64,000 bases of DNA, from the NCBI GenBank assembly GCA_018665815.1, contig JABJBP010000009.1, positions 1-64,000 on the forward strand. Reading direction: 5' to 3'. Made by a program: the position numbers and the translations under genes. The notes below the pieces were generated by a model, which saw nothing but the letters and a program-made list of their open reading frames with translations, did not search any database and had not been told where the DNA came from. How positions within the stretch are numbered: the first letter of the stretch is position 1; every line of letters starts with the position of its first letter. Source of the DNA: Rhodospirillaceae bacterium (GTDB lineage: Bacteria > Pseudomonadota > Alphaproteobacteria > Rhodospirillales > Casp-alpha2). Shown here piece after piece: positions 1 to 64,000 of the stretch.

Positions 1-1
1 G

Positions 2-118
2 GACAGCGACGATCACATCGTACCGGGCCACGACCCTAAGGTGTTGGAGCGCTATCCGGCGGTTTCCGGGGAACTGGAAGGCATTGCCGTGCGTTTGGAC
101 GTGGCGCCGAAAGGTTGA
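2..118 (+). CDS. MBL-fold metallo-hydrolase, C-terminal end only
   Basis: Only the last 38 codons are inside the window, ending in TGA at 116-118. The visible peptide carries HIVPGHDP followed by a VLERYP stretch. This is the C-terminal signature of metallo-beta-lactamase-fold hydrolases of the N-acyl-homoserine-lactonase-like group, where the His of the GHD motif is the last zinc ligand. The substrate cannot be judged from this fragment. The convergent gene on the minus strand ends five bases later, so there is almost no intergenic space and no visible terminator. Confidence 0.6.
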   Translation, partial: DSDDHIVPGHDPKVLERYPAVSGELEGIAVRLDVAPKG

Positions 119-122
119 GCCG

Positions 123-746
123 TTACGACCCCAGGCTTGGGTGCATGACCGGCACAAATCCCAATTTCAGGACCTCCACCGTCGATGGCGGCGTCAGCAA
201 CAGCGCTTCGCCCTCAGGCCTCAAAATGGGAGTGCCATAGCCGGCGGGGGCATAGGGAACCAATGCATCCGCCCAGACCAGATGCGGTGTCGACGGCGCC
301 AAGTCAGTGAGCACAAAGGCCCCATCGGGCAAGTCTTCCAATTGGGCCACATGACGGCGCTGGCTTCGGCCACCAGGTAGCGCGCGTTCCGCATGCAGGG
401 CTTTATCAAAAGATTTGGCATCGGGCCGGGTGCCGTGGACTTCAGTCCAGCGTCCAAGAAAATCATTGTAGTCCTTGTGGCGACATTCGCCGCAGGGCCG
501 GTGCCCGGCGGCCAGGGCCACGGCCTCATCGAGAAAAAACAATTCCGTGTAGCGTTTCGGCGTCATTAGGTTTCGCCGTCGGCCCTTGAACGTCAGCACG
601 CACATGACCCAGTTCTTGTGCCGCCAGCGGGCGCGGCCGAGGCGCCTGTTCTCATCATGCAGCACGCCCCGGTTACCCATGAACAAACCGCGCGCCGGAT
701 CGGCAATGATCTCGCCGGTGGGCGTAACGCGGTTTTGCAGGGTCAT
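123..746 (-). CDS. conserved protein of unknown function downstream of panC
   Basis: The protein has 207 residues when started at the ATG at 746, one base after the panC TGA, which implies translational coupling. The open frame extends upstream to 977, but that part lies antisense-free inside panC and looks like frame noise. The protein is rich in Arg and His and contains a C-x2-C element (RPCGECR) that could bind metal, preceded by GRRRNLMTPKRYTELFF and followed by LHAERALPGG. It has no signal peptide or membrane segment. I recall similar hypothetical proteins from alphaproteobacteria but know no function. The position suggests co-expression with pantothenate synthesis, not necessarily a role in it. 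Confidence 0.75.
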   Translation of the reverse strand: MTLQNRVTPTGEIIADPARGLFMGNRGVLHDENRRLGRARWRHKNWVMCVLTFKGRRRNLMTPKRYTELFFLDEAVALAAGHRPCGECRHKDYNDFLGRWTEVHGTRPDAKSFDKALHAERALPGGRSQRRHVAQLEDLPDGAFVLTDLAPSTPHLVWADALVPYAPAGYGTPILRPEGEALLLTPPSTVEVLKLGFVPVMHPSLGS

Positions 747-747
747 A

Positions 748-1584
748 TCAAACCGGCAGATTATCGATGAGGCGTGCCTTGCCCAACCAGGCAGCGGCGA
801 GTGCACGGGCCGGGCGCGAAGCATCGGTGGCGGGTTGCAAGGTTTCCGCGTCGACGACAGACACGTAATCCACATCTCTGAACCCAACATCCAATAGGCG
901 TGCCCGGCCAATGGCGCAAAGATCATTTGCGCCGACGCCACCGCGTACGCCGTCGGTGATCTCCTGCAACACGGCAAAGATTGTCGGCGCGGCAGCCCGT
1001 TCGTCCTCGGTCAAATACCGGTTTCTGGACGACATGGCCAAGCCGTCGGCCTCGCGGATCGTCGGGGCGCCGAGGATTTCGGTCGGAATATCCAAATCCC
1101 GGGCCATGCGTTTGATGACCTGCAATTGCTGGTAATCCTTTTCGCCGAACACCGCGACATCGGCCATCGCCTGAATCAACAGCTTCGCTGCAATCGTTGC
1201 GACACCGCCGAAGAAATGCGGCCGGAACGCGCCGTCTAGAACCTCGCTCAAACCCGGCACAGACACTTGGGTCACGTGGCCCGGCGGATACACCTCGGCG
1301 ATATCCGGCGCAAACAATAGTTCGGCACCGGCATTGGAGAACGCGTCACCGTCGGCGGCCTCATCGCGAGGATAAGCATCGAAATCTTCGTTTGGCGCAA
1401 ACTGGGCTGGATTGACGAACAGCGTCGCGATGACATGATCGGCGTGTTCACGGGCTAGGCGCACCAGCGACAAGTGCCCTTCGTGCAGGCCGCCCATGGT
1501 CGGCACCAGCCCGACACGCCCGCCGCCCTGTCGCCAGGCGCTGGCTTGGGCGCGAAGATCGGCGATGGTGCGGACCGTTTGCAT
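748..1584 (-). CDS. panC: pantothenate synthetase
   Basis: This cytoplasmic enzyme joins pantoate and beta-alanine in an ATP-dependent reaction, the last step of vitamin B5 synthesis. The 278-residue length is normal. Visible signatures are PTMGGLHEGH (residues 28-37, with the HIGH-like HEGH at 34-37), GEKDYQQ at 147-153 and the KMSKS-like MSSRN at 184-188. It lies 14 bases downstream of panB on the same strand, and an unknown gene follows after a single base, so the three probably form one transcript. Confidence 0.97.
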   Translation of the reverse strand: MQTVRTIADLRAQASAWRQGGGRVGLVPTMGGLHEGHLSLVRLAREHADHVIATLFVNPAQFAPNEDFDAYPRDEAADGDAFSNAGAELLFAPDIAEVYPPGHVTQVSVPGLSEVLDGAFRPHFFGGVATIAAKLLIQAMADVAVFGEKDYQQLQVIKRMARDLDIPTEILGAPTIREADGLAMSSRNRYLTEDERAAAPTIFAVLQEITDGVRGGVGANDLCAIGRARLLDVGFRDVDYVSVVDAETLQPATDASRPARALAAAWLGKARLIDNLPV

Positions 1585-1598
1585 GGCGGGAGGGCTAC

Positions 1599-2429
1599 TT
1601 AACTTTCAGGTTTCTCAACGCCGAAACAGTGCTCTAGGCCGGGGAACCGGCCGTTGCGGACGTCGTCGGCATAAGCTTCGGCGGCATCGTTCAGCGCCGC
1701 ACCCAGATCGACGTAGCGTTTGACGAATTTCGGCGTGAAATCGGCGAACAAGCCGACCATATCCTGGGTCACCAAGATTTGCCCGTCGCAGGCCGGCGAG
1801 GCACCAATGCCGATGGTCGGGACGTCCACGTCTTCGGTCATGGCGCGGGCGACCGGCTCGACGGTGCCCTCGATGACCAGCGCAAACGCGCCGGCGTCGG
1901 CGATGGCGCGGGCATCAGCCATGACCTGTTTGGCACCTTCGTCATCCTTGCCTTGAATCTTAAAGCCGCCGCGGTGTTCGGCCTTTTGCGGCAGCAATCC
2001 AACATGGCCCAGCACCGGCACGCCGGCATTGACGATGGCGGCGACGGTCTCGGCCATCTCAGCGCCGCCTTCCAGCTTTACCGCCTGGGCGCTGGTTTCC
2101 TCGATCACCCGGCACGCCGAAGCAACCGCTTTGTAGTGCGAATTTTCATAACTGCCGTGCGGCAAATCAACGACCACGCAAGACCGCTGGGCACCGCGCA
2201 TCACCGCCTGGCCGTGGGCAATCATAATATCCAAAGTGACGCCGCGGGTCGTCTCCAGGCCGTAAATGACCATGGCCAACGAATCGCCAACCAACAACAG
2301 ATCACAATGCGCATCCAAGGATTTCGCCATCGGCGTGGTGTAGGCGGTCAGGCAAACCAAGGGCGCGCCGCCCTTGCGCGATCGGATCTCGTCCGTGGAA
2401 ATACGCGTGACGCCGCTATCTTCGGTCAT
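1599..2429 (-). CDS. panB: 3-methyl-2-oxobutanoate hydroxymethyltransferase
   Basis: This is ketopantoate hydroxymethyltransferase, which transfers a one-carbon unit from 5,10-methylene-tetrahydrofolate to alpha-ketoisovalerate, the committed step to pantothenate. The protein has 276 residues. The metal-binding and active-site elements are visible: LLVGDS at 45-50, [10 protein letters not shown] around 86-94, KLEGG at 118-122 and GHVGLLPQ at 141-148. It is the first gene of the panB-panC-unknown operon. A small membrane protein gene lies upstream on the same strand after about 115 bases. Confidence 0.97.
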
Positions 2430-2543
2430 CCGTCCCTGCCAGCTAGAAATGGGCCAAAAATGATCAAAAAAAATCCTGCGGGCGGAAATCTAGCTATTAT
2501 TTGTGCACTGCACAATGCAATTCCGGCGGGAACGCGATCCGCC

Positions 2544-2696
2544 CTAGCGGTCGCGGCCCGCGACGTCTTCGTTTTCGCTCTTATTGGGACGCTGAAAGCG
2601 CGCGCGGAACGCCCAATAGAGGATGCCGATGAAGAAAACCAACATCCAGACGACGGCGTTTTCGCGAAATCCGTCAATCCATGACTGCATATCCAT
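2544..2696 (-). CDS. small membrane protein resembling CcoQ/FixQ
   Basis: This is a 50-residue ORF. A strong Shine-Dalgarno (GGAGAG) stands four bases before the ATG at 2696. The sequence has a short amphipathic N-terminus, one hydrophobic segment (VVWMLVFFIGILYWAF, about residues 15-30), then a basic RARFQRPNK stretch and an acidic tail. That layout and the LYWAF-type end of the helix match CcoQ/FixQ, the accessory subunit of cbb3 oxidases, but no ccoN, ccoO or ccoP is in the window. It may simply be an unrelated single-pass protein. The RBS and clean codon structure make it likely to be a real gene. Confidence 0.55.
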   Translation of the reverse strand: MDMQSWIDGFRENAVVWMLVFFIGILYWAFRARFQRPNKSENEDVAGRDR

Positions 2697-2770
2697 ACGG
2701 CTCTCCATCCCTAGCAGCTAAATTATGCCATAGCGCGCGCTTTGTGTCCTGAAAACGGTCCACATCCCGA

Positions 2771-4540
2771 ATGCCAGCGGTTAACATGCCGGCCATGTTG
2801 ATGAATTTTTTGCCTGTGGTGACGCGAATGTGTGCCGTATTTGCCGGTGTGGCTCTACTCGGCGCCTGTGAAGCTCGCCTGGAAGGGCCACCGGCGGTTT
2901 CCGATTTGAAGCCCGGTTTCGCCCAAAAACACATGATCGCCGCCGCGCACCCATTGGCCGCGAAAGCCGGCCTCACCATGCTGAGGGACGGCGGCAGCGC
3001 TGTTGACGCGGCTATCGCCGCGCAAATGGTGCTAACCCTGGTTGAGCCGCAATCGTCGGGCATCGGCGGCGGCGCCTTCATGGTGCATTTCAACGCCACC
3101 AATGGCGCCATCGACAGCTATGACGGCCGCGAAACCGCGCCGGCCTCGGCGCATCCCCGGATGTTCCTAGACACGCAAGGCAAACCGAGAGGCTTTTTCG
3201 ATGCGGCGGTCGGCGGCACGTCGGTGGGCGTACCTGGATTAATCCGGATGCTGGAAATGGTCCACAAGGATCACGGCAAACTGCCCTGGCATACTTTGTT
3301 CGCGCCGGCCGTCAAACTGGCCGAGGGCGGATTCCTTCTCTCCAAACGCCTGGCCGGCATTCTGGAACGCGAGCGCTATCTGCGCGAAACGCCCGGGGCA
3401 CAAGGCTATCTTTATCATCTGAGCGGCGCCACCAAAGCGCCCGGCTCGGTGATCAAAAACCCCGCCCTGGCGGACACCTTCAGACAGATTGCGTCGGGCG
3501 GTGCCCGGGCCTTTTACGAAGGCGCTATCGCCAAGGATATTGTCGCGGCTGTTCGCGGGGCGGCGAAAAACCCGGGCGGCATGCGGCTCGACGACTTGGC
3601 GCGCTACCGGGCAGTCAAACGCAAGCCCGTCTGCGGACCTTACCGGTCCTGGTTGGTCTGCGGCATGGGGCCGCCGTCGTCGGGTGGCGTCACGATGCTG
3701 CAGATTCTCGGCATGGTGCAGGATTTTGATTTGGCATCCATGGCGCCGGCGGCCCCGGCGGCGGTCCATATCGTCAGCGAAGCCAGCGCGCTGGCCTTCG
3801 CCGACCGCAACGCCTACATCGGCGACCCGGATTTCATCAAGGTACCGACCACGGGCCTTTTAAACGCCGGTTATCTTCGCGCCCGGGCCAAGCACATTAG
3901 TCTGCAAAAATCCGGTGGTCGGCGACAACCCGGCGCACCCGGCGCGCGCACCGCGTTCACCGGCGCGGCCCAGCAAACGGACAAAGGTCATTCGACGACG
4001 CACCTCAGCGTCATTGACGGTGACGGCAATGCACTGGCGATGACATCCAGTATCGAGACGATTTTCGGGTCCAGGCTCATGGCGCGGGGATTTCTGCTCA
4101 ACAATCAACTGACAGATTTCTCGTTTCGCCCAGACCATCGCGGCCAACCAGTGGCCAATCATGCGGCGCCGGGCAAACGGCCGCGCAGTTCCATGTCACC
4201 GACCTTGGTTTTCGATGACAAGGGCGACGTTGTCCTCGCTATCGGCTCGCCGGGCGGCTCGCGCATTATCGGCTATGTTACCAAGGCCGTCATCGGCGCG
4301 CTGGATTGGAAATTGTCCATGCAAGATGCCGTCGATCTGCCGAACTTCCTGAGCCGCAACCGGGGCACCGAGATTGAACGCGGCACGGCCTTGGAAAAAC
4401 ATCGACCATCCCTTGAGGCCTTGGGTCACCAGGTCAAACTGATTTCACGCCATAGCGGCCTTCAAGGCATATTGAAAACATCCAAGGGCCTCCAAGGCGG
4501 TGCCGACGGGCGCCGCGAAGGCGTGGCCTACGGCGATTAG
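2771..4540 (+). CDS. ggt: gamma-glutamyltransferase (glutathione hydrolase), lipoprotein
   Basis: This Ntn-hydrolase of the periplasm or envelope removes the gamma-glutamyl group from glutathione and related peptides. The N-terminus has a lipoprotein signal ending in a lipobox (VALLGAC), so the mature enzyme is probably lipid-anchored. The gene has several in-frame ATGs (2771, 2786, 2795, 2801); starting at 2801 gives the most typical signal peptide. The autoprocessing site is the STTHLSVIDGDGNALAMT region, with the Thr pair near residue 408. GGGAFMVH and IGSPGGSRII (substrate-loop motifs) are also present. Length (about 580) is normal. A cupin gene follows after 14 bases. Confidence 0.93.
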   Translation: MPAVNMPAMLMNFLPVVTRMCAVFAGVALLGACEARLEGPPAVSDLKPGFAQKHMIAAAHPLAAKAGLTMLRDGGSAVDAAIAAQMVLTLVEPQSSGIGGGAFMVHFNATNGAIDSYDGRETAPASAHPRMFLDTQGKPRGFFDAAVGGTSVGVPGLIRMLEMVHKDHGKLPWHTLFAPAVKLAEGGFLLSKRLAGILERERYLRETPGAQGYLYHLSGATKAPGSVIKNPALADTFRQIASGGARAFYEGAIAKDIVAAVRGAAKNPGGMRLDDLARYRAVKRKPVCGPYRSWLVCGMGPPSSGGVTMLQILGMVQDFDLASMAPAAPAAVHIVSEASALAFADRNAYIGDPDFIKVPTTGLLNAGYLRARAKHISLQKSGGRRQPGAPGARTAFTGAAQQTDKGHSTTHLSVIDGDGNALAMTSSIETIFGSRLMARGFLLNNQLTDFSFRPDHRGQPVANHAAPGKRPRSSMSPTLVFDDKGDVVLAIGSPGGSRIIGYVTKAVIGALDWKLSMQDAVDLPNFLSRNRGTEIERGTALEKHRPSLEALGHQVKLISRHSGLQGILKTSKGLQGGADGRREGVAYGD

Positions 4541-4554
4541 AACGAGGAAATGAC

Positions 4555-4944
4555 ATGAAATCAGCCAAAACCAATCTTGATTTTCACGCCATTGATACCG
4601 TTGGCGGCTTTGAGCCGCGCCCAGGCGGCGTCGACGGCATTACGCAAAAGATTTTCGGCGATGACATGGACCCGGCGGCGCGGCGCGGGTCACGGACGCG
4701 ATTGCTGCGCATGGACCCCGGATGCGAGACCCCGGAAGCCCACGCCCACGACTATTTCGAGGAACTTTATATCCTGGAAGGTGATCTGATCATCATTGAT
4801 GGGCCGGACGACGAGCGCCGTTTCGAAGCGCCGTCTTATGCACGCCGTGCGCCCGGCGCCATGCACGGGCCGGTGCGCACCGAGACCGGCTGCTTGATGC
4901 TTGAGTTCGCCAGGTACGACGACGCGGATACGGGCGGTACCTAG
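4555..4944 (+). CDS. cupin-domain protein
   Basis: The protein has 129 residues and a single cupin barrel. The first metal motif is AHAHDYFEELYILEGDL (two His and the Glu), and the second half has GAMHGP, the remaining His ligand. There is no DNA-binding or signal region, so it is probably a small stand-alone metal-binding cupin of the ChrR/ARD-like kind. Its substrate is unknown. It lies 14 bases after ggt and is probably co-transcribed. Its TAG overlaps the stop codon of the convergent tam gene within a CTAG palindrome. Confidence 0.8.
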   Translation: MKSAKTNLDFHAIDTVGGFEPRPGGVDGITQKIFGDDMDPAARRGSRTRLLRMDPGCETPEAHAHDYFEELYILEGDLIIIDGPDDERRFEAPSYARRAPGAMHGPVRTETGCLMLEFARYDDADTGGT

Positions 4945-5711
4945 ACCGTCGCGACGATGAACAGCCGCCGGAAAGGATAAAGCGTCTTGCCGTCGGCGCG
5001 CCGTGGATAGAGCGCCTGAGTGCGGGCTGAATACTCCGAGAAAAACGCCGCCTCCTGCTCATCGTCCAAGACATCCAACAACGGCTTCAACGCCGTCCCC
5101 TTGGTCCATTCGGCAACCGCGTTGTCGCCGTCCAGAACCTGAAGATACTCGGTTTCCCATATGTCGATCTTCTCAACATGCGGCCGTAGGATGTCGTAGT
5201 AGACATCAGGCGGTGACACCGGATCGTGTTGCAATTGCGGGCGCAGTTGTTCGGCCCATGGACTGTCGGCGACCACGTCGTGCATGACAGCGTGCGACGG
5301 CGCATTCCAGTTTCGGGGCATCTGCAACGCCAGCACGCCGCCGGGTTTCAAAAACCCTGCCAAGCGCGGGAACAATGCTTCGTGGTTCCCCAACCATTGA
5401 TAGACAGCATTGGAATATAAGACATCCGGCGCACTTTCAGGCGTCCAGGTCGCGAGGTCAGCTTGCTGCCACACCATGTCCGGATGTTTTTCGCGGGCCT
5501 CAGCCAGCATTTCCGCCGATGAATCGACACCCGTGAGCACGGCATCCGGCCAGCGAGCCTGAATAAATCCAGTCAAGTTCCCCGGCCCGCACCCCAGATC
5601 ATAGATCACATCCGCGGTCTCAACCGGGATTTGCGCAAGCAGATCCAGTGCTGGACGAATGCGGGGGCCGTGAAACTTCAAATACTGATCGGGATCCCAG
5701 ATTTGCGCCAA
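4941..5711 (-). CDS. tam: trans-aconitate 2-methyltransferase
   Basis: This SAM-dependent enzyme methylates trans-aconitate, a spontaneous isomer of the TCA intermediate cis-aconitate that inhibits aconitase. The protein has 256 residues, the usual length. SAM motif I is DLGCGPGN at 38-45, followed by GVDSS and a family-typical SNAVYQWLGNHE segment and GGVLALQMPRN. The N-terminal WDPDQYLKF is also characteristic of Tam. It is convergent with the cupin gene and overlaps it only at the stop codons. Confidence 0.93.
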   Translation of the reverse strand: MAQIWDPDQYLKFHGPRIRPALDLLAQIPVETADVIYDLGCGPGNLTGFIQARWPDAVLTGVDSSAEMLAEAREKHPDMVWQQADLATWTPESAPDVLYSNAVYQWLGNHEALFPRLAGFLKPGGVLALQMPRNWNAPSHAVMHDVVADSPWAEQLRPQLQHDPVSPPDVYYDILRPHVEKIDIWETEYLQVLDGDNAVAEWTKGTALKPLLDVLDDEQEAAFFSEYSARTQALYPRRADGKTLYPFRRLFIVATV

Positions 5712-5810
5712 TGCTCAAACTCCACGTTGTTTCATACCCCCGCATCTTAACGGCGGCACGGACAATGCACCACAAGGGGGAGCAGATGAAGCTAATTGAT
5801 GCCCATGACG

Positions 5811-7226
5811 TCAGGCTGCCTGGGCGCGGCGGCGCGGCATAACGATACGAAAAGTCACACCGGTAGGTTCACCGTCATCAAGAAGTTCGATGTCGCCGCC
5901 ATGCGCCTTCAAGATATCGCGAACAATCACCAGACCAAGCCCGGTCCCGCCATCTTTCGATGAGCCGGCAAACGGCTGGAACAAACGCTCGCGGGCGCGC
6001 ATCGTAAACCCAGGCCCATCATCGACAATTTCAATGATAGTGTGTTTGCTTTCCCATGACGCAGTGATGGTAATGGTCTCGGCACCTGCTTCCTGGGCAT
6101 TGCGAAAAAGATTGGAAAAGACCCGGAACAACTGCGTGCGGTCGGCGGTCATCTCGATCAGAAAATCAACCTTGTTGAGGACCGTCAACATGCGCCCTTC
6201 GTCATCCGGCTCGCGAAACGCGGCGGCGGCTTCGGCGATCACTTCTTGAAGATGGAACCGATCGGGTTTCAAGGCCGGCATGGCGTCGCTGGCATAATTC
6301 AAGGTCTGGCTGCAGAGGTTCACGGCTTTATCAATGGCATTATAGAGACGCGGCAAGACACGTTTGACTTCCGGGTCATCGACACTGGCCAATTTATCGA
6401 AGGCCAAAACCGCCGTCGCCAGGGAATTCCGAAGATCGTGATTGATCTTGGCAATGGCGGCGCCGAGGGTCGCCAATCGGGTTTGTTGGCGCAGGGCATG
6501 GCGCAGCTCACCTTGCATTTTCGCCAGCTCGCGCTCGGTTACGCCGATCTCATCGGTTCGATTTCCTGGCCTGAGATCGCGGGTCGCGTCTTCCGGCGCC
6601 TGGCGGAAATCCTGGATGGAACGGGTAATTTTCTGCATGGGCCGAACCATCAGCCAGCGCAAGGTCACATAGACCAATCCGGCCGTAAACAATGATATAA
6701 CAATCGACAAGTTCAGGATGCGCCTGGAAAACTCATACATGGCTTCGCGCATGGGCATCTCGTCCATCACCACTTCGACGGTGATGTTCGGGCTTTTCGG
6801 CGACATGCCAATAACCCGCAATATTCGATTATCTTCTTGAACCAGCGTATCGAAGGCCTGCCGTATCCACATCAGAAACGAACCCTTGCGCAAATCCACG
6901 ACCGTCGAGACTTTCGGCGGCATGTCGCTCGACGCCATCAGCGCGCGGCGCTCCGGCCCTTTCAGAACGATGCCGTAGGCCTCGGCATGATCGAGCAAGG
7001 TTTCCTCAAGTTTACGATCAATGGCTTCCTTGGGAATGGCCTCGAACGCCAGGGTCGACAGGTGGGCGCGGACAACGTGCTCTTCCAGATACGCTTTGCG
7101 GAACCGTGAAACAGACGGCGCCCAGATCAAGAATTCCGCGACCATGACAAAAAATATCGTCAGCACCAGCAATCGGGCCGAAAGGCTGGTCAACGGTGCC
7201 GGTAGTTTGGTTTCGTTGTCGGCCAT
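5811..7226 (-). CDS. sensor histidine kinase with HAMP domain, orphan
   Basis: This 471-residue inner-membrane kinase has a first membrane segment at about 17-36, a periplasmic sensor region to about 170, a second membrane segment at about 171-190 and a HAMP linker with RTDEIG at 223-228. The phospho-acceptor helix has INHDLRNSL with His263, and the ATPase domain has NLFRNAQEAG, DDGPGF and GTGLGL. The sensor region is roughly 130 residues with no domain I can name. There is no response-regulator gene beside it, so it is an orphan kinase. Signal and partner are unknown. Confidence 0.9.
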   Translation of the reverse strand: MADNETKLPAPLTSLSARLLVLTIFFVMVAEFLIWAPSVSRFRKAYLEEHVVRAHLSTLAFEAIPKEAIDRKLEETLLDHAEAYGIVLKGPERRALMASSDMPPKVSTVVDLRKGSFLMWIRQAFDTLVQEDNRILRVIGMSPKSPNITVEVVMDEMPMREAMYEFSRRILNLSIVISLFTAGLVYVTLRWLMVRPMQKITRSIQDFRQAPEDATRDLRPGNRTDEIGVTERELAKMQGELRHALRQQTRLATLGAAIAKINHDLRNSLATAVLAFDKLASVDDPEVKRVLPRLYNAIDKAVNLCSQTLNYASDAMPALKPDRFHLQEVIAEAAAAFREPDDEGRMLTVLNKVDFLIEMTADRTQLFRVFSNLFRNAQEAGAETITITASWESKHTIIEIVDDGPGFTMRARERLFQPFAGSSKDGGTGLGLVIVRDILKAHGGDIELLDDGEPTGVTFRIVMPRRRAQAA

Positions 7227-7268
7227 GATTTTCTGCTATTATAATATCGCAACCCAGGGACAGCGATC

Positions 7269-8693
7269 TTAGCCGAATTTTGCCAAAAACTTGACGATCT
7301 TTCGCGTCCGCTCGCTAAAAAGCGACGGCGTATAAAAACTGCCGGCGGCCCGTTTTGAAACCTCACCCAAGGTCGGATAAGGCGCGATCATTTGGGCCAC
7401 CGCGCCGACTTTGATTTTCTGGCTCATCGCCAACACCCAGGTTTGGATCAATTCACCGGCCTGAGCGCCAACAATCCCGCATCCCAGAATATGCCCCTTC
7501 GGCGTGACAATGGCCTTCACCATGCCATCCGTTTTACCCTCCGCTTGGGCCCGGTCGTTTTCATGGTAAGGCCATCTGAGCAGGAGAAACCCGATGCCTT
7601 GCTTGGATGCCTCGGCTTCGGTCAAACCGACCTGCGCTAGTTCCGGTGTCGTGTAGGTGACCCAAGGCACGCTCCTCAAATCGGCTTTCGCCGGCAACCT
7701 GAACAGCGCGTTTTTGATCACCACGCCGGCGTGGTAGCCGGCAACGTGCGTAAACTGCACCCCCCCGGCAACGTCGCCGATGGCGAAGACCTTGCGGTTT
7801 GTAGTCCGCAATCGCGCGTCGACTTCAATTCCTTTGTCGGAATAAGCAATCCCGGCGGCTTCCAAATTCAACCCGTTGACATTGGGCCGTCGGCCCGTCG
7901 CAACCAATAGATGGCTAGCATCGACGCGTTCTTCACCACTTTCGGTTTCTAAAACCACGCGAACGCCGTCGCCAACCTTCTCAATCCGCAAAATCTTGGC
8001 CCCTTCGCGGAGATCAATGCCGTCGGCGATGATTTGGCTGCGCACCACATCAACCAATTCGGCATCGTCCTTGGGCATAATCGAAAACATTTCGAGGACC
8101 GTGACATCAGCACCCAGATGACGATGCGCCTGAGCCAATTCGATGCCGATGGGACCGCCACCGATCACGATCAAGCTTTCCGGGATATCCTTTTGCTCGA
8201 AAACCGTCTCATTGGTCATGAAAGGGACATCTTTGAGGCCCGGAATGGGTGGCACGAAGGCCGCCGAGCCCGTAGCGACGACAAACCGCCGGGCACGAAT
8301 TCTCGTGTCACCGGCTTCGACTTCCTTGGGGCCGGTGAAACGCCCTTCGGTCTGCAACACATTGACGCCAAGCCCTTCGAAGCGCTCAACGGAATCCAAC
8401 GGTTCGATGGCGCTGATCACCTTGTGGACGTGGCCGAACACATCGGCGCCGCGAAAGCCTGGTGACGCCGTTTCGATACCAAATGCACCGGCACCACGCA
8501 CCGCTTCGGCTGCATGGCCCGCCGCCAACAGCGCCTTCGACGGCACACAGCCGTAATTTAAGCAATCACCGCCCATCTTATGTTTTTCAATGAGTACGGT
8601 CTCAGCGCCCATCTGCGAGGCACCTGCAGCGACTGACAAGCCGCCGGAACCGGCGCCGATGACACAAATGTCGACGTTCAATGTCTTCGTCAT
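7269..8693 (-). CDS. class-I pyridine nucleotide-disulfide oxidoreductase (mercuric reductase / lipoamide dehydrogenase-like)
   Basis: The protein has 474 residues. FAD is bound by VIGAGSGGLS near the N-terminus, and the redox-active disulfide is in GGDCLNYGCVPSK (Cys44 and Cys49). An NAD(P)-binding VIGGGPIGIE lies near residue 177 and AIGDVAGG in the second FAD motif. The C-terminus lacks the His-Glu pair of true lipoamide dehydrogenase (it reads PYPTLGEVSKRAAGSF) and lacks the Cys pair of MerA, so it is neither enzyme. It is followed upstream by a TVP38 gene after 12 bases, a pairing common in proteobacteria. The electron acceptor is unknown. Confidence 0.9.
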   Translation of the reverse strand: MTKTLNVDICVIGAGSGGLSVAAGASQMGAETVLIEKHKMGGDCLNYGCVPSKALLAAGHAAEAVRGAGAFGIETASPGFRGADVFGHVHKVISAIEPLDSVERFEGLGVNVLQTEGRFTGPKEVEAGDTRIRARRFVVATGSAAFVPPIPGLKDVPFMTNETVFEQKDIPESLIVIGGGPIGIELAQAHRHLGADVTVLEMFSIMPKDDAELVDVVRSQIIADGIDLREGAKILRIEKVGDGVRVVLETESGEERVDASHLLVATGRRPNVNGLNLEAAGIAYSDKGIEVDARLRTTNRKVFAIGDVAGGVQFTHVAGYHAGVVIKNALFRLPAKADLRSVPWVTYTTPELAQVGLTEAEASKQGIGFLLLRWPYHENDRAQAEGKTDGMVKAIVTPKGHILGCGIVGAQAGELIQTWVLAMSQKIKVGAVAQMIAPYPTLGEVSKRAAGSFYTPSLFSERTRKIVKFLAKFG

Positions 8694-8705
8694 TTTAAGA
8701 TACCG

Positions 8706-9476
8706 TCAGCCCTTCGATGTCTTTACACGTTTGTATACGATAGGAACCAACGAAAGGAGTGCAAGCCCGACGATGGGCCCCAGGATTTCCGGTTGGAAGA
8801 TAATGCCGAGATCGGGTGTGTCACCGGCGTCAAACACCGCGCCGAGCCCATTGCCAACACTGCAAAACACCGCGCTGCCCGGAATGATCCCAACGAAAGT
8901 ACCAATAATATAAGTCCGCACCGGCACGCCTAGAAACGCCGGCACAAGATTAACCAGCCAGAACGGGAACACCGGCACCAAGCGCAGGAACAACAAATAA
9001 CTCAGCGCATTTTCACGGAACCCCGCCTCCATGCGTTCCCCAGCACCGGCCATTTTCGAGCGGAAAAAATCCGCGAGCGCATGCCGGGCAATCAAAAAAA
9101 TCCCCACCGCGCCCAAGGTTGCCGCGCCGACCACATAAAGCGTCCCAAACACGGTACCGAATACAAATCCGCCCCCGAGCGTCATCCAGGCCGCGCCCGG
9201 CAACGAAAAGGTAACCACCAAGGCGTATCCGGCAACAAACGCTGAAATCGCCAAAAACTGGTTCTCTTCCGTCCACTGCAACAGGACCTGACGGTTTTCG
9301 CTGAGCGCCTCAAACGTCAAATATTTGTTCCAACCCATGCCGAAAAACAGGGCAACACCGGCACCGATGATCAACAACGGCAAAATTTTACCAAAGGATA
9401 ACCCACCACTACTGGCGTCGTTTCCTATTGCGGGCGTATCTTCCATGTCCGACCTTTCCGATGTCTTATTCGTCAT
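8706..9476 (-). CDS. TVP38/TMEM64 (VTT/DedA-like) membrane protein
   Basis: The protein has 256 residues and about five to six membrane segments. The VTT/SNARE-associated Golgi domain is marked by FSLPGAAWMTLGGGFVFG, FLRLVPVFPFWLVNLVPAF and a GIIPGSAVF segment. Members are inner-membrane transporters or scramblases of uncertain substrate. An internal Met at residue 11 could be the start, because the first ten residues are polar. It is the first gene of a two-gene operon with the flavin oxidoreductase, which suggests a redox-linked membrane process (inference). Confidence 0.9.
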   Translation of the reverse strand: MTNKTSERSDMEDTPAIGNDASSGGLSFGKILPLLIIGAGVALFFGMGWNKYLTFEALSENRQVLLQWTEENQFLAISAFVAGYALVVTFSLPGAAWMTLGGGFVFGTVFGTLYVVGAATLGAVGIFLIARHALADFFRSKMAGAGERMEAGFRENALSYLLFLRLVPVFPFWLVNLVPAFLGVPVRTYIIGTFVGIIPGSAVFCSVGNGLGAVFDAGDTPDLGIIFQPEILGPIVGLALLSLVPIVYKRVKTSKG

Positions 9477-9636
9477 ATGAATTTAGCCCCCCAAAGGCGA
9501 AACTCGCTAATAATCCCGTCGCCAAGGACTGTATCTTCTTCCAGCATGTTCTAATACACACAGCGAATAACGTTCCTGTGAGCCCGACCCGGGGTTTTAA
9601 CCCGTGAATTGTTTTAACGATATACCACAGGCAGCG

Positions 9637-9665
9637 TTGACTTACCTCACTCAAGCCCTTATACA
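9637..9665 (+). promoter_or_regulatory. sigma-70 promoter of the rpmH operon
   Basis: The -35 box TTGACT (9637-9642) and the -10 box TATACA (9660-9665) are separated by exactly 17 bases, close to the housekeeping consensus. The -10 box ends 27 bases before the rpmH GTG. This is the clearest promoter in the window and fits a highly expressed ribosomal-protein operon. Confidence 0.8.
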
Positions 9666-9692
9666 CCGGGCAAATTTCGTCGGAGCAGAGCC

Positions 9693-9827
9693 GTGAAAAG
9701 AACGTACCAACCAAGCAGATTGATTCGTAAGCGTCGCCATGGCTTCCGTAGCCGCATGGCCACTGTCGGTGGCCGGCGGGTTCTCGCCCATCGGCGCCGG
9801 AAAGGGCGCAAGCGGCTCTCCGCTTGA
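9693..9827 (+). CDS. rpmH: 50S ribosomal protein L34
   Basis: The protein has 44 residues and starts at GTG, with a GGAG ribosome-binding site about nine bases upstream. It has the L34 signature KRTYQPS at the start, then RKRRHGF and [18 protein letters not shown] at the end. L34 is a very basic protein of the large ribosomal subunit. It opens the rpmH-rnpA-yidD-yidC operon and overlaps the next frame at its stop codon (TTGA). Confidence 0.97.
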
Positions 9828-10246
9828 GCTCTTTGCTGCCGAGTGTCGCGGTGTCTCCAGTGACCTCTCTTGCTCGTCAAACCGTTTTGCCGTTGCCCCG
9901 CTTGAAGCGGCGGCCGGAATTTTTGCGCGTTGCCCGTGAGGGACGGAAATGGGCGGCGCCGGGCTTGGTGCTGCAAGCGTGCGAACGCCGGGTGCGATCA
10001 GGTGCCAAAACCGACCGGCGGGCACGCATCGGTTTTACGGTGACGAAAAAGGTCGGCAATGCGGTCATCCGAAATCGGGTTCGCCGTCGCCTCAAGGCCG
10101 CCGCGGAAACAGTTTTCGCCGCACACGGCGCCGCAGACATGGATTTTGTTGTCATTGGCCGGGCCGCAACGATAAAACGGCCTTTCAAGCTGCTTGTCAG
10201 TGATTTAGAGAAGGCCTTAAGAAAGTTGGACGCCGAGCCTAAATAA
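9824..10246 (+). CDS. rnpA: ribonuclease P protein component
   Basis: This is the protein subunit of RNase P, which supports the catalytic RNA in removing the 5' leader of tRNA precursors. The conserved RNR motif is RNRVRRRL (residues 83-90), preceded by [12 protein letters not shown] give the TTG at 9824 that overlaps the rpmH stop as the start. In-frame GTG codons at 9851 and 9860 are equally plausible, because family conservation begins only at [13 protein letters not shown]. With the later starts the protein is about 128-131 residues. Confidence 0.9.
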
Positions 10247-10316
10247 TCTGCTCAGGCGATCACGGACAGGGAAAACGCCCTCCCCGCGCAGGGTGCCGGG
10301 CCAAGGATGAGAGACC

Positions 10317-10625
10317 ATGTGGCAACGCGCTGAAGCGGTTTTGGTGACACTCCTGAAAGGTGCCGTGAGGGCCTATCAGTTGTTGTTGTCGCCGGTTTTG
10401 CCGGGCGGTTGCCGCTTTTATCCCAGTTGTTCGCATTACGCCATGGATGCACTGAACGCGCATGGCCTGCTGATTGGCACCTGGATGGCCACCAAACGCG
10501 TGCTGCGTTGTAATCCGTGGCATCCGGGCGGGGTTGATCCCGTGCCCGAAGCAGCAGACCGCCACGCTCATGCGGCATGCCAACACACACCTAAACTCGC
10601 CTCGGGAGGCTCCGCCGGACGATGA
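10317..10625 (+). CDS. yidD: membrane protein insertion efficiency factor
   Basis: This small membrane-peripheral protein assists YidC in inserting inner-membrane proteins. The 102-residue sequence has an amphipathic N-terminal helix, then [17 protein letters not shown] and [13 protein letters not shown], the two family hallmarks with conserved cysteines. The tail after about residue 80 is poorly conserved. Its TGA overlaps the yidC ATG by four bases, so the two are translationally coupled. Confidence 0.96.
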
Positions 10626-12400
10626 TCGACAATAAAAACCTAATTCTGGCCATCGTGCTTTCCGTGACGATTTTGCTGGGCTTCGAGTACTACTTCAAAC
10701 TGACCAATCCGGCGCCGCCGCCGGAAGCGCTGGCGACGACGCAACATAAGGCCGGGAATATCCCAGCCCCCAGCCAGCCTAGTGCGACGCCGCAACCCGG
10801 CGCCGTTCCCTCGGCGCCCGGCGCACCGCCATTGCCGGGCGCGCTCAGCTCCCTCGCCCCTAATCCCCACGAAAACCGCGCCGGCGTGTTGGCACAGGGA
10901 AAACGAATTCCCATTGAAACGCCACGTTTGCACGGCTCGATTTCATTGAAAGGCGGCCTAATCGATGACCTGACGATGGCCGACTACCGTGAAACCTTGG
11001 ATCCGGAAAGCCGCGAGATCGTCCTACTGACACCGAAAGGCGTACACGACGCCTACTACGCGCAATTTGGCTGGGTGGCCAAGGACACGAACCTGAAAGT
11101 GCCCGGCACCGACACAGTATGGACGGCGCGAGGCAAGAAACTCTCGCCCGACGCACCGCTGCTTTTGATCTGGGACAATGGTCAGGGATTTCAATTCAGA
11201 CGCACCATCGCCGTCGACGGCAATTATATGTTCACCATCACCCAGGAAGTGGTGAACAAATCCACCGCCCCCCATACCTTGTTTTCATTCGGTCTGGTGT
11301 CACGGCGGAGCACGCCGGAAACAACGGGTTTTTACATTCTGCATGAAGGCTTGTTGGGCGTTTTTGAAGACACCTTAGCGGAAGTCGATTACGAAGACTT
11401 GCAATCCGACAAGCAAATCAAGCACACATCGACCGGCGGCTGGATCGGAATCACCGACAAATATTGGCTGGCCGCCTTGGTCCCTGATCAGAAAACACAA
11501 TTTTCGTCGCGCTTCCTCTATTCCAAGCCCGACGGCGCTGACACCTACCAAGTTGACTACGTCGGCCCGGCATTGACCGTTCAACCGGGCGGCTCGGTGA
11601 AGGCTGAAAACCGCCTGTTCGCCGGCGCCAAGGAAGTCCGGCTGTTGGACGGCTATGAGGAACAATTCGGTGTCGCGCGATTTGATCTGGCCATTGATTT
11701 TGGCTGGTTCTATTTCCTGACCAAGCCGATTTTCTATGCGCTGTTGTGGTTGAACGATCACATTCTCAACTTAGGCCTCGCTATCTTGGTTCTCACCGTC
11801 GGCATCAAACTGATGTTCTTCCCGCTTGCGAACAAATCCTACACATCGATGAGCAAGATGAAGAAACTGCAGCCGAAGATGACCAAAATCCGCGAACGCT
11901 TTAGCGAAGATAAAATGCAGATGAACCAGGCGATGATGGACCTCTACAAGAAAGAAAAGGTCAATCCGGCGTCGGGTTGCCTGCCGATCTTGGTCCAAAT
12001 TCCGGTGTTCTTCGCGCTCTACAAGGTCTTGTTCGTCACCATTGAGATGCGCCATGCGCCGTTCTTCGGTTGGATTCAAGATTTGAGCGCGCCTGATCCA
12101 ACAACTATGTTCAATCTGTTCGGGTTGATCCCGTTCACGCCGCCGGATTTCCTAATGATTGGCGTCTGGCCGTTGCTCATGGGGATCACCATGTTTTTGC
12201 AACAAAAGCTCAATCCGCAGCCCGCCGATCCGATCCAGGCCAAGATCTTCCTGTTCCTGCCATTGTTCTTCACCTTCCTGCTGGCCCGTTTCCCGGCCGG
12301 ACTGGTGATTTACTGGGCCTGGAACAACTTGCTGTCGATCCTCCAGCAATGGGTGATCATGCGGCGCATGGGGATTACCGGTAAAGAGGCCCTGCAATAG
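10622..12400 (+). CDS. yidC: membrane protein insertase YidC (Oxa1 family)
   Basis: This 592-residue inner-membrane insertase acts alone or with SecYEG. An N-terminal membrane helix ([19 protein letters not shown]) is followed by a Pro/Ala-rich linker, a large periplasmic beta domain up to about residue 360, and the C-terminal five-helix insertase core. The core contains the cytoplasmic hairpin [16 protein letters not shown] and then [19 protein letters not shown]. The linker at about 30-75 is long and Pro-rich. It ends with TAG, and engB starts 33 bases later. Confidence 0.97.
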
Positions 12401-12433
12401 CCCGTACAGGCCGTTGCCAGCGCTCCAAAGATA

Positions 12434-13099
12434 ATGAAGGTGCGCCCCGTGTCTGACGACCTATTGATACCCGAGCCGCCTGACGCCAGAGCCATTGAGG
12501 CCGGGCGGATTTTGTTTGCGGGCGAATGCACTTTTGTCATCGGCTGCGCACGCCTTGATCAAGTCCCGGAATCCGATATCCCGGAAATCGCCTTTGCCGG
12601 GCGCTCCAATGTCGGCAAATCCAGCCTGATCAATGCGCTGGTCGGCAGGAAGGCGCTGGCCCGGACCTCAAACACGCCGGGCCGCACGCAACAAATCAAT
12701 TTCTTCGATCTGGGCAATCAATTGATGCTGGCTGATTTGCCGGGCTACGGATACGCCCGTGCGCCGAAAGCCGAGGTCAAACGATGGACGGGGTTGATTG
12801 AGGCCTACTTGACCGGCCGCGCCGAATTGCGCCGCATCCTGGTCCTGGTCGATGCTCGTCACGGCATGAAAGCCAACGACAAAAGCGTGATGATGGTTCT
12901 CGACAAAGCCGCCCAGCCCTATCAGGTGGTGCTGACCAAATGCGACAAAATCAAACCCGCAGCCCTTGAGGCGTTGATTGCCAATACGGCTCTTGAATTG
13001 GCGAAACACCCGGCCGCACACCCGGTGATCGTCCCGACCAGTTCGCAAAAGGGCACCGGCATGGATGTTTTGCGGGCCGAGTTGGCGGCATTCATCTAG
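12434..13099 (+). CDS. engB: ribosome-biogenesis GTPase YihA/YsxC (EngB)
   Basis: This small essential GTPase takes part in large-subunit assembly. The protein has 221 residues. G1 is GRSNVGKSS (56-64), G2 is TPGRTQ (81-86), G3 is DLPGYGYA (101-108), G4 is TKCDK, and the G5 region has TSSQKGTG. In related genomes argB follows directly. Here a glycosylation island intervenes. Confidence 0.96.
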   Translation: MKVRPVSDDLLIPEPPDARAIEAGRILFAGECTFVIGCARLDQVPESDIPEIAFAGRSNVGKSSLINALVGRKALARTSNTPGRTQQINFFDLGNQLMLADLPGYGYARAPKAEVKRWTGLIEAYLTGRAELRRILVLVDARHGMKANDKSVMMVLDKAAQPYQVVLTKCDKIKPAALEALIANTALELAKHPAAHPVIVPTSSQKGTGMDVLRAELAAFI

Positions 13100-13262
13100 C
13101 ATTTCGCCCAACCGAATTGTGGTGATGGCGATATTCGAGTTGATGATCGGCCTTACGGATATGGCGGCCGACGAAGATCCCAAATTCAGTGAGGCGCGTT
13201 AATGATTCACCAAGAACCTTCGGTTAGAGTTCAAAAACTTAGATAGGGCAATTGGGCAGCTG

Positions 13263-15245
13263 ATGACGGGTATGTACGATAAGAATTTGGCGCTGTTTCG
13301 CGAATTGAGTCCAGATTTGCATCGCGTGTTGGCGTCGCGGGGCAAAAGCCAAAAGAATCTCATTCAAGTCGGCGATGACGACTGGGATGTCGAAATTGAC
13401 GGCAAGCGCTTTTACGGTATGGGCGCGCGCGACCACGCCAACCGGCAAGTCAAAGAGTTTTGGGAAAAACAGGTTAATCGCCTGACTTTGACGCCGCCGC
13501 AATTTCAAGACTTCGAACCGCGGACACGAATTTTTTTTAAGTCGATGCTTAAACGGGCCGTCGACAACGACATCACCTTATATGAGAACAGATGCGATCT
13601 CAGGGGCCGCCATTTGATTGTCATGGGTGTCGGCTTAGCCGAGCACCTGCCGCTGATAGTCAATTTAATGGAATGCTCGCACGTCATCCTCCTCGAAACA
13701 GATCTCCGACTCATCCAGGCGTCGCTTCATACGTTTGATTGGATATCCTTCATCGACGAATACATCGACAAGAGGAAATGCGAATTTAGTTTGGTTTTTG
13801 GCGAAAACGGCCGCCAAGCTTACGACGTAATAAAAACCAGTATCCGGCAACACCGTGAAGCGTCGTTCATTGACGGGTTTTGCCTGTTTGAGCACTTCCA
13901 CACGGAAACATTTGGATATGTAGGGCAGAAGTTTTTTTCTCAGAAGGATTTCCTCGTTCGGATCGGCGGATGGACGTTCGATGAAATGAACATGATTCAC
14001 AATGCCTTCTTTAATCTTCGCGACCATCGCCCAAATATTCTCAGATGCTCCAGCCGACCACTCAAAACACCGGTGTTTGTGGTCGGCGCCGGACCGTCGC
14101 TGGATGCGGATATCCCGGTCATTCGTGAAAATGCGGATCGGGCCATCATCATTTCCGGCGGCTCATCGATTGCGCCATTGATGGACGCCGGCATCGTCCC
14201 CGATTTCCATACGGAAGGCGAGAATGTCATTGAAAACTATGAGATGCTTTACGCCTTGTCGAAACGCCACGACATATCAAAAATTCCCTTAGTTGGATCA
14301 ACAACGATCCATCCCAATACGTTGGATTTGTTCGAAACCTCGATCGTCTTTTTCAGAGAGGGCTTGGCATCTTATCCACTTTTCTCGACCGGCACCGATT
14401 CCAGCCTCAGCATGTGCACGCCGACGGCGGCAAATCTAATTGTCGATTTCTGCGCCGGCGTTGGCGCGTCTGAAATTTATATGTTCGGCGTCGACATGGG
14501 ATCCCACGATGTGAACAAGCATCACGCCGCCGACACGGCCTACAATCGCGGGGAAATGGGCTTCGAGTGGCATTTCGACCTCAATGTCGAGGTCCCCGCC
14601 AATTTTGGCGGCACCTCTCTCACGCACAAAAGCTACCTGGAAGCCAAGGCCATCATTGAAGTCCTCATTCATTATTCGAACGAAGGCACCAAGTGGTACA
14701 ATTGTTCGGACGGAGCGTTGATTGACGGTGCCCAGCCCATGAGGTCCAAGACGATAAATTTGACCAGCACCGCGGAAGCTAAATCGAATACCATGACCCG
14801 GATGCTGAATTCTTTCCCGCGCTTCACCGACGAGAATTTCCAATCCGCATGGAATGGCGAGACGCGCCTGTCAGCCAATAAGCAGCTTCGTGACGCCATG
14901 GTCCAGGAAATCACCGATGCCGGTGACGGCTACAACGAGGTATTGAACGGCATTTTCGGCGTCGTGGCGCTTTTGTTGCCACACGGTCAAGTCGCCCCAG
15001 AGCATGTGCAGGTCGCACGGCCGGAAATGCATTTGTACAGAGGTTCAATTCTCCAGGCGTTGGTTGCCGCCTATTTTTTCCTTTGCCGTGTCGGCAATGA
15101 CGCAGATCGTGGGAAGTTCTCGGCTATTGTTAAGGATGAAATCATCACCCTCATCGATGAATTCCACGCCTACATTGAAGAGTTCTATACAGGCCTAGCG
15201 GATCCTGATACGGCCGTCGAGATGACGGTCTTTGACGAACGCTAA
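13263..15245 (+). CDS. Maf-type (DUF115) flagellin glycosyltransferase-like protein
   Basis: The 660-residue protein has the central DUF115/MptE-like domain, with FVVGAGPSLDADIPVI near residues 273-288, a following IISGGSSIAPLMDAGI and an MFGVDMGSHDVNKHH segment. Motility accessory factors of this type transfer nonulosonic acids (pseudaminic or legionaminic acid) to flagellin in the cytoplasm. No flagellin gene is in the window, but the convergent operon encodes a nonulosonate synthase-like enzyme, which supports this role. The N-terminal 180 residues and the last 200 are less conserved. Its TAA overlaps the stop codon of the convergent GT2 gene. Confidence 0.85.
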   Translation: MTGMYDKNLALFRELSPDLHRVLASRGKSQKNLIQVGDDDWDVEIDGKRFYGMGARDHANRQVKEFWEKQVNRLTLTPPQFQDFEPRTRIFFKSMLKRAVDNDITLYENRCDLRGRHLIVMGVGLAEHLPLIVNLMECSHVILLETDLRLIQASLHTFDWISFIDEYIDKRKCEFSLVFGENGRQAYDVIKTSIRQHREASFIDGFCLFEHFHTETFGYVGQKFFSQKDFLVRIGGWTFDEMNMIHNAFFNLRDHRPNILRCSSRPLKTPVFVVGAGPSLDADIPVIRENADRAIIISGGSSIAPLMDAGIVPDFHTEGENVIENYEMLYALSKRHDISKIPLVGSTTIHPNTLDLFETSIVFFREGLASYPLFSTGTDSSLSMCTPTAANLIVDFCAGVGASEIYMFGVDMGSHDVNKHHAADTAYNRGEMGFEWHFDLNVEVPANFGGTSLTHKSYLEAKAIIEVLIHYSNEGTKWYNCSDGALIDGAQPMRSKTINLTSTAEAKSNTMTRMLNSFPRFTDENFQSAWNGETRLSANKQLRDAMVQEITDAGDGYNEVLNGIFGVVALLLPHGQVAPEHVQVARPEMHLYRGSILQALVAAYFFLCRVGNDADRGKFSAIVKDEIITLIDEFHAYIEEFYTGLADPDTAVEMTVFDER

Positions 15246-15907
15246 ACGGTACTGACTTGGTCCTTCAGCCGTATTAACCGGTAAAGCGCCCCAAGGATCT
15301 TCAAATTAGCCCGTAGGGCACCGCCGTAGCGGGGTTTTCCTTGCCGCGATTTTCCAACCACATCGACCTCGCGAAACTCACAACCACGCAGGATGGAGGC
15401 CACCGCCAATTCGGTACCGACCGAGCGCCAATGATCAAAACCTGAATTCTCAACATACAAGCGCATGTGGTAGCCTTTCATCCCGCAGAGGACGTCGCGA
15501 ATGGCGAATTGACGGCGGCAGTAGTGCCCCATCACCCATTCAGCAAACCGCTGGGGTCGACAGCGTCGGCCAATTACCAACGCGACATCCTCATCAATCA
15601 GGTGCTTTCGAAACTCAGCCAGAATAATCGGATCATGCTCGCCGTCCGCATCCAGCGTCACTGCGGCATAGAGGCCTCGTTTTTCGGCTTCTTGAAAACC
15701 GGCTTCAATGGCCGGCTCATAACCTGTCGAATGCTGATTGGAAACCACCACTGCGCCGGCGGATTGGGCTTGCTCGGCTGTATCGTCGGTAGAGCCGTCA
15801 TTGACGACGATGACGACGCCGTACCGGCCTGCCGCCGCCACAATGGCGGCGATCGTCGTTCCCTCATTGAGGGCTGGAATGATTACACCGAGTTGATGTC
15901 CGGCCAA
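15242..15907 (-). CDS. family 2 glycosyltransferase
   Basis: The 221-residue protein has a GT-A fold of the dolichol-phosphate-mannosyltransferase type. It starts with GVIIPALNEGTTI, has VVNDGSTDDT (nucleotide binding) at about 34-43, and LDADGEHDP as the DxD metal site. There is no membrane segment, so it is cytosolic or peripheral. Donor and acceptor cannot be read from sequence. It overlaps the 3' end of the NeuB-like gene by 25 bases and is the last gene of that operon, so it probably acts on the same surface glycan. Confidence 0.87.
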   Translation of the reverse strand: MAGHQLGVIIPALNEGTTIAAIVAAAGRYGVVIVVNDGSTDDTAEQAQSAGAVVVSNQHSTGYEPAIEAGFQEAEKRGLYAAVTLDADGEHDPIILAEFRKHLIDEDVALVIGRRCRPQRFAEWVMGHYCRRQFAIRDVLCGMKGYHMRLYVENSGFDHWRSVGTELAVASILRGCEFREVDVVGKSRQGKPRYGGALRANLKILGALYRLIRLKDQVSTV

Positions 15908-16965
15908 GTTAAATGCTCGTGGGCGTTTTTAGCGCACCGCAACGGCTTTCCTAGAACATCACTCAGTTGCCTGGGCGAAATCGCATCACTTGGGCAAGGG
16001 CGTAGAATCTCCAGATGATCGCGATCCAGAACCGTCCCCGCCGGCAAATCTTCTTTCAATCTTATGGCGCGGCGTTGAATGACCAGGGTGTCGGTTTCAT
16101 TGCCTTCAACTCTTTTAATGCCGTCACCGAATGTGGCCTCCAATTCTCGAGTGCGATCTATCATTTCGCGCCACGTCTTGGGATTCATGGCGAAATGGTG
16201 GTCGGGGCCGGTCCGGCTGTTATCGTCGGTAAAGTGTTTTTCGACGACCCGCGCGCCCATGGTCACGGCACCCAGAACCGAAGCATGGCCAAACGAATGG
16301 TCGGAAAGCCCCAATATCAGGTCGGGCCATTTTTCCGCAAAAGCCCGCAAGACCCGCAAATTAATGTATTTGAAATTTTCAATATCGCCGGTGTAATTGG
16401 TGTTGCACTGCATCAAAACGAGTTTCGGATTGCAGGCCAAAATCGTTGCGACAGCGTCTTCCACCTCGGCCATGTCGGATGCCCCACAGGCCAAAAACAC
16501 TGGGATATCTTTTGACGCTATTTTCTCAATAAATTCCAACCAGGTGATGTCTCCAGAACCAATTTTGAAGGCCGGCACGATGTTGGCAAACATGTCCACG
16601 GCTTCTGCGTCATAGGGCGTGGTCATGAAATGAATGGACGCATCAGCGCAAGTTTTTCGGAGTTCTTCCGTCCAATCGCGCGGGCAATGATATTGCTCAT
16701 ACACCTCGAAAACCGATTTCTCCCACGTTGATTGATGGCTTTGCTGTCCGCCCATGGTCTTAAAGCCATGGTCGCTGACAATTTCACCCGCCAAAAAATG
16801 TTGGAACTTCGCGGCTTCCGCACCGGCTTCTTTGGCCAACCAAATAAGGTCCTTCGCGCGGCCCAGATCACCATCATGATTGGCGGCAATATCAGCGATA
16901 AAATATGTTGGTGATTGGGCAGAGACTAACCGGTCACCTATGAGGATTTCGGACTCGCAATGCAT
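15883..16965 (-). CDS. NeuB-family nonulosonic acid synthase-like protein
   Basis: Members condense a 6-carbon amino sugar with phosphoenolpyruvate to make sialic, legionaminic or pseudaminic acids. The 360-residue protein has the NeuB barrel (IADIAANHDGDLGRAKDLI at the start, KIGSGDITWLEF, GLSDHSFGHAS, VVEKHFTDDN) and a C-terminal SAF/antifreeze-like domain from about 290 (RAIRLKEDLPAGTVL, then ILRPC). Which sugar it makes cannot be determined. No neuA, neuC, pseB or legB homologue is in the window, so precursor genes must be elsewhere. It overlaps the upstream RmlD-like gene by 28 bases and the downstream GT2 gene by 25. Confidence 0.9.
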   Translation of the reverse strand: MHCESEILIGDRLVSAQSPTYFIADIAANHDGDLGRAKDLIWLAKEAGAEAAKFQHFLAGEIVSDHGFKTMGGQQSHQSTWEKSVFEVYEQYHCPRDWTEELRKTCADASIHFMTTPYDAEAVDMFANIVPAFKIGSGDITWLEFIEKIASKDIPVFLACGASDMAEVEDAVATILACNPKLVLMQCNTNYTGDIENFKYINLRVLRAFAEKWPDLILGLSDHSFGHASVLGAVTMGARVVEKHFTDDNSRTGPDHHFAMNPKTWREMIDRTRELEATFGDGIKRVEGNETDTLVIQRRAIRLKEDLPAGTVLDRDHLEILRPCPSDAISPRQLSDVLGKPLRCAKNAHEHLTWPDINSV

Positions 16966-17828
16966 TGTCTTCTCGCATGATCATCGAACAAATTGTCAAC
17001 GACCTGGCCTAAACCAGGCAATCTCCAGCCCAGGATACTCTCTGCCTTGCCAACATCCAACCCAAGGCTCTCGGCGCGGGGTATATCAAGTTCCGAAACA
17101 CTGCCCGCCCTCGCCTCAATCAGTGGAAATCCGAACTTCGCGGCAAACTTCTCAATAAACGTCTTTTTCGAGAATACGTCCCGGCTGGAAAGATTGACCA
17201 GGCCATTCCCCCCCCGATCCAACAAATCGAACATGGCAGCCGCGAACTGGAGTGTGCCAATTGAGGAGACATAAAAATCATCAAATAGAGAAATCGGATC
17301 GCCCGCGGTCAACGTATCCGTCAACCATTCCAAAAATGTCGGCTGCCCCTTCCAACCGCGAAACCCAACGATATTCGTGCGAATGACGACATTGCTAGGG
17401 GCAACCAGCGCCAATTCCTCGCCGGCATATTTGCTGGCTGCGTACTCGTTAATTAGCGAGACAGGCGCTGTCTCATCATGCCTGGCGGCGCCGTCGCCAA
17501 CGAAATAATGATCCGTCGATACGTGAAGAAGTTTCGTCCGGCTTCGGTTGCACAGATTTGCCAGCACGCCGACGGCGCGCGCGTTGACCCGCCAAGCCTC
17601 ATCAGGGAACCGCGTGCATCGATCCAGGTCCGTCAACGCGGCTGCATTGATGACCATGGATGGATTGACGGCTCGCAGAACACTCGCAATTGAATCATCA
17701 TCAACAAGATCGACGGATATTTCAGCGTTCCGCCGCGCGGCACCAACTGTCTTGAACCCACGCCGCTGCGCCTCGACCACAATAGCTTGGCCAAGCATGC
17801 CGGTTGATCCCACAATCAGTATCGTCAT
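16938..17828 (-). CDS. RmlD-like NAD(P)-dependent sugar reductase/epimerase
   Basis: This 296-residue short-chain dehydrogenase has the extended RmlD substrate-binding domain. The Rossmann motif is GSTGMLGQA (7-15), STD is at 104-106 and the catalytic Tyr/Lys pair is in YAASK (Tyr129, Lys133). dTDP-4-dehydrorhamnose reductase is the best-known relative, but no rmlA, rmlB or rmlC is nearby, so another nucleotide sugar is equally likely. It is the first gene of the three-gene minus-strand operon and is divergent from argB across a 304-base gap. Confidence 0.85.
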   Translation of the reverse strand: MTILIVGSTGMLGQAIVVEAQRRGFKTVGAARRNAEISVDLVDDDSIASVLRAVNPSMVINAAALTDLDRCTRFPDEAWRVNARAVGVLANLCNRSRTKLLHVSTDHYFVGDGAARHDETAPVSLINEYAASKYAGEELALVAPSNVVIRTNIVGFRGWKGQPTFLEWLTDTLTAGDPISLFDDFYVSSIGTLQFAAAMFDLLDRGGNGLVNLSSRDVFSKKTFIEKFAAKFGFPLIEARAGSVSELDIPRAESLGLDVGKAESILGWRLPGLGQVVDNLFDDHARRQCIASPKSS

Positions 17829-18132
17829 GTAGTTACCTAGTCCGAGTTACACACGACCATAGACGTTAACGGCATCCCGCCTCACTGCAGAATTTCCGCT
17901 GACATCGGACGGCAAATCAAGGCGAAAGCTCTTGAAGAGAGAATATTCCATTTTTCAGTTGATTGTCACCTGTTAGGGAGAAGAATTGCCGGCAGGCCGG
18001 CGGACGGCAGTCAGAGATTCCAGAGATCACCGAAGTGATTAATTTTTCAAACACGCATTTTCAATTCATCTGATCGACACGGCTTTATCTGCCCTCTGGC
18101 CCATTCCGTTCGACTAATATAGGGTTGCCGCC
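17829..18132. promoter_or_regulatory. divergent intergenic region between the sugar operon and argB
   Basis: This 304-base, relatively AT-rich stretch must hold promoters for both flanking units. Visible items are two adjacent GCCGGC palindromes near 17989-18002, and a short hairpin ATCAC-CGAA-GTGAT (18026-18039) followed by TTTTT (18043-18047). The hairpin has the form of a weak terminator or attenuator about 85 bases before argB. A TAATAT hexamer lies close upstream of argB at about 18116-18121, without a good -35 box. I see no coding sequence. Confidence 0.4.
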
Positions 18133-19047
18133 ATGAACGATGAAATTGACCACGAAGCCTATAAGGATACTTGGCTTGCGCAGGCGGAAATCCTGTCCGA
18201 GGCGCTACCTTATATGCGCCGGTTTTCCGGTAAGACGGTGGTCATCAAGTATGGCGGACATGCCATGGGCGACCCGGCGCTGGCCCAACGCTTTTCGCGC
18301 GATATCGTCTTGTTGCGCCAAGTTGGCCTCAACCCCATCGTGGTGCACGGTGGTGGCCCGCAGATCGGCGCGATGCTGGAAAAACTGCAAATTAAATCGG
18401 AATTCATTGATGGCCTTCGGGTAACCGACAAGACGACTGTCGATGTTGTCGAAATGGTGCTGGCCGGATCCATCAACAAACAAATCGTCGCCGGTATCAG
18501 TAGCGCCGGCGGTTATGCCGTCGGCATTTGTGGCAAAGACGGCAATCTCATCCAAGCTGAACGCCTGAAACGGACGAAGCGCGATCCCGATTCGAATATC
18601 GAGCGGGTTCTTGATCTTGGTCTTGTGGGTGATCCAAAAGAGGTCAATCCCTACATCCTGGATGCCTTCAATGATGGCGATATTACCCCGGTCATTTCGC
18701 CCATCGGCCTTGGACCCGACGGTGAGACCTTAAACATCAACGCGGACACCGCCGCGGGTGCCATCGCTGCCGCAGTTGGTGCCACCAGATTGTATATGCT
18801 CACCGACGTCGCCGGCGTATTGGACCGGGACGGCAAGGTTATTCAGGAAATGACCATGGCCGAAGCGGCGGTGTTGACCGACGACGGCACGATCCAAGGT
18901 GGCATGATCCCGAAAATCGAAACCTGCATTGATGTTGTAAAAAGCGGCGTCGGTGCCGCAACCATCATCGATGGCCGGGTGCCACACGCCATTTTAATTG
19001 AATTGTTCACGAAGGGCGGCGTCGGCACCCAAATCATACGCGAATAA
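18133..19047 (+). CDS. argB: acetylglutamate kinase
   Basis: This enzyme phosphorylates N-acetylglutamate, the second step of arginine synthesis. The 304-residue length matches alphaproteobacterial forms. Visible motifs are KYGGHAMGD (39-47), [10 protein letters not shown] near residue 74, and the N-acetylglutamate/ATP region [13 protein letters not shown] and [10 protein letters not shown]. It stands apart from engB because of the inserted glycosylation genes, and is convergent with the DUF2336 gene. Confidence 0.97.
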
Positions 19048-19087
19048 TTTCACCGCCGGTCGATGTTGTTAATCGCGACGACCGCCC

Positions 19088-20302
19088 CTAAGCCATATCG
19101 ATGACAAATTCGAACTGCCATTCCATATCGGAATCGCTCATCGCGTATTTGCCACTTTCGGCCTTCATGATTTCGCTGTCGCCAATTTCAACGACAACAG
19201 ATTGAATTTGCTCAGCGGTTTTGGCGCTCAATTCAGCTTTCCAACATATTGAAACAACGCCTTTAATATTCTTCGCATTGATGGCTTTTTGAACGGCGAC
19301 GGCAGGCACCTCATTCATGATAGCCAGTGCAGCGATGACTTCTTCCTTTTTTCCGCCGCTCACCATCTTGCGAACCCTAGCTTCGTTCAAATCGCCCTTG
19401 TCCTTGAGTTTTTGAACTTTCCCCATAGCCACTTCGAGAGGTGTCTCGGTATCTTCCAATTGAATTGCGTCTTTGAGGTCAGATTCGCCGCCCTCGATGC
19501 GATTGGTGACCGCTTTCTTGACCTCTTCGAGGACATCGGGCTCCAAATCTGAGCGGATTGATAACACCCGGATAAGATTGGCGGCAACGAACCCGGCAAG
19601 ACGCTTCGCCGCGTATCCGGAAATTTGCGGCCGGGACACCAACGGCGCATGCCAGCTGATGACATCCTTCGCCTCATCGACAACGCGGTCCAAGGTCGTC
19701 TCGCGAATCTGCGCGCTCGGATTAGCCAGCAAAAGAGCCACAGCATACTCGTCAGCGGTGGCCACAATGGCCTCGGATACTCCTTCGGTGACGTCCTTCC
19801 GTTTGGAAATAAAACTCAACCGTCCGGTCGTCGATCCGCGCTCGATAATTTCCATCAGGTCTTCGTCAGTAAGAACCGGCGAATTTTCCAAGATTGGGCC
19901 GGCAACGACCAATTCCGTGTCGAAAGCGAGTTTGCGAATAACTGGCGCCGGCGCACCGGCAACATCTTGCAGTGCCTCTGCCAAAATTTGGCGGGCCCGT
20001 GTCAATTCATCCTTGGCCAAGGTTTCGAGCGTGTCGTAGGCCATCTTCTTGACCTTATCTTTATCATCGGGGCTGAGTTCCGGTGCCAGCCGGGAAATTT
20101 TATCGGCCAGCCTTTCGCGAACATTCGCATCTTTGTCCTTCGCCAAAATGATATCGGCGTGATGTGGTGTCCGCTGGTTTTCAGCAATTGCCGTTCGGAC
20201 TTTCGATGACGCATCATCGGCTAGAAAATACAAAATTTCCGGTTTTACATCCGGTCGCGCCGCCAACTCAAGGCGCACATTTTCATCGTCATGGCCTGCC
20301 AA
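19088..20302 (-). CDS. DUF2336 protein, second copy and C-terminus of a frameshifted tandem gene
   Basis: The 404-residue frame has no ATG and opens at TTG within KELAGHDDENV. Upstream in the same frame is ISYDKAKELA, which matches ITYEQSKELA at the start of the upstream frame. Both then carry PEILYFLA-D/E-D, a charged PGHTDI/PHHADI helix, and GPILE-SPVL with LxEII. So this is the second of two HEAT-like DUF2336 modules. An extra G in the GGGG run at 20329-20332 would join it to the upstream frame as IIEGEISYDKAKELA. The C-terminal 230 residues (after about 160) have no named domain. DUF2336 proteins are typical of Rhodospirillales and of unknown function. Confidence 0.75.
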   Translation of the reverse strand: MAGHDDENVRLELAARPDVKPEILYFLADDASSKVRTAIAENQRTPHHADIILAKDKDANVRERLADKISRLAPELSPDDKDKVKKMAYDTLETLAKDELTRARQILAEALQDVAGAPAPVIRKLAFDTELVVAGPILENSPVLTDEDLMEIIERGSTTGRLSFISKRKDVTEGVSEAIVATADEYAVALLLANPSAQIRETTLDRVVDEAKDVISWHAPLVSRPQISGYAAKRLAGFVAANLIRVLSIRSDLEPDVLEEVKKAVTNRIEGGESDLKDAIQLEDTETPLEVAMGKVQKLKDKGDLNEARVRKMVSGGKKEEVIAALAIMNEVPAVAVQKAINAKNIKGVVSICWKAELSAKTAEQIQSVVVEIGDSEIMKAESGKYAMSDSDMEWQFEFVIDMA

Positions 20303-20769
20303 TTCCTTGGCTTTGTCATACGAAATCTCCCCTCAATGATCTCAACAAGATCGCTTTCCGACAACACGGGCGAATGCTCCAGGATCGGTCCCGAAACCTC
20401 GATTTCCATGTCGCGCGCTAGAGTCTTGACGATACCCTCAGGCGCTTCGGCAATATCCTTCATCGCATCGGCAAGAACCTGACGAACGACCTTGATCTGA
20501 TCACGCGCCAACATCTCCAATGCGCCGTGGGTGGAACGGCGAACCTTGTCACGCTCCTCTGCAGACAGGTTTGGCGCCACCGTGGCGATCTTGACGGCTA
20601 AGTTCGAGCGCACATCCATATCGCTGTCCCTAGCCAACAATATATCGGTATGTCCCGGGGCCGCAGTATTTTCAGCAACCGCACGGCGCACCTCGGCTTC
20701 TGCGTCTTCGGCAAGGAAATAGAGAATTTCGGGACGCAAATCATCCCGTTTCGCCAACGCAACCCGCAC
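20245..20769 (-). CDS. DUF2336 protein, first copy (N-terminal fragment)
   Basis: The 174-residue frame starts at GTG 20769 and ends out of frame, its last 25 residues being noise beyond the frameshift at 20329-20332. The family-conserved N-terminus extends upstream: in frame, an amber TAG at 20824-20826 precedes RRITYEQSKELARNADPSV, and before it comes FNTRKPEAHRRERRRQ beginning at a possible TTG at 20877. Relatives as I recall them have a basic RRERR-x-(L/I)TYE start, so the TAG looks like a nonsense codon in the gene. It lies just after the GGDEF gene on the same strand and may have been co-transcribed. Confidence 0.6.
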   Translation of the reverse strand: MRVALAKRDDLRPEILYFLAEDAEAEVRRAVAENTAAPGHTDILLARDSDMDVRSNLAVKIATVAPNLSAEERDKVRRSTHGALEMLARDQIKVVRQVLADAMKDIAEAPEGIVKTLARDMEIEVSGPILEHSPVLSESDLVEIIEGRFRMTKPRNWQAMTMKMCALSWRRDRM

Positions 20770-20881
20770 CGAAGGATCAGCGTTGCGCGCTAATTCCTTG
20801 GACTGTTCATAAGTGATACGGCGCTATTGACGTCGGCGTTCACGACGGTGGGCCTCAGGTTTTCGCGTGTTGAACAATAAT

Positions 20882-22543
20882 TTAACTACCTTCGCTAGAA
20901 CCCTCAACAGCGGGCGGAGCCATATGAAAACCGCCCTTTCCAGCGTTCTTAATGGCATACATGGCCGCGTCCGCACGGGCAAGTAAATCATCAATACTTT
21001 CATGGGTATCGGGCTCATAGACCGCAATCCCAACCGAGATACCTAGCGGATGATCATCATCACCTGAAAATTGCAACATCGGTTGACTTTGTTTGATCAG
21101 TGATGTGGCACGAACTTCGGCAACTTCTGAAGAAATGCCATCCAACCACATGGCGAACTCGTCACCACCAAGCCGCGCAATGACGTCACCAGGCCGCGAA
21201 AAATCGATGAGCATGTCGCGCAAAAACATAATCGCGTCGTCGCCGGTTTGATGGCCGTGGGTATCATTGACCAGCTTGAAGTTGTCCATGTCCACGTAAA
21301 ACAGGGCCGCCGATTCGCGACTACGTTCCAATCGTGACGCACGTCGGGGTAATTCCTCTTCGAAGAAGGCGCGGCGATTCAACAGGCCGGTCATGCTGTC
21401 AGTACGGGAAAGCGCGACAATCCGCTCATGGTTGGTCACCTGTTCATTGGCGATTCCCAGTTGGTCGGCAATATCGGCAATTAAAATCAGATGATCGTCT
21501 TCCCAGGGATCACCCTTGGCGCTCCGCCAAATGGTGATCGCGCCGTTCATTTCCTGTCGGTAATGCGTCGCTACGGCAAGCGTGCTCCAAGGGCCGATTT
21601 CGACGGGCTTAACCTCACTTTGAAGTCCGAGATCACGGATCGATTCGTCCAGTTCTTCTAATTCCTCCGTGTTTCCGTACTCCGCAGCAATCAAAACCTT
21701 GTCCGGTTCGGTCTGCCGGTAAATCCGGCATCCGGCAACGCCCAGCGCCCGGGCCGTTGTCGTCGCGGCGGCCGTCAGCATATTCTGCGGATCAAGTTCG
21801 TCGCGGACTGAGCTGACGATATAGCCCAATAACTGCTCACGGTGACGGGCACGCGAAAGTGCCGCTTCGCTACGTCGCTCCTCCGTGACATCACGGCAAA
21901 CACCGCGGGTGCCGCTCCATTCACGACCGTTTTCGTCTTCACGAAACAAGGGCACGCAGGACACCAACATGCACGCGGTTTCCTCATCCTTCCCCATGAA
22001 CCACATTTCAACGTCTTCAAGGGGGCGTTCGGAAACAAACGGCAAAGGCGAGAAGGCTTCCGGGTCAACGACAAACTCGGAACCGTCACGATCAATCAAA
22101 TCTTCGCTGGCATGCCCCAGGCCGCCGCGCGGTGAAACGAATACAAATTTTCCTTGGGGGTCGGTTTCCCAATAAAAATCACTGGAAACCTCGACAAGAT
22201 CTTTGTATCGCTGGCGCGATTCAACCAGAGCGCTTCGCAAATTACGCTCCATGGTCAAATCCCTGGCCAACACAATGAGGCTGTCCGCGCCATCTTCCGG
22301 AAGCACGGTCACTTCCAAAAGGATATCGCCGTTATCGGTCGGTACGGACACGGTCCCCGCCGCGATTGTCGAAGAATTGGCCGCTTCTTTGACCAGTTCC
22401 GCGACCTCAAGCAGGCTGCCACTGGCCAGCAACAACACAACGCCCTCAGCACGGGCATTCGCCACCAGCACATCGCCGGTCGCGCTCATGCTGAGTGCCG
22501 CGCCGGGATAACTATCCAGACGTGGAAGCGTCTCTATTGCCAC
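20882..22543 (-). CDS. PAS/GAF-domain diguanylate cyclase
   Basis: This 553-residue cytosolic protein makes c-di-GMP. It has an N-terminal PAS-like segment, a second PAS with DFYWETDPQGKFVFVSP (about 120-136) and a PAC-type TRGVCRDVTEERR, then a GAF-like domain (about 250-370). The catalytic GGDEF domain begins at SRTDSMTGLLNRRAF, with YVDMDNFKLVNDTHGH and an intact RLGGDEFAMW near residue 456. I see no RxxD inhibitory site five residues before GGDEF. There is no EAL domain and no membrane segment. It precedes the DUF2336 gene on the same strand. Confidence 0.92.
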   Translation of the reverse strand: MAIETLPRLDSYPGAALSMSATGDVLVANARAEGVVLLLASGSLLEVAELVKEAANSSTIAAGTVSVPTDNGDILLEVTVLPEDGADSLIVLARDLTMERNLRSALVESRQRYKDLVEVSSDFYWETDPQGKFVFVSPRGGLGHASEDLIDRDGSEFVVDPEAFSPLPFVSERPLEDVEMWFMGKDEETACMLVSCVPLFREDENGREWSGTRGVCRDVTEERRSEAALSRARHREQLLGYIVSSVRDELDPQNMLTAAATTTARALGVAGCRIYRQTEPDKVLIAAEYGNTEELEELDESIRDLGLQSEVKPVEIGPWSTLAVATHYRQEMNGAITIWRSAKGDPWEDDHLILIADIADQLGIANEQVTNHERIVALSRTDSMTGLLNRRAFFEEELPRRASRLERSRESAALFYVDMDNFKLVNDTHGHQTGDDAIMFLRDMLIDFSRPGDVIARLGGDEFAMWLDGISSEVAEVRATSLIKQSQPMLQFSGDDDHPLGISVGIAVYEPDTHESIDDLLARADAAMYAIKNAGKGGFHMAPPAVEGSSEGS

Positions 22544-22756
22544 GCTGACCTCATGCTGATTCCGCCTCCCCCATGTCAGTCCATAGGACCGTTTTCTTGA
22601 TTATTCATCGCCATCTTCCTCCGTCCGCTCCAGTTCCGTCACTGGAACCGAAAACGAACCCTATTCGAGGTTTCCTCAGTTTAGTAAATCCGCACCGATG
22701 CCGCCAGAGCCTATTCAGTCTTGCAATAACGTCTTGGTGACCGGTCTAATGCAGAC

Positions 22757-23455
22757 ATGGACACCGCAATCCCATCTTCTAGTTCCCCCAGGCTTTCTGA
22801 CCTCGAAGAGGCAGAAGCTTGGTTGTTCGACCTTGATAACACGCTATATCCCGCTTCATGCCGCCTGTTCGATCAGGTTGACCGAAATATTACTCAATTC
22901 ATCATGCAGTATCTGTCACTCGACTGGCAGGAAGCTTACAAGGTGCAGAAAACTTATTTCCGCGAGCACGGCACATCAATGCGGGGCATGATGGATAACC
23001 ACGGCACCGACCCAGCGGAATACCTTGATTTTGTTCATAAAATCGACCTCACGCCGATCGATGCCAATCCTGCCATGGACGCCGCATTGGCACGCTTGCC
23101 GGGTCGCAAAATCATTTTCACCAATGGTTCGGTGATGCACGCCGAAGGGATCATGGAAAAGCTCGGCATCCGCGACCATTTCGAAGCCATATACGATATT
23201 GTTGCCTCTGATTATCGCCCGAAACCCAATCCTGCTGTCTACGATGATCTGGTTCAAACCCACAATCTGACACCCGATCGCTGCGTCATGATCGAAGACA
23301 TGGCGCGCAATCTCGAGCCCGCCGCCGCCATGGGCATGACCTGCGTGTGGGTCAGTTCCGAAAACGATTGGGGCCGTGAAGGCGCTGAAAATGATTATGT
23401 CCATCATGTGGTTGATGATCTGACGGATTGGTTGGCCCAAATCACTACGAATTAG
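22757..23455 (+). CDS. pyrimidine 5'-nucleotidase, HAD superfamily
   Basis: The 232-residue HAD phosphatase is related to yeast SDT1 and bacterial PynN-like enzymes that dephosphorylate nucleoside monophosphates. The nucleophile motif is FDLDNTLYP (Asp25 and Asp27), motif II is FTNGS and the last acidic motif is VMIEDMARNLEPA. The stretch MRGMMDNHGTDPAEYL is typical of this subgroup. In alphaproteobacteria it commonly lies between argB and dapD, as here. A hairpin terminator follows. Confidence 0.88.
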   Translation: MDTAIPSSSSPRLSDLEEAEAWLFDLDNTLYPASCRLFDQVDRNITQFIMQYLSLDWQEAYKVQKTYFREHGTSMRGMMDNHGTDPAEYLDFVHKIDLTPIDANPAMDAALARLPGRKIIFTNGSVMHAEGIMEKLGIRDHFEAIYDIVASDYRPKPNPAVYDDLVQTHNLTPDRCVMIEDMARNLEPAAAMGMTCVWVSSENDWGREGAENDYVHHVVDDLTDWLAQITTN

Positions 23456-23502
23456 CCGGATTGCGCCACCGGTTGCGGCCGTATTGACAGCCCCCGCCCC
23501 AA

Positions 23503-23526
23503 GGCCCATCTTCGGGGCCGTTTTTT
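23503..23526 (+). terminator. Rho-independent terminator after the nucleotidase gene
   Basis: A GGCCC stem (23503-23507) pairs with GGGCC (23515-23519) around a short loop, followed by TTTTTT at 23521-23526. It lies 48 bases after the nucleotidase stop and 34 before dapD, and it separates the two transcripts. A longer alternative pairing uses GCCCC upstream with GGGGC. Confidence 0.7.
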
Positions 23527-23559
23527 GGCCATTTCAGCCCCTTGAGCAGGTGAACCCAT

Positions 23560-24399
23560 ATGAGTGTCAGTCAATTAGAAGCCCTTATCGACGCCGCCTG
23601 GGAGGCGCGCGATGAGATATCCACGGAAACCACCGATGAGACCCGCGAGGCCGTTGAAGAGGCCCTGAATTTGTTGGATTCAGGCGGCGCCCGGGTGGCT
23701 GAAAAATCCGGCGATGAATGGCAGGTCAATCAATGGCTCAAAAAAGCCGTGCTTTTGTCATTCCGCCTCAATGACATGGCAACGATTTCCGGCGGCCCCG
23801 GTGGCGCACCGTGGTGGGATAAAGTCGATTCAAAATTCAAAGGCTGGGACGATGCAAAATTCCGCGACGCCGGTTTTCGCGCGGTTCCGCATTGCATCGT
23901 CCGCCACTCTGCGTTTATCGCACCCGGCGTGGTGTTGATGCCGAGCTTTGTCAATCTGGGCGCCTATGTCGATAGCGGCACCATGGTCGATACCTGGGCA
24001 ACGGTCGGGTCCTGCGCGCAAGTCGGGAAGAACTGTCATATCTCCGGCGGCGCCGGATTGGGTGGCGTGTTGGAGCCCTTGCAAGCCGGTCCGGTTATCA
24101 TTGAGGATAATTGCTTTGTCGGCGCACGCTCAGAAGTCGTCGAAGGCGTTGTCGTCGAAGAAGGTTCGGTGATTTCCATGGGTGTTTTCATCGGCGCGTC
24201 GACCAAGATTGTCGAGCGCGACACCGGCACGGTCCATTACGGTCGGGTACCAGCGTATTCCGTTGTCGTCCCCGGAAGCTTGCCCGGACCAGTGGTTGAT
24301 GGCAAACCGACGCCATCGCTCTATTGCGCGGTGATCATCAAGCAGGTCGATGCGAAGACCCGATCAAAGACATCAATCAACGAATTGTTGCGGGATTGA
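23560..24399 (+). CDS. dapD: tetrahydrodipicolinate N-succinyltransferase
   Basis: This enzyme transfers succinate from succinyl-CoA to tetrahydrodipicolinate in the succinylase branch of lysine and meso-diaminopimelate synthesis. The 279-residue protein has an N-terminal helical domain and a left-handed beta-helix of hexapeptide repeats (for example [38 protein letters not shown]). The C-terminal [12 protein letters not shown] is typical. A GGxE-type RBS region precedes the ATG. Its TGA overlaps the probable TTG start of dapE. Confidence 0.97.
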
Positions 24400-25559
24400 G
24401 CGGCATCGGCGACACCGACGAACCGGTTCAGCTCAGCAAACAGCTGATTCGCTGCCCGTCGGTCACGCCCGTTGACGAAGGCGCGCTGGATGCCCTGAGC
24501 GAATATTTGAAGCCGTTCGGGTTTCAATGCCAACGTCTGGCATTCAGCGACGCCGCGACCCCCGACGTCGACAATCTTTACGCCCGCTTCGGCGACACCG
24601 CGCCGAATTTCTGCTTTGCCGGGCACACCGACGTGGTGCCGCCGGGGAATGCGGCGGACTGGGCCAGCGATCCGTTTGCTCCGACGGTCCGCGATGGACG
24701 CCTGTACGGGCGGGGGGCCGCGGATATGAAATGCGCGGTCGCCGCGTTTGCCGTGGCGGCGGCGCGTGTCGTTAAGGCAAAGGCCCAAACCTTGCCCGGC
24801 TCGATCAGTCTATTGATCACCGGCGACGAGGAAGGCCCCGCGGTGAACGGCACGCTCAAGGTCCTGGACTGGATGCGCAAAAATGACGAGGTCATGGATG
24901 CGTGCCTGGTCGGCGAACCCACCAATCCCGACCAACTGGGCGATATGATCAAGATCGGCCGACGCGGCAGCTTGGGCGGCCGGATCACGGTCAGCGGCAC
25001 CCAAGGCCATGTGGCCTACCCCCAATTAGCCGACAATCCGGTCCCTCAGTTGTTGGCATTTTTGAAAACAATCGATGATCATGTGTTCGATGAGGGCACC
25101 GCGCATTTCCCGCCGACCAATCTGGAAATTACCACCATCGACGTCGGCAATGAAACGACCAACCTGATTCCCGCCACGGCCACGGCGCGGTTCAATATTC
25201 GGTTTAACGACATTCATACGGGCGATAGCCTAGCCGCACACCTGCAAGGCATTGCATCAAAAATTGCCGGCGCGGAATTGCAAATTTCAGTTTCCGGCGA
25301 AGCCTTCCTGACACCGCCTGGGCCATTGAGCAGACTGGTTAGCGACGCGGTTATTCAGGAAACCGGCCGCACACCGGTACTCAGCACCACCGGCGGCACA
25401 TCGGATGCGCGCTTTATCAAAGATCATTGCCCGGTTGTCGAATTCGGCTTGATCAATGAAACCGCCCATAAGGTTGACGAGAATGCCTTGGTCTCGGATA
25501 TCGAAGCCCTGACCCAAATCTACGAGCGCATACTGATTTCATATTTTGAGATCGTCTGA
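24396..25559 (+). CDS. dapE: succinyl-diaminopimelate desuccinylase
   Basis: This dinuclear zinc M20 enzyme removes succinate from N-succinyl-LL-diaminopimelate. Metal and catalytic motifs are [21 protein letters not shown] and [11 protein letters not shown], and a C-terminal HKVDENA. Conservation begins at [20 protein letters not shown] therefore place the start at the TTG 24396, overlapping the dapD stop (387 residues), rather than at the upstream in-frame ATG at 24324. The stop TGA overlaps the ATG of the next gene (TGATG). Confidence 0.95.
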
Positions 25560-26125
25560 TGCTGCCAGTGGCGGATATCTCCGTCGGCATTGCCGGCGCG
25601 GCGGGTCTCGCCCGGTTCGATCTTGAGGGGTTCGAGTACTTCGACAACTCAATCCATGGGTTTTGGCAATCCTTTTACGCCGCGGTCGTCATTGCGCCGT
25701 TGTTCCTAATCTTGATCCTCATACAATATCTGACCACCGAAGGCGGCGGACCTTTTCTCCATTATCTGATTATCGAAGGGCTCGCCTACGTCATCGCCTG
25801 GACGGCATTTCCGGTGATCATGCTGTCGTTCTCGTATCACCTGGGCCGCGAGATGAACTACATCCGCTATTTCGTCGCCTACAACTGGATTGCCGTTATC
25901 CAAAGCATCGTCTACATGCCGATCGCTGTTTTCGGTATTACCGGCGCATTTCCACCTGATGTCGCCAATCTCCTGGCCGTCATGGCGCTGTTATGGATTT
26001 TGGCCCTGACGTTTTTTGTGACGCGCCATGCCTTGGAAATTCCGCCCGGCACAGCGGTGGCGGTGGTCGCCATGGATTTTCTACTGGGGCTTTTAATCGA
26101 AACGATTTCCAGCCGCTTCGCCTGA
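25559..26125 (+). CDS. multi-pass membrane protein of unknown function
   Basis: The 188-residue protein has about five hydrophobic segments (AAVVIAPLFLILILIQYL, LIIEGLAYVIAWTAFPVIML, a central one, and two near the C-terminus). It has no signature I recognise. Its ATG overlaps the dapE TGA, so it is translationally coupled to lysine/peptidoglycan precursor genes. Similar coupled membrane proteins are seen downstream of dapE in related bacteria, as far as I recall. No function can be assigned. Confidence 0.75.
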   Translation: MLPVADISVGIAGAAGLARFDLEGFEYFDNSIHGFWQSFYAAVVIAPLFLILILIQYLTTEGGGPFLHYLIIEGLAYVIAWTAFPVIMLSFSYHLGREMNYIRYFVAYNWIAVIQSIVYMPIAVFGITGAFPPDVANLLAVMALLWILALTFFVTRHALEIPPGTAVAVVAMDFLLGLLIETISSRFA

Positions 26126-26139
26126 AGATCAACCGGTGT

Positions 26140-26553
26140 TCAGACTTCCAGGCCGCCGCCAATACCAATCAATTTAAGAATATCCAGGAACGGCTTTATA
26201 TATTCGTTCGAATCAAACGTCGCATAAAAGGCGCTCAACCCGACGATCAACCAGAGTTTCGGCGACGTCAGGAAACCGGCCACGGCCAACATTAACCCGA
26301 TGACCCCCCAGATCGCTTGGCCCGTTAACAAGGCTATCAACGAACATATCAATCCAAGCGGCACAAACACAAAGCCGATGGTGAATATGCCCAAAAACCC
26401 AAACCCGACGGCAAACCACCCCATGACCGGGCTTTTTTGCGGCGCTTGGGGCCCGGCCTCATGCGGCCCCGGATCGCCTGATCCTGTGCCGCCCGGTCCA
26501 ATGCCGTTGGAATCCGCAGAATTCTCATTCAAGCTTAAGGGTATTTGTGCCAT
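26140..26553 (-). CDS. hypothetical membrane protein with Gly/Pro-rich N-terminus
   Basis: The start is set at the ATG at 26553, which has GGAG five bases upstream; the frame stays open 13 codons further. The 137-residue protein has a Gly/Pro/Ser-rich hydrophilic N-terminus of about 45 residues, then three or four hydrophobic segments (GWFAVGFGFLGIFTIGFVFV, LICSLIALLTG, GVIGLMLAVAGFL, LWLIVGLSAFYATF). It faces dapE's partner tail-to-tail and follows truA on the same strand after about 50 bases. No family recognised. Confidence 0.65.
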   Translation of the reverse strand: MAQIPLSLNENSADSNGIGPGGTGSGDPGPHEAGPQAPQKSPVMGWFAVGFGFLGIFTIGFVFVPLGLICSLIALLTGQAIWGVIGLMLAVAGFLTSPKLWLIVGLSAFYATFDSNEYIKPFLDILKLIGIGGGLEV

Positions 26554-26604
26554 GTCTACTCCGAATATAAGCGGCGTCGATTGGCCGCACAACGCCGCTT
26601 CAAT

Positions 26605-27357
26605 TTATTCATTGTCATCGCCATAGCCAACGGAAACCAGAAACAAGCCGTCGGCCGGTGCCGTCGGCCCGCCGGCGCGGCGGTCCTTGGCTGCAAGGGC
26701 CCGGCGCATATCATCGGACGTCCATTTCCCTTCGCCAACCCATGCCAATGAGCCAACCATATTGCGCACCTGATGGTGTAGGAATGAACGTGCCCGGGCG
26801 ATGATCTCAATATCCTCGCCGCATCGCCGTACCGTCAATTCATCAAGCGTTTTTTCCGGCGAGTTGGCCTGACACTCAGACGCCCGGAAGGTGGTGAAAT
26901 CATGATGCCCGATGAGAACGCCCGCGGCCTTCGCCATGGCGTCGGAGTCCAATGGTGACGGCACCCACCACGCATGGCCTTGGGCAATGCACAAAGGAGC
27001 ACGGCGGTTGACGATGCAATATCGATAAGCGCGCCGGATTGCGGAAAACCGAGCATGGAAGTCCGGCACCGCCACGCGTGCCGTCAGTACACTGACCGCA
27101 TGGGTCTTCATGTGTGCGTTCATGGCATCACGAACTGTATCGGCGGGCCATTCCTTGGCCAGATCCAAATGCGCAACTTGCCCCAATGCGTGAACCCCGG
27201 CATCGGTTCGCCCCGCGCCTTGCACAACGACCGCCTCCCCGCTGAACGCGCTCACCGCGTCCTCTAACACTTGCTGGACGCCAAGGCCGTTATCCTGGCG
27301 CTGCCATCCGACAAAACCATGTCCGTCGTATTCAATGAGAAGTTGGTATCTGGTCAT
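26605..27357 (-). CDS. truA: tRNA pseudouridine synthase A
   Basis: This enzyme makes pseudouridine at positions 38-40 of tRNA anticodon stems. The 250-residue protein has the catalytic Asp52 in GAGRTDAGVHALGQ, the N-terminal YDGHGFVGWQRQ, and FLHHQVRNMVGSL near the C-terminus. In this group truA is usually directly linked to fmt and def. Here an interrupted plus-strand gene lies between. Confidence 0.97.
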   Translation of the reverse strand: MTRYQLLIEYDGHGFVGWQRQDNGLGVQQVLEDAVSAFSGEAVVVQGAGRTDAGVHALGQVAHLDLAKEWPADTVRDAMNAHMKTHAVSVLTARVAVPDFHARFSAIRRAYRYCIVNRRAPLCIAQGHAWWVPSPLDSDAMAKAAGVLIGHHDFTTFRASECQANSPEKTLDELTVRRCGEDIEIIARARSFLHHQVRNMVGSLAWVGEGKWTSDDMRRALAAKDRRAGGPTAPADGLFLVSVGYGDDNE

Positions 27358-27512
27358 CGGCGTAAACTATACGGTCCGGTTGATGTTTCCCAAACAAGAA
27401 GACACAACGTATTACCTCTTTTAGAAGAGCCCTGAATACCGCTATTCTCAACCCCTGGTACACGGCGCGGCGAAATAATTCGAGATTTGTCGCGCATCTG
27501 GGGCAAGACAAC

Positions 27513-27869
27513 ATGAATGGCGAAGACGATCAACAGCGCGCCGTCGATCGCGATTCCCTTCATATCCTGCCGCTTGGCGACCTGCCCATGGAAACGCCCG
27601 GCCTCGCATCCGCGCGATTGATCAAGAATTCCCGCCTTCAAGGCGTTATTGAGGTTTTTTCCGATACATATGCCGGCAGTGGACAACTGAATGTTGAGAG
27701 CTTGCCCGCCGAGTTTGGCTGGAACCCAGATAATCCACCGAAAGAATATGCCATGCTGCGCCGCCTTTGGAGGCTTCCCAGTTACGATGTCTACAGTCTG
27801 AGGGTGTCGCTTCGTGAACAAGGCGTCGAGGTCAACACGGTCGATGCCTTGAAACTTTCGGAGAATTAA
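27513..27869 (+). CDS. N-terminal fragment of a broken conserved gene of unknown function
   Basis: The 118-residue frame ends at TAA 27867-27869. The next frame downstream continues the protein: removing one T from the TT at 27866-27867 would read KLSENKNAELTEYMKSF without a stop. Visible pieces are HILPLGDLPMETPGL, ARLIKNSRLQGVIEVF and YDVYSLRVSLREQGVEVN. I recall comparable proteins of about 340 residues in Rhodospirillaceae but know no function. There is no signal peptide. Confidence 0.6.
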   Translation: MNGEDDQQRAVDRDSLHILPLGDLPMETPGLASARLIKNSRLQGVIEVFSDTYAGSGQLNVESLPAEFGWNPDNPPKEYAMLRRLWRLPSYDVYSLRVSLREQGVEVNTVDALKLSEN

Positions 27870-27891
27870 GAACGCAGAGCTGACCGAATAC

Positions 27892-28080
27892 ATGAAATCC
27901 TTCACCCGCCCGTTGATAAGTCAGATTTACGGTAGCGATCAGGTGGAAATTCAAGATTTCGGTGATGTGGTCAAATTGTTCCGCGATCCCGATATCTCGA
28001 AGGCGCTGGAGAAACTTCGGATCATGGCCGACAAGCTCGAGATCAAGCCCGAGGAAATCCCAAAGTTCATGGAGGACTAG
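27892..28080 (+). CDS. middle fragment of the broken conserved gene
   Basis: The 62-residue frame includes MKSFTRPLISQIYG, VEIQDFGDVVKLFRDP and MADKLEIKPEEIPKFMED before an in-frame amber TAG at 28078-28080. Reading on through the TAG gives GDIFLSLSYYRQCLDPLVP, which continues naturally. The codon is most simply a former Tyr (TAC or TAT). It is part of one ancestral gene with the fragments on both sides. Confidence 0.5.
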   Translation: MKSFTRPLISQIYGSDQVEIQDFGDVVKLFRDPDISKALEKLRIMADKLEIKPEEIPKFMED

Positions 28081-28131
28081 GGCGATATCTTCCTGTCGCT
28101 GTCCTACTACCGCCAATGCCTGGACCCCCTC

Positions 28132-28551
28132 GTGCCGATCATCGCCGGTTTCCTGTTTGCCGTTGACGATATCAAGGGCAACGTCCAGATGAAGAGCGAT
28201 ATCCGCTTGATGGAGACTTGCGAAATGCTGGAATCGATCATCAGCGAACGCTTGTCCGGGATTACCGGCCGCGTTGAGAACTTCGAACGCAGCACTGCAC
28301 ATATGTGGGACGAAATCTCCGCCGCACGCTTCCGCCAGATTGAGCGGGTGATCTCCAGCTACCACACAAACATCGGCGGCGTGCTCTGTGCGCTTTCGGT
28401 GAAGTTGGACGCCTGGCACAAAATGTTTCCCGACCCCACCCTCGGCGGGCCGGCGCGCAAGGCCGAGTTCATCATTACCGAGATGCGCCAAGGGATTACA
28501 AGCATCGAGCAGGTAGATCACGAAGGTTCATTGCTGAGCTTTGATAGCTAG
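28132..28551 (+). CDS. C-terminal fragment of the broken conserved gene
   Basis: The 139-residue frame is the same frame as the middle fragment and would begin right after the amber codon at 28080; GTG 28132 is the first likely internal start. It is largely helical and may be coiled-coil (MLESIISERLSGITGRVENF, then MWDEISAARFRQIERVIS). The stop lies three bases from the convergent fmt stop. It has no recognised domain. Whether any fragment is expressed is unknown. Confidence 0.5.
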   Translation: MPIIAGFLFAVDDIKGNVQMKSDIRLMETCEMLESIISERLSGITGRVENFERSTAHMWDEISAARFRQIERVISSYHTNIGGVLCALSVKLDAWHKMFPDPTLGGPARKAEFIITEMRQGITSIEQVDHEGSLLSFDS

Positions 28552-28553
28552 AA

Positions 28554-29495
28554 TTAGTCCAGGCGTCGCCCGGGCGCGATGGGAAATCCGCGGAGGAACG
28601 GCTCGGCTTCCATTGGTCCCTTACCGGGTCGCTGCAACCGTTCCACGCGAAATGCATCCGCCGCGCAGGCGATAACCAATGGCTCGGCAACCACCGTCCC
28701 GGGGCTTCCAGCCGGCGCATCAGCAACCACGTTTCCGTCCAACACCTTGATTCTCGCCGGTCCATCAGTGCCTGAATATTCAAACCAAACACCGGGCCAT
28801 GGGTTAAGGGCACGGACCGCTCGCTCTATCTGCGCCGCCGGTGCCCGCCAATCGATGCGGCTTTCATCACGGCTCAGTTTATTGGCATAAATCACGCCTT
28901 CAACCGATTGCGGTCGGGCTTCTAAGGTGCCCGCGTCAATGTCGGCAAGGACCGTCGGCATCATCTTGGCGCCCAGTGCCGACAATTCATCGTGCAATGT
29001 GGTGGCTGTTGTCTCGGCGCCAATCAAAACGTCTTCAACCGCATAGACGGCGCCGGTATCCAGCCCCTCGTCCATGGCCATAATGGATACACCGGTCTTC
29101 TCATCATCGGCCAAAATCGCACGCTGGATCGGTGCCGCGCCGCGCCACCGCGGCAACAACGAGGCATGGACGTTGATGCATCCTAAACGCGGTGCGCTCA
29201 AAAGCGCCGGGGGCAGGATCAACCCATAAGCGACGACCACCGCCGCATCCAATTCCAAATCTACAAAGGCTTGGATATCGTCAAGGTTTTTGAAATTCGC
29301 CGGCGTTCGGACATCAATGCCGATTTCAGCCGCATAGGCATGAACCGGTGCTGGACGTTCCTTGTGACCACGGCCCGCCGGCCTGGGCGGTTGGGCATAC
29401 ACGCAGGCAATTTCATGCCCGGCGTCAATCAACGACGCCAACACCGGCGTCGCGAAATCCGGACTGCCCATGAAGGCGAGTTTGAGCGCGGTCAT
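28554..29495 (-). CDS. fmt: methionyl-tRNA formyltransferase
   Basis: This enzyme formylates initiator Met-tRNA using 10-formyl-tetrahydrofolate. The 313-residue protein has FMGSPDFATPVLASL at the N-terminus, the HASLLPRWRGAAPIQRA catalytic segment, and MDEGLDTGAV. The C-terminal OB-like domain starts near 205. def lies 13 bases upstream on the same strand and encodes the enzyme that later removes the formyl group, so the operon pairs the two opposing steps. Confidence 0.97.
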   Translation of the reverse strand: MTALKLAFMGSPDFATPVLASLIDAGHEIACVYAQPPRPAGRGHKERPAPVHAYAAEIGIDVRTPANFKNLDDIQAFVDLELDAAVVVAYGLILPPALLSAPRLGCINVHASLLPRWRGAAPIQRAILADDEKTGVSIMAMDEGLDTGAVYAVEDVLIGAETTATTLHDELSALGAKMMPTVLADIDAGTLEARPQSVEGVIYANKLSRDESRIDWRAPAAQIERAVRALNPWPGVWFEYSGTDGPARIKVLDGNVVADAPAGSPGTVVAEPLVIACAADAFRVERLQRPGKGPMEAEPFLRGFPIAPGRRLD

Positions 29496-29508
29496 CCCCG
29501 CCGCCGTT

Positions 29509-30033
29509 TCAGACGCCTGCCGGGGCGGCTTGTTTTTTTGATTTCTTGAGCTTCCTAAGAATCATATTGCGCTTTAGCGCTGAAACATGATCAACGAACA
29601 AAATACCATCCAAGTGATCCATTTCATGCTGAATGCATACGGCCAAAATGCCGTCGGCTTCAATTTCACGAAGCTCGCTATTCTCATCCAGATAACGAAC
29701 CCGAATGCTGTCCGGCCGGACCACCTCGGCAAAATGCTCGGGCAACGAAAGGCATCCTTCTTCATGGGCAAAATCTTTCGGAGAAACTTCGAGGATTTCA
29801 GGATTGGCCATCATGATCGGTTGCGGGTCCGCTTCCTTGCCGGCGCAATCGACGACGATGACGCTGCGTTTATCGCCGATCTGCGGCGCCGCCAAGCCGA
29901 TGCCATCGGCCGCGTACATGGTTTCCAACATGTCATCCATCAATTGACGCGCCGACGCATCGACCTTGTCGACAGGCTTGGTCTTGATCTTCAAGCGCGG
30001 GTCCGGCGCGATGATGATAGGCAACAGGGCCAT
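29509..30033 (-). CDS. def: peptide deformylase
   Basis: This metalloenzyme removes the formyl group from nascent proteins. The 174-residue protein has the three family motifs GIGLAAPQIG (44-53), EGCLSLPE (Cys ligand) and QHEMDHLDG (two His ligands and the catalytic Glu). The C-terminal KLKKSKKQAAPAG is a basic tail. It is the first gene of the def-fmt pair. Confidence 0.98.
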   Translation of the reverse strand: MALLPIIIAPDPRLKIKTKPVDKVDASARQLMDDMLETMYAADGIGLAAPQIGDKRSVIVVDCAGKEADPQPIMMANPEILEVSPKDFAHEEGCLSLPEHFAEVVRPDSIRVRYLDENSELREIEADGILAVCIQHEMDHLDGILFVDHVSALKRNMILRKLKKSKKQAAPAGV

Positions 30034-30220
30034 TGTTTCAGTTCCTGGATGGTATCGGCCATTTCGATTGCCTGGACATAAGCGCTGACTTCCGGGCCGT
30101 CAAGATGAACGGCATATGGCCGGAATATGAACAGGGCGGCAAACGGGCCGGCAAATTTGCCGAAACTCGGTGCGACCCTGTAGTCTTGCGCCCTATCAAT
30201 CGACCCGGATATTGGAACTC

Positions 30221-31477
30221 ATGCAAAGCCTGCTCGGTATCACCGCCCTCACTGTCCTCGCCATTGCCTTCAGCGAACGCCGGGCGGCGTTGCGCGGACG
30301 TGCCTTGTGGCACCTTGTCGGCGCGGGATTGGGATTACAGTTCGCTATCGCCCTTTTGCTATTGAAGGTGCCGGTGGCGAAGGCGCTGTTTTTGGGCCTC
30401 AACGACGTCGTGCTTGCCTTGCAACAGGCAACCCGTGCGGGCACCAGATTTGTTTTTGGCTATATTGGCGGCGGCACGCTACCGTTCACGGAAAGCTATC
30501 CAGGCGCCGCCTTCGTTCTGGGGTTCCAAGCCCTGCCTTTGATCCTGGTCGTCAGCGCCTTATCGGCGCTGTTGTATCATTGGCGGATTTTACCTGCTGT
30601 GGTCCGCGCGTTCGCCTGGCTGTTAGGAAGAATATTCAGGTTGGGCGGCGCTGCCGGTGTTGGTGTTGCAGCCAATGTTTTTGTTGGCATGGTCGAAGCC
30701 CCGTTGCTGATCCGGCCTTATCTTCAGCGTCTCGGGCGCAGCGACCTGTTCGTCGTCATGACCGCCGGCATGGCCACCATTGCCGGCACTATGATGGTGA
30801 TCTACGCGACTATTCTGGAACCTGTCATTCCCGGCGCCTTGGGCCACATCCTGACGGCCAGCCTGATCAATGCCCCGGCGGCCATCGTGATCGCGCGGCT
30901 CATGGTGCCGCCGGAACCGACAGATGATGCGCCAATCAATGACACGGTCGAACTGCCCCGCACCGCCGGTGGCGCCATGGATACCATCACTCAAGGGACT
31001 GTTGATGGCGTCAAACTACTGATCAATGTCATCGCCATGCTGATCGTCATGATCGCGCTGGTCAGTCTCGTCAATATTGTCCTTGGCTTGGCGCCCGATG
31101 TCGCCGGTCAAGCATTGACGTTGCAACGATTGCTCGGCTGGGCGTTGGCGCCGCTCGCCTGGTTATTGGGGATACCTTGGGAACAGGCGGCGACCGCCGG
31201 CGGGCTTTTGGGCGCTAAGATTATCCTGAACGAGTTTATCGCCTACGCCGAAATGGCAAAGCTACCGGCGGAAATGTTAAACGATCGCGCCCGCTTGATC
31301 ATGACGTATGCCCTTTGCGGGTTCGCTAACTTCGGTTCGCTGGGCATTATGATCGGTGGCTTGACGACCATGGCACCGGAACGCCGCGCCGATATCGTCT
31401 CGCTGGGGATGAAATCGATTGCCGCGGGGGTCATGGCAACGTGCATGACCGCTGCGGTCGTGGCAGTTTTGATTTAA
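30221..31477 (+). CDS. concentrative nucleoside transporter (CNT/NupC family)
   Basis: The 418-residue inner-membrane symporter is started at the ATG at 30221. Family features are FGYIGGGTLPF, the ANVFVGMVEAPLLI segment, TAGMATIAGTMMVIYA and, near the C-terminus, CGFANFGSLGIMIGGL. About ten hydrophobic segments are present. It imports nucleosides with protons or sodium. There is no regulatory gene or purine-sensing leader I can see upstream, and the next gene starts 117 bases later. Confidence 0.9.
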   Translation: MQSLLGITALTVLAIAFSERRAALRGRALWHLVGAGLGLQFAIALLLLKVPVAKALFLGLNDVVLALQQATRAGTRFVFGYIGGGTLPFTESYPGAAFVLGFQALPLILVVSALSALLYHWRILPAVVRAFAWLLGRIFRLGGAAGVGVAANVFVGMVEAPLLIRPYLQRLGRSDLFVVMTAGMATIAGTMMVIYATILEPVIPGALGHILTASLINAPAAIVIARLMVPPEPTDDAPINDTVELPRTAGGAMDTITQGTVDGVKLLINVIAMLIVMIALVSLVNIVLGLAPDVAGQALTLQRLLGWALAPLAWLLGIPWEQAATAGGLLGAKIILNEFIAYAEMAKLPAEMLNDRARLIMTYALCGFANFGSLGIMIGGLTTMAPERRADIVSLGMKSIAAGVMATCMTAAVVAVLI

Positions 31478-31594
31478 CGGAGTGCGTAGTCACTCGCCAC
31501 AACACTCGTTCCGCTGATTTTCATTTGGTTTCGCGCGGGTGGGCAAACGTACTTGGCTGGGAACGGCCTGAATTGCAGGGAAAGACCGTCCAAC

Positions 31595-32614
31595 ATGTCC
31601 AATTCCAATCGCCAGATCATTTTGAAACTACGGCCATTCGGCCGACCAACAGCCAAGGATTTTGGCATGCGCACCGTGCCGGTTGCGGAACTTGGTGAAG
31701 GTGACGTGTTGGTGCGCGCGCTCTACATGTCGCTTGACCCTTATATGCGCGGCCGCATGGATGACGCGAAATCCTATGCCGCGTGCTTTTCTTTGAATGA
31801 ACCCATGCAGGCGCGCGTGGTTGGTCAGGTCGTGCGTTCTGAAAACGGCGCCTTCGCGGCCGGCCAATTGGTCATCGGCATGCTGGACTGGGCCGATTTC
31901 AGCGTCGTTGCCGGGGCCAAGGGCCTGCGTGTCATTGATGATCAAACGGTGCCATTGCCCTATTACCTGGGGGCGCTCGGCATGCCGGGGATGACCGCCT
32001 GGATTGGCATGGAAATCGGTGCCTCTAAACCCGGTGAGACGGTTTTCGTCTCCGCCGCATCCGGTGCCGTCGGGCAGATTGCCGGCCAAATCGGGCGCCT
32101 CAAGGGGTGCCATGTGGTGGGCAGCGCGGGGAGCGATGACAAAGTCAATTTCATCACCTCAGCACTGGGATTTGACGCTGGCATAAATCATCGCACGCAA
32201 TCGGATCTTCTGGCGGCATTGCGGGAAACGGCACCGAACGGCCTTGATGTTTATTTCGATAACGTCGGGGGCCGAACGCTGGAAGCGGCGCTGGATCATG
32301 CCAATATCGGTGCCCGGATCGTCGTCTGTGGGATGATCAGTCAGTACAATCTGACCCGTGAAGAAACGCCGGGTGTTCGCAACCTTACCCATATCAATCG
32401 CAAGCGCATGCGTATGGAAGGATTTATTGTTAGCGACCACGTCCACCGGTTCGACGAATTTGCGGCTGAAATGGCGGGATGGCTGAAATCCGGGGCGGTC
32501 AAATACCGGGTCGACGTCACCGATGGCCTTGAAAATGCGCCGGCCGCCTTTCTATCGATGTTGGAAGGCGGGAATTTCGGCAAACAAGTCGTCCAGATTG
32601 GCTCGAAAGTCTAA
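31595..32614 (+). CDS. NADP-dependent medium-chain reductase, CurA-like
   Basis: The 339-residue protein is a zinc-independent medium-chain dehydrogenase/reductase of the leukotriene B4 dehydrogenase / curcumin reductase group, which reduces alpha,beta-unsaturated ketones and aldehydes. Signatures are LYMSLDPYMRGRM near residue 50, the AASGAVGQIAGQIGRLKG nucleotide-binding motif, DVYFDNVGG and a C-terminal LEGGNFGKQVVQI. The start at 31595 matches family N-termini; an upstream in-frame codon at 31553 is less likely. Physiological substrate unknown. Confidence 0.88.
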   Translation: MSNSNRQIILKLRPFGRPTAKDFGMRTVPVAELGEGDVLVRALYMSLDPYMRGRMDDAKSYAACFSLNEPMQARVVGQVVRSENGAFAAGQLVIGMLDWADFSVVAGAKGLRVIDDQTVPLPYYLGALGMPGMTAWIGMEIGASKPGETVFVSAASGAVGQIAGQIGRLKGCHVVGSAGSDDKVNFITSALGFDAGINHRTQSDLLAALRETAPNGLDVYFDNVGGRTLEAALDHANIGARIVVCGMISQYNLTREETPGVRNLTHINRKRMRMEGFIVSDHVHRFDEFAAEMAGWLKSGAVKYRVDVTDGLENAPAAFLSMLEGGNFGKQVVQIGSKV

Positions 32615-32680
32615 TAAATGATGTATTTAACTGTGTATCAAATGCTCGCATCACCCAGAAACGTTCGGTTATAATCCGGT

Positions 32681-33163
32681 ATGCTTGATTTATCCGATAA
32701 AGCAGCAGGGATGCGCCTACTGTGTCTGGATACGGACCGGGAATGGTTGAATATTCTGAGCCGGGAACTGGGGTCCATCGGCTTTGCCAATGTCAACACG
32801 GTCATCGATCCAAAAAACGCGCTCAGCTATCTGCAGATGGGCGAAGTTGATTTAGTGATCACGCATCACGATCTGAAATTCGTTAAATTTCTGCGTCATG
32901 CCGAAGCCAGTCCGGATCGAAAAATTCCGGTCATCATGGTCACCAGCCAAGTCGGCCCCGACGAAATCTTTGCCATACGCGATGCGGGGGTCAATGAAAT
33001 CGCCATCAAACCTTGCTCAATCAAGCAACTGGTACAGCGTATCGAGGCTGTAGCGACGAACCCGCGCCGGTTTGTCTGGTCGCCGCATTTCACCGGCCCC
33101 GACCGGCGCCGCAAGGAGGTCCTATTGTCAGGCCCTGAACGGCGAGAGCCCGACGACGCATAA
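32681..33163 (+). CDS. degenerate response-regulator receiver protein with a GPDRRR tail
   Basis: The 160-residue protein has a CheY-like fold: LLCLDTDREW with the acidic pair, then LVITHHDLKF where the phospho-accepting Asp would be expected, and a conserved Lys in IAIKP. The residue aligned with the acceptor Asp is His, so it is probably not phosphorylated in the usual way (alignment by eye). The tail FVWSPHFTGPDRRRKEV resembles that of the receiver protein at 41303-41812. No kinase is adjacent. Confidence 0.75.
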   Translation: MLDLSDKAAGMRLLCLDTDREWLNILSRELGSIGFANVNTVIDPKNALSYLQMGEVDLVITHHDLKFVKFLRHAEASPDRKIPVIMVTSQVGPDEIFAIRDAGVNEIAIKPCSIKQLVQRIEAVATNPRRFVWSPHFTGPDRRRKEVLLSGPERREPDDA

Positions 33164-33171
33164 ACCGTGAT

Positions 33172-34281
33172 TTAGTGGTACGCCGGCGTTTCCGGCTGAA
33201 GCGGCAACACGGGCTTGAGGCCGGGCACATGAATGCCGCCCCGCCGCGTGCCCAATTCAATATTCACATAGCGCTGGCGATATTGATCGGGTAAGGGGCG
33301 GCCATCCGGCATGGACAGCCACAGGCGCACCAAATGGCGTTTCTTCGCGGCCTCCAGCCAATCTTCATACACCGTACGGCCATGCATGATCAGATGATTG
33401 TGCAGAAATTGAATGTCGCCTTTTTCGAATGGCAGATGCAGACAGATGTCTTCGTCGCGAGCCACCGCATCCAATAAATCAAGTGCTTCGAGCTGAAGGT
33501 CCGTCAGATTGGGTACCGCATCAAAACGCTGGGCCGAGTCAATATAAGGCCGGAGCGGTCCGAACGTGCTGAGCAATCCTTCGTGCCAGTTGAACACCGG
33601 CAGTTGGAACCACGGATCCATGCCTTCCGGAATCTCGCCACGTCGGTCGATGTGGATGGGCTGATAAAGAACCTCAAGCAGATCAGGGCGCCGCTTGAGA
33701 ATTTCGTCATGTACACTGACGGCGCTGACAATACTCGATTCACCCCCCGAGCGCGCCGAATTCCGACACATCAGCGCGACCACATCGACGGAATCGGAAT
33801 GAAACGGCAATTCCACCGGCGTCTGCGTGATCCTTTGTTTGGGATCGTCGGGCGATGTGCCGATGTCGATGACATGGGCAACCATATGACCGTTACGATT
33901 TTGTGCCACCGGATCGCCGATATGAACACCGATGCCAAAGTACAAACGCGCCAACATCGCCATATCATAGCGCTCAACGGGCAGACCGCGGACATAGGCG
34001 AAACCGCGCCCATGCAATAAATCTTGGCGTAAACTGGCGAGACGGGCACCGAACGCCGGCAACGGAAAATCTGCCTTGGTGATCGACAGGGTGTCGAGGC
34101 CCGCCGCCTCACACGTCGATGCCGCGGATTCCAACTCCGAGATCTCCGCGTCACTGAGACGGTAGATCCAATCATCGGATGCGGCCATCTCGGGGCCCCG
34201 CCACGCCGCCGGCCCGCCGACCGGGCCGGGCGCCATAGGAAAGGTTGGATTGTCGTGCTTCAGATTATCGCCAACCATCAA
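33172..34281 (-). CDS. TauD/TfdA-family Fe(II)/2-oxoglutarate dioxygenase
   Basis: The 369-residue protein has the metal triad HSD in LPFHSDSVDVV and a distal His in FLHNHLIMHGR, followed by the 2-oxoglutarate-binding Arg in KRHLVRLWLSMPDGR. Many members hydroxylate carboxylated or sulfonated small molecules; the substrate here cannot be inferred. The first 35 residues are Pro/Gly-rich and variable, so the start is uncertain. It is convergent with the receiver gene, and a small secreted-protein gene lies upstream after 13 bases. Confidence 0.87.
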   Translation of the reverse strand: MMVGDNLKHDNPTFPMAPGPVGGPAAWRGPEMAASDDWIYRLSDAEISELESAASTCEAAGLDTLSITKADFPLPAFGARLASLRQDLLHGRGFAYVRGLPVERYDMAMLARLYFGIGVHIGDPVAQNRNGHMVAHVIDIGTSPDDPKQRITQTPVELPFHSDSVDVVALMCRNSARSGGESSIVSAVSVHDEILKRRPDLLEVLYQPIHIDRRGEIPEGMDPWFQLPVFNWHEGLLSTFGPLRPYIDSAQRFDAVPNLTDLQLEALDLLDAVARDEDICLHLPFEKGDIQFLHNHLIMHGRTVYEDWLEAAKKRHLVRLWLSMPDGRPLPDQYRQRYVNIELGTRRGGIHVPGLKPVLPLQPETPAYH

Positions 34282-34294
34282 CTTACCTCCTGGC

Positions 34295-34627
34295 CTAACT
34301 GGACAAACGTCGGCAGCGCTGCCAAATCTTTACCGCGCCGTCGGTTGTCCGGACATTCAAAGTGTAGTCGTCGATCAAATCCATGTCGACCCGCGTCCCG
34401 GCGCCGGCCCCACCAGCCGGCACCGTATAGGCGAAACCATGACGATCATAATCGCCATCCAAGCGCTTTTCGCCGGGAGTGACAAACTTCGGTCCATCAA
34501 TGGAAAATGAACGCCCGTCCTTTGAACACCATTGGCCATCAATGGTGTCGGCACGGACAACGCTAGGCTGAACAGAACCCAACGCCATCACACCCAGTAG
34601 CAACCCCAATCTTCCGACAATCGGCAT
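34295..34627 (-). CDS. small secreted protein of unknown function
   Basis: The 110-residue protein has a signal peptide (GRLGLLLGVMALGSV, likely cleavage after VVRA). The mature part is short with two cysteines (GQWCSKDGR and WQRCRRLS) that may form a disulfide. The pattern IDGQWCSKDG-RSFSIDGPKFVTPG suggests a small beta-barrel similar to other periplasmic hypothetical proteins. It sits between the dioxygenase gene and a Flp pilin gene on the same strand. No function known. Confidence 0.7.
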   Translation of the reverse strand: MPIVGRLGLLLGVMALGSVQPSVVRADTIDGQWCSKDGRSFSIDGPKFVTPGEKRLDGDYDRHGFAYTVPAGGAGAGTRVDMDLIDDYTLNVRTTDGAVKIWQRCRRLSS

Positions 34628-34647
34628 TTCAGCCTCCTGCTGTACGA

Positions 34648-34806
34648 CTAGAAACTATTCGAGATGGAATTAAAGGTATTACCGATCTCAGTCCCGATAG
34701 TCATCACCGCAACGATTAGGACCAAGGCAACCAGCGCGACAATCAGCCCATATTCAATGGCCGTCGCGCCGGAACGGTCGGATAGGAATTTTAAAGCCGT
34801 CTTCAT
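34648..34806 (-). CDS. Flp/Fap-type pilin
   Basis: This 52-residue protein has the Flp pilin plan: a short basic leader (MKTALKFLSDRSG), the processing site before ATAIEYGL with Glu at +5 of the mature part, and a single hydrophobic helix (LIVALVALVLIVAVMTI), then a short polar tail. Pilins of this kind build tight-adherence (Tad) pili after cleavage by a prepilin peptidase. No cpa/tad assembly gene is in the window, so it is isolated. The gene is too short for most ORF filters but the signature is strong. Confidence 0.85.
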   Translation of the reverse strand: MKTALKFLSDRSGATAIEYGLIVALVALVLIVAVMTIGTEIGNTFNSISNSF

Positions 34807-34893
34807 TCTACCTTTTTAACACGACCCCAAGTTCATCTCCAAGACCGACATCGCGATGTTTTCAAATTGTTGCCGCGGTTGGCGCGGACGGCG

Positions 34894-35277
34894 TTAATTA
34901 CGTACCGCGACGCGGTAGGTAAATCCGGCTTTCCCCTTGGCCGGCACCGTGATCCGCCAAACGGCTTGATTATTCTCGCGGGTATGGGGTTGATCGGAGT
35001 CCATCAGGCGCCAATCACCCGGAACGGCTTCGACGATTTTTACCGTTTCCACCTTGGTGCCACCGTTAACCAGCACAATTTCATAGGCCGCTTCAAATTT
35101 ATTGCGGTCCTGGCGGCGGAAATCCGATTGGTGGCGGAACACGCGCACATCAAAAGCCTTGCCCGCATTCAATTTGACATCATCGCCGATGGGAATGTCA
35201 CCAACGCGATCCTCGCCTAGGAATTGCTGCGCGCCACTGCTATCGGGCCCATATAACCGCACCGTCCCCGCCGGCAA
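34894..35277 (-). CDS. DUF4139 protein, C-terminal fragment after repeat-induced frameshift
   Basis: This frame encodes the conserved C-terminal half of DUF4139: LPAGTVRLYGPD, QQFLGEDRVGDIPIGDD, KAFDVRVFRHQSDF and WRITVPAKGKAGFTYRV. Upstream in the same frame is AIRLSFENPKSDTAQP, which runs into the 8-bp triplication at 35318-35341. The first called codon is a TTG at 35277, but real coding begins further upstream. The domain is predicted to be a beta-sandwich on the cell surface or in the periplasm; its function is unknown. Confidence 0.65.
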   Translation of the reverse strand: MPAGTVRLYGPDSSGAQQFLGEDRVGDIPIGDDVKLNAGKAFDVRVFRHQSDFRRQDRNKFEAAYEIVLVNGGTKVETVKIVEAVPGDWRLMDSDQPHTRENNQAVWRITVPAKGKAGFTYRVAVRN

Positions 35278-35312
35278 GGGTTGGGCGGTGTCGCTCTTCG
35301 GGTTTTCGAAAC

Positions 35313-36320
35313 TCAGCCGGATGGCCGGATGGCCGGATGGCTCGGTTGCTTGGCGCCGCCGCGAACGCGACTAAACACCGCCGGGTGGCTTTCCGAAACC
35401 AGTTCACGCCGCACGTTGACGGCAAACGGCGTCATCAGCGCCGCCTGGGCCTCTTCGCCGGGCCTTAAGGTTAGGGTTTGCGGCAACTCATACAAATGAT
35501 ACCCGGCAAGCGCCTCGCGCACCGCGACGGCCCCGCTCGAATCTTCCATCTCGGCTTGCAATTTCATCCTCAGGGCACGGTCCGGCATCGCGCGGCGGGG
35601 CGACGACACCCGCCGCACCTGACCGGCGACAAGACTGACGCGGGCCGCATCGAAATGCATTGCCGTGCTGTTTTGAAGGGCCGCCCAGGCGGCTAATTTC
35701 AAGGTTCCGGCGCGCCGGTCCCAGTTCGCGGTATACGCGGCACGCCAAGAAAGCCCGCCGCTTAAGTAACGGATATCAATGTCGTGCTGTCCGGCGGCGG
35801 CACTTTCCAAACCCACCACCAATGCCGCCTTGGCCCGAAGATGATCAGGGATGGCCGGGAACGCCCATCGCCCGGCTGGATTGGTGACCAATTTGGTGCC
35901 GATTCGCGCAATCACGCCGTTTGCCACGGAAATTGGCGTCGCGGCGATACTCATTTCAACGCCTGTTTCCGGGTGTGTCCTGATCAATTCAACCGTCTTG
36001 CCAATATGCGCTTCGAGCAAGCTTCTGGGGTTCAAATTTGCCGGCCGCAAGGTCCTAGACAACAGTCGGACAGGTTTTGAAAACCCAAGCTCCAGGCTGT
36101 CGGCAATCATCTGCGGGCTGACGCCGCTCAAGGACAACTCATTAATCCCTATAGGTAATTCCGCCCGCCGCCGATCCTTCACCAAAGCCAAGCCGTTGCC
36201 ATAAATGGTCAATGCCAATGCTGTGCGGTCCGCCACTGTGACGTTCTGTTGTGCCTGCGCGTATGAAGATGCGGTTGCCGCCAGTGCGCCGCCGATTATC
36301 AATACCATCAATCGTCGCAT
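35313..36320 (-). CDS. DUF4139 protein, N-terminal part before the frameshift
   Basis: The 335-residue frame has a signal peptide (VLIIGGALAATASSYAQA) and the N-terminal part of the family, including YGNGLALVKDRRRAELP, LSGVSPQMIADSLEL and DIDIRYLSGGLSWRAAYTA. It ends prematurely at TGA just after three tandem copies of an 8-mer. With two copies the frame would run on into the downstream fragment as PSHPAIRLSFENPKSD, giving a protein of about 475 residues. As read here it is a truncated secreted protein. Confidence 0.7.
   Translation of the reverse strand: MRRLMVLIIGGALAATASSYAQAQQNVTVADRTALALTIYGNGLALVKDRRRAELPIGINELSLSGVSPQMIADSLELGFSKPVRLLSRTLRPANLNPRSLLEAHIGKTVELIRTHPETGVEMSIAATPISVANGVIARIGTKLVTNPAGRWAFPAIPDHLRAKAALVVGLESAAAGQHDIDIRYLSGGLSWRAAYTANWDRRAGTLKLAAWAALQNSTAMHFDAARVSLVAGQVRRVSSPRRAMPDRALRMKLQAEMEDSSGAVAVREALAGYHLYELPQTLTLRPGEEAQAALMTPFAVNVRRELVSESHPAVFSRVRGGAKQPSHPAIRPSG
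35318..35341 (-). repeat. 8-bp tandem triplication inside the DUF4139 gene
   Basis: Three perfect head-to-tail copies of CGGATGGC (plus strand; GCCATCCG on the coding strand) occupy 35318-35325, 35326-35333 and 35334-35341. Eight is not a multiple of three, so copy number sets the frame. Two copies keep the DUF4139 gene open; three, as here, close it. The arrangement matches slipped-strand phase variation or a recent duplication. Confidence 0.9.
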
Positions 36321-36409
36321 GAGCCGTCCTTTCGATTACCTTAGCCGAGTTTGCGTTCGCAATCGGCGTCGGGCAAGGTGATAAAAGATCATTATGGTGG
36401 TTCCGTGGC

Positions 36410-37900
36410 ATGAATGTGGTGACTTTTCTGCAAGGTGAACACGGGTTGACGGTGTTCAGTATATGCCTGCTGGCTGCGGTCGTGGCAGTGACCATGCTGG
36501 TCGTACAACACGCACGCAATAAGCAATCATCTGATCAATTTGACAAAGCGCACGCTCAGGCGAAATCCGAACTGGATATTGCGCTTGAGGAAAATCGCCA
36601 TCTGATCAGCGAGAAAACCGAAGCACAGACTCGCTATTCGGAGGTACTAAAAACCCTTGAACGATTGAATTTGGCGCTCAATGAAGCCAATGCCGAACGC
36701 GAAATTGCATTGCGCGAGAAAAACCAAGCACTGACCGACGCTGCGGTTCGCCTGAAAGAAGTCCAATCCATGCAAGAGCGGCTGGTGGATTGGGAAACGG
36801 CGAAAAAGCAGAGCGTTGATGCGGCCAAGGCCGCAACGTCGGAAATCGCCGCACAAGTGTCAACCAAGCTACTTGAGGACCACAAGCAGGAAACGAAAGC
36901 CGCCAAAGAAGAAGCCGAAAAGCGGGTTTTAGAAACCACCGAAAAGGTCACCAACAAATTTACTCAAGTGGTGAATACGTTGGCTGCGTTGGATAAGGAT
37001 GTGAGCGAAAACCGCCATACGATGGAGACGGTTTGGCGTGCCTTATCCAGCCCCGGCGGCGCCGGACAATTTGCGGAAATTGGATTGGAGAACGCTCTAA
37101 AATCATTCGGTTTGGAAAAAGGCCGCGATTTTGTCGTTCAGCAGCAAATCGAAGGGAAACGATTGCGACCGGACGTTATGGTTTTTTTGCCTGGAGATTG
37201 CGTGCTTGTTATCGACAGTAAGGCATCAAAATTTTTACTCGAACTTGCCGAGGCTGAAGATCAAGATACCGAAACAAATGCCCTATCCAATTTGTCTAAA
37301 ACCATGAATAATCACCTTAAGGATCTGGCCGATAGAAACTATGCGGCGGCCGTGCGCGAAAGCTATCAATCGGCCGGGCGCGATGCAAAAATTCGCCGGA
37401 TCAATACCATCATGCATCTGCCCAACGATGCCGCTTTAGAAAAATTATCTATCGCTGATCCCAAATTCTTGGGAAAGGCGGCGAAGTTGGGGATAACGGT
37501 CGCGAGCCCAGCGGCATTGGCGGGCTTAATTGGATTTGCTCGAGTCGAAATAGATTTTCAGAAGCAAGCCGAAAATCAGGAAAAAATTATCCTGACCACC
37601 CGGCAATTAATCGACAGCATCGGTGTCATGCTTGAAGAAACCAATAAGGTTGGCAAAGGATTGAAATCGGCAATCGATCACTTCGACAAGGTTGCCGGAA
37701 GCGTAAATTCTCGCTTATTGCCGCGAATTCGGACGTTGATTAGATACGGTATCCGACCAGATCGTCACAAGGGCGTGCCGGCGCATATCCCACGCTATCA
37801 GATCACTAAGTTGGATGTTGGGGACGTCATTGACGGTGAAGCAGAAGAGATCAGCGATACTTTAAGGCTCGAAACGGAAGAAGGCGCGGTCGAAGAGTAA
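36410..37900 (+). CDS. rmuC: DNA recombination protein RmuC
   Basis: The 496-residue protein has an N-terminal membrane anchor (VFSICLLAAVVAVTMLVV), a long coiled coil (about 40-190) rich in Glu/Lys/Ala, and the RmuC nuclease-like domain: LENALKSFGLEKGRDFVVQQQ, LRPDVMVFLPGDCVLVIDSKAS, and SPAALAGLIGFARVEI. RmuC limits inversions at short repeats and is predicted to be a nuclease. It is convergent with the AlkD-like gene, four bases apart. Confidence 0.93.
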   Translation: MNVVTFLQGEHGLTVFSICLLAAVVAVTMLVVQHARNKQSSDQFDKAHAQAKSELDIALEENRHLISEKTEAQTRYSEVLKTLERLNLALNEANAEREIALREKNQALTDAAVRLKEVQSMQERLVDWETAKKQSVDAAKAATSEIAAQVSTKLLEDHKQETKAAKEEAEKRVLETTEKVTNKFTQVVNTLAALDKDVSENRHTMETVWRALSSPGGAGQFAEIGLENALKSFGLEKGRDFVVQQQIEGKRLRPDVMVFLPGDCVLVIDSKASKFLLELAEAEDQDTETNALSNLSKTMNNHLKDLADRNYAAAVRESYQSAGRDAKIRRINTIMHLPNDAALEKLSIADPKFLGKAAKLGITVASPAALAGLIGFARVEIDFQKQAENQEKIILTTRQLIDSIGVMLEETNKVGKGLKSAIDHFDKVAGSVNSRLLPRIRTLIRYGIRPDRHKGVPAHIPRYQITKLDVGDVIDGEAEEISDTLRLETEEGAVEE

Positions 37901-37903
37901 CCT

Positions 37904-38560
37904 TTATCGGCGGCCTTCAGCCAAAACTTCCGGCTTCAATTCGTCACCGTGCGCGGCAAGAAACATATTGCGGCGATTTGAATCGTTGGCGCCGAGTTTG
38001 CGTATCCAATCGCCGATCATATCTTGAACGCATTGCTCTTTGTCAGCGGCCAGCGTGCGCACCCATTCCAGTACGGGGGCCGGATCAAAACCTTTTTCGG
38101 TCCATTGGGTGGTGAAGCAAAGTGCTGAGTAGCGCATCCATTTGTTGGAGCTGGCCGGCCATTTGGCAAGGTCATCCAAACGTGCCGGGTCATCGCGCAG
38201 GCATCGGCGTCCGACCAACGCCAAACAATCGGCCAGTGCCGGGCCGTCGACCTGCGGGCCGCAATCGATGACGAACCGCCACAATTCACCGTTCACCGAA
38301 ACATGCTCCAGATTCATCATGCTCAATGCGGCGATCTTGAATTCCCAGACCGGTTCGTTCCAAAGCCGCTGCGCGAACGGCATCAAAACATCGATATCCG
38401 CCTGACCGACAACCGCCTTCACGGCCTTGGCCATGTCTTCGCGGGGGACGCCTAAATGTTCCCATGACGATTCCTCGCGGGCCTTGACCTCAGCCGCCCG
38501 GTCCCTTGATCCGAGGGTTCGCAATTTGAACGTCAGGGCGACATAGAATGCGTTGGTCAT
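37904..38560 (-). CDS. AlkD-like DNA alkylation repair protein (HEAT repeats)
   Basis: The 218-residue all-helical protein belongs to the AlkD/AlkC glycosylase superfamily, which removes bulky or cationic alkylated bases. Indicators are [28 protein letters not shown] and [18 protein letters not shown]. Some superfamily members lack glycosylase activity, so the enzymatic call is tentative. It overlaps the recR stop region by four bases (ATGA type) and closes the ybaB-fkbM-recR operon. Confidence 0.8.
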
Positions 38561-39201
38561 GTGTTTTCCACGAGGTTGTCCGCCGGGCTGTCCACTGGGC
38601 TTTCGTTGTCAATCGTCCGCCGCGCCTTCAATGCAGCGCTCAAAGTACCATCATCAAGATAGTCGAGTTCGCCGCCTACGGGAATACCATGTGCCAATCC
38701 TGATATTTTAACTTTCGAACCGGCCAACTTATCAGCGATGTAATGCGCCGTTGTTTGCCCATCGACGGTGGCGCTCAAGGCCAGGATAATCTCGGTCGCC
38801 GAAGCATTCGCGACGCGCCCCACCAGCGCTGGTAGCCGCAGGTCATCCGGCCCGATCCCATCAAGTGCCGACAGCGTGCCGCCGAGCACATGATAGCGCC
38901 CCTTAAATGCATGGGTACGCTCCAAGGCCCAAAGGTCGGCGACATCTTCGACCACGCAAATCACGCTGGCGTCGCGCCGCACGTCGGCACAGATTGCACA
39001 CGGGTCGCGGCCATCAATGTTGCCGCAGTTCGTGCAGGTGCGGACCGCTTCCGCCGCTTCGCCCATTGCCTTTGCCAACGGCGCAAGCAGTGTCTCACGG
39101 CGGCGAATGAGCGCGAGAACCGCACGCCGTGCAGAACGCGGGCCGAGCCCCGGCAGTTTTGCCAAGAGATTGATCAGCCGTTCGATTTCCGGCGCCATCA
39201 T
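38557..39201 (-). CDS. recR: recombination mediator protein RecR
   Basis: RecR works with RecFO in loading RecA on gapped DNA. The 214-residue protein has the N-terminal helix-hairpin-helix ([19 protein letters not shown]), the zinc finger [16 protein letters not shown] (four Cys) and the Toprim domain with [14 protein letters not shown]. The C-terminal 20 residues after KARRTID are extra compared with the 195-200 usual. Overlaps with both flanking genes suggest tight coupling. Confidence 0.97.
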
Positions 39202-39944
39202 GCGGCAGTTCCTTCCTTCGAGGCCGGCGTCTCATGTGCTGCAAAGGTGCGCGCCATCATGCGTCGTAGGCCGCGTCCGAATTTTACGATGGTTCGGATA
39301 TACAAAATTTCGAGGCCACTCAGCCCCAATTTGGCGGGCTGGACAAATAGAACATCCCCATGGTGTCGCCGCGTAAATACGATGGTTGCGAAGCCCAGCG
39401 CTTCCAATCGGCGGCGGATTCGAAAAACATCGGGCGTCTGGGCCGGATCCATGAAATCGTGAAACTCCACGGTGATTTGTGCACATTTAGCCAACGTTGC
39501 ATCGGTGGGGCTGTCGAACAAATTGATTTCTGCCCCTTCGATATCAATTTTCAACAAGTCAATTTTATCGAGATCAAGTTCGTCGAATAATCCATCCAAC
39601 GTCAGCCCTGGCACTTCAATTTTTTCCGCCACCTCGAAACCGGCAGGCACGTCGATACTGCCCCAATGAAACTCGTCGTTCGGAATGTGCAATGTGACCG
39701 GACCAGTTTGCCCGCCCATGGCGTAAAAGTACTTGTTGAGTCGTTCCAATTCCTCAATCGCATCAAAGTTCTTGGGCGTCGCCTCGACGCAATGGCTGAA
39801 AGCGCCTGATTTTTCAATGACACCAGCCGAGAAGGCTGCCGTTGAGGCCACAAGATCAACAACCACAGAGCCTTCACCGAGAGTAGGTAGATAGAACGTA
39901 TGACCGCAAATTTCTGGAAGCGTTTGCAAATTGACGCCTATCAA
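39198..39944 (-). CDS. FkbM-family methyltransferase with an atypical SAM motif
   Basis: The 248-residue protein has the FkbM outline: [15 protein letters not shown] (post I region), the [21 protein letters not shown] motif typical of the family, and FHDFMDP. Motif I, normally D-x-G-x-x-x-G, here reads [15 protein letters not shown], so the glycine-rich SAM loop is altered and activity is doubtful. It overlaps ybaB and recR by four bases at each end, an unusual guest in the ybaB-recR pair. Most FkbM enzymes O-methylate sugars or small molecules. Confidence 0.8.
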
Positions 39945-40264
39945 AATGGCAATTGGAAACCCGGTGGCAATGGCAAACCGCCGGTCAATTCCTGCATCTG
40001 TTCGCGCATCTTTTCATCCGCCTTCGCTTTGGCATCATTGATGGCGGTGAGAATAAGGTCTTCCAGGACTTCCGCGTCATCGGGTGTCACCAAGGCCGGA
40101 TCGATCTTGATATTGCGCGCCTCGCCCTTGCCGTTCAGCGTCACCTGACACATACCGCCCCCGGACGTGCCGGTGACTTCAAGTTCCGCCAATTGATCCT
40201 GCATTTCCTGCATCTTCGACTGCATTTGCTGCGCTTGCTTCAGCATCTGGCCAAGATTGGTCAT
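39941..40264 (-). CDS. ybaB: nucleoid-associated protein YbaB/EbfC
   Basis: The 107-residue protein binds DNA as a dimer and shapes the nucleoid. It starts MTNLGQMLKQAQQMQSKM and contains GGGMCQVTLNGKGEARNIKI and LILTAINDAKAKADEKM, family hallmarks. The start at 40264 has a GGAAAG site just upstream; the frame is open 34 codons further without conservation. It is usually next to dnaX and recR. Here it keeps recR but is separated from dnaX by three plus-strand genes. Confidence 0.95.
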   Translation of the reverse strand: MTNLGQMLKQAQQMQSKMQEMQDQLAELEVTGTSGGGMCQVTLNGKGEARNIKIDPALVTPDDAEVLEDLILTAINDAKAKADEKMREQMQELTGGLPLPPGFQLPF

Positions 40265-40357
40265 CAGACTTTCCTTCGTTGATCGAACTCCCAGGGCCCG
40301 CATACCGTGCATGCGAACCCTTGGGTCGTGTATAACACTGGCGGAGGCCCTTTGACC

Positions 40358-41191
40358 ATGCAGCACCGCACACTCTTCGTCTTTGATATCGAGACGGTTC
40401 CCGATACCGATGCCGTGCCGAATCTAACCGGCTTTACCGACCCGGACACTAAGGCCCGCCGCGCCGAGCTTGAACGCTATCACCTGGACATTACCGACGG
40501 CAAAAACGCCTTTCCCCGTCAGCCGTTTCACCGTGTCGTCGCGATCAGTTTTCTGGAAGCCGATATCGAATATGGCGGCTGCGGCGAATCTTACTATCTG
40601 AAAGAGCTTCGATCAGGCGGCGAAGCGGGGTTTGATGAAAAACAGCTACTGCAAGGGTTCTTTCAATATTTCGAGCACTTGAAACCCCGCTTGGTCAGCT
40701 TCAATGGCCGGACCTTTGATTTGCCCGTGCTCAAATACAGGGCCATGGCGCACGGGATAGCCGCACCCCGGCTCTACGGTGCCGGCGATAAATGGAACAG
40801 CTATCAAAGCCGCTATTCCATGGATTGGCATTGCGACCTTTTGGACGTTTTGTGCGATTACGGCGCATCGGCGCCGGTCAAATTGGCGGAAGTTTGTGCC
40901 GCCATGGGATTTCCGGGCAAATTCGGCGTCGATGGCTCGCAGGTGGCCGACATGATTGATGCCGGTGACGTGCGGGCGGTTCGTGATTATTGCGAGACCG
41001 ATGTACTAAACACGTACCTTGTTTACCTCAGGACAATGCAGCACCGCGGCACCCTGGACCACGATGCCTACAACCGTGCCGCGGCTGATGTGATCACGAT
41101 GATCGAACAGCAAGGCGGCGACCGACCGCACCTGCGCGCCTTCATGGATGCCTGGGGCGAGGCATCCGAGAACACCTTCCTGCTTGAATAA
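40358..41191 (+). CDS. predicted 3'-5' exonuclease, PolB-type (DEDD)
   Basis: The 277-residue protein has the exonuclease motifs FDIETVPD (Exo I, Asp-Glu), SFNGRTFDLPVL (Exo II, Asp) and RDYCETDVLNTY (Exo III, Asp-Tyr type). This is a stand-alone relative of the DNA polymerase II proofreading domain. The start at 40358 follows a GGAGG site nine bases upstream; the frame extends 17 codons upstream without conserved sequence. DNA-repair genes on both sides (ybaB-recR, rmuC, dnaX) fit, but a precise role is unknown. Confidence 0.85.
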   Translation: MQHRTLFVFDIETVPDTDAVPNLTGFTDPDTKARRAELERYHLDITDGKNAFPRQPFHRVVAISFLEADIEYGGCGESYYLKELRSGGEAGFDEKQLLQGFFQYFEHLKPRLVSFNGRTFDLPVLKYRAMAHGIAAPRLYGAGDKWNSYQSRYSMDWHCDLLDVLCDYGASAPVKLAEVCAAMGFPGKFGVDGSQVADMIDAGDVRAVRDYCETDVLNTYLVYLRTMQHRGTLDHDAYNRAAADVITMIEQQGGDRPHLRAFMDAWGEASENTFLLE

Positions 41192-41302
41192 TTTGATCGA
41201 ATACACGCGAATGGGTTTCGCAAAGTTTGAATTTGCGCTATACTAGCTTGGGGCTGTGGTTGGCACGGCGGGGACAATATAAAGGGGATCGACAGGTGCG
41301 GA

Positions 41303-41812
41303 ATGGCGAAAGCCAAACTTCAATCCTACGATCTGACCCAACTAAATATCCTGGTGCTGGAAAAGCATGTGCTGATCCGTCAGCTGCTGACGGACGTTTT
41401 CCGCATCTTTGGGGTTGCCACCGTTCAAAGCACGTCCGACCCTGACAAAGCGTTCAAGATGTTTCAGGCCTTCCCTTCCGACGTGGTTCTGACGGATTGG
41501 ACCTATGACTTGGATGGCCTTGATTTCGTCGAACGCATTCGCAAAGACCCCGACACGCCGAACCCTTATGTCCCGATCATCGTGACAACAGCCAACACGC
41601 GCATCGAACACGTGAAGGTCGCCCGTGACATCGGCATGACCGAATTTCTGACCAAACCGATTAGCGCCAAATTACTGTATTCAAGGATAGCCGCGGTCGT
41701 CGAAGACCAGCGGCACTATATTCGCGTCGGCGATTTTTTCGGACCGGACCGCCGACGCCGCAACGGCGATGAACACATTGGTATCGAACGCCGCCGCGCC
41801 AGTCTTTTTTAA
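41303..41812 (+). CDS. single-domain response regulator with a GPDRRR tail
   Basis: The 169-residue protein has a CheY-like receiver: the phospho-acceptor Asp in VVLTDWTYD, the switch Thr in IIVTTANT and the Lys in FLTKPIS are all present. A C-terminal extension ends in DFFGPDRRRRNGDEHIG and IERRRASLF. The same tail motif occurs in the degenerate receiver at 32681-33163, so the two look like paralogues. No output domain is seen. A partner kinase is not in the immediate neighbourhood; the orphan kinase at 5811-7226 is 34 kb away. Confidence 0.85.
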   Translation: MAKAKLQSYDLTQLNILVLEKHVLIRQLLTDVFRIFGVATVQSTSDPDKAFKMFQAFPSDVVLTDWTYDLDGLDFVERIRKDPDTPNPYVPIIVTTANTRIEHVKVARDIGMTEFLTKPISAKLLYSRIAAVVEDQRHYIRVGDFFGPDRRRRNGDEHIGIERRRASLF

Positions 41813-42059
41813 AACGCGATCACGATGCCCGGCGCAGCGTGCCGGAATGGACCCGAACCAGTGCGAATTGCGAAGTCGGGTAATTGTTGCCAAATCAAAA
41901 TTCACGACATCATTCCTTCGGCGATGCGGCGTCTTTTTTCAACGGCGTTTTCCCCGACCGCAAGGCCCGCAGATTGTTCCTTCAAGCGGTTTCATTGTAT
42001 TGCGCGAGGGGCCAAACTGACGGGTAACACCAACACCGCTTTTCATATGGGACCTGACC

Positions 42060-42386
42060 ATGAGCGCATTCACCATCTACGGCGCCGCCGCGTTAGCCGA
42101 AATTGGCGGTTGTTTTGCTTTCTGGGCATGGCTTCGGTTGGGTCAGTCGCCACTTTGGCTGATCCCAGGTCTTGTATTGTTGGTCATATTCGCCTGTCTT
42201 CTGACCCGGATCAGCGCTGATTTCGCAGGCCGCGCCTTCGCCGCTTATGGTGGGGTTTACATCTTGATATCGCTGATCTGGATGTGGGTCGTTGAAGGCG
42301 GCCGGCCGGATCGCTGGGATATGGTCGGTGCCGTGACCTGCCTAGCAGGTGCGGCGATGATTTTGCTGGGACCGCGCGGCGCTTAA
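42060..42386 (+). CDS. ynfA: UPF0060 membrane protein YnfA
   Basis: This 108-residue inner-membrane protein has four short hydrophobic segments. Family signatures are [38 protein letters not shown] and [19 protein letters not shown]. Its function is unclear; it is distantly similar to small multidrug resistance proteins. The gap of 247 bases before it contains no recognisable gene. It is convergent with dnaX. Confidence 0.95.
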
Positions 42387-42404
42387 CGGCGCCCGATCGG
42401 CTAG

Positions 42405-44300
42405 TTAATCGTCTTTTGACGCGGCGCGCCGAACATCCTCGACGGTGGCATCGGGGAAAGTTTCCAACACCGCCTTGACCAACGGGTGACCCGTCGCCTC
42501 GGCCTCCAATGCGGCTTGTTCGGCGGCACGGTCCTGGGTCATTGTCGGCGCCCCCTCCTCACCGGAAACCGTCACGACCCAACGAATGTTTGTTTGGTCA
42601 TTGAGAAAGCTGGTCAACCGGCCGGCTAAATCCGACGGCGCCGTTTCCGTTGGCCGGAACTCAATTTTTCCGGTTTCGAAATCGACAATGTGGACGTCAT
42701 TCTCAAGATGCGCCTTGAGGACCACCTCTCGGCGCTCACCGGCCAAGGCGACAATGTCCGCAAAGCTCTGAAGCCCAGGTTCAGGCGCCGGTTCGGCGAC
42801 TTCTTCCTGAACCGGTAGCGCGTCTTCCAATGGCGGTTCCGGCCGGCCATTGGGCATGACTTCGGCACTGGCGGAGGGGCCGGCATCATCGGTCCCAGTA
42901 CGCTGTTGGATTGGCGGCGGCACGGGCGCCGAGGCCTCGGATGTTGGAGGAGAATGATCCGCGACGGAATCAGGTGGGGCCCCGGATGTCGAAGAAGGCG
43001 AAACAGGCGATGACGCGGCTGGCTCGATTGCTGATGAGGCTGGACCCGGCACCGCCGTGTCGCCGCCAGCGGGCAACGATTGCAGGGCGGCTTCGGGCGT
43101 CGGTAGGGTCGCTGAATACGCAAGGCGAACCAACACCATCTCGGTGGCCTGACGGGCGGATGGGGCAACGCGAACTTCCTGCAACCCCTTCAGCATCATC
43201 TGCCAGGCCCGCGCCAAGGCCGGCATTTTCAACCGAGCCTCCAAATCCTTGCCGCGCACGCGTTCCATTTCCGGCACGCCCGCCTCGTCGGCAACAGCCG
43301 GTACGATCTTGATCCGGGTCAGCCAATGCACGACATCAAGCATATCTTCCAAAATTGCCGCTGGGTCAGCGCCGGCGATGTACTGCTGATCAAATAGATT
43401 GAGGGCTTGCGGTACGTCGCCGCCGAGGATCGCTTCGAGCAACATGAATGTTTGTGAGCGATCCGCGAGGCCCAGCATGGCGCGAACTTGCTCATCGCCG
43501 ATCTCAACGCCAAGGCCAGCCTCGACCTGGGAAATCGCCTGATCGAGTAAACTTAACCCATCGCGCACAGAGCCGTCGGCGGCGCGCACGATGAGGTTCA
43601 GCGCGGTTTCGGTGAAGGCGGCGCCTTCTTTTTTCGCGATACCGGCAAAATGAGCACTAAGCGTCTCCGCATCGACACGGGACAAATCAAACCGCTGGCA
43701 GCGGCTCAACACCGTAACCGGGACCTTGCGGATTTCCGTCGTGGCGAAAACGAATTTTACGTGTTCCGGCGGCTCTTCCAGCGTTTTCAAAAGCGCATTG
43801 AAGGCATTCCTGGAAAGCATGTGGACTTCATCGATGATGTAGACTTTGTAGCGCGCCTGGGTCGGCCGATAGCGGACCCCATCAATAAGTTCGCGGATGT
43901 CATCAACGCCGGTGCGGCTGGCGGCATCCATCTCAAGAATATCAACGTGGCGGTCTTCGGCGATGGCACGACAATGTTCACAGACCCCGCAAGGCGACGT
44001 GGTCGGGTCGCCGGTGCCGTCCGGACCGATGCAATTGAGCGCGCGGGCGATGATCCTGGCGGTCGTCGTTTTACCGATGCCGCGCACCCCGGTCAGGATG
44101 AACGCATGCGCCAACCTGCCCATGTTGAAGGCATTGGTGAGAGTGCGCACCAAGACGTCCTGGCCGATCAATTCGTCAAAGGTCGTCGGCCGGTACTTGC
44201 GGGCAAGGACACGGTACGGGCCCACGTCCGGCGCAGACTCCGAGTCTGTTGGTGGGATCAGGCTGTCCGGGGTCTCCGGTGGGGGTTCAGAACCGCTCAT
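42405..44300 (-). CDS. dnaX: DNA polymerase III subunit gamma/tau
   Basis: This clamp-loader ATPase has 631 residues. Walker A is GVRGIGKTT (71-79), the zinc module has CGVCEHC, and the DExx box is IIDEVHML. A sensor motif SRCQRFDLSR follows. From about residue 390 the sequence is a long Pro/Ser/Ala-rich linker, then the tau-specific C-terminal domain (LKAHLENDVHIVDFETG). The N-terminal 25 residues are acidic and Pro-rich. I see no need to invoke a programmed frameshift. The SRP RNA gene lies 36 bases upstream on the same strand. Confidence 0.96.
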   Translation of the reverse strand: MSGSEPPPETPDSLIPPTDSESAPDVGPYRVLARKYRPTTFDELIGQDVLVRTLTNAFNMGRLAHAFILTGVRGIGKTTTARIIARALNCIGPDGTGDPTTSPCGVCEHCRAIAEDRHVDILEMDAASRTGVDDIRELIDGVRYRPTQARYKVYIIDEVHMLSRNAFNALLKTLEEPPEHVKFVFATTEIRKVPVTVLSRCQRFDLSRVDAETLSAHFAGIAKKEGAAFTETALNLIVRAADGSVRDGLSLLDQAISQVEAGLGVEIGDEQVRAMLGLADRSQTFMLLEAILGGDVPQALNLFDQQYIAGADPAAILEDMLDVVHWLTRIKIVPAVADEAGVPEMERVRGKDLEARLKMPALARAWQMMLKGLQEVRVAPSARQATEMVLVRLAYSATLPTPEAALQSLPAGGDTAVPGPASSAIEPAASSPVSPSSTSGAPPDSVADHSPPTSEASAPVPPPIQQRTGTDDAGPSASAEVMPNGRPEPPLEDALPVQEEVAEPAPEPGLQSFADIVALAGERREVVLKAHLENDVHIVDFETGKIEFRPTETAPSDLAGRLTSFLNDQTNIRWVVTVSGEEGAPTMTQDRAAEQAALEAEATGHPLVKAVLETFPDATVEDVRRAASKDD

Positions 44301-44336
44301 GCGAGGGTGGTTTTATTTATTTTCCCTGGTCGAGGT

Positions 44337-44432
44337 GGGAGGCTGGACATCAACCCGAACCGAAACTCGTTACGGCTGCTTCCTTCCGGACCTGACCGGG
44401 TTGGCGAGGAGTTCGTCCAACGCCAACCTCCC
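44337..44432 (-). ncRNA. ffs: small (4.5S-type) signal recognition particle RNA
   Basis: The minus strand carries the SRP RNA core: GGTCAGGTCCGGAAGGAAGC (44399-44380), which is the conserved tetraloop-bearing apical region bound by Ffh. Its ends pair as GGGAGG (44432-44427) with CCTCCC (44342-44337), and an inner GGTTGG / CCAGCC continues the stem, so a 96-nt hairpin is formed. A good promoter lies just upstream. The RNA targets inner-membrane proteins co-translationally with Ffh. Ends are inferred from base pairing. Confidence 0.95.
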
Positions 44433-44438
44433 GCGCGT

Positions 44439-44467
44439 AATATAACAGCCACCGAGGCGAACGCCAA
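44439..44467 (-). promoter_or_regulatory. sigma-70 promoter of the SRP RNA gene
   Basis: On the minus strand the -35 box TTGGCG (44467-44462) and the -10 box TATATT (44444-44439) are 17 bases apart. The -10 box ends six bases before the G that starts the predicted SRP RNA. The predicted transcript start therefore coincides with the paired 5' end of the RNA. Confidence 0.7.
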
Positions 44468-44534
44468 CGCAAACGGTAATGGCCACAGTCGGAAAATCGC
44501 ATTTAAATAAATACTTAGATCACCTGGCGCGCGC

Positions 44535-45113
44535 CTACTGATAGCGGGTCGCAAACCGTTCTTCGACAATGATGACGCCGCTAGCACCTTCCGACAAGAA
44601 CAGCCCCTTGATGGGTAATGGTATATCCTCGAACTCAAACCGCCCGTCGACGGCCGCAACCAATCGCATTTCAGCGGTTTTTTTTACGGGTATAGTGATT
44701 TTCGGGACACAGGTTTTGCCCTGGCGTTTGCCGTCGATGGTGATGCGGATCATCGCCATGTTGGTGAAAAACTCCCGTGACGTGAAGGTCCGGGGTTTGT
44801 CGTCGCGGTTGCGAATTCGGAAGACATAAGGCCAGCCCTGCTTCATCTGAATGATCATCGGCTCAAATTCGCCGGATCGAACCCGCATGTTGATCTCGGG
44901 CACCCGGGTCCAATTGACCCGCGTGACGTCCTTGTCATCGACCTTGGCGCAAGACTGTTCATCAAACAGATGGAAATTCGGTAGCGCCTTGAGGCCTGGC
45001 AGCCCCGGCAATTGTGACATCAGTTGCGTCAGCGAGGGTACCGATTCGCATGCGCCCAGGCCAAATGCCATGAGAGCAACAAGGATGCTCAGTATTCTGC
45101 GGTTTTTCACCAT
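44535..45113 (-). CDS. lipoprotein with a cupredoxin-like domain
   Basis: The 192-residue protein has a lipobox (MAFGLGAC, Cys at about 21). The mature part includes PYVFRIRNRDDKPRTFTSREF, MAMIRITIDGKRQGKTC and a GRFEFEDIPLPI strand, which resemble a small cupredoxin-like beta sandwich. The usual copper ligand pattern cannot be confirmed by eye. It lies upstream of the SRP RNA on the same strand and is divergent from nudC. Function unknown. Confidence 0.65.
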   Translation of the reverse strand: MVKNRRILSILVALMAFGLGACESVPSLTQLMSQLPGLPGLKALPNFHLFDEQSCAKVDDKDVTRVNWTRVPEINMRVRSGEFEPMIIQMKQGWPYVFRIRNRDDKPRTFTSREFFTNMAMIRITIDGKRQGKTCVPKITIPVKKTAEMRLVAAVDGRFEFEDIPLPIKGLFLSEGASGVIIVEERFATRYQ

Positions 45114-45258
45114 CGCACGACCTCGGCAACTTTCAGCGTCTACGAATCAACGGCTGCGAATCGCTAATCTAGCACGAAATGGGGGGTGACAAGCACCTCG
45201 ACCATCACCGCCCGCCACCGGGTTGCCCCATCACCGGGCCTGTGTCAGGTTGCCGGCC

Positions 45259-46227
45259 ATGGGAACTGGATTAATTTATACGGCCAGCGGTCTCGACCGT
45301 GCCGCCAACCAACGCAGCGATGCCGATTGGGTTGCAGCGCGTCTGGCCGAGCCCGACATGCGGCTGGTACCTGTATGGCGCAACCAAAATTTGGTCAACG
45401 GCGACGCGCACGCGCCCGTGCCGGCCATGCCGCGAGGCGACCAAGCTCGGCACCTCATTTCGCAAGGCGGAAGCCTTGTATTTTTGGGATTGGCCGAAGG
45501 CACGCCGTTGTTTTCCGCTGACTTCTCATCGATGGCGGAGAATGAAGCGCTGAGCCTTGCCGTTAGGATGGTTGATGGCGATGCCAGTTTTGTCGATCTC
45601 AGAGCGACCGGCTGGCTGTTGCCACGCGACCAGGCTGCGGTTCTGGCCTACGCGCGCGGCCTTTCCTATTGGCACCGATCACACGCGTTCTGCGGGCGCT
45701 GCGGCCAACCAACCGCCATCCATCAAGGCGGCCATATGCGCAAATGCACGGACGATGCATGCGCGCGTGAAACCTACCCCCGCACGGACCCGGCCGTGAT
45801 TATGCTGGTCACCGATGACGGCATCGGCGGCCACGGGCCCAGATGCCTGTTGGGGCGGCACCACCGCTGGAATTTCGCCATGTATTCGACCCTGGCCGGA
45901 TTCGTCGAGCCCGGCGAAAGTCTGGAAGAAGCCGTGGCCCGCGAGGTCTTCGAAGAAGCCGGTGTCCCCGTTACCGATGTGACCTACATGGCTTCTCAAC
46001 CCTGGCCCTTCCCGGCCTCGCTGATGCTCGGCTACTGGGCAAAGGCGACATCCGTGGACATCAATATCGACGACGACGAGCTTCAAGATGCGCGCTGGTT
46101 CACCGTCGATGACGTCGCCGCCTTCGGCGAATGGGGTGCCGATATACCCGACGATATGCCACGCCTGCCGCGCAAGGACTCGATCGCACGCTGGCTGATT
46201 GAGACCTGGCGCGATGAACACACCTAA
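45259..46227 (+). CDS. nudC: NAD(P)H pyrophosphatase (Nudix), NudC
   Basis: The enzyme hydrolyses NADH and can remove NAD caps from RNA. The 322-residue form, started at ATG 45259, has the zinc ribbon CGRCGQP and C-x4-C (CTDDAC), and the Nudix box GFVEPGESLEEAVAREVFEEAGV (reported here by its ends: G at the start, REVFEEAGV at the end). MASQPWPFPASLMLGYWA is the NudC-specific SQPWPFPxS motif. A large inverted-repeat element follows directly. Confidence 0.95.
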   Translation: MGTGLIYTASGLDRAANQRSDADWVAARLAEPDMRLVPVWRNQNLVNGDAHAPVPAMPRGDQARHLISQGGSLVFLGLAEGTPLFSADFSSMAENEALSLAVRMVDGDASFVDLRATGWLLPRDQAAVLAYARGLSYWHRSHAFCGRCGQPTAIHQGGHMRKCTDDACARETYPRTDPAVIMLVTDDGIGGHGPRCLLGRHHRWNFAMYSTLAGFVEPGESLEEAVAREVFEEAGVPVTDVTYMASQPWPFPASLMLGYWAKATSVDINIDDDELQDARWFTVDDVAAFGEWGADIPDDMPRLPRKDSIARWLIETWRDEHT

Positions 46228-46230
46228 GGC

Positions 46231-46508
46231 GCGCTCTTTATTTTAGCCCCTCAAACGCCGGGCGGTTGCTCCGTTCGCTTGGCTTACGGGCCATAGGGCC
46301 CGGCGCGCGTTGCGCTTGCCTCCGGGCTAGCGCCCGTCGGTAACATTGTCCTCCAACCGATGGAGAACCGGCAATTGCACCATTGTTAATCGTTTATGGA
46401 ACCGACGAGCTTTGCTCGGAGGCAAGCGCGACCGCGCGTCGCGCGCCAGCGCGTGAGCCAAGGTTGCGGAGCAACCGCCCGGCGCCTGAGGGGCCATAAT
46501 AAAGAGCG
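46231..46508. repeat. 278-bp imperfect inverted-repeat element between nudC and dinB
   Basis: The left arm (46231-46342) and right arm (46398-46508) are imperfect reverse complements over about 110 bases. Shared blocks include GCGCTCTTTATT, GCCCCTCA, CGCCGGGCGGTTGCTCCG and GCGCTTGCCTCCG. The spacer of about 55 bases (46343-46397) is AT-richer and contains CAATTG. No open reading frame or transposase is inside. It has the form of a MITE-like element or a giant hairpin that may also end transcription from both flanking convergent genes. It fills the whole 308-base gap. Confidence 0.75.
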
Positions 46509-46535
46509 GCAACACATACTTCTAAAAAACACACC

Positions 46536-47804
46536 TCACTCCAAACCACTAAACAAATCCGGCGGATCGGCCTCGATGGCCGAGCACAAATCAGCGACAC
46601 CGATCCCGATCAGCCGGAAATAGCGGCCATCGGCCTCCGCTTCAATGAGTGCTTCCGCATGATAGCGGATCACGTCGGCTTTCTGTGTCGGGTTCGGCAA
46701 TTGCCGGTTGCGGGTCAGAATTTGAAAATCGCCAGTCTTCAACTTCAACACGACCGTGCCCCCGGCGATGCCTTTGTCCGCAAGCCGCTTGCCGACCCGT
46801 TCACACAGTGGGCCGACGGCTTCCTTGAGGGCATCAGCGCCGTTCATGTTTTGGCGGAAGGTCGTCTCGGCGGAAACACTTTTCGACGTTCCATCCGTAT
46901 TCACCTTGCGGCCGTCCTCGCCTTGGACGTAGCCGGCGAGCCGGCGCCCGAATTTGCCATAGCGCGCGACCAGTTCCATTTCCGGCATATCTTGCAACTG
47001 GCCGATGGTTTCGATCCCCTGCTCGGCCATTTTGGCCGCCGTGACCTTGCCGACACCATTGATTTTGCTGACCGGCAAGGTCGCCACAAATTCTTTGGCC
47101 TCGGCTTCACCAATCACCGAAAAGCCGCGCGGCTTATCCAAATCAGACGCCAACTTGGCGAGGAATTTATTATAAGACAGGCCAATGGAAACCGTGATCC
47201 CAACCTCATCCTCTATGCGTCGCTGGGCTTCGGCCAACGCCATTGCCGGTAAGGGGTCGCTGACACCGCGCGCCTCGTCGGACATATCCAAATACGCTTC
47301 ATCCAAAGACACCGGCTGGATTACCGGCGTCGCGTCCAGGAAGATCGCCTTAATCTGCTGAGACACTTGGCGGTACTTGGCCATGTCGGTCGGCACGACG
47401 ACCGCCCCCGGACACATTTCCATAGCCTTGAACATGGGCATGGCCGAGCGCGGCCCGAATTGCCGGGCGATGTAACACGCCGTGGTGACAACGCCGCGGC
47501 CACCGGCGTGGCCGACGATGACCGGTTTGTCGCGGAGACTGGGGTCGTCGCGTTTTTCAACCGCCGCATAGAACGCATCGCAGTCGATATGGGCAATATC
47601 CAGGCCCGCCAATTCGGCGTGGCAGATCACCCGGATTGAGCCGCATGCGGGACAATCCAAAGGGCCGTCGGGGAAATAACTGAGACAATCGCGACACAAA
47701 GTCGGGCCGGCGCCCGTCCGAAGGGTTTCGGGCGGTTTCAATGCCGCTTGCGAGGCCGGTTCCAACGGTACCGCCGCCGTGTCTTCAAGGCCGTTTTGAG
47801 CCAA
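46536..47804 (-). CDS. dinB: DNA polymerase IV (DinB, Y family)
   Basis: This error-prone translesion polymerase has 422 residues. An N-terminal zinc-ribbon-like region, CRDC and CPAC (about 38-56), precedes the palm, an extension seen in some alphaproteobacterial DinBs. Catalytic acids are in HIDCDAFYAAVEKRDDP and VSLDEAYLDMS. Little-finger signatures include RKVNTDGTSKSVSAETTF. A perfect LexA-type box stands 26 bases upstream of the start, so the gene is SOS-regulated. Confidence 0.95.
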   Translation of the reverse strand: MAQNGLEDTAAVPLEPASQAALKPPETLRTGAGPTLCRDCLSYFPDGPLDCPACGSIRVICHAELAGLDIAHIDCDAFYAAVEKRDDPSLRDKPVIVGHAGGRGVVTTACYIARQFGPRSAMPMFKAMEMCPGAVVVPTDMAKYRQVSQQIKAIFLDATPVIQPVSLDEAYLDMSDEARGVSDPLPAMALAEAQRRIEDEVGITVSIGLSYNKFLAKLASDLDKPRGFSVIGEAEAKEFVATLPVSKINGVGKVTAAKMAEQGIETIGQLQDMPEMELVARYGKFGRRLAGYVQGEDGRKVNTDGTSKSVSAETTFRQNMNGADALKEAVGPLCERVGKRLADKGIAGGTVVLKLKTGDFQILTRNRQLPNPTQKADVIRYHAEALIEAEADGRYFRLIGIGVADLCSAIEADPPDLFSGLE

Positions 47805-47829
47805 CTCGAAACCCTACTTGATTTCAATT

Positions 47830-47844
47830 GTTCATATTTTGTTC
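47830..47844 (-). promoter_or_regulatory. LexA-binding SOS box upstream of dinB
   Basis: GTTC-ATATTTT-GTTC matches the alphaproteobacterial LexA consensus GTTCN7GTTC exactly. It begins 26 bases upstream of the dinB ATG, in the AT-rich 98-base gap between pheA and dinB, where a LexA-controlled promoter is expected. This is consistent with DNA-damage induction of translesion synthesis. Confidence 0.85.
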
Positions 47845-47902
47845 ACGTTAAAAATGCAGCTATCCGCTGGCGCTGTCAAGGCGCAGGCGCGCCAATGAAG
47901 GC

Positions 47903-48760
47903 TTATTTGGTGCCGTTGCGGCGCTGGCGGAACGGGTGCGCCGGGTAGGTGCCCAGCACGTGAACTTCATCGGTAAAGAAATCAAGTTCTTCCAGGGCCA
48001 ATTTCAATGATGTCTGGTCCGGACGGCCTTCCACATCGGCATAGAATTGCGCGGCGACGAAATCCTCGTCGACGTAGCTTTCCAGCTTGGTCATGTTGAC
48101 GCCGTTGGTGGCGAACCCGCCCATGACTTTATAGAGCGACCCCGGCACGTTGCGGACCCGGAAGGTGAACGTCGTGATCAGGTTCGGGGTTTCGGACGGC
48201 GGCGGGGCGGCTTCACGGGCCATGACAACAAACCGCGTGGTGTTGTGAGTGGCGTCCTCGACATCCCCGCGAAGCGAGGCCAAGCCATACATTTCCCCCG
48301 CCAACTCGGAGCTGATCGCCGCCTGGGTCTTGTCACCGGCCTCGGCAATGTCGTGGGCTGCACCGGCCGTATCGGCATGGACGACGGGTTGAACACCCAA
48401 TTCGCGGATCAGATTTCGGCACTGGTTCAGCGCATGGACGTGAGAATGCACGTGGGTGATCTCGTCAATATCGGTGCCCGGCACCGCCAGCAATTGGTGG
48501 TTCACGCGGAGGAAATGCTCGGCGATGATATAAAGACCCGAGCCCGGCAACAGATGATGGATATCGGCGACCCGCCCGGCGACCGAATTATCGATGGGGA
48601 TCATGGCATAGCGCGCGCGGCCGCTGGTCACGGCCTCAAACGCGTCCTCGAACGCGGCGGACGGCAGGGGCTCCATATCCGGATACACTTCCCTGCAAGC
48701 CATATTCGAATAGGCCCCAAGGACGCCCTGGAAGGAGATGGTATTGTCAGGATCGGCCAT
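47903..48760 (-). CDS. pheA: prephenate dehydratase
   Basis: This enzyme decarboxylates and dehydrates prephenate to phenylpyruvate, for phenylalanine. Starting at ATG 48760 gives 285 residues. The N-terminal catalytic domain has FQGVLGAYSN, PIDNSVAGRV and THNTTRFVVM (catalytic Thr); the ACT domain begins near 200 with TTFTFRVRNVPGSLYKVM and ESYV for allosteric control. An upstream extension of the frame to 49147 only overlaps kdsB and is not real. It lies 22 bases after kdsB on the same strand. Confidence 0.96.
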   Translation of the reverse strand: MADPDNTISFQGVLGAYSNMACREVYPDMEPLPSAAFEDAFEAVTSGRARYAMIPIDNSVAGRVADIHHLLPGSGLYIIAEHFLRVNHQLLAVPGTDIDEITHVHSHVHALNQCRNLIRELGVQPVVHADTAGAAHDIAEAGDKTQAAISSELAGEMYGLASLRGDVEDATHNTTRFVVMAREAAPPPSETPNLITTFTFRVRNVPGSLYKVMGGFATNGVNMTKLESYVDEDFVAAQFYADVEGRPDQTSLKLALEELDFFTDEVHVLGTYPAHPFRQRRNGTK

Positions 48761-48782
48761 GTCAGTCACCGGTTTCGGGCAT

Positions 48783-49541
48783 TCAGGCGCCCAAAGTTTT
48801 GCGGGCGCGGTCCAATTCGGCGGGAGTATCGACACCGAGGGGGACCGTGTCAACGAGTGCCACGTCGATGCGCATGCCGTTCTCCAGGGCGCGCAATTGT
48901 TCCAATCGCTCGCGCTGTTCCAAGACGCCGGGCGCCAAGGTGACGAACCGTTCCAATGCCAATCGCCGGTACGCGTAAATGCCGATGTGATGGTAGAGCG
49001 GACCGTCGACCCCATCGCCGACGTCGTGCGGCACGGTCGCACGACTGAAATAAAGCGCGCGGCCCACGGTTTCGCCGGCGCCCAGCCCAACCACCGCCTT
49101 GACGACGTTCGGGTTATCACGTTCGTCAGGCTCGGTGATTTCGGCAATCAATGTAGCAATATCGCAATCCGCACCTGACAAAGGCGCTAAGACGGCGCGC
49201 ACGGTCTCGGGCTCAATCGTCGGCAGATCGCCCTGCAGATTGACGACCGCGTTAAACCGTCCTTCGCCGTCTGATTTTGATAACGCTTCATATATTCGGT
49301 CAGACCCCGAGGGATGGTCAGGATCGGTCAACACCGCTTCGCCGCCGGCGTCGCGAACCGCTTCGAATATGGCTTGCTCGGCGCACGCAACGATAACCGG
49401 CCCAACATCGGCCTCCATGGCGCGGCGCCAGACCTGGACAATCATCGGCTGGCCGGCGATATCGGCAAGCGGTTTGTCGGGCAGGCGGGTTGAGGCCAGC
49501 CTAGCCGGGATCAGGACAATGGGATTTAAAGGCTCTGTCAT
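48783..49541 (-). CDS. kdsB: 3-deoxy-manno-octulosonate cytidylyltransferase
   Basis: This enzyme activates Kdo as CMP-Kdo for lipopolysaccharide inner core. The 252-residue protein has the nucleotide-binding [16 protein letters not shown] at the N-terminus, [11 protein letters not shown] and [10 protein letters not shown], and [15 protein letters not shown]. The kdsB-pheA pair with a divergent cytochrome c gene is a common order in this group. Confidence 0.96.
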
Positions 49542-49673
49542 AGGGCGAGCATAACCATCTGATTCGAACCGCGAAAGGGCCGAACTATTGCTTGCGCAAA
49601 GTTAGCATCGGATGATTGAACTGCCCGAGGGAAGCGGTTAAAGTTCGGCCAAGATCGTCAGAGGGGAAGCTCG

Positions 49674-50204
49674 ATGAAATTCTCGTGGTTTGAAAAAATA
49701 AGTTTCGGACTTTTGATTGCGGCCTGGGCTATCTACGGCAGCCACATGCTGGGCGACACACTCGTTCATGCTGAGGAATTGAAAAAACCGGCTTACGCCG
49801 TCGCCATGGCCGATGCGGCTCCCGCCAAGGGCGGCGCTGCCGCGGTCATGGAAAACGCCATGACCATGCTGGCTTCCGCAACTCCCGACAAGGGCGCCAA
49901 GTTGTTCAAGAAATGCAAATCGTGCCACACGGTGGCCAAGGGCGGCAAAAACACAGTCGGCCCGAACCTTTGGGATGTTGTCGGCCGGGCCAAGGCCAGC
50001 GCGGCGGGTTTCAAATATTCCGGCGCTTTGACCGACAAGGGCGGCGATTGGAGCTACGCCGATCTGGATGCCTTCATCACCAGCCCGAAAGCTTTCGCCA
50101 AGGGCACAAAGATGAGCTTCGCTGGTCTGAAGAAAGCCGGCGATCGGGCGGCGATGCTGGTGTATCTGCGCTCGCTCAGCGATTCGCCGAAGCCGCTGCC
50201 GTAA
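49674..50204 (+). CDS. membrane-anchored cytochrome c (CycM-like)
   Basis: The 176-residue protein has an uncleaved N-terminal anchor (ISFGLLIAAWAIYGSHML), an Ala-rich linker, and a class-I c-type domain with the haem motif CKSCH and the sixth-ligand Met in GTKMSFAGL. Members carry electrons from the bc1 complex to a terminal oxidase at the periplasmic face. A GGGGAAG site precedes the ATG. It is divergent from kdsB. Confidence 0.92.
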   Translation: MKFSWFEKISFGLLIAAWAIYGSHMLGDTLVHAEELKKPAYAVAMADAAPAKGGAAAVMENAMTMLASATPDKGAKLFKKCKSCHTVAKGGKNTVGPNLWDVVGRAKASAAGFKYSGALTDKGGDWSYADLDAFITSPKAFAKGTKMSFAGLKKAGDRAAMLVYLRSLSDSPKPLP

Positions 50205-50205
50205 T

Positions 50206-50982
50206 TTGACCACGGATCTCAACGCCCTCGCCACGTTCGCCGAAGAACTGGCCGACGCGGCCCGCACGGTTTCGCTCAAATATTTCCGCACCGCCGTTGA
50301 CGCCGACGCGAAAGCCGACGCCAGCCCGGTGACCATTGCCGACCGAGAGACCGAAACGCTGCTCCGCGACATGATCGAGGCGCAGTTTCCCAATCACGGT
50401 ATATTCGGCGAAGAACATGGCAGCGTGCGCACCGACGCCGAGTTTGTTTGGGTGCTCGACCCCATCGACGGGACGAAGACGTTCATTACGGGCCGACCGA
50501 TGTTCGGCACCCTGATCGGCCTCCTTCGCGACAGCCGCGCCGTCATGGGCGTCATGGACATGCCTGCCATCAATGAACGCTGGGTCGGCATCGACGGAAC
50601 GACAACATTATTCAACGGCCAGCCGGTTTCCACCCGCCCTTGTCAGTCCATCAACACGTCGTGGCTTTACGCCACATCGCCGACAATGTTCACCGAAGAT
50701 CATTTCCCGGCCTTCGACCGCCTCCGCGACGCCAGCCGTTACGGCAACTGGGGCGCCGAATGCATGGCCTACGGGTTGCTGGCCAACGGCTGGGTCGACA
50801 TTGTTTGCGAGGACACCATGGGGCCCTATGACTACGTCGCGCTGGTCCCCATTGTTGAAGGCGCCGGTGGCGTCATGACCACGTGGGCCGGCCAGCCGCT
50901 CAATCTGGATAGCGACGGCACTGTACTGGCTGTCGGCGACCCGACGTTGCATATCAAGGCGATGGAAATCCTCGCCGGATGA
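50206..50982 (+). CDS. hisN: histidinol-phosphatase, inositol monophosphatase family
   Basis: The 258-residue magnesium-dependent phosphatase has the IMPase motifs GEEHG, WVLDPIDGTKTFITGRP and WGAECMAYGLLANGWVDI. In alphaproteobacteria this subfamily supplies the histidinol-phosphatase step when the HAD-type enzyme is absent. The start is a TTG at 50206, one base after the cytochrome c stop. An alternative is another phosphomonoester such as inositol phosphate. Confidence 0.87.
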   Translation: MTTDLNALATFAEELADAARTVSLKYFRTAVDADAKADASPVTIADRETETLLRDMIEAQFPNHGIFGEEHGSVRTDAEFVWVLDPIDGTKTFITGRPMFGTLIGLLRDSRAVMGVMDMPAINERWVGIDGTTTLFNGQPVSTRPCQSINTSWLYATSPTMFTEDHFPAFDRLRDASRYGNWGAECMAYGLLANGWVDIVCEDTMGPYDYVALVPIVEGAGGVMTTWAGQPLNLDSDGTVLAVGDPTLHIKAMEILAG

Positions 50983-51058
50983 AATTCGGTCACAATGGCG
51001 CCATAAAGGTCGGCCATATCTTGATCCCGCGACCGCCAGACCCCAATATTCGGATACC

Positions 51059-52933
51059 ATGATGAAACGAATGACACGCGCCATGGCCGGGTTCGCGACC
51101 GGCCTAATTATCGCCCTCCCCGCAGCCCTCCCCGTGGCCTTTCCGGCAACCGCCGGCACGCTTGACGGTGTCGAGGGCAAGCCGGGCATCGCCATGCACG
51201 GGGATTTGAAATACAAGCCCGGGTTCACACATTTTGATTACGTCAATCCCACCGCACCAAAGGGCGGGACGGTCCGGCTGCATACCATCGGCACCTTCGA
51301 TAATTTCAATACCTTCATCATCAAGGGTAACGGCGCGGCGGGCACGGGGTTTACCTACAACACCCTGATGTCCGGATCCGCCGATGAAGCGTTCAGCCAA
51401 TATGGCGAGCTGGCAGAAGAAGTCTTTATGCCCGAGGACCGATCCTGGGTCGCCTTCAAGCTCAGGAAGGAAGCCAAATGGCACGACGGCAAACCGGTCA
51501 CCGTTGCCGACGTGATCTGGTCTTTCAACACGCTCATAGAAAAAGGCTCGCCCTTTTACAGGTTCTATTATGGTTCCGTAGCCAAGGTGCGCGAGGTCGC
51601 GGAACGCACCGTGCGTTTTGATTTCAAACCCGGCGAAAACCGCGAGCTGCCGTTGATCTTGGGCCAGTTGACGGTCCTGCCGAAGCATTATTGGGCGAGC
51701 CGCGACTTCACCAAGACCACACTGGAACCGCCGCTCGGGTCCGGCCCCTACAAGGTCAAATCCTTTGAGGCCGGACGCTTCGTCACCATTGAGCGGGTCA
51801 AGGATTACTGGGGCAAAGATCTGCCCGTCCACCGTGGCAATTACAATTTCAATACCATTCGATTTGATTATTACCGCGACAGCACCATCGCCTTGGAAGC
51901 CTTCAAGGCCGGTGAATATGATTATCGGTCTGAAAATTCATCAAAAGCCTGGGCCACTGCCTACAAGTTCAAGGCCGTCGAAAAGGGGCTGATCAAGAAG
52001 GAAGAGATCAGCCATAACCGCTCATCGGGCATGCAGGGCTTTGTCTACAATACGCGCCGCGAGATGTTCAAGGACCCGAAACTCCGGGCCGCGCTGGCCT
52101 ATGGCTTTGACTTCGAATGGTCGAACAAAAATCTGTTCTACGGGCAATATGCCCGGTCGCGCAGTTACTTCGACAATTCCGAACTGGCCGCCACCGGCCT
52201 GCCGGGGCCTGATGAGTTGAAACTGCTGGAGCCATTCAAAGGCAAAATTCCAGATAAAGTCTTCACCAAATCCTATAGCCCGCCGACAGGCGGCGGCCCG
52301 AAGCCGTTGCGCAAGAACCTGCGCATTGCCGGCAAGCTGTTGAAGGAAGCCGGATGGGTGATCAAGGACGGCAAGCGGGTGAATGCGGAGACAGGCAAGG
52401 CGCTTGAATTCGAGGTGTTGCTGGTCAGCCCCCTGTTTGAGCGCGTCGTCCTGCCATTCGCCAAGAACCTGGAAAAGCTGGGCGTTAAAATCAGCGTGCG
52501 TACGGTTGATTCGTCGCAATATCGCCGACGCCTTCAGACCTATGATTTCGATATGATCGTCAGCGGGTTCGGGCAATCCCTGTCGCCCGGCAATGAGCAA
52601 CGCAACTACTGGGGCTCTACAGCCGCCGATTTGGAAGGCGGGCGCAATTCCATCGGCATTAAGGACCCGGTGATCGATCAGTTGATTGAGAAGGTCATCG
52701 CCGCGCCCAGCCGCCAGGGCCTGATCGCCGCTGTCCGCAGCCTGGACCGGGTTCTGCAGTGGGGCCACTGGGTCATCCCGCACTGGCACGCCACATATGA
52801 CCGCGTTGCCTATTGGGACAAATTCGGCCGGCCGAAGATTACGCCCATCCAAGGCAACCAGTTCACCGCCTGGTGGGTCGACCCAGCCCGCGACAAAGCG
52901 CTGGCCGGCAAACTTCAGTCGGCCAAGGAATAG
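51059..52933 (+). CDS. yejA: peptide ABC transporter substrate-binding protein YejA
   Basis: The 624-residue periplasmic protein has a signal peptide (MARAMAGF-type start, cleavage near FPATA) and the bacterial extracellular solute-binding family 5 fold: KGGTVRLHTIGTFDNF, AKWHDGKPVTVADVIW, PPLGSGPYKVKSFEAG. It delivers oligopeptides (in E. coli also microcin C) to YejBEF. It is the first gene of a complete yejABEF operon. Confidence 0.92.
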   Translation: MMKRMTRAMAGFATGLIIALPAALPVAFPATAGTLDGVEGKPGIAMHGDLKYKPGFTHFDYVNPTAPKGGTVRLHTIGTFDNFNTFIIKGNGAAGTGFTYNTLMSGSADEAFSQYGELAEEVFMPEDRSWVAFKLRKEAKWHDGKPVTVADVIWSFNTLIEKGSPFYRFYYGSVAKVREVAERTVRFDFKPGENRELPLILGQLTVLPKHYWASRDFTKTTLEPPLGSGPYKVKSFEAGRFVTIERVKDYWGKDLPVHRGNYNFNTIRFDYYRDSTIALEAFKAGEYDYRSENSSKAWATAYKFKAVEKGLIKKEEISHNRSSGMQGFVYNTRREMFKDPKLRAALAYGFDFEWSNKNLFYGQYARSRSYFDNSELAATGLPGPDELKLLEPFKGKIPDKVFTKSYSPPTGGGPKPLRKNLRIAGKLLKEAGWVIKDGKRVNAETGKALEFEVLLVSPLFERVVLPFAKNLEKLGVKISVRTVDSSQYRRRLQTYDFDMIVSGFGQSLSPGNEQRNYWGSTAADLEGGRNSIGIKDPVIDQLIEKVIAAPSRQGLIAAVRSLDRVLQWGHWVIPHWHATYDRVAYWDKFGRPKITPIQGNQFTAWWVDPARDKALAGKLQSAKE

Positions 52934-52969
52934 CTGCCGGAACCCTTAAAAAGGCGTTAGATTAGCCAT

Positions 52970-54091
52970 ATGTACGCCTATATCATCCGCCGCCTGTTGC
53001 TGATCATTCCGACACTGTTCGGGATCATGGTCATTAATTTCGTCGTCGTGCAGTTCGTGCCCGGCGGCCCCGTCGAACAGATGATCGCGCAGATCACCGG
53101 TGATTCCGTTGACGCCACCGCCCGGGTCGGCGGCCAGGCGGGCCAGGAAACCGCCAGTTCAACACAGTCAAAAACCACCGCTGGCAAATCCGGCGACGGC
53201 GGCGCCAGCCGCTACCGCGGCGCGCAAGGTCTGCCGCCGGAATTGATCAAACAAATCGAGAAACAGTTCGGCCTCGACAAGCCCATCCACGAGCGGTTCG
53301 TGCTGATGATCGGGAATTACCTGCGCTTCGATTTCGGCAACAGTTATTTCCAGGACCGCAACGTCACGCAACTGGTCATCGACAAGATGCCGGTGTCCAT
53401 ATCATTGGGTATCTGGACGACATTATTGGTCTATCTGATTTCCATTCCCTTGGGCGTTGCGAAGGCTGTCCGGGACGGGTCGAAATTCGATGTCTGGACA
53501 TCGGGCGCGGTGATTTTCGGTAATGCCATCCCGGGATTCCTGTTCGCTATCTTACTCATCGTGTTGTTCGCCGGCGGACGCTATTTCGACTGGTTCCCGC
53601 TGCGCGGTCTGACCTCGCCGAATTTCGAAAGCCTCTCAACGCTCGGCCAAATCGGTGATTACTTCTGGCACATGGCGTTGCCTGTCCTCTCCATGGTCAT
53701 CGGCGGGTTTGCCGGGCTCACCATGTTGACCAAAAATTCGTTTATCGAAGAAATCAATAAGCAGTACGTGACCACGGCACGCTCAAAAGGCTTGAAACAA
53801 AAAGAGGTGCTTTACGGGCACATCTTCCGCAACGCCATGCTGATTGTCATCGCCGGATTCCCAAGCGCCTTTATCGGCATTTTGTTCACCGGCGCGCTGT
53901 TGACCGAAGTGATCTTTTCCCTCGATGGACTTGGCCTATTGGGTTTCGAAGCGGTGGTGAAACGCGATTATCCGCTGATGTTCGGCACGTTATATTTCTT
54001 CACGCTGTTAGGCCTGTTGATGGGGATCATCGGCGACATCATGTACCACATCATCGATCCCCGGATCGATTTCGAGGCGCGCGATGTTTGA
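52970..54091 (+). CDS. yejB: peptide ABC transporter permease YejB
   Basis: The 373-residue inner-membrane permease begins with [20 protein letters not shown] and contains PGGPVEQM, a Ser/Thr/Gly-rich periplasmic loop (about 48-82) and the EAA-like cytoplasmic [19 protein letters not shown]. The C-terminal [20 protein letters not shown] is typical. The gene is 36 bases after yejA and overlaps yejE by eight bases. Confidence 0.95.
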
Positions 54092-55175
54092 CGCCCCCGA
54101 TCACCCTTCGACCGCCCAGGCGGCGCTCAAAACAGAGCACTTTTTGGGTTTCCGTGTCACCCCGATCACGCGCCGCCGCATTGAGAACTTCAAGCGCAAC
54201 CGCCGCGGTTACGTGTCGTTTTGGATATTTCTAGTAATCTTCTTCGTCACGCTGTTCGCCGAGGTCATCGCCAATGACAAACCCCTGTTGGTGTCCTTCG
54301 ATGGCAGCCTTTATGTGCCGGCGGTTATTGAGTATCCGGAAACCGCGTTTGGCGGCGAGTTCCAAACCGAGGCCGATTACCGCGACGAGTTCGTGGCCGA
54401 ACTGATCAATGAAAAGGGCTGGATGCTTTGGCCGCCGGTGCGGTTTAGTTATGACACCGTCAATTATGAGCTTCCCGTCCCCGCCCCGGCACCGCCCAGC
54501 GCCGTCAACTGGCTGGGGACCGACGACCAGGGACGTGATGTGGTCGCGCGCCTCATATATGGCTTTCGCATCTCAGTGCTGTTCGGCTTCGTTCTCACCA
54601 TCATCAGTGCCGCCGTCGGCGTCTCGGTCGGCGCGTTCCAAGGGTTCTACGGCGGCGTGATCGACTTGATCGGGCAACGGTTTATTGAAATATGGGCCGG
54701 CATGCCGGTGCTTTATCTGTTAATTATTTTGGCCTCCATCATTACGCCCAATTTCTGGTGGCTGTTGGGCTTGTTGTTGTTGTTCAGCTGGATGGGTTTC
54801 GTCGGCGTCGTGCGCGCCGAATTCCTGCGCGCCCGCAACTTGGATTTTGTCCGCGCCGCCAGGGCCTTGGGCGCCTCCGATTTAGTGCTGATATACAAAC
54901 ACGTCCTGCCCAACGCCATGGTCGCGACCATCACCTTCATGCCGTTTACGTTGGCAGGCTCGATCACCACATTGACGGGATTGGATTTCCTGGGCTTTGG
55001 CCTACCGGCGGGCTCGCCGTCGCTGGGCGAATTATTGAACCAAGGCAAGGCCAACCTGACGGCCCCGTGGCTGGGCATATCCGGATTTTTCGTGATCGCC
55101 TTGATGCTGTCGCTTCTGGTATTCATAGGCGAAGCGGTGCGCGACGCATTTGATCCGAGAAAGGTCTACAAATGA
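54084..55175 (+). CDS. yejE: peptide ABC transporter permease YejE
   Basis: The 363-residue second permease has an N-terminal [18 protein letters not shown], a first helix at about 45-62, a long periplasmic segment (about 63-145), and the binding-protein-dependent transport domain with [18 protein letters not shown]. Its stop overlaps the yejF ATG (ATGA). Together with YejB it forms the channel. Confidence 0.95.
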
Positions 55176-56797
55176 GCCGGCTTTTGGAAATCACCGATCT
55201 CGCAACATCGTTTGGCCATGGCCCGGGCGAAGTCAAAGCCGTGCGTGGCATATCGCTGCATATCGAGCGCGGCGAGACGGTGGCGCTGGTCGGCGAATCG
55301 GGATCGGGGAAATCCGTCAGCGCACTTTCGGTCATGCGTCTGCTGCCTTATCCGCTGGCGCACCATCCGGGCGGCTCCATCAAGTTTCACGGCGAAGAAC
55401 TGATGGGCACGCCCGACACCCGCATGCGGGCTTTGCGCGGCAACGACATCGCGATGATTTTCCAAGAACCGCTGTCGAGCCTCAACCCGCTGCATTCCAT
55501 TGAGAAACAAATTGCCGAAGTGCTGTTGTTGCATAAATCGATGACACCCGTGCAAGCCCGCGCGCGGGTCATTAAACTTCTGACCCTGGTCGGGCTGGCC
55601 AGTGCCACGGAACGCTTGAGCGCTTTGCCGCACGAGTTTTCCGGCGGCCAGCAGCAGCGCGTGATGATCGCCATGGCCCTGGCCAATGATCCCGAATTGC
55701 TGATCGCCGATGAACCGACGACGGCCTTGGACGTCACCGTCCAGGCGCAAGTGCTGAAGCTGATGAAGGAAATTCAAACCAAGCTCGGCATGGCGATGAT
55801 GTTCATTACCCACGATCTGGGCATCGTGCGATCCATCGCCGATCGGGTGTGCGTCATGAACGACGGGGTGATTGTTGAACAAGGTGACGTTGAGCAGGTC
55901 TTCGAGCGCCCGGCTCATGATTATACCAAACATCTTTTGGCGGCTGAGCCCAAGGGCACGCCGGACCCGGCACCTGCTGATGCGCCCGATGTCATGCGTG
56001 GCGAGGACATCAAGGTCTGGTTCCCCATTAAAAAAGGCGTCCTCAGGCGCACCATCGGGTACGTAAAGGCCGTCGACGGCATTTCCGTTGCCGTCCGCCA
56101 GGGCCATACGCTCGGCGTCGTCGGCGAATCAGGGTCAGGCAAATCGACATTGGGCCGCGCGCTGTTGCGCCTGGAGCGCTCGGAAGGCGGCATCAATTTT
56201 CATGGCACCGATATCCAGGGCCTGCAGTTCAAGGAACTGCGTCCGCTTCGGCGCGAGATGCAGATCGTCTTCCAAGACCCTTATGGGTCACTCAGCCCGC
56301 GCCTGTCGGTCGGGCAAATCGTCGAGGAAGGATTGCTGGTCCATGGTCTTGGCGGCACCTACGATGAGCGCCGCCACTTGATCGGCGAGGCGCTCACCGA
56401 GGTTGATCTCGACCCGGCCATGCAGGACCGTTATCCGCATGAATTTTCCGGCGGCCAGCGCCAGCGTATCGCCATCGCCCGGGCACTCGTCTTAAAGCCC
56501 AAGTTTATCGTTTTGGATGAGCCGACCTCGGCGCTCGACATGTCCGTGCAGGCCCAAATCGTTGAACTGTTACGCGGCCTTCAAACCAAGCACGACCTCG
56601 CCTATATGTTCATATCGCACGACCTGAAAGTTGTTCGCGCCGTCAGCCACGACATCATCGTTATGAAAGACGGCAAAATCGTCGAGGCCGGCCCGGCCTC
56701 TCAAATCATCGACAATCCCCAGCAACCCTATACCCAAGCCCTCATGGCCGCCGCCTTCAAGATGGAAGCCGACGAGAGCGGGGTAGTGAGCACCTAA
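55172..56797 (+). CDS. yejF: peptide ABC transporter ATPase YejF (fused)
   Basis: The 541-residue protein fuses two ATPase domains. Walker A motifs are GESGSGKSV and GESGSGKST, signatures are FSGGQQQRVMIAMAL and FSGGQRQRIAIARAL, and Walker B are LLIADEPTTALD and IVLDEPTSALD. This is the usual fusion in yej systems and powers peptide uptake. It ends three bases before the ghrA-like gene, which is probably in the same transcript. Confidence 0.96.
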   Translation: MSRLLEITDLATSFGHGPGEVKAVRGISLHIERGETVALVGESGSGKSVSALSVMRLLPYPLAHHPGGSIKFHGEELMGTPDTRMRALRGNDIAMIFQEPLSSLNPLHSIEKQIAEVLLLHKSMTPVQARARVIKLLTLVGLASATERLSALPHEFSGGQQQRVMIAMALANDPELLIADEPTTALDVTVQAQVLKLMKEIQTKLGMAMMFITHDLGIVRSIADRVCVMNDGVIVEQGDVEQVFERPAHDYTKHLLAAEPKGTPDPAPADAPDVMRGEDIKVWFPIKKGVLRRTIGYVKAVDGISVAVRQGHTLGVVGESGSGKSTLGRALLRLERSEGGINFHGTDIQGLQFKELRPLRREMQIVFQDPYGSLSPRLSVGQIVEEGLLVHGLGGTYDERRHLIGEALTEVDLDPAMQDRYPHEFSGGQRQRIAIARALVLKPKFIVLDEPTSALDMSVQAQIVELLRGLQTKHDLAYMFISHDLKVVRAVSHDIIVMKDGKIVEAGPASQIIDNPQQPYTQALMAAAFKMEADESGVVST

Positions 56798-56800
56798 ATC

Positions 56801-57739
56801 ATGAAACTCGTGTTCATCTCAAAATCCGACAAGAAAGCGGCTTGGCGAGACTCGCTTCAAGCTCAATTGCCCGATCTGGAATTCCTGATCTGGCCTGACG
56901 AGATCAGCGATGCGGACAAGGCGTCCATTGATTACGCCCTGGTTTGGCGTCCGCCGACCGGCGTGTTGAAGACATTTCCAAACCTGAAGGCAATCTTGAG
57001 CCTAGGCGCCGGGGTCGATGGCGTGTTGGTCGACCCGGAATTACCGACCCATATCCCCGTTTGCCGACTGGTTGACCGCTGCCTGACGCAGGGCATGACC
57101 GAGTACGTGCTTTACCACGTGATCCGCCAGCACCGGCGCTTCGGCGATTATGAGAAAATGACGGCGGCCGGCGAATGGGACGTGTTCACCCAGGAAGACG
57201 CGCGCCGGCGTGGCGTGGGGATCCTGGGCCTGGGCGAATTGGGCCGGGACGCGGCGGAAAAGCTTGTCGCGTTGGATTACGATGTCGCCAGTTGGTCCCG
57301 CTCACCGAAAGACGTCGCCGGCGTGACTAGCTTTCACGGCGCCGACGGGTTGGACGGTTTCCTGGCCCGGACGCAAATTCTGATCTGTCTGTTGCCATTG
57401 ACCGATGAAACACAAGGCATCATCAACGCTGAGCACCTCGCGAAACTGCCGAAGGGCGCCTATGTGATCAACTGCGCGCGCGGCGCGCACGTCGTCGATG
57501 ACGACCTGTTGGCGGCGCTCGATAGCGGCCATATCGCCGGCGCCACGTTGGACGTGTTCAACGAAGAACCCCTGCCCAAGGATCACGCCTATTGGACCCA
57601 CCCCAAGGTCATCATGACACCCCATGCCGCCAGCCTGACAGTGCCGCACTCGGCGGCGGAATACGTTGCAGAAAATATCCGCCTGATTGAGGCCGGCGAG
57701 ACGCCGATGAACATCGTCGATCTGACAACCGGGTACTAG
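56801..57739 (+). CDS. ghrA: glyoxylate/hydroxypyruvate reductase A
   Basis: The 312-residue D-2-hydroxyacid dehydrogenase has an NAD(P)-binding GLGELGRDAAEKL, substrate-side LSLGAGVDGVL, the catalytic Arg in CARGAHV, Glu in NEEPLPKDH and His in TPHAASLT. It reduces glyoxylate or hydroxypyruvate using NADPH. The next gene (M20 peptidase) starts two bases later. Confidence 0.93.
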   Translation: MKLVFISKSDKKAAWRDSLQAQLPDLEFLIWPDEISDADKASIDYALVWRPPTGVLKTFPNLKAILSLGAGVDGVLVDPELPTHIPVCRLVDRCLTQGMTEYVLYHVIRQHRRFGDYEKMTAAGEWDVFTQEDARRRGVGILGLGELGRDAAEKLVALDYDVASWSRSPKDVAGVTSFHGADGLDGFLARTQILICLLPLTDETQGIINAEHLAKLPKGAYVINCARGAHVVDDDLLAALDSGHIAGATLDVFNEEPLPKDHAYWTHPKVIMTPHAASLTVPHSAAEYVAENIRLIEAGETPMNIVDLTTGY

Positions 57740-57741
57740 GC

Positions 57742-58491
57742 GTGACCGCCTGGCGACTGGATGAGGCCGAATGCGCTGAACTGGTTGAGCTGTTGGTGGG
57801 CTTGGTCGCCAGCCCCAGTCCCGACCCGCCCGGCAATGAGGCCGCCGTCGCCGGATTTCTGATCGGTTGGCTGGAAGAACGTGGCTTTGACGTCACCCGC
57901 GATGAGTTTGCGCCGGACCGGATCAATGTCCTGGCGCGGCTAAAAGGCGACGGCTCAAAACCCGCCCTGATTTTCTCGGCCCATATGGACACCCTGCCAA
58001 TCGGCGACGGCGATTGGGGTCATCCTGCGTTCGGCGCCGAGATCGAAGACGGCAAACTTTACGGGCGCGGCGCCACGGACATGAAATCCGGCCTGGCCGC
58101 CATGGCGGCGGCGGCGCTGAAACTGCGCCGCGCCGATGTCGCCCTCGCCGGCGACCTGATCCTCGCGTTCTCGGCGGGCGAAAGCTCAAACCTTTTGGGG
58201 GCCGAACGCATGGTTGAAGCCGGCAACTTGAAAGGCGCCGGGGCGCTTTTAGTCAGCGAGCCGACGTCCTTGGGCCTAGTGACCGCCGAGGCTGGTGCCT
58301 TGTGGCTACGGGTAGTTGCCTCCGGTCGCCCAGGCCACGCGTCGGCGGGCACCGCCGATAACGCAATCCTCAAACTGATGGATTTCCTGGCCGACGTTCG
58401 CACCAACCCGTTCGCCGACAAACCAATCCGTTACTCGGCACAGCCACCCTGGCCATCAACACCATTTCAGGCGGCACGGCGGTCAATCTGA
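57742..58491 (+). CDS. M20 metallopeptidase / deacylase, N-terminal part (frameshifted)
   Basis: The 249-residue frame starts at GTG and holds the catalytic N-terminus of an ArgE/DapE-type M20 enzyme: FSAHMDTLPIGDGDWGHPAF, GRGATDMKSGLAAM and FSAGESSNLLGAE. After NPFAD it goes out of frame: the last residues (KPIRYSAQPPWPSTPF...) are noise. One extra A in the AAA run at 58420-58422 would continue as FADKTNPLLGTATLAINTI. Substrate unknown; acetylornithine or N-acyl amino acids are the usual ones. Confidence 0.7.
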   Translation: MTAWRLDEAECAELVELLVGLVASPSPDPPGNEAAVAGFLIGWLEERGFDVTRDEFAPDRINVLARLKGDGSKPALIFSAHMDTLPIGDGDWGHPAFGAEIEDGKLYGRGATDMKSGLAAMAAAALKLRRADVALAGDLILAFSAGESSNLLGAERMVEAGNLKGAGALLVSEPTSLGLVTAEAGALWLRVVASGRPGHASAGTADNAILKLMDFLADVRTNPFADKPIRYSAQPPWPSTPFQAARRSI

Positions 58492-58556
58492 CCGCCGACC
58501 GCGCCGAAGCCACACTGGATATCCGAACCATACCCGGCCTGACGACTGCCGATGTC

Positions 58557-58889
58557 TTGGCCCGGCTTCGCGCCATCGCCGGCGAGGCGATCGTTATCGA
58601 CGTCATGGACGAAAAACCACCGGTGGTCACCGATCCCACCGATCCCTTTGCCGAGACCTGTCTGGATGCCGTCCAAGCTGTCCGAGGCGTGCGCCCGAAA
58701 CCCGGTGGTGTCAGTTATTTTTCCGATTCCGCCGCCTTCGTACCGGCCCTCAATATACCCCGGGTCATCATCGGCCCCGGCCAAATCGGCACAAGCGGCC
58801 AGCGCGATGAGTGGGTGGCGTTGGATGATTTGGCGACCGCCGCCGAAATTTTTGCGGAAATTGCGGTGCGTATGCTTGGCGCTGATTGA
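58557..58889 (+). CDS. M20 metallopeptidase / deacylase, C-terminal fragment
   Basis: This frame continues the gene above. The conserved stretch begins upstream of the called start, around 58434, with LLGTATLAINTISGGTAVN, LDIRTIPGLTTADVLARLRA, and ends with SYFSDSAAFVPALNIPRVI and a QIGTSGQRDEWV motif. That last Glu-x-Val region carries a metal ligand in the family. Joined with the upstream frame it would give about 382 residues, a typical length. Confidence 0.6.
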   Translation: MARLRAIAGEAIVIDVMDEKPPVVTDPTDPFAETCLDAVQAVRGVRPKPGGVSYFSDSAAFVPALNIPRVIIGPGQIGTSGQRDEWVALDDLATAAEIFAEIAVRMLGAD

Positions 58890-59052
58890 ACGAGCCGATC
58901 ACGCGATTATTGTGTCGGTCCTCACAGAAAGTGAGAAATTTATCATCGACCGTGAGAATCGCCCGGACTTGATCGCAATCCGGACCACTATTTCGGATTA
59001 TAATCTCGGCAATTTTTGAGCCATCGTGGACTTCAGCCATCGTTTGCGAAGC

Positions 59053-59274
59053 TTAGGGATTGGATTGGGCAGTTTTGACTACAGCAAAGTATAAACAAGC
59101 GCCCATAACCAACCACGCCAACATAGCTGGCAATTCGCCCCAGGCTTGGTAAGCGTAATAACCTAGTCCTCCGAACGATACGCCAAATAATATCAGCCGT
59201 GTCCGATTTCCCATCATCCACGCGACGGCGAGGGCAATCAAAATTCCCGCGATTATGGCTACTGGGCTAATCAT
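59053..59274 (-). CDS. small membrane protein
   Basis: The 73-residue protein has two or three hydrophobic segments (VAIIAGILIALAVAWMM, LILFGVSFGGLGYYAY, MLAWLVMGACLYFAVV) separated by short polar loops. I recognise no family. It lies alone, convergent with the broken M20 gene. The reading frame and composition look coding, but the call rests only on that. Confidence 0.45.
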   Translation of the reverse strand: MISPVAIIAGILIALAVAWMMGNRTRLILFGVSFGGLGYYAYQAWGELPAMLAWLVMGACLYFAVVKTAQSNP

Positions 59275-59423
59275 GGCGATATTCTACGTCAAATTTTGAT
59301 TAAAGTTCTCACATTTAAACAAACGATTACAACTTACGTGTCCGGAAATGGCTATTCCCGGAATCTAACTTACAGCCCAAATTGTGACCGCTATCAGGCG
59401 TGAACCGGACATCACCCCCCACC

Positions 59424-59458
59424 GTCATGCCCGGGCTTGACCCGGGTATCCACGTCTT
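59424..59458 (+). repeat. left 35-bp inverted repeat flanking the GIY-YIG gene
   Basis: The sequence GTCATGCCCGGGCTTGACCC and its continuation to 59458 is repeated as an exact reverse complement at 59782-59816. The repeat contains an internal self-pairing CCCGGG-CTTGA-CCCGGG. The sequence can be read as the dispersed alphaproteobacterial MPGLDPGIHV element. The GIY-YIG stop codon overlaps its last bases. Confidence 0.9.
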
Positions 59459-59744
59459 ATGTCAGCCGGTCACTGAGATCGTCCCAGTTTGGGTTCGTTC
59501 TGTGGATCAGTTTCACTTTCCAGGTGCGCGACCAATGTTTGATGTTTTTCTCGCGCTGGATGGCCGATTGAATGTCGTCATGGGCTTCAGCAAAGACCAA
59601 CCGTTTCAATCCATGTTTCCGAGTAAAACCGTCGGTCACGCCTTCTTGATGCTCCCGTACCCGTCGCGCGAGGTTATTTGTTACGCCGACGTAAAGCGTC
59701 CCATCCGGACGGTTCGTCATAATGTATACCCAAGCGCCTGACAT
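59457..59744 (-). CDS. GIY-YIG domain endonuclease
   Basis: Starting at ATG 59744 gives 95 residues: a single GIY-YIG domain with WVYIMTNRPDGTLYVGVTNN (GIY and YIG-like positions), the catalytic Arg in LARRVREHQ and the Glu in IQREKNIKHW. This is the UvrC-type nuclease fold used in small nucleases and homing enzymes. A GGGGG site precedes the start. The gene is bracketed by exact 35-bp inverted repeats and its stop codon overlaps one repeat. That suggests it belongs to a self-contained repeat-associated unit. It has no partner gene. Confidence 0.85.
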   Translation of the reverse strand: MSGAWVYIMTNRPDGTLYVGVTNNLARRVREHQEGVTDGFTRKHGLKRLVFAEAHDDIQSAIQREKNIKHWSRTWKVKLIHRTNPNWDDLSDRLT

Positions 59745-59781
59745 ACCCCCATAGTAGATTAACGCGTTCTCGCTCGCCACA

Positions 59782-59816
59782 AAGACGTGGATACCCGGGT
59801 CAAGCCCGGGCATGAC
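59782..59816 (-). repeat. right 35-bp inverted repeat flanking the GIY-YIG gene
   Basis: Exact reverse complement of 59424-59458. Flanking bases also pair nearly (CCCCAC on the left against a similar GTGGGG on the right), so the full arms are about 40 bases. The unit from repeat to repeat is 393 bp and holds only the GIY-YIG gene. Confidence 0.9.
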
Positions 59817-59880
59817 GAGTGGGGTTGAGCAATCCAGTATTGGCTGATCTCTGCTGAAAACCCACAATTCGTCGGCTGAT

Positions 59881-60687
59881 CTAGCCGATCACGCCGTAGG
59901 AAATCGCCAGTAGCACGCCGCCCAGCAGCACCCGGTAAATGCCGAAAATCGTAAACGTCGCGCGGCGTAACCAGGCCATCATCAGCGCGATGGCGACAAG
60001 TGCGGTGGCCATGGCAAGGCCGGCGGCGACAAAGGCATCGGACGTGAGTTGCGCGTTGCCCGATTGCCAAAGCTCATAGCCCTTGAGCACACCGGCGCCG
60101 GCAATCGCCGGAATACCCAGCAACATGGCAAAGCGCGCCGCGTCCTGGCGTTCCATGCCCATCATCCGGCCCGCCGTCATGCAAATCCCGGATCGGCTGG
60201 TACCTGGAATGAGCGCCAGCGCTTGGACGATCCCGATGATCAAGGCATCGCCGATGCGTAAATGTTCGATACGCCGGAGCGTCATGCCGATTTGGTCGGC
60301 GATCATCAACAAAATTCCAAAGCCCAGCGTCGTCCAGCCGATGACCGTCAGTCCACGAAAACCACCAGGCATGTAATGATTGAGGGCAAAGCCCGCCGCG
60401 ATCACCGGGATGGTGCCGATCACCAACAGGCCCGCCAATCGCGCACCCGGGTCACTTCGGCCGCGCATCATGTGACCGAGCCCCGTACACATGTTGAAAA
60501 CATCGCGCCATAGATAGAGCAGCACCGCGCCCAGCGTGCCGACATGCACGGCCACATCCATTAATTGCCCCTGATCGGGCATATCCATGAACAGCGGCAC
60601 CAACACCAAATGCCCCGACGAACTGATCGGCAGGAATTCAGTAACGCCCTGGACAACCGCCAGAACCGCTAGATGTAGGATATCCAA
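59881..60687 (-). CDS. uppP: undecaprenyl-diphosphatase (UppP/BacA)
   Basis: This inner-membrane phosphatase recycles undecaprenyl diphosphate for peptidoglycan and other surface polymers. The family motifs are VTEFLPISSSGHL and LIPGTSRSGICMTAGRM. I place the start at a TTG (60687) that has an AGGGGAG site eight bases upstream, giving 268 residues as in other UppPs. The frame extends upstream to 60762, but without conserved sequence. Eight or so membrane segments are present. Confidence 0.94.
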   Translation of the reverse strand: MDILHLAVLAVVQGVTEFLPISSSGHLVLVPLFMDMPDQGQLMDVAVHVGTLGAVLLYLWRDVFNMCTGLGHMMRGRSDPGARLAGLLVIGTIPVIAAGFALNHYMPGGFRGLTVIGWTTLGFGILLMIADQIGMTLRRIEHLRIGDALIIGIVQALALIPGTSRSGICMTAGRMMGMERQDAARFAMLLGIPAIAGAGVLKGYELWQSGNAQLTSDAFVAAGLAMATALVAIALMMAWLRRATFTIFGIYRVLLGGVLLAISYGVIG

Positions 60688-60770
60688 TTTATCGACTCCC
60701 CTATATCTTGCGATCTTTATAACAATGGTTGGAGGCAATCCCAAGTCACAAGTCGATGACATGAGCGAAT

Positions 60771-60814
60771 TGGGATCATTATCTTAAGAATATGGGATCA
60801 TTATCTTAAGAATA
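60771..60814. repeat. two tandem 22-bp copies upstream of gltB
   Basis: Two perfect copies of TGGGATCATTATCTTAAGAATA lie head to tail at 60771-60792 and 60793-60814 (given here by position because they exceed the quoted-length limit when joined). The unit contains the palindrome CTTAAG. They lie in the uppP-gltB divergent region, about 87 bases before the gltB start, where regulator sites are expected. They could be an operator pair or a fortuitous duplication. Confidence 0.7.
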
Positions 60815-60900
60815 GTTGGTAGCGAAATGCATTTGATTCTGGAAAATTAGGCTAAGTCTTGATATTTAGGCGGGCTGCATTGATGGAAGGAATGCCACAA

Positions 60901-63900
60901 ATGCGTCAAAACGATTGGCCATCACCGGTCGGTTTGCCCGAAAAACAGGGCCTCTACGACCCCGAGAACGAGCACGACAACTGCGGGATCGGCTTCATTG
61001 CCAATTTCAAGAACCGCAAAAGTCATGACATCGTCTGTCAGGGTCTGCAGATTTTGCTCAACCTCGACCACCGTGGTGCCATCGGCGCCGACCCGTTGGC
61101 CGGAGACGGTTCGGGCATTCTCATTCAGTTGCCGCACCGATTGTTCAGCGAAGAATGCGAGAAGCTTGGCTTTACCCTGCCCGAACCCGGCGACTACGCC
61201 GTCGGCATGGTTTTCCTGCCGCAAGGCGCTGACCACGTAAAAGTTTGCATCGAGGCCATCGAGCGCACCGTTCGTACTTTCGGCCAGACAGTTCTGGGTT
61301 GGCGCGAGGTGCCCGTCGATAACAACTGGCTTGGCGAAAGCGTCAAACCGATCGAGCCGGTGATCCGCCAGATCTTTGTCGGCCGTGGTGAGAACTGCGC
61401 CGATACAGACGCGTTTGAGCGCAAGCTTTTCGTCATTCGCAAACAGGCCCACCATGTGGTTTGGGATGCCGACATCGAAGACATCGGGCATTTCTACATG
61501 CCGTCATTCTCGGCCCGCACTATCACCTACAAAGGCATGATGCTGGCGCCGAACCTGGACAAATATTTTCTGGACCTGGGCGACGACCGCACCGAATCCG
61601 CACTCGCATTGGTTCACCAGCGGTTTTCTACCAACACCTTCCCGTCATGGCCGTTGGCGCAGCCCTTCCGCTATCTCTGCCACAACGGCGAGATCAACAC
61701 CGTGCGCGGCAACATCAACTGGATGATGGCCAGGCGCCATTCGATGAAATCGGATCTTTTGGGCGATGACCTGGACAAGCTTTGGCCGTTGATCGGTGAC
61801 GGGGCGTCGGATACGGCAACCTTCGATAATGCCTTGGAACTGTTGCTGGCCGGCGGCTATTCGCTGGCTCATGCGGTGATGATGATGATCCCCGAAGCCT
61901 GGGACGGTCACCCGTTGATGGATGACAAGCGCCGGGCTTTTTATGAATATCATGCCGCCGTCATGGAGCCCTGGGACGGCCCCGCCGCCATTGCCTTTAC
62001 CGACGGCAAGCAGATTGGTGCGACGCTCGACCGGAACGGCTTGCGCCCGGCGCGCTACATCGTGACCGACGATGATCTGGTTATTTTAGGCTCCGAGGTC
62101 GGCGTGCTGCCGATCCCGGAAGAAAAGATCATCAAGAAATGGCGCCTGCAGCCGGGCAAGATGCTGCTGTTGGATCTGGAAGAAGGCCGCATCGTCGACG
62201 ACGAGGAACTGAAAGATACTCTGGCTCAGGCGAAGCCCTATCAGGATTGGCTGGACGCCACACAAATCCAGATCGAAAATCTGCCCGATGAAGTGGCCGC
62301 CATGCCACCGAACCGCCAGACCCTGCTCGACCGCCAACAGGCGTTCGGCTACACCCAAGAAGACATCAAATTCTTCCTGCTGCCGATGGCCACCGATAGC
62401 CAAGAACCCATCGGCTCCATGGGCCGAGATATCCCGCCGGCGGTGATGTCGGATAAGCCGAAAATGCTGTTCGATTATTTCCATCAAAACTTCGCCCAGG
62501 TCACCAATCCACCGATTGATCCGATCCGCGAAGAATCGGTGATGTCCCTGGTGTCATTAATTGGGCCGAGACCTAATTTATTAGACTTGGAGACCGGCGG
62601 TGATCACAAGCGCTTGGAGGTTCGCCAGCCGATCCTTTCGAACGTAGATCTGGAAAAGATCAGACGCATCGAAAATCTGATCGATTCGACTTTCCGCACC
62701 TACAATCTGGATATTTGCTATGCGGCCAAGAACGGCGCCGAAGGCATGGAACCGGCGCTGAGCAATCTTTGTGTGCGGGCCAGTCGGGCCGTTGAGCAAG
62801 GCCACAATATTCTGGTGCTCTCAGACCGCGCCGTGAATGCCGACCGGGTGGGCATTCCGTCACTGTTGGCGACAGCCGCCGTCCATCATCATCTGATCCG
62901 CGAAGGTCTCCGCACCGAGGTTGGCCTTGTGGTCGAGACCGGCGATGCCAGGAAAGTTCATGATTTCTGTCTGCTGGCGGGTTATGGCGCGGAAGCCATC
63001 AACCCTTATCTGGCGTTTGATACGCTCTCGGCGCTGCGCCCAGGACTAGACAAGGGACTGGCTGAGGATCTGAGCGAAGCGGAAATCCACAAGCGCTACG
63101 TCAAGGCCATCGGCAAGGGCATGATGAAGGTCATGTCGAAGATGGGTATCTCAACGTATCAATCGTACTGCGGCGCGCAAATTTTTGATGCCGTCGGATT
63201 GGCCGACGAATTCATCGAAAAATACTTCACCAAAACCGCATCCGTCATCGAAGGCATCGGCCTGGCCGAGATTGCCGAGGAAACAGTGCTGCGCCACCGT
63301 GGTGCATTCGGCACCGATCCGGTGCTCGCCAACGCCTTGGAAGCCGGCGGCGAATATGCCTTCCGGCTGCGCGGCGAAGAACACGTCTGGAAGCCGGAAA
63401 CCGTCGGCGCGCTGCAGCACGCGGTGCGCTCGGGCAATTATCAGGGTTTCAAATCGTTCACCGCAAAGGTCAATGATCAGGATCGGAAATTGAAGAACCT
63501 GCGGGGCTTGTTCAAATTGAAGCGCGCCGGCGTGCCGATCCCCATCGAAGAGGTCGAGCCGGTCGCCGATATCGTCAAACGTTTTGCCACCGGCGCCATG
63601 TCGTTTGGCTCAATCTCATGGGAAGCGCACACTAATCTGGCGATCGCCATGAACCGCATCGGCGGCAAGTCGAATACCGGCGAAGGCGGCGAGGAGGCCG
63701 AGCGCTTCGGGGTCATGGAGAACGGCGATTCGAAACGTTCCGCCATTAAACAGGTCGCATCCGGCCGCTTCGGTGTGACGGCAGAATATCTGGTCAATGC
63801 CGATGATCTGCAAATTAAAATGGCGCAGGGTGCGAAACCCGGTGAAGGCGGCCAATTGCCTGGTCACAAGGTCGATGACTGGATTGCCCGGGTCCGCCAT

Positions 63901-64000
63901 TCAACGCCCGGCGTTGGCCTGATTTCGCCGCCGCCGCACCATGACATTTATTCCATCGAGGATTTGGCGCAACTCATCCACGATTTAAAGAACGTCAATC
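60901..64000 (+). CDS. gltB: glutamate synthase large subunit (partial, runs off the window)
   Basis: The first 1,033 codons of the large (alpha) subunit of NADPH-dependent glutamate synthase are present. A short propeptide precedes the Ntn nucleophile Cys28 in HDNCGIGF, then the class-II glutaminase domain ([28 protein letters not shown]), the central domain, and the start of the FMN domain ([13 protein letters not shown], then [10 protein letters not shown]). The enzyme makes glutamate from 2-oxoglutarate and glutamine. Upstream in-frame ATGs exist close before 60901; a GGAAGG site fits 60901. The iron-sulfur region lies beyond the window. Confidence 0.97.

Follow-up and report, generated by a model that had tools for sequence, protein, structure and literature searches.

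The window analyzed here, a stretch of 64,000 nucleotides from a contig of a Rhodospirillaceae bacterium, contains a compact unit of 395 bp (59423..59817) in which a single gene is enclosed by two inverted copies of a short palindromic repeat (REP), a layout that recurs at many related loci. The gene, located on the minus strand (59457..59744; start codon assigned by homology), comprises 95 codons and a stop and encodes a GIY-YIG nuclease (PF01541, 3.1e-16). The two repeats share an exact 35-mer, GTCATGCCCGGGCTTGACCCGGGTATCCACGTCTT, at 59424-59458 (+) and, inverted, at 59816-59782 (-), with imperfect similarity extending to approximately 46 bp, and no further site within 11 substitutions of it occurs anywhere else in the 64-kb window. 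The chance of a perfect 35-bp inverted repeat in 64 kb is about 2e-12 (arithmetic, equal base use), and with 35 exact bases a chance repeat was rejected. The TAA stop codon (59459-59457) overlaps the left REP by 2 bases, and the inner end of the right REP lies 37 bp upstream of the start codon. Both structural claims of an earlier reading made from the letters of this DNA (hereafter the sequence-only reading), namely exact 35-bp inverted repeats around one 95-codon GIY-YIG gene and the overlap of its stop codon with one repeat, were thus confirmed.

The left REP (59423..59458, +), identified from its sequence and core match, consists of a CGTC tag (59423-59426), a stem ATGCCCGGG (59427-59435), a CTTGA loop (59436-59440), the complementary stem CCCGGGTAT (59441-59449), and a CCA tail (59450-59452) followed by CGTCTT, and its hairpin folds with -16.5 kcal/mol (RNA parameters). 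The right REP (59782..59817, -), an inverted copy recognized by the exact 35-mer, has its tag at 59817-59814 (-), so that both hairpins carry CGTC on the outside and CCA on the inside. Judged against the written description in the part of Di Nocera 2013 (PMC3733652) consulted, to which all statements on that paper refer, these repeats belong to the CGTC REP superfamily, defined by a CGTC tag, a stem of 8-9 bp starting with AT, a loop of 4-5 bases, and a CCA tail; the window repeats have the tag, a 9-bp stem starting with AT, a 5-base loop, and the tail, and inverted doublets are likewise common to both. The same paper describes CGTC-tagged REPs as mostly alphaproteobacterial and, in the part consulted, reports no dedicated transposase for them, whereas a candidate partner is proposed here.

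The unit is preceded by an M20 peptidase gene (57742-58889, +), split over two frames (ORFs 57742-58491 and 58557-58889) by what appears to be a frameshift or assembly error, and by a 73-codon ORF (59053-59274, -), hydrophobic by eye; it is followed by uppP/bacA (59881..60762, -; PF02673). A known RNA family was rejected, the single sub-threshold Rfam match lying away from the unit.

In the 95-residue window protein, GIY-YIG is the sole Pfam domain. Its predicted structure (pLDDT 92.7) is nearest in fold to the UPF0213 protein 1zg2 (E=5.3e-5, TM 0.58), followed by the Slx1 chains of the branched-DNA nuclease Slx1-Slx4 (E 0.013-0.08). Y7, Y18, G20, and E65 do not vary across 28 related rows, and R28 is almost invariant. 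A small stand-alone GIY-YIG fold with the motif Tyr, Arg, and Glu residues, which we take to be catalytic, fits the Slx1-like bacterial GIY-YIG proteins. UPF0213 proteins, such as Escherichia coli YhbQ, share size, fold, and motif with the window protein; however, the E. coli yhbQ locus, a stand-alone relative, has no flanking inverted repeat (score 16 in the test described below). Features of HUH or catalytic tyrosine transposases (IS200/IS605-like) were not found, the only Pfam domain being GIY-YIG and the fold being nearest to UPF0213 and Slx1. GIY-YIG homing endonucleases belong to the same nuclease superfamily and, in the sources consulted in part, are likewise tied to mobile DNA, but they reside in an intron or intein, whereas the window gene is intergenic, ends in hairpins, and encodes 95 residues without NUMOD or any second Pfam domain, with no Rfam intron at 58800-60400; a homing endonuclease was therefore rejected. 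A phage origin was rejected as well, as only 11 of 50,697 phage records match, all below 38% identity.

Related genes were gathered by protein similarity alone; therefore, the sample was not picked for repeats. In a motif-blind test, in which the 200 bp upstream of each gene were locally aligned to the reverse complement of the 200 bp downstream (cut-off score of 30), a flanking inverted repeat was found in 144 of 207 related rows, compared with 7 of 851 other ORFs of the same loci and 724 of 4120 swapped partners. Dropping three duplicate rows gave 143/204, and collapsing shared sites left 111 of 163 distinct sites with the repeat. When rows are binned by their identity to the window protein, inverted repeats accompany 5/5 rows at 70% or above, 49/59 at 60-70%, 28/38 at 55-60%, 28/48 at 50-55%, 20/34 at 45-50%, and 14/23 below. 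The possibility, raised in the sequence-only reading as a refutation, that homologous loci keep the gene without the repeats is not borne out: most, though not all, are bracketed, the test detecting no inverted repeat in 63 of the 207 rows, including 10 at 60% identity or above to the window protein. At one related locus (L060 3001-3279), an in-frame stop lies within the GIY-YIG reading frame, which is possibly a decaying copy.

Many of the flanking repeats are hairpins of the window's kind. Among the best 80 of 430 genome matches, window-type inverted REPs lie within 50 bp on both sides in 54 and within 150 bp in 60. With a generic detector applied to 104 loci, CGTC hairpins reach a density of 4.47 per kb up to 200 bp from the gene vs 0.10 per kb beyond 500 bp, and an inward-facing pair is present in 60 loci. 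The nearest upstream hairpin has its tag outward in 95 cases and opposite in 20, the nearest downstream one in 91 and 28, respectively; where hairpins are present on both sides, 74 of 97 loci have inward-facing pairs, at median distances of 18 and 15 bp. The REPs are also enriched at the gene when counted across 43 genomes, as 20 of 331 type-A and 14 of 378 type-B cores (types defined below) lie within 400 bp of a GIY-YIG gene, compared with an expectation of approximately 0.06%, and the other objection considered in the sequence-only reading, a repeat not enriched beside such genes, does not apply.

The hairpins fall into several types: type A (..CCGGGCTTGACCCGG.., the window's own) in 105 of the 207 rows, type B (..CCCGCGAAAGCGGG..) in 29, type C (CCTCATCCTGAG..TCGAAGGATG) in 8, and types D, E, and F in 3, 2, and 4 rows, respectively, whereas 56 rows fit no type. 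In 32 genomes with at least two genes each, the two flanks of a gene matched each other in 49 of 84 genes, compared with 29 of 218 cross-gene pairs (permutation p<=0.0005). REP classes are clustered on the GIY protein tree (47 changes vs a shuffled mean of 85.1), in a test that asks solely whether classes cluster, on a weakly resolved tree and with near-copies favoring clustering; classes D and F are not clustered. The pairing extends to the REPs dispersed in the genome. After removal of cores within 400 bp of GIY-YIG genes in the 43 class genomes, the 17 genomes with A flanks contain a median of 5 A cores elsewhere vs 0.5 (p=0.0015), with B cores not raised (p=0.97), and the 9 genomes with B flanks contain 19 B cores vs 0 (p=0.0003), with A cores not raised (p=0.48). 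Across the nine genomes searched, the AT-rich hairpin of one locus (L039) has exactly two copies, which both lie at its own gene, and one more copy with 2 mismatches in G046; therefore, a dispersed REP family does not accompany every unit. Residue positions 14, 72, and 78 are associated with loop base T or A, which we do not count as evidence because the tree is poorly resolved (8 changes). Genome G170 has 11 GIY-YIG matches, and several of these are flanked by a distinct hairpin type of their own.

The gene and the dispersed repeats also co-occur. Among 142 class genomes, at least three type-A or type-B cores are present in 26 of 43 genomes that match the gene strongly (E<=1e-20) and in 10 of 99 without such a match (p=1e-9), 13 genomes with weak matches alone being counted among the latter. 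Genome size accounts for part of this co-occurrence: when only genomes of 2.5 Mb or more are considered, the type-A association weakens (14/30 with the gene vs 4/41 without, p=5e-4). Several class genomes are rich in REPs without the gene, namely G140 (94 A cores), G128 (19 A), G152 (35 B), and G092 (15 B). In G140, possibly a genome that lost the enzyme, there is no GIY-YIG match, and among the listed type-A cores many form doublets approximately 58 bp apart. Within the genus of the window, 5 and 25 cores are found in the two genomes that have the gene and 0, 1, and 0 in the three that lack it, two of these three being only 81% and 75% complete; in the window's family, cores without the gene are found in G028 (10), G030 (4), G027 (3), and G033 (3). 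The window's own genome (3.89 Mb, 157 contigs) contains a single GIY-YIG gene by similarity to the window protein and 4 exact 17-mer cores in total (5 by a looser 15-mer), 2 of them at the gene by either count. The third repeat copy forms part of an imperfect REP doublet (C1:6516-6607), and since doublet and unit share ends and orientation, the doublet looks like a non-autonomous form of the unit.

Comparison of orthologous sites revealed loci with and without the unit. With uppP as the anchor, the interval between the M20 peptidase gene and uppP is approximately 1.0 kb in the window and 38-77 bp in the congeners G036, G038, and G039, which lack the stretch ~58865..59872 (blastn/MAFFT against L122-L124). 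The missing stretch also holds the small ORF 59053-59274, so arrival in one step is not required. The region near uppP is arranged differently in G037, and G000 matches the neighbor gene of the unit of G038 only distantly. A unit located between sufB and sufC in Azospirillum lipoferum 4B, with REP doublets on both sides, is missing from all three compared relatives. In genome G132, two unit copies whose proteins are 99% identical reside at different sites, with a shared homology that stops in the flanking REPs. These copies score 22 and 20 in the motif-blind test, below the cut-off; therefore, the test misses some real units. Among the marks of mobility put forward in the sequence-only reading, repeat copies away from the gene (2 of the 4 exact cores in its own genome), sites without the unit (three congeners and three Azospirillum relatives), and two copies of a unit at different sites of one genome (G132) were all found, whereas no target-site duplication was seen at the window, Azospirillum, Sphingobium, or G132 sites, where the comparisons were divergent only.

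Among known systems, the closest is that of RAYT (TnpA-REP) transposases and their REPs. According to the parts of Nunvar 2010 and Corneloup 2021 consulted, the RAYT gene is bracketed by two inverted GTAG REPs in a REPtron, REPs are also dispersed as doublets, the presence of the gene correlates with the abundance of the cognate REP, and gene and REP co-evolve. The GIY-YIG unit resembles the REPtron in its short gene, its two inverted REPs, its doublets elsewhere, and a correlation of gene presence with cognate REP abundance, the latter with exceptions such as G140, G128, G152, and G092. It differs in the enzyme, a GIY-YIG/Slx1-like nuclease instead of an HUH tyrosine transposase, and in the tag, CGTC (59423-59426 and 59817-59814 in the window) instead of GTAG, and so does not belong to the RAYT systems, while the likeness in the way of working is supported. 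RAYTs are moreover reported in the parts consulted to be 'always' bracketed, compared with 144 of 207 rows here, far above the control yet not always. The sequence-only reading had proposed a minimal mobile unit analogous to these systems; architecture, pairing specificity, co-occurrence, sites without the unit, and the G132 duplication agree with this proposal, and no target-site duplication was seen in the divergent comparisons. Among the best-ranked matches in the PMC papers searched, we found no paper tying GIY-YIG genes to flanking REPs and none treating YhbQ together with GIY-YIG; in the parts consulted, PMC9465073 mentions RAYT and a GIY-YIG gene separately from each other, and no GIY-YIG/REP link was found in PMC12306157, PMC1564403, or PMC5082802.

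We consider it likely that the unit is a REPtron-like module composed of a minimal Slx1-like GIY-YIG nuclease bracketed by its inverted cognate CGTC-type REPs. Many relatives sit between matching hairpins, and therefore this common class of repeats probably has in the nuclease its missing partner, which would spread or maintain it. In the most likely mechanism, the nuclease would recognize REPs of its own type once these have extruded into a hairpin or cruciform, for instance on the lagging strand, and would nick at the base of the hairpin; the resulting break could then be processed by host repair or strand exchange, which might copy or relocate REP doublets and occasionally the whole unit.

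The strongest alternative, although in our view unlikely, is that the protein is a host Slx1-like repair enzyme whose role at replication is to resolve the hairpins or cruciforms formed by REPs. The copies beside its own gene would then be autoregulatory or a preferred substrate, and dispersal would be due to something else. The Slx1-like fold is consistent with such a role, as are signs of long vertical retention. In Bradyrhizobium sp. BTAi1 (L101 2921-3342), a unit lies between dnaN and recF, close to dnaA (names by reading), and 20 of the 207 rows, L101 among them, share a dnaN-like end just upstream, the largest site cluster comprising 21 rows. In the four usable gene pairs, three of which come from the dnaN-like site, dN/dS is 0.04-0.09, so the unit is long-lived and conserved there. 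In the parts consulted, TnpA-REP genes are likewise described as close to housekeeping genes in nature (Corneloup 2021), although rayt genes are reported to evolve faster than their neighbors (Nunvar 2010), in contrast to the low dN/dS of these four pairs, which is a different measure. Near-identical copies are also rare, with 1 of 91 within-genome paralogue pairs (that of G132), unlike active insertion sequences, which have several near-identical copies per genome. Against a pure repair role stand the hairpin orientation and the left-right pairs specific to each paralogue, the duplication of the unit in G132, and the scarcity of REPs in sister genomes without the gene, a dependence that repair does not predict.

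Less likely still, another transposase or generic recombination may move REP-ended DNA and carry the GIY-YIG gene along. Mobilization by a broad spectrum of transposases was raised by Di Nocera 2013 (PMC3733652, in the part consulted), and the unseen target-site duplication and the REP-rich genomes without the gene are compatible with it. One of the G132 copies is embedded in a REP array, while multiple REPs flank the other on either side; REP-REP recombination could therefore explain this duplication. A Sphingobium locus points in the same direction: where strain TomMM7A has a unit between fnrL and a response-regulator gene, TomTYG74 (L142) and TomTYG64 (L143) have a single symmetric hybrid REP that bears the tag sequence at each of its ends; slippage deletion would account for this as well as excision would. 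A third relative has unrelated sequence there, and a plain empty site was consequently rejected in favor of an ambiguous one. However, a carried passenger would not account for one gene family being repeatedly picked out, with just 7 of 851 other ORFs bracketed, or for the REP type tracking the GIY type. It is very improbable that the repeats are simply regulatory, as terminator or mRNA-stability hairpins placed without regard to enzyme activity: the right REP does sit in the 5' leader of the window gene, and REPs are found predominantly downstream of coding regions (Di Nocera 2013, PMC3733652, part consulted), but neither two-sided bracketing with a preferred inverted orientation nor a correlation with genome-wide copies of the same type is expected of such elements.

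The layout is not confined to Alphaproteobacteria. Of 14 further records (13 from 36 plasmid-collection matches and one additional Shinella record), 12 score at least 30, and those of Photobacterium (L135) and Rhizobium tumorigenes (L136) fall below the cut-off. Bracketed alphaproteobacterial records include Novosphingobium aromaticivorans pNL2, Sinorhizobium meliloti, A. lipoferum, Rhizobium, and Shinella; outside this class, one record each was found for Neisseria gonorrhoeae, Aeromonas caviae, Planktothrix agardhii, and Spirosoma oryzicola. Little weight attaches to the N. gonorrhoeae record, since repeats of its kind are abundant across that genome. With less assurance than for the module itself, we lean towards the wider view that Slx1-like GIY-YIG nucleases are the missing enzymes of CGTC REPs and of other hairpin repeats (types B-E), forming a family of minimal mobile units, distinct from HUH transposases, that would have seeded a large share of the short palindromic repeats in bacterial genomes across more than one phylum. 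The paper defining CGTC REPs, which are widespread among Alphaproteobacteria, leaves their mobilizing enzyme open in the part consulted (PMC3733652); a 95-residue nuclease between two repeats, with repeat type following nuclease type, makes this question directly testable. If the proposal is true, unrelated nuclease superfamilies gave rise to REP-plus-nuclease units on at least two occasions, and a function can be assigned to a poorly characterized branch of GIY-YIG proteins. In P. agardhii, the bracketed gene on plasmid p1 (L130) lies between an MmeI-type restriction-modification gene and the DISARM gene drmA.
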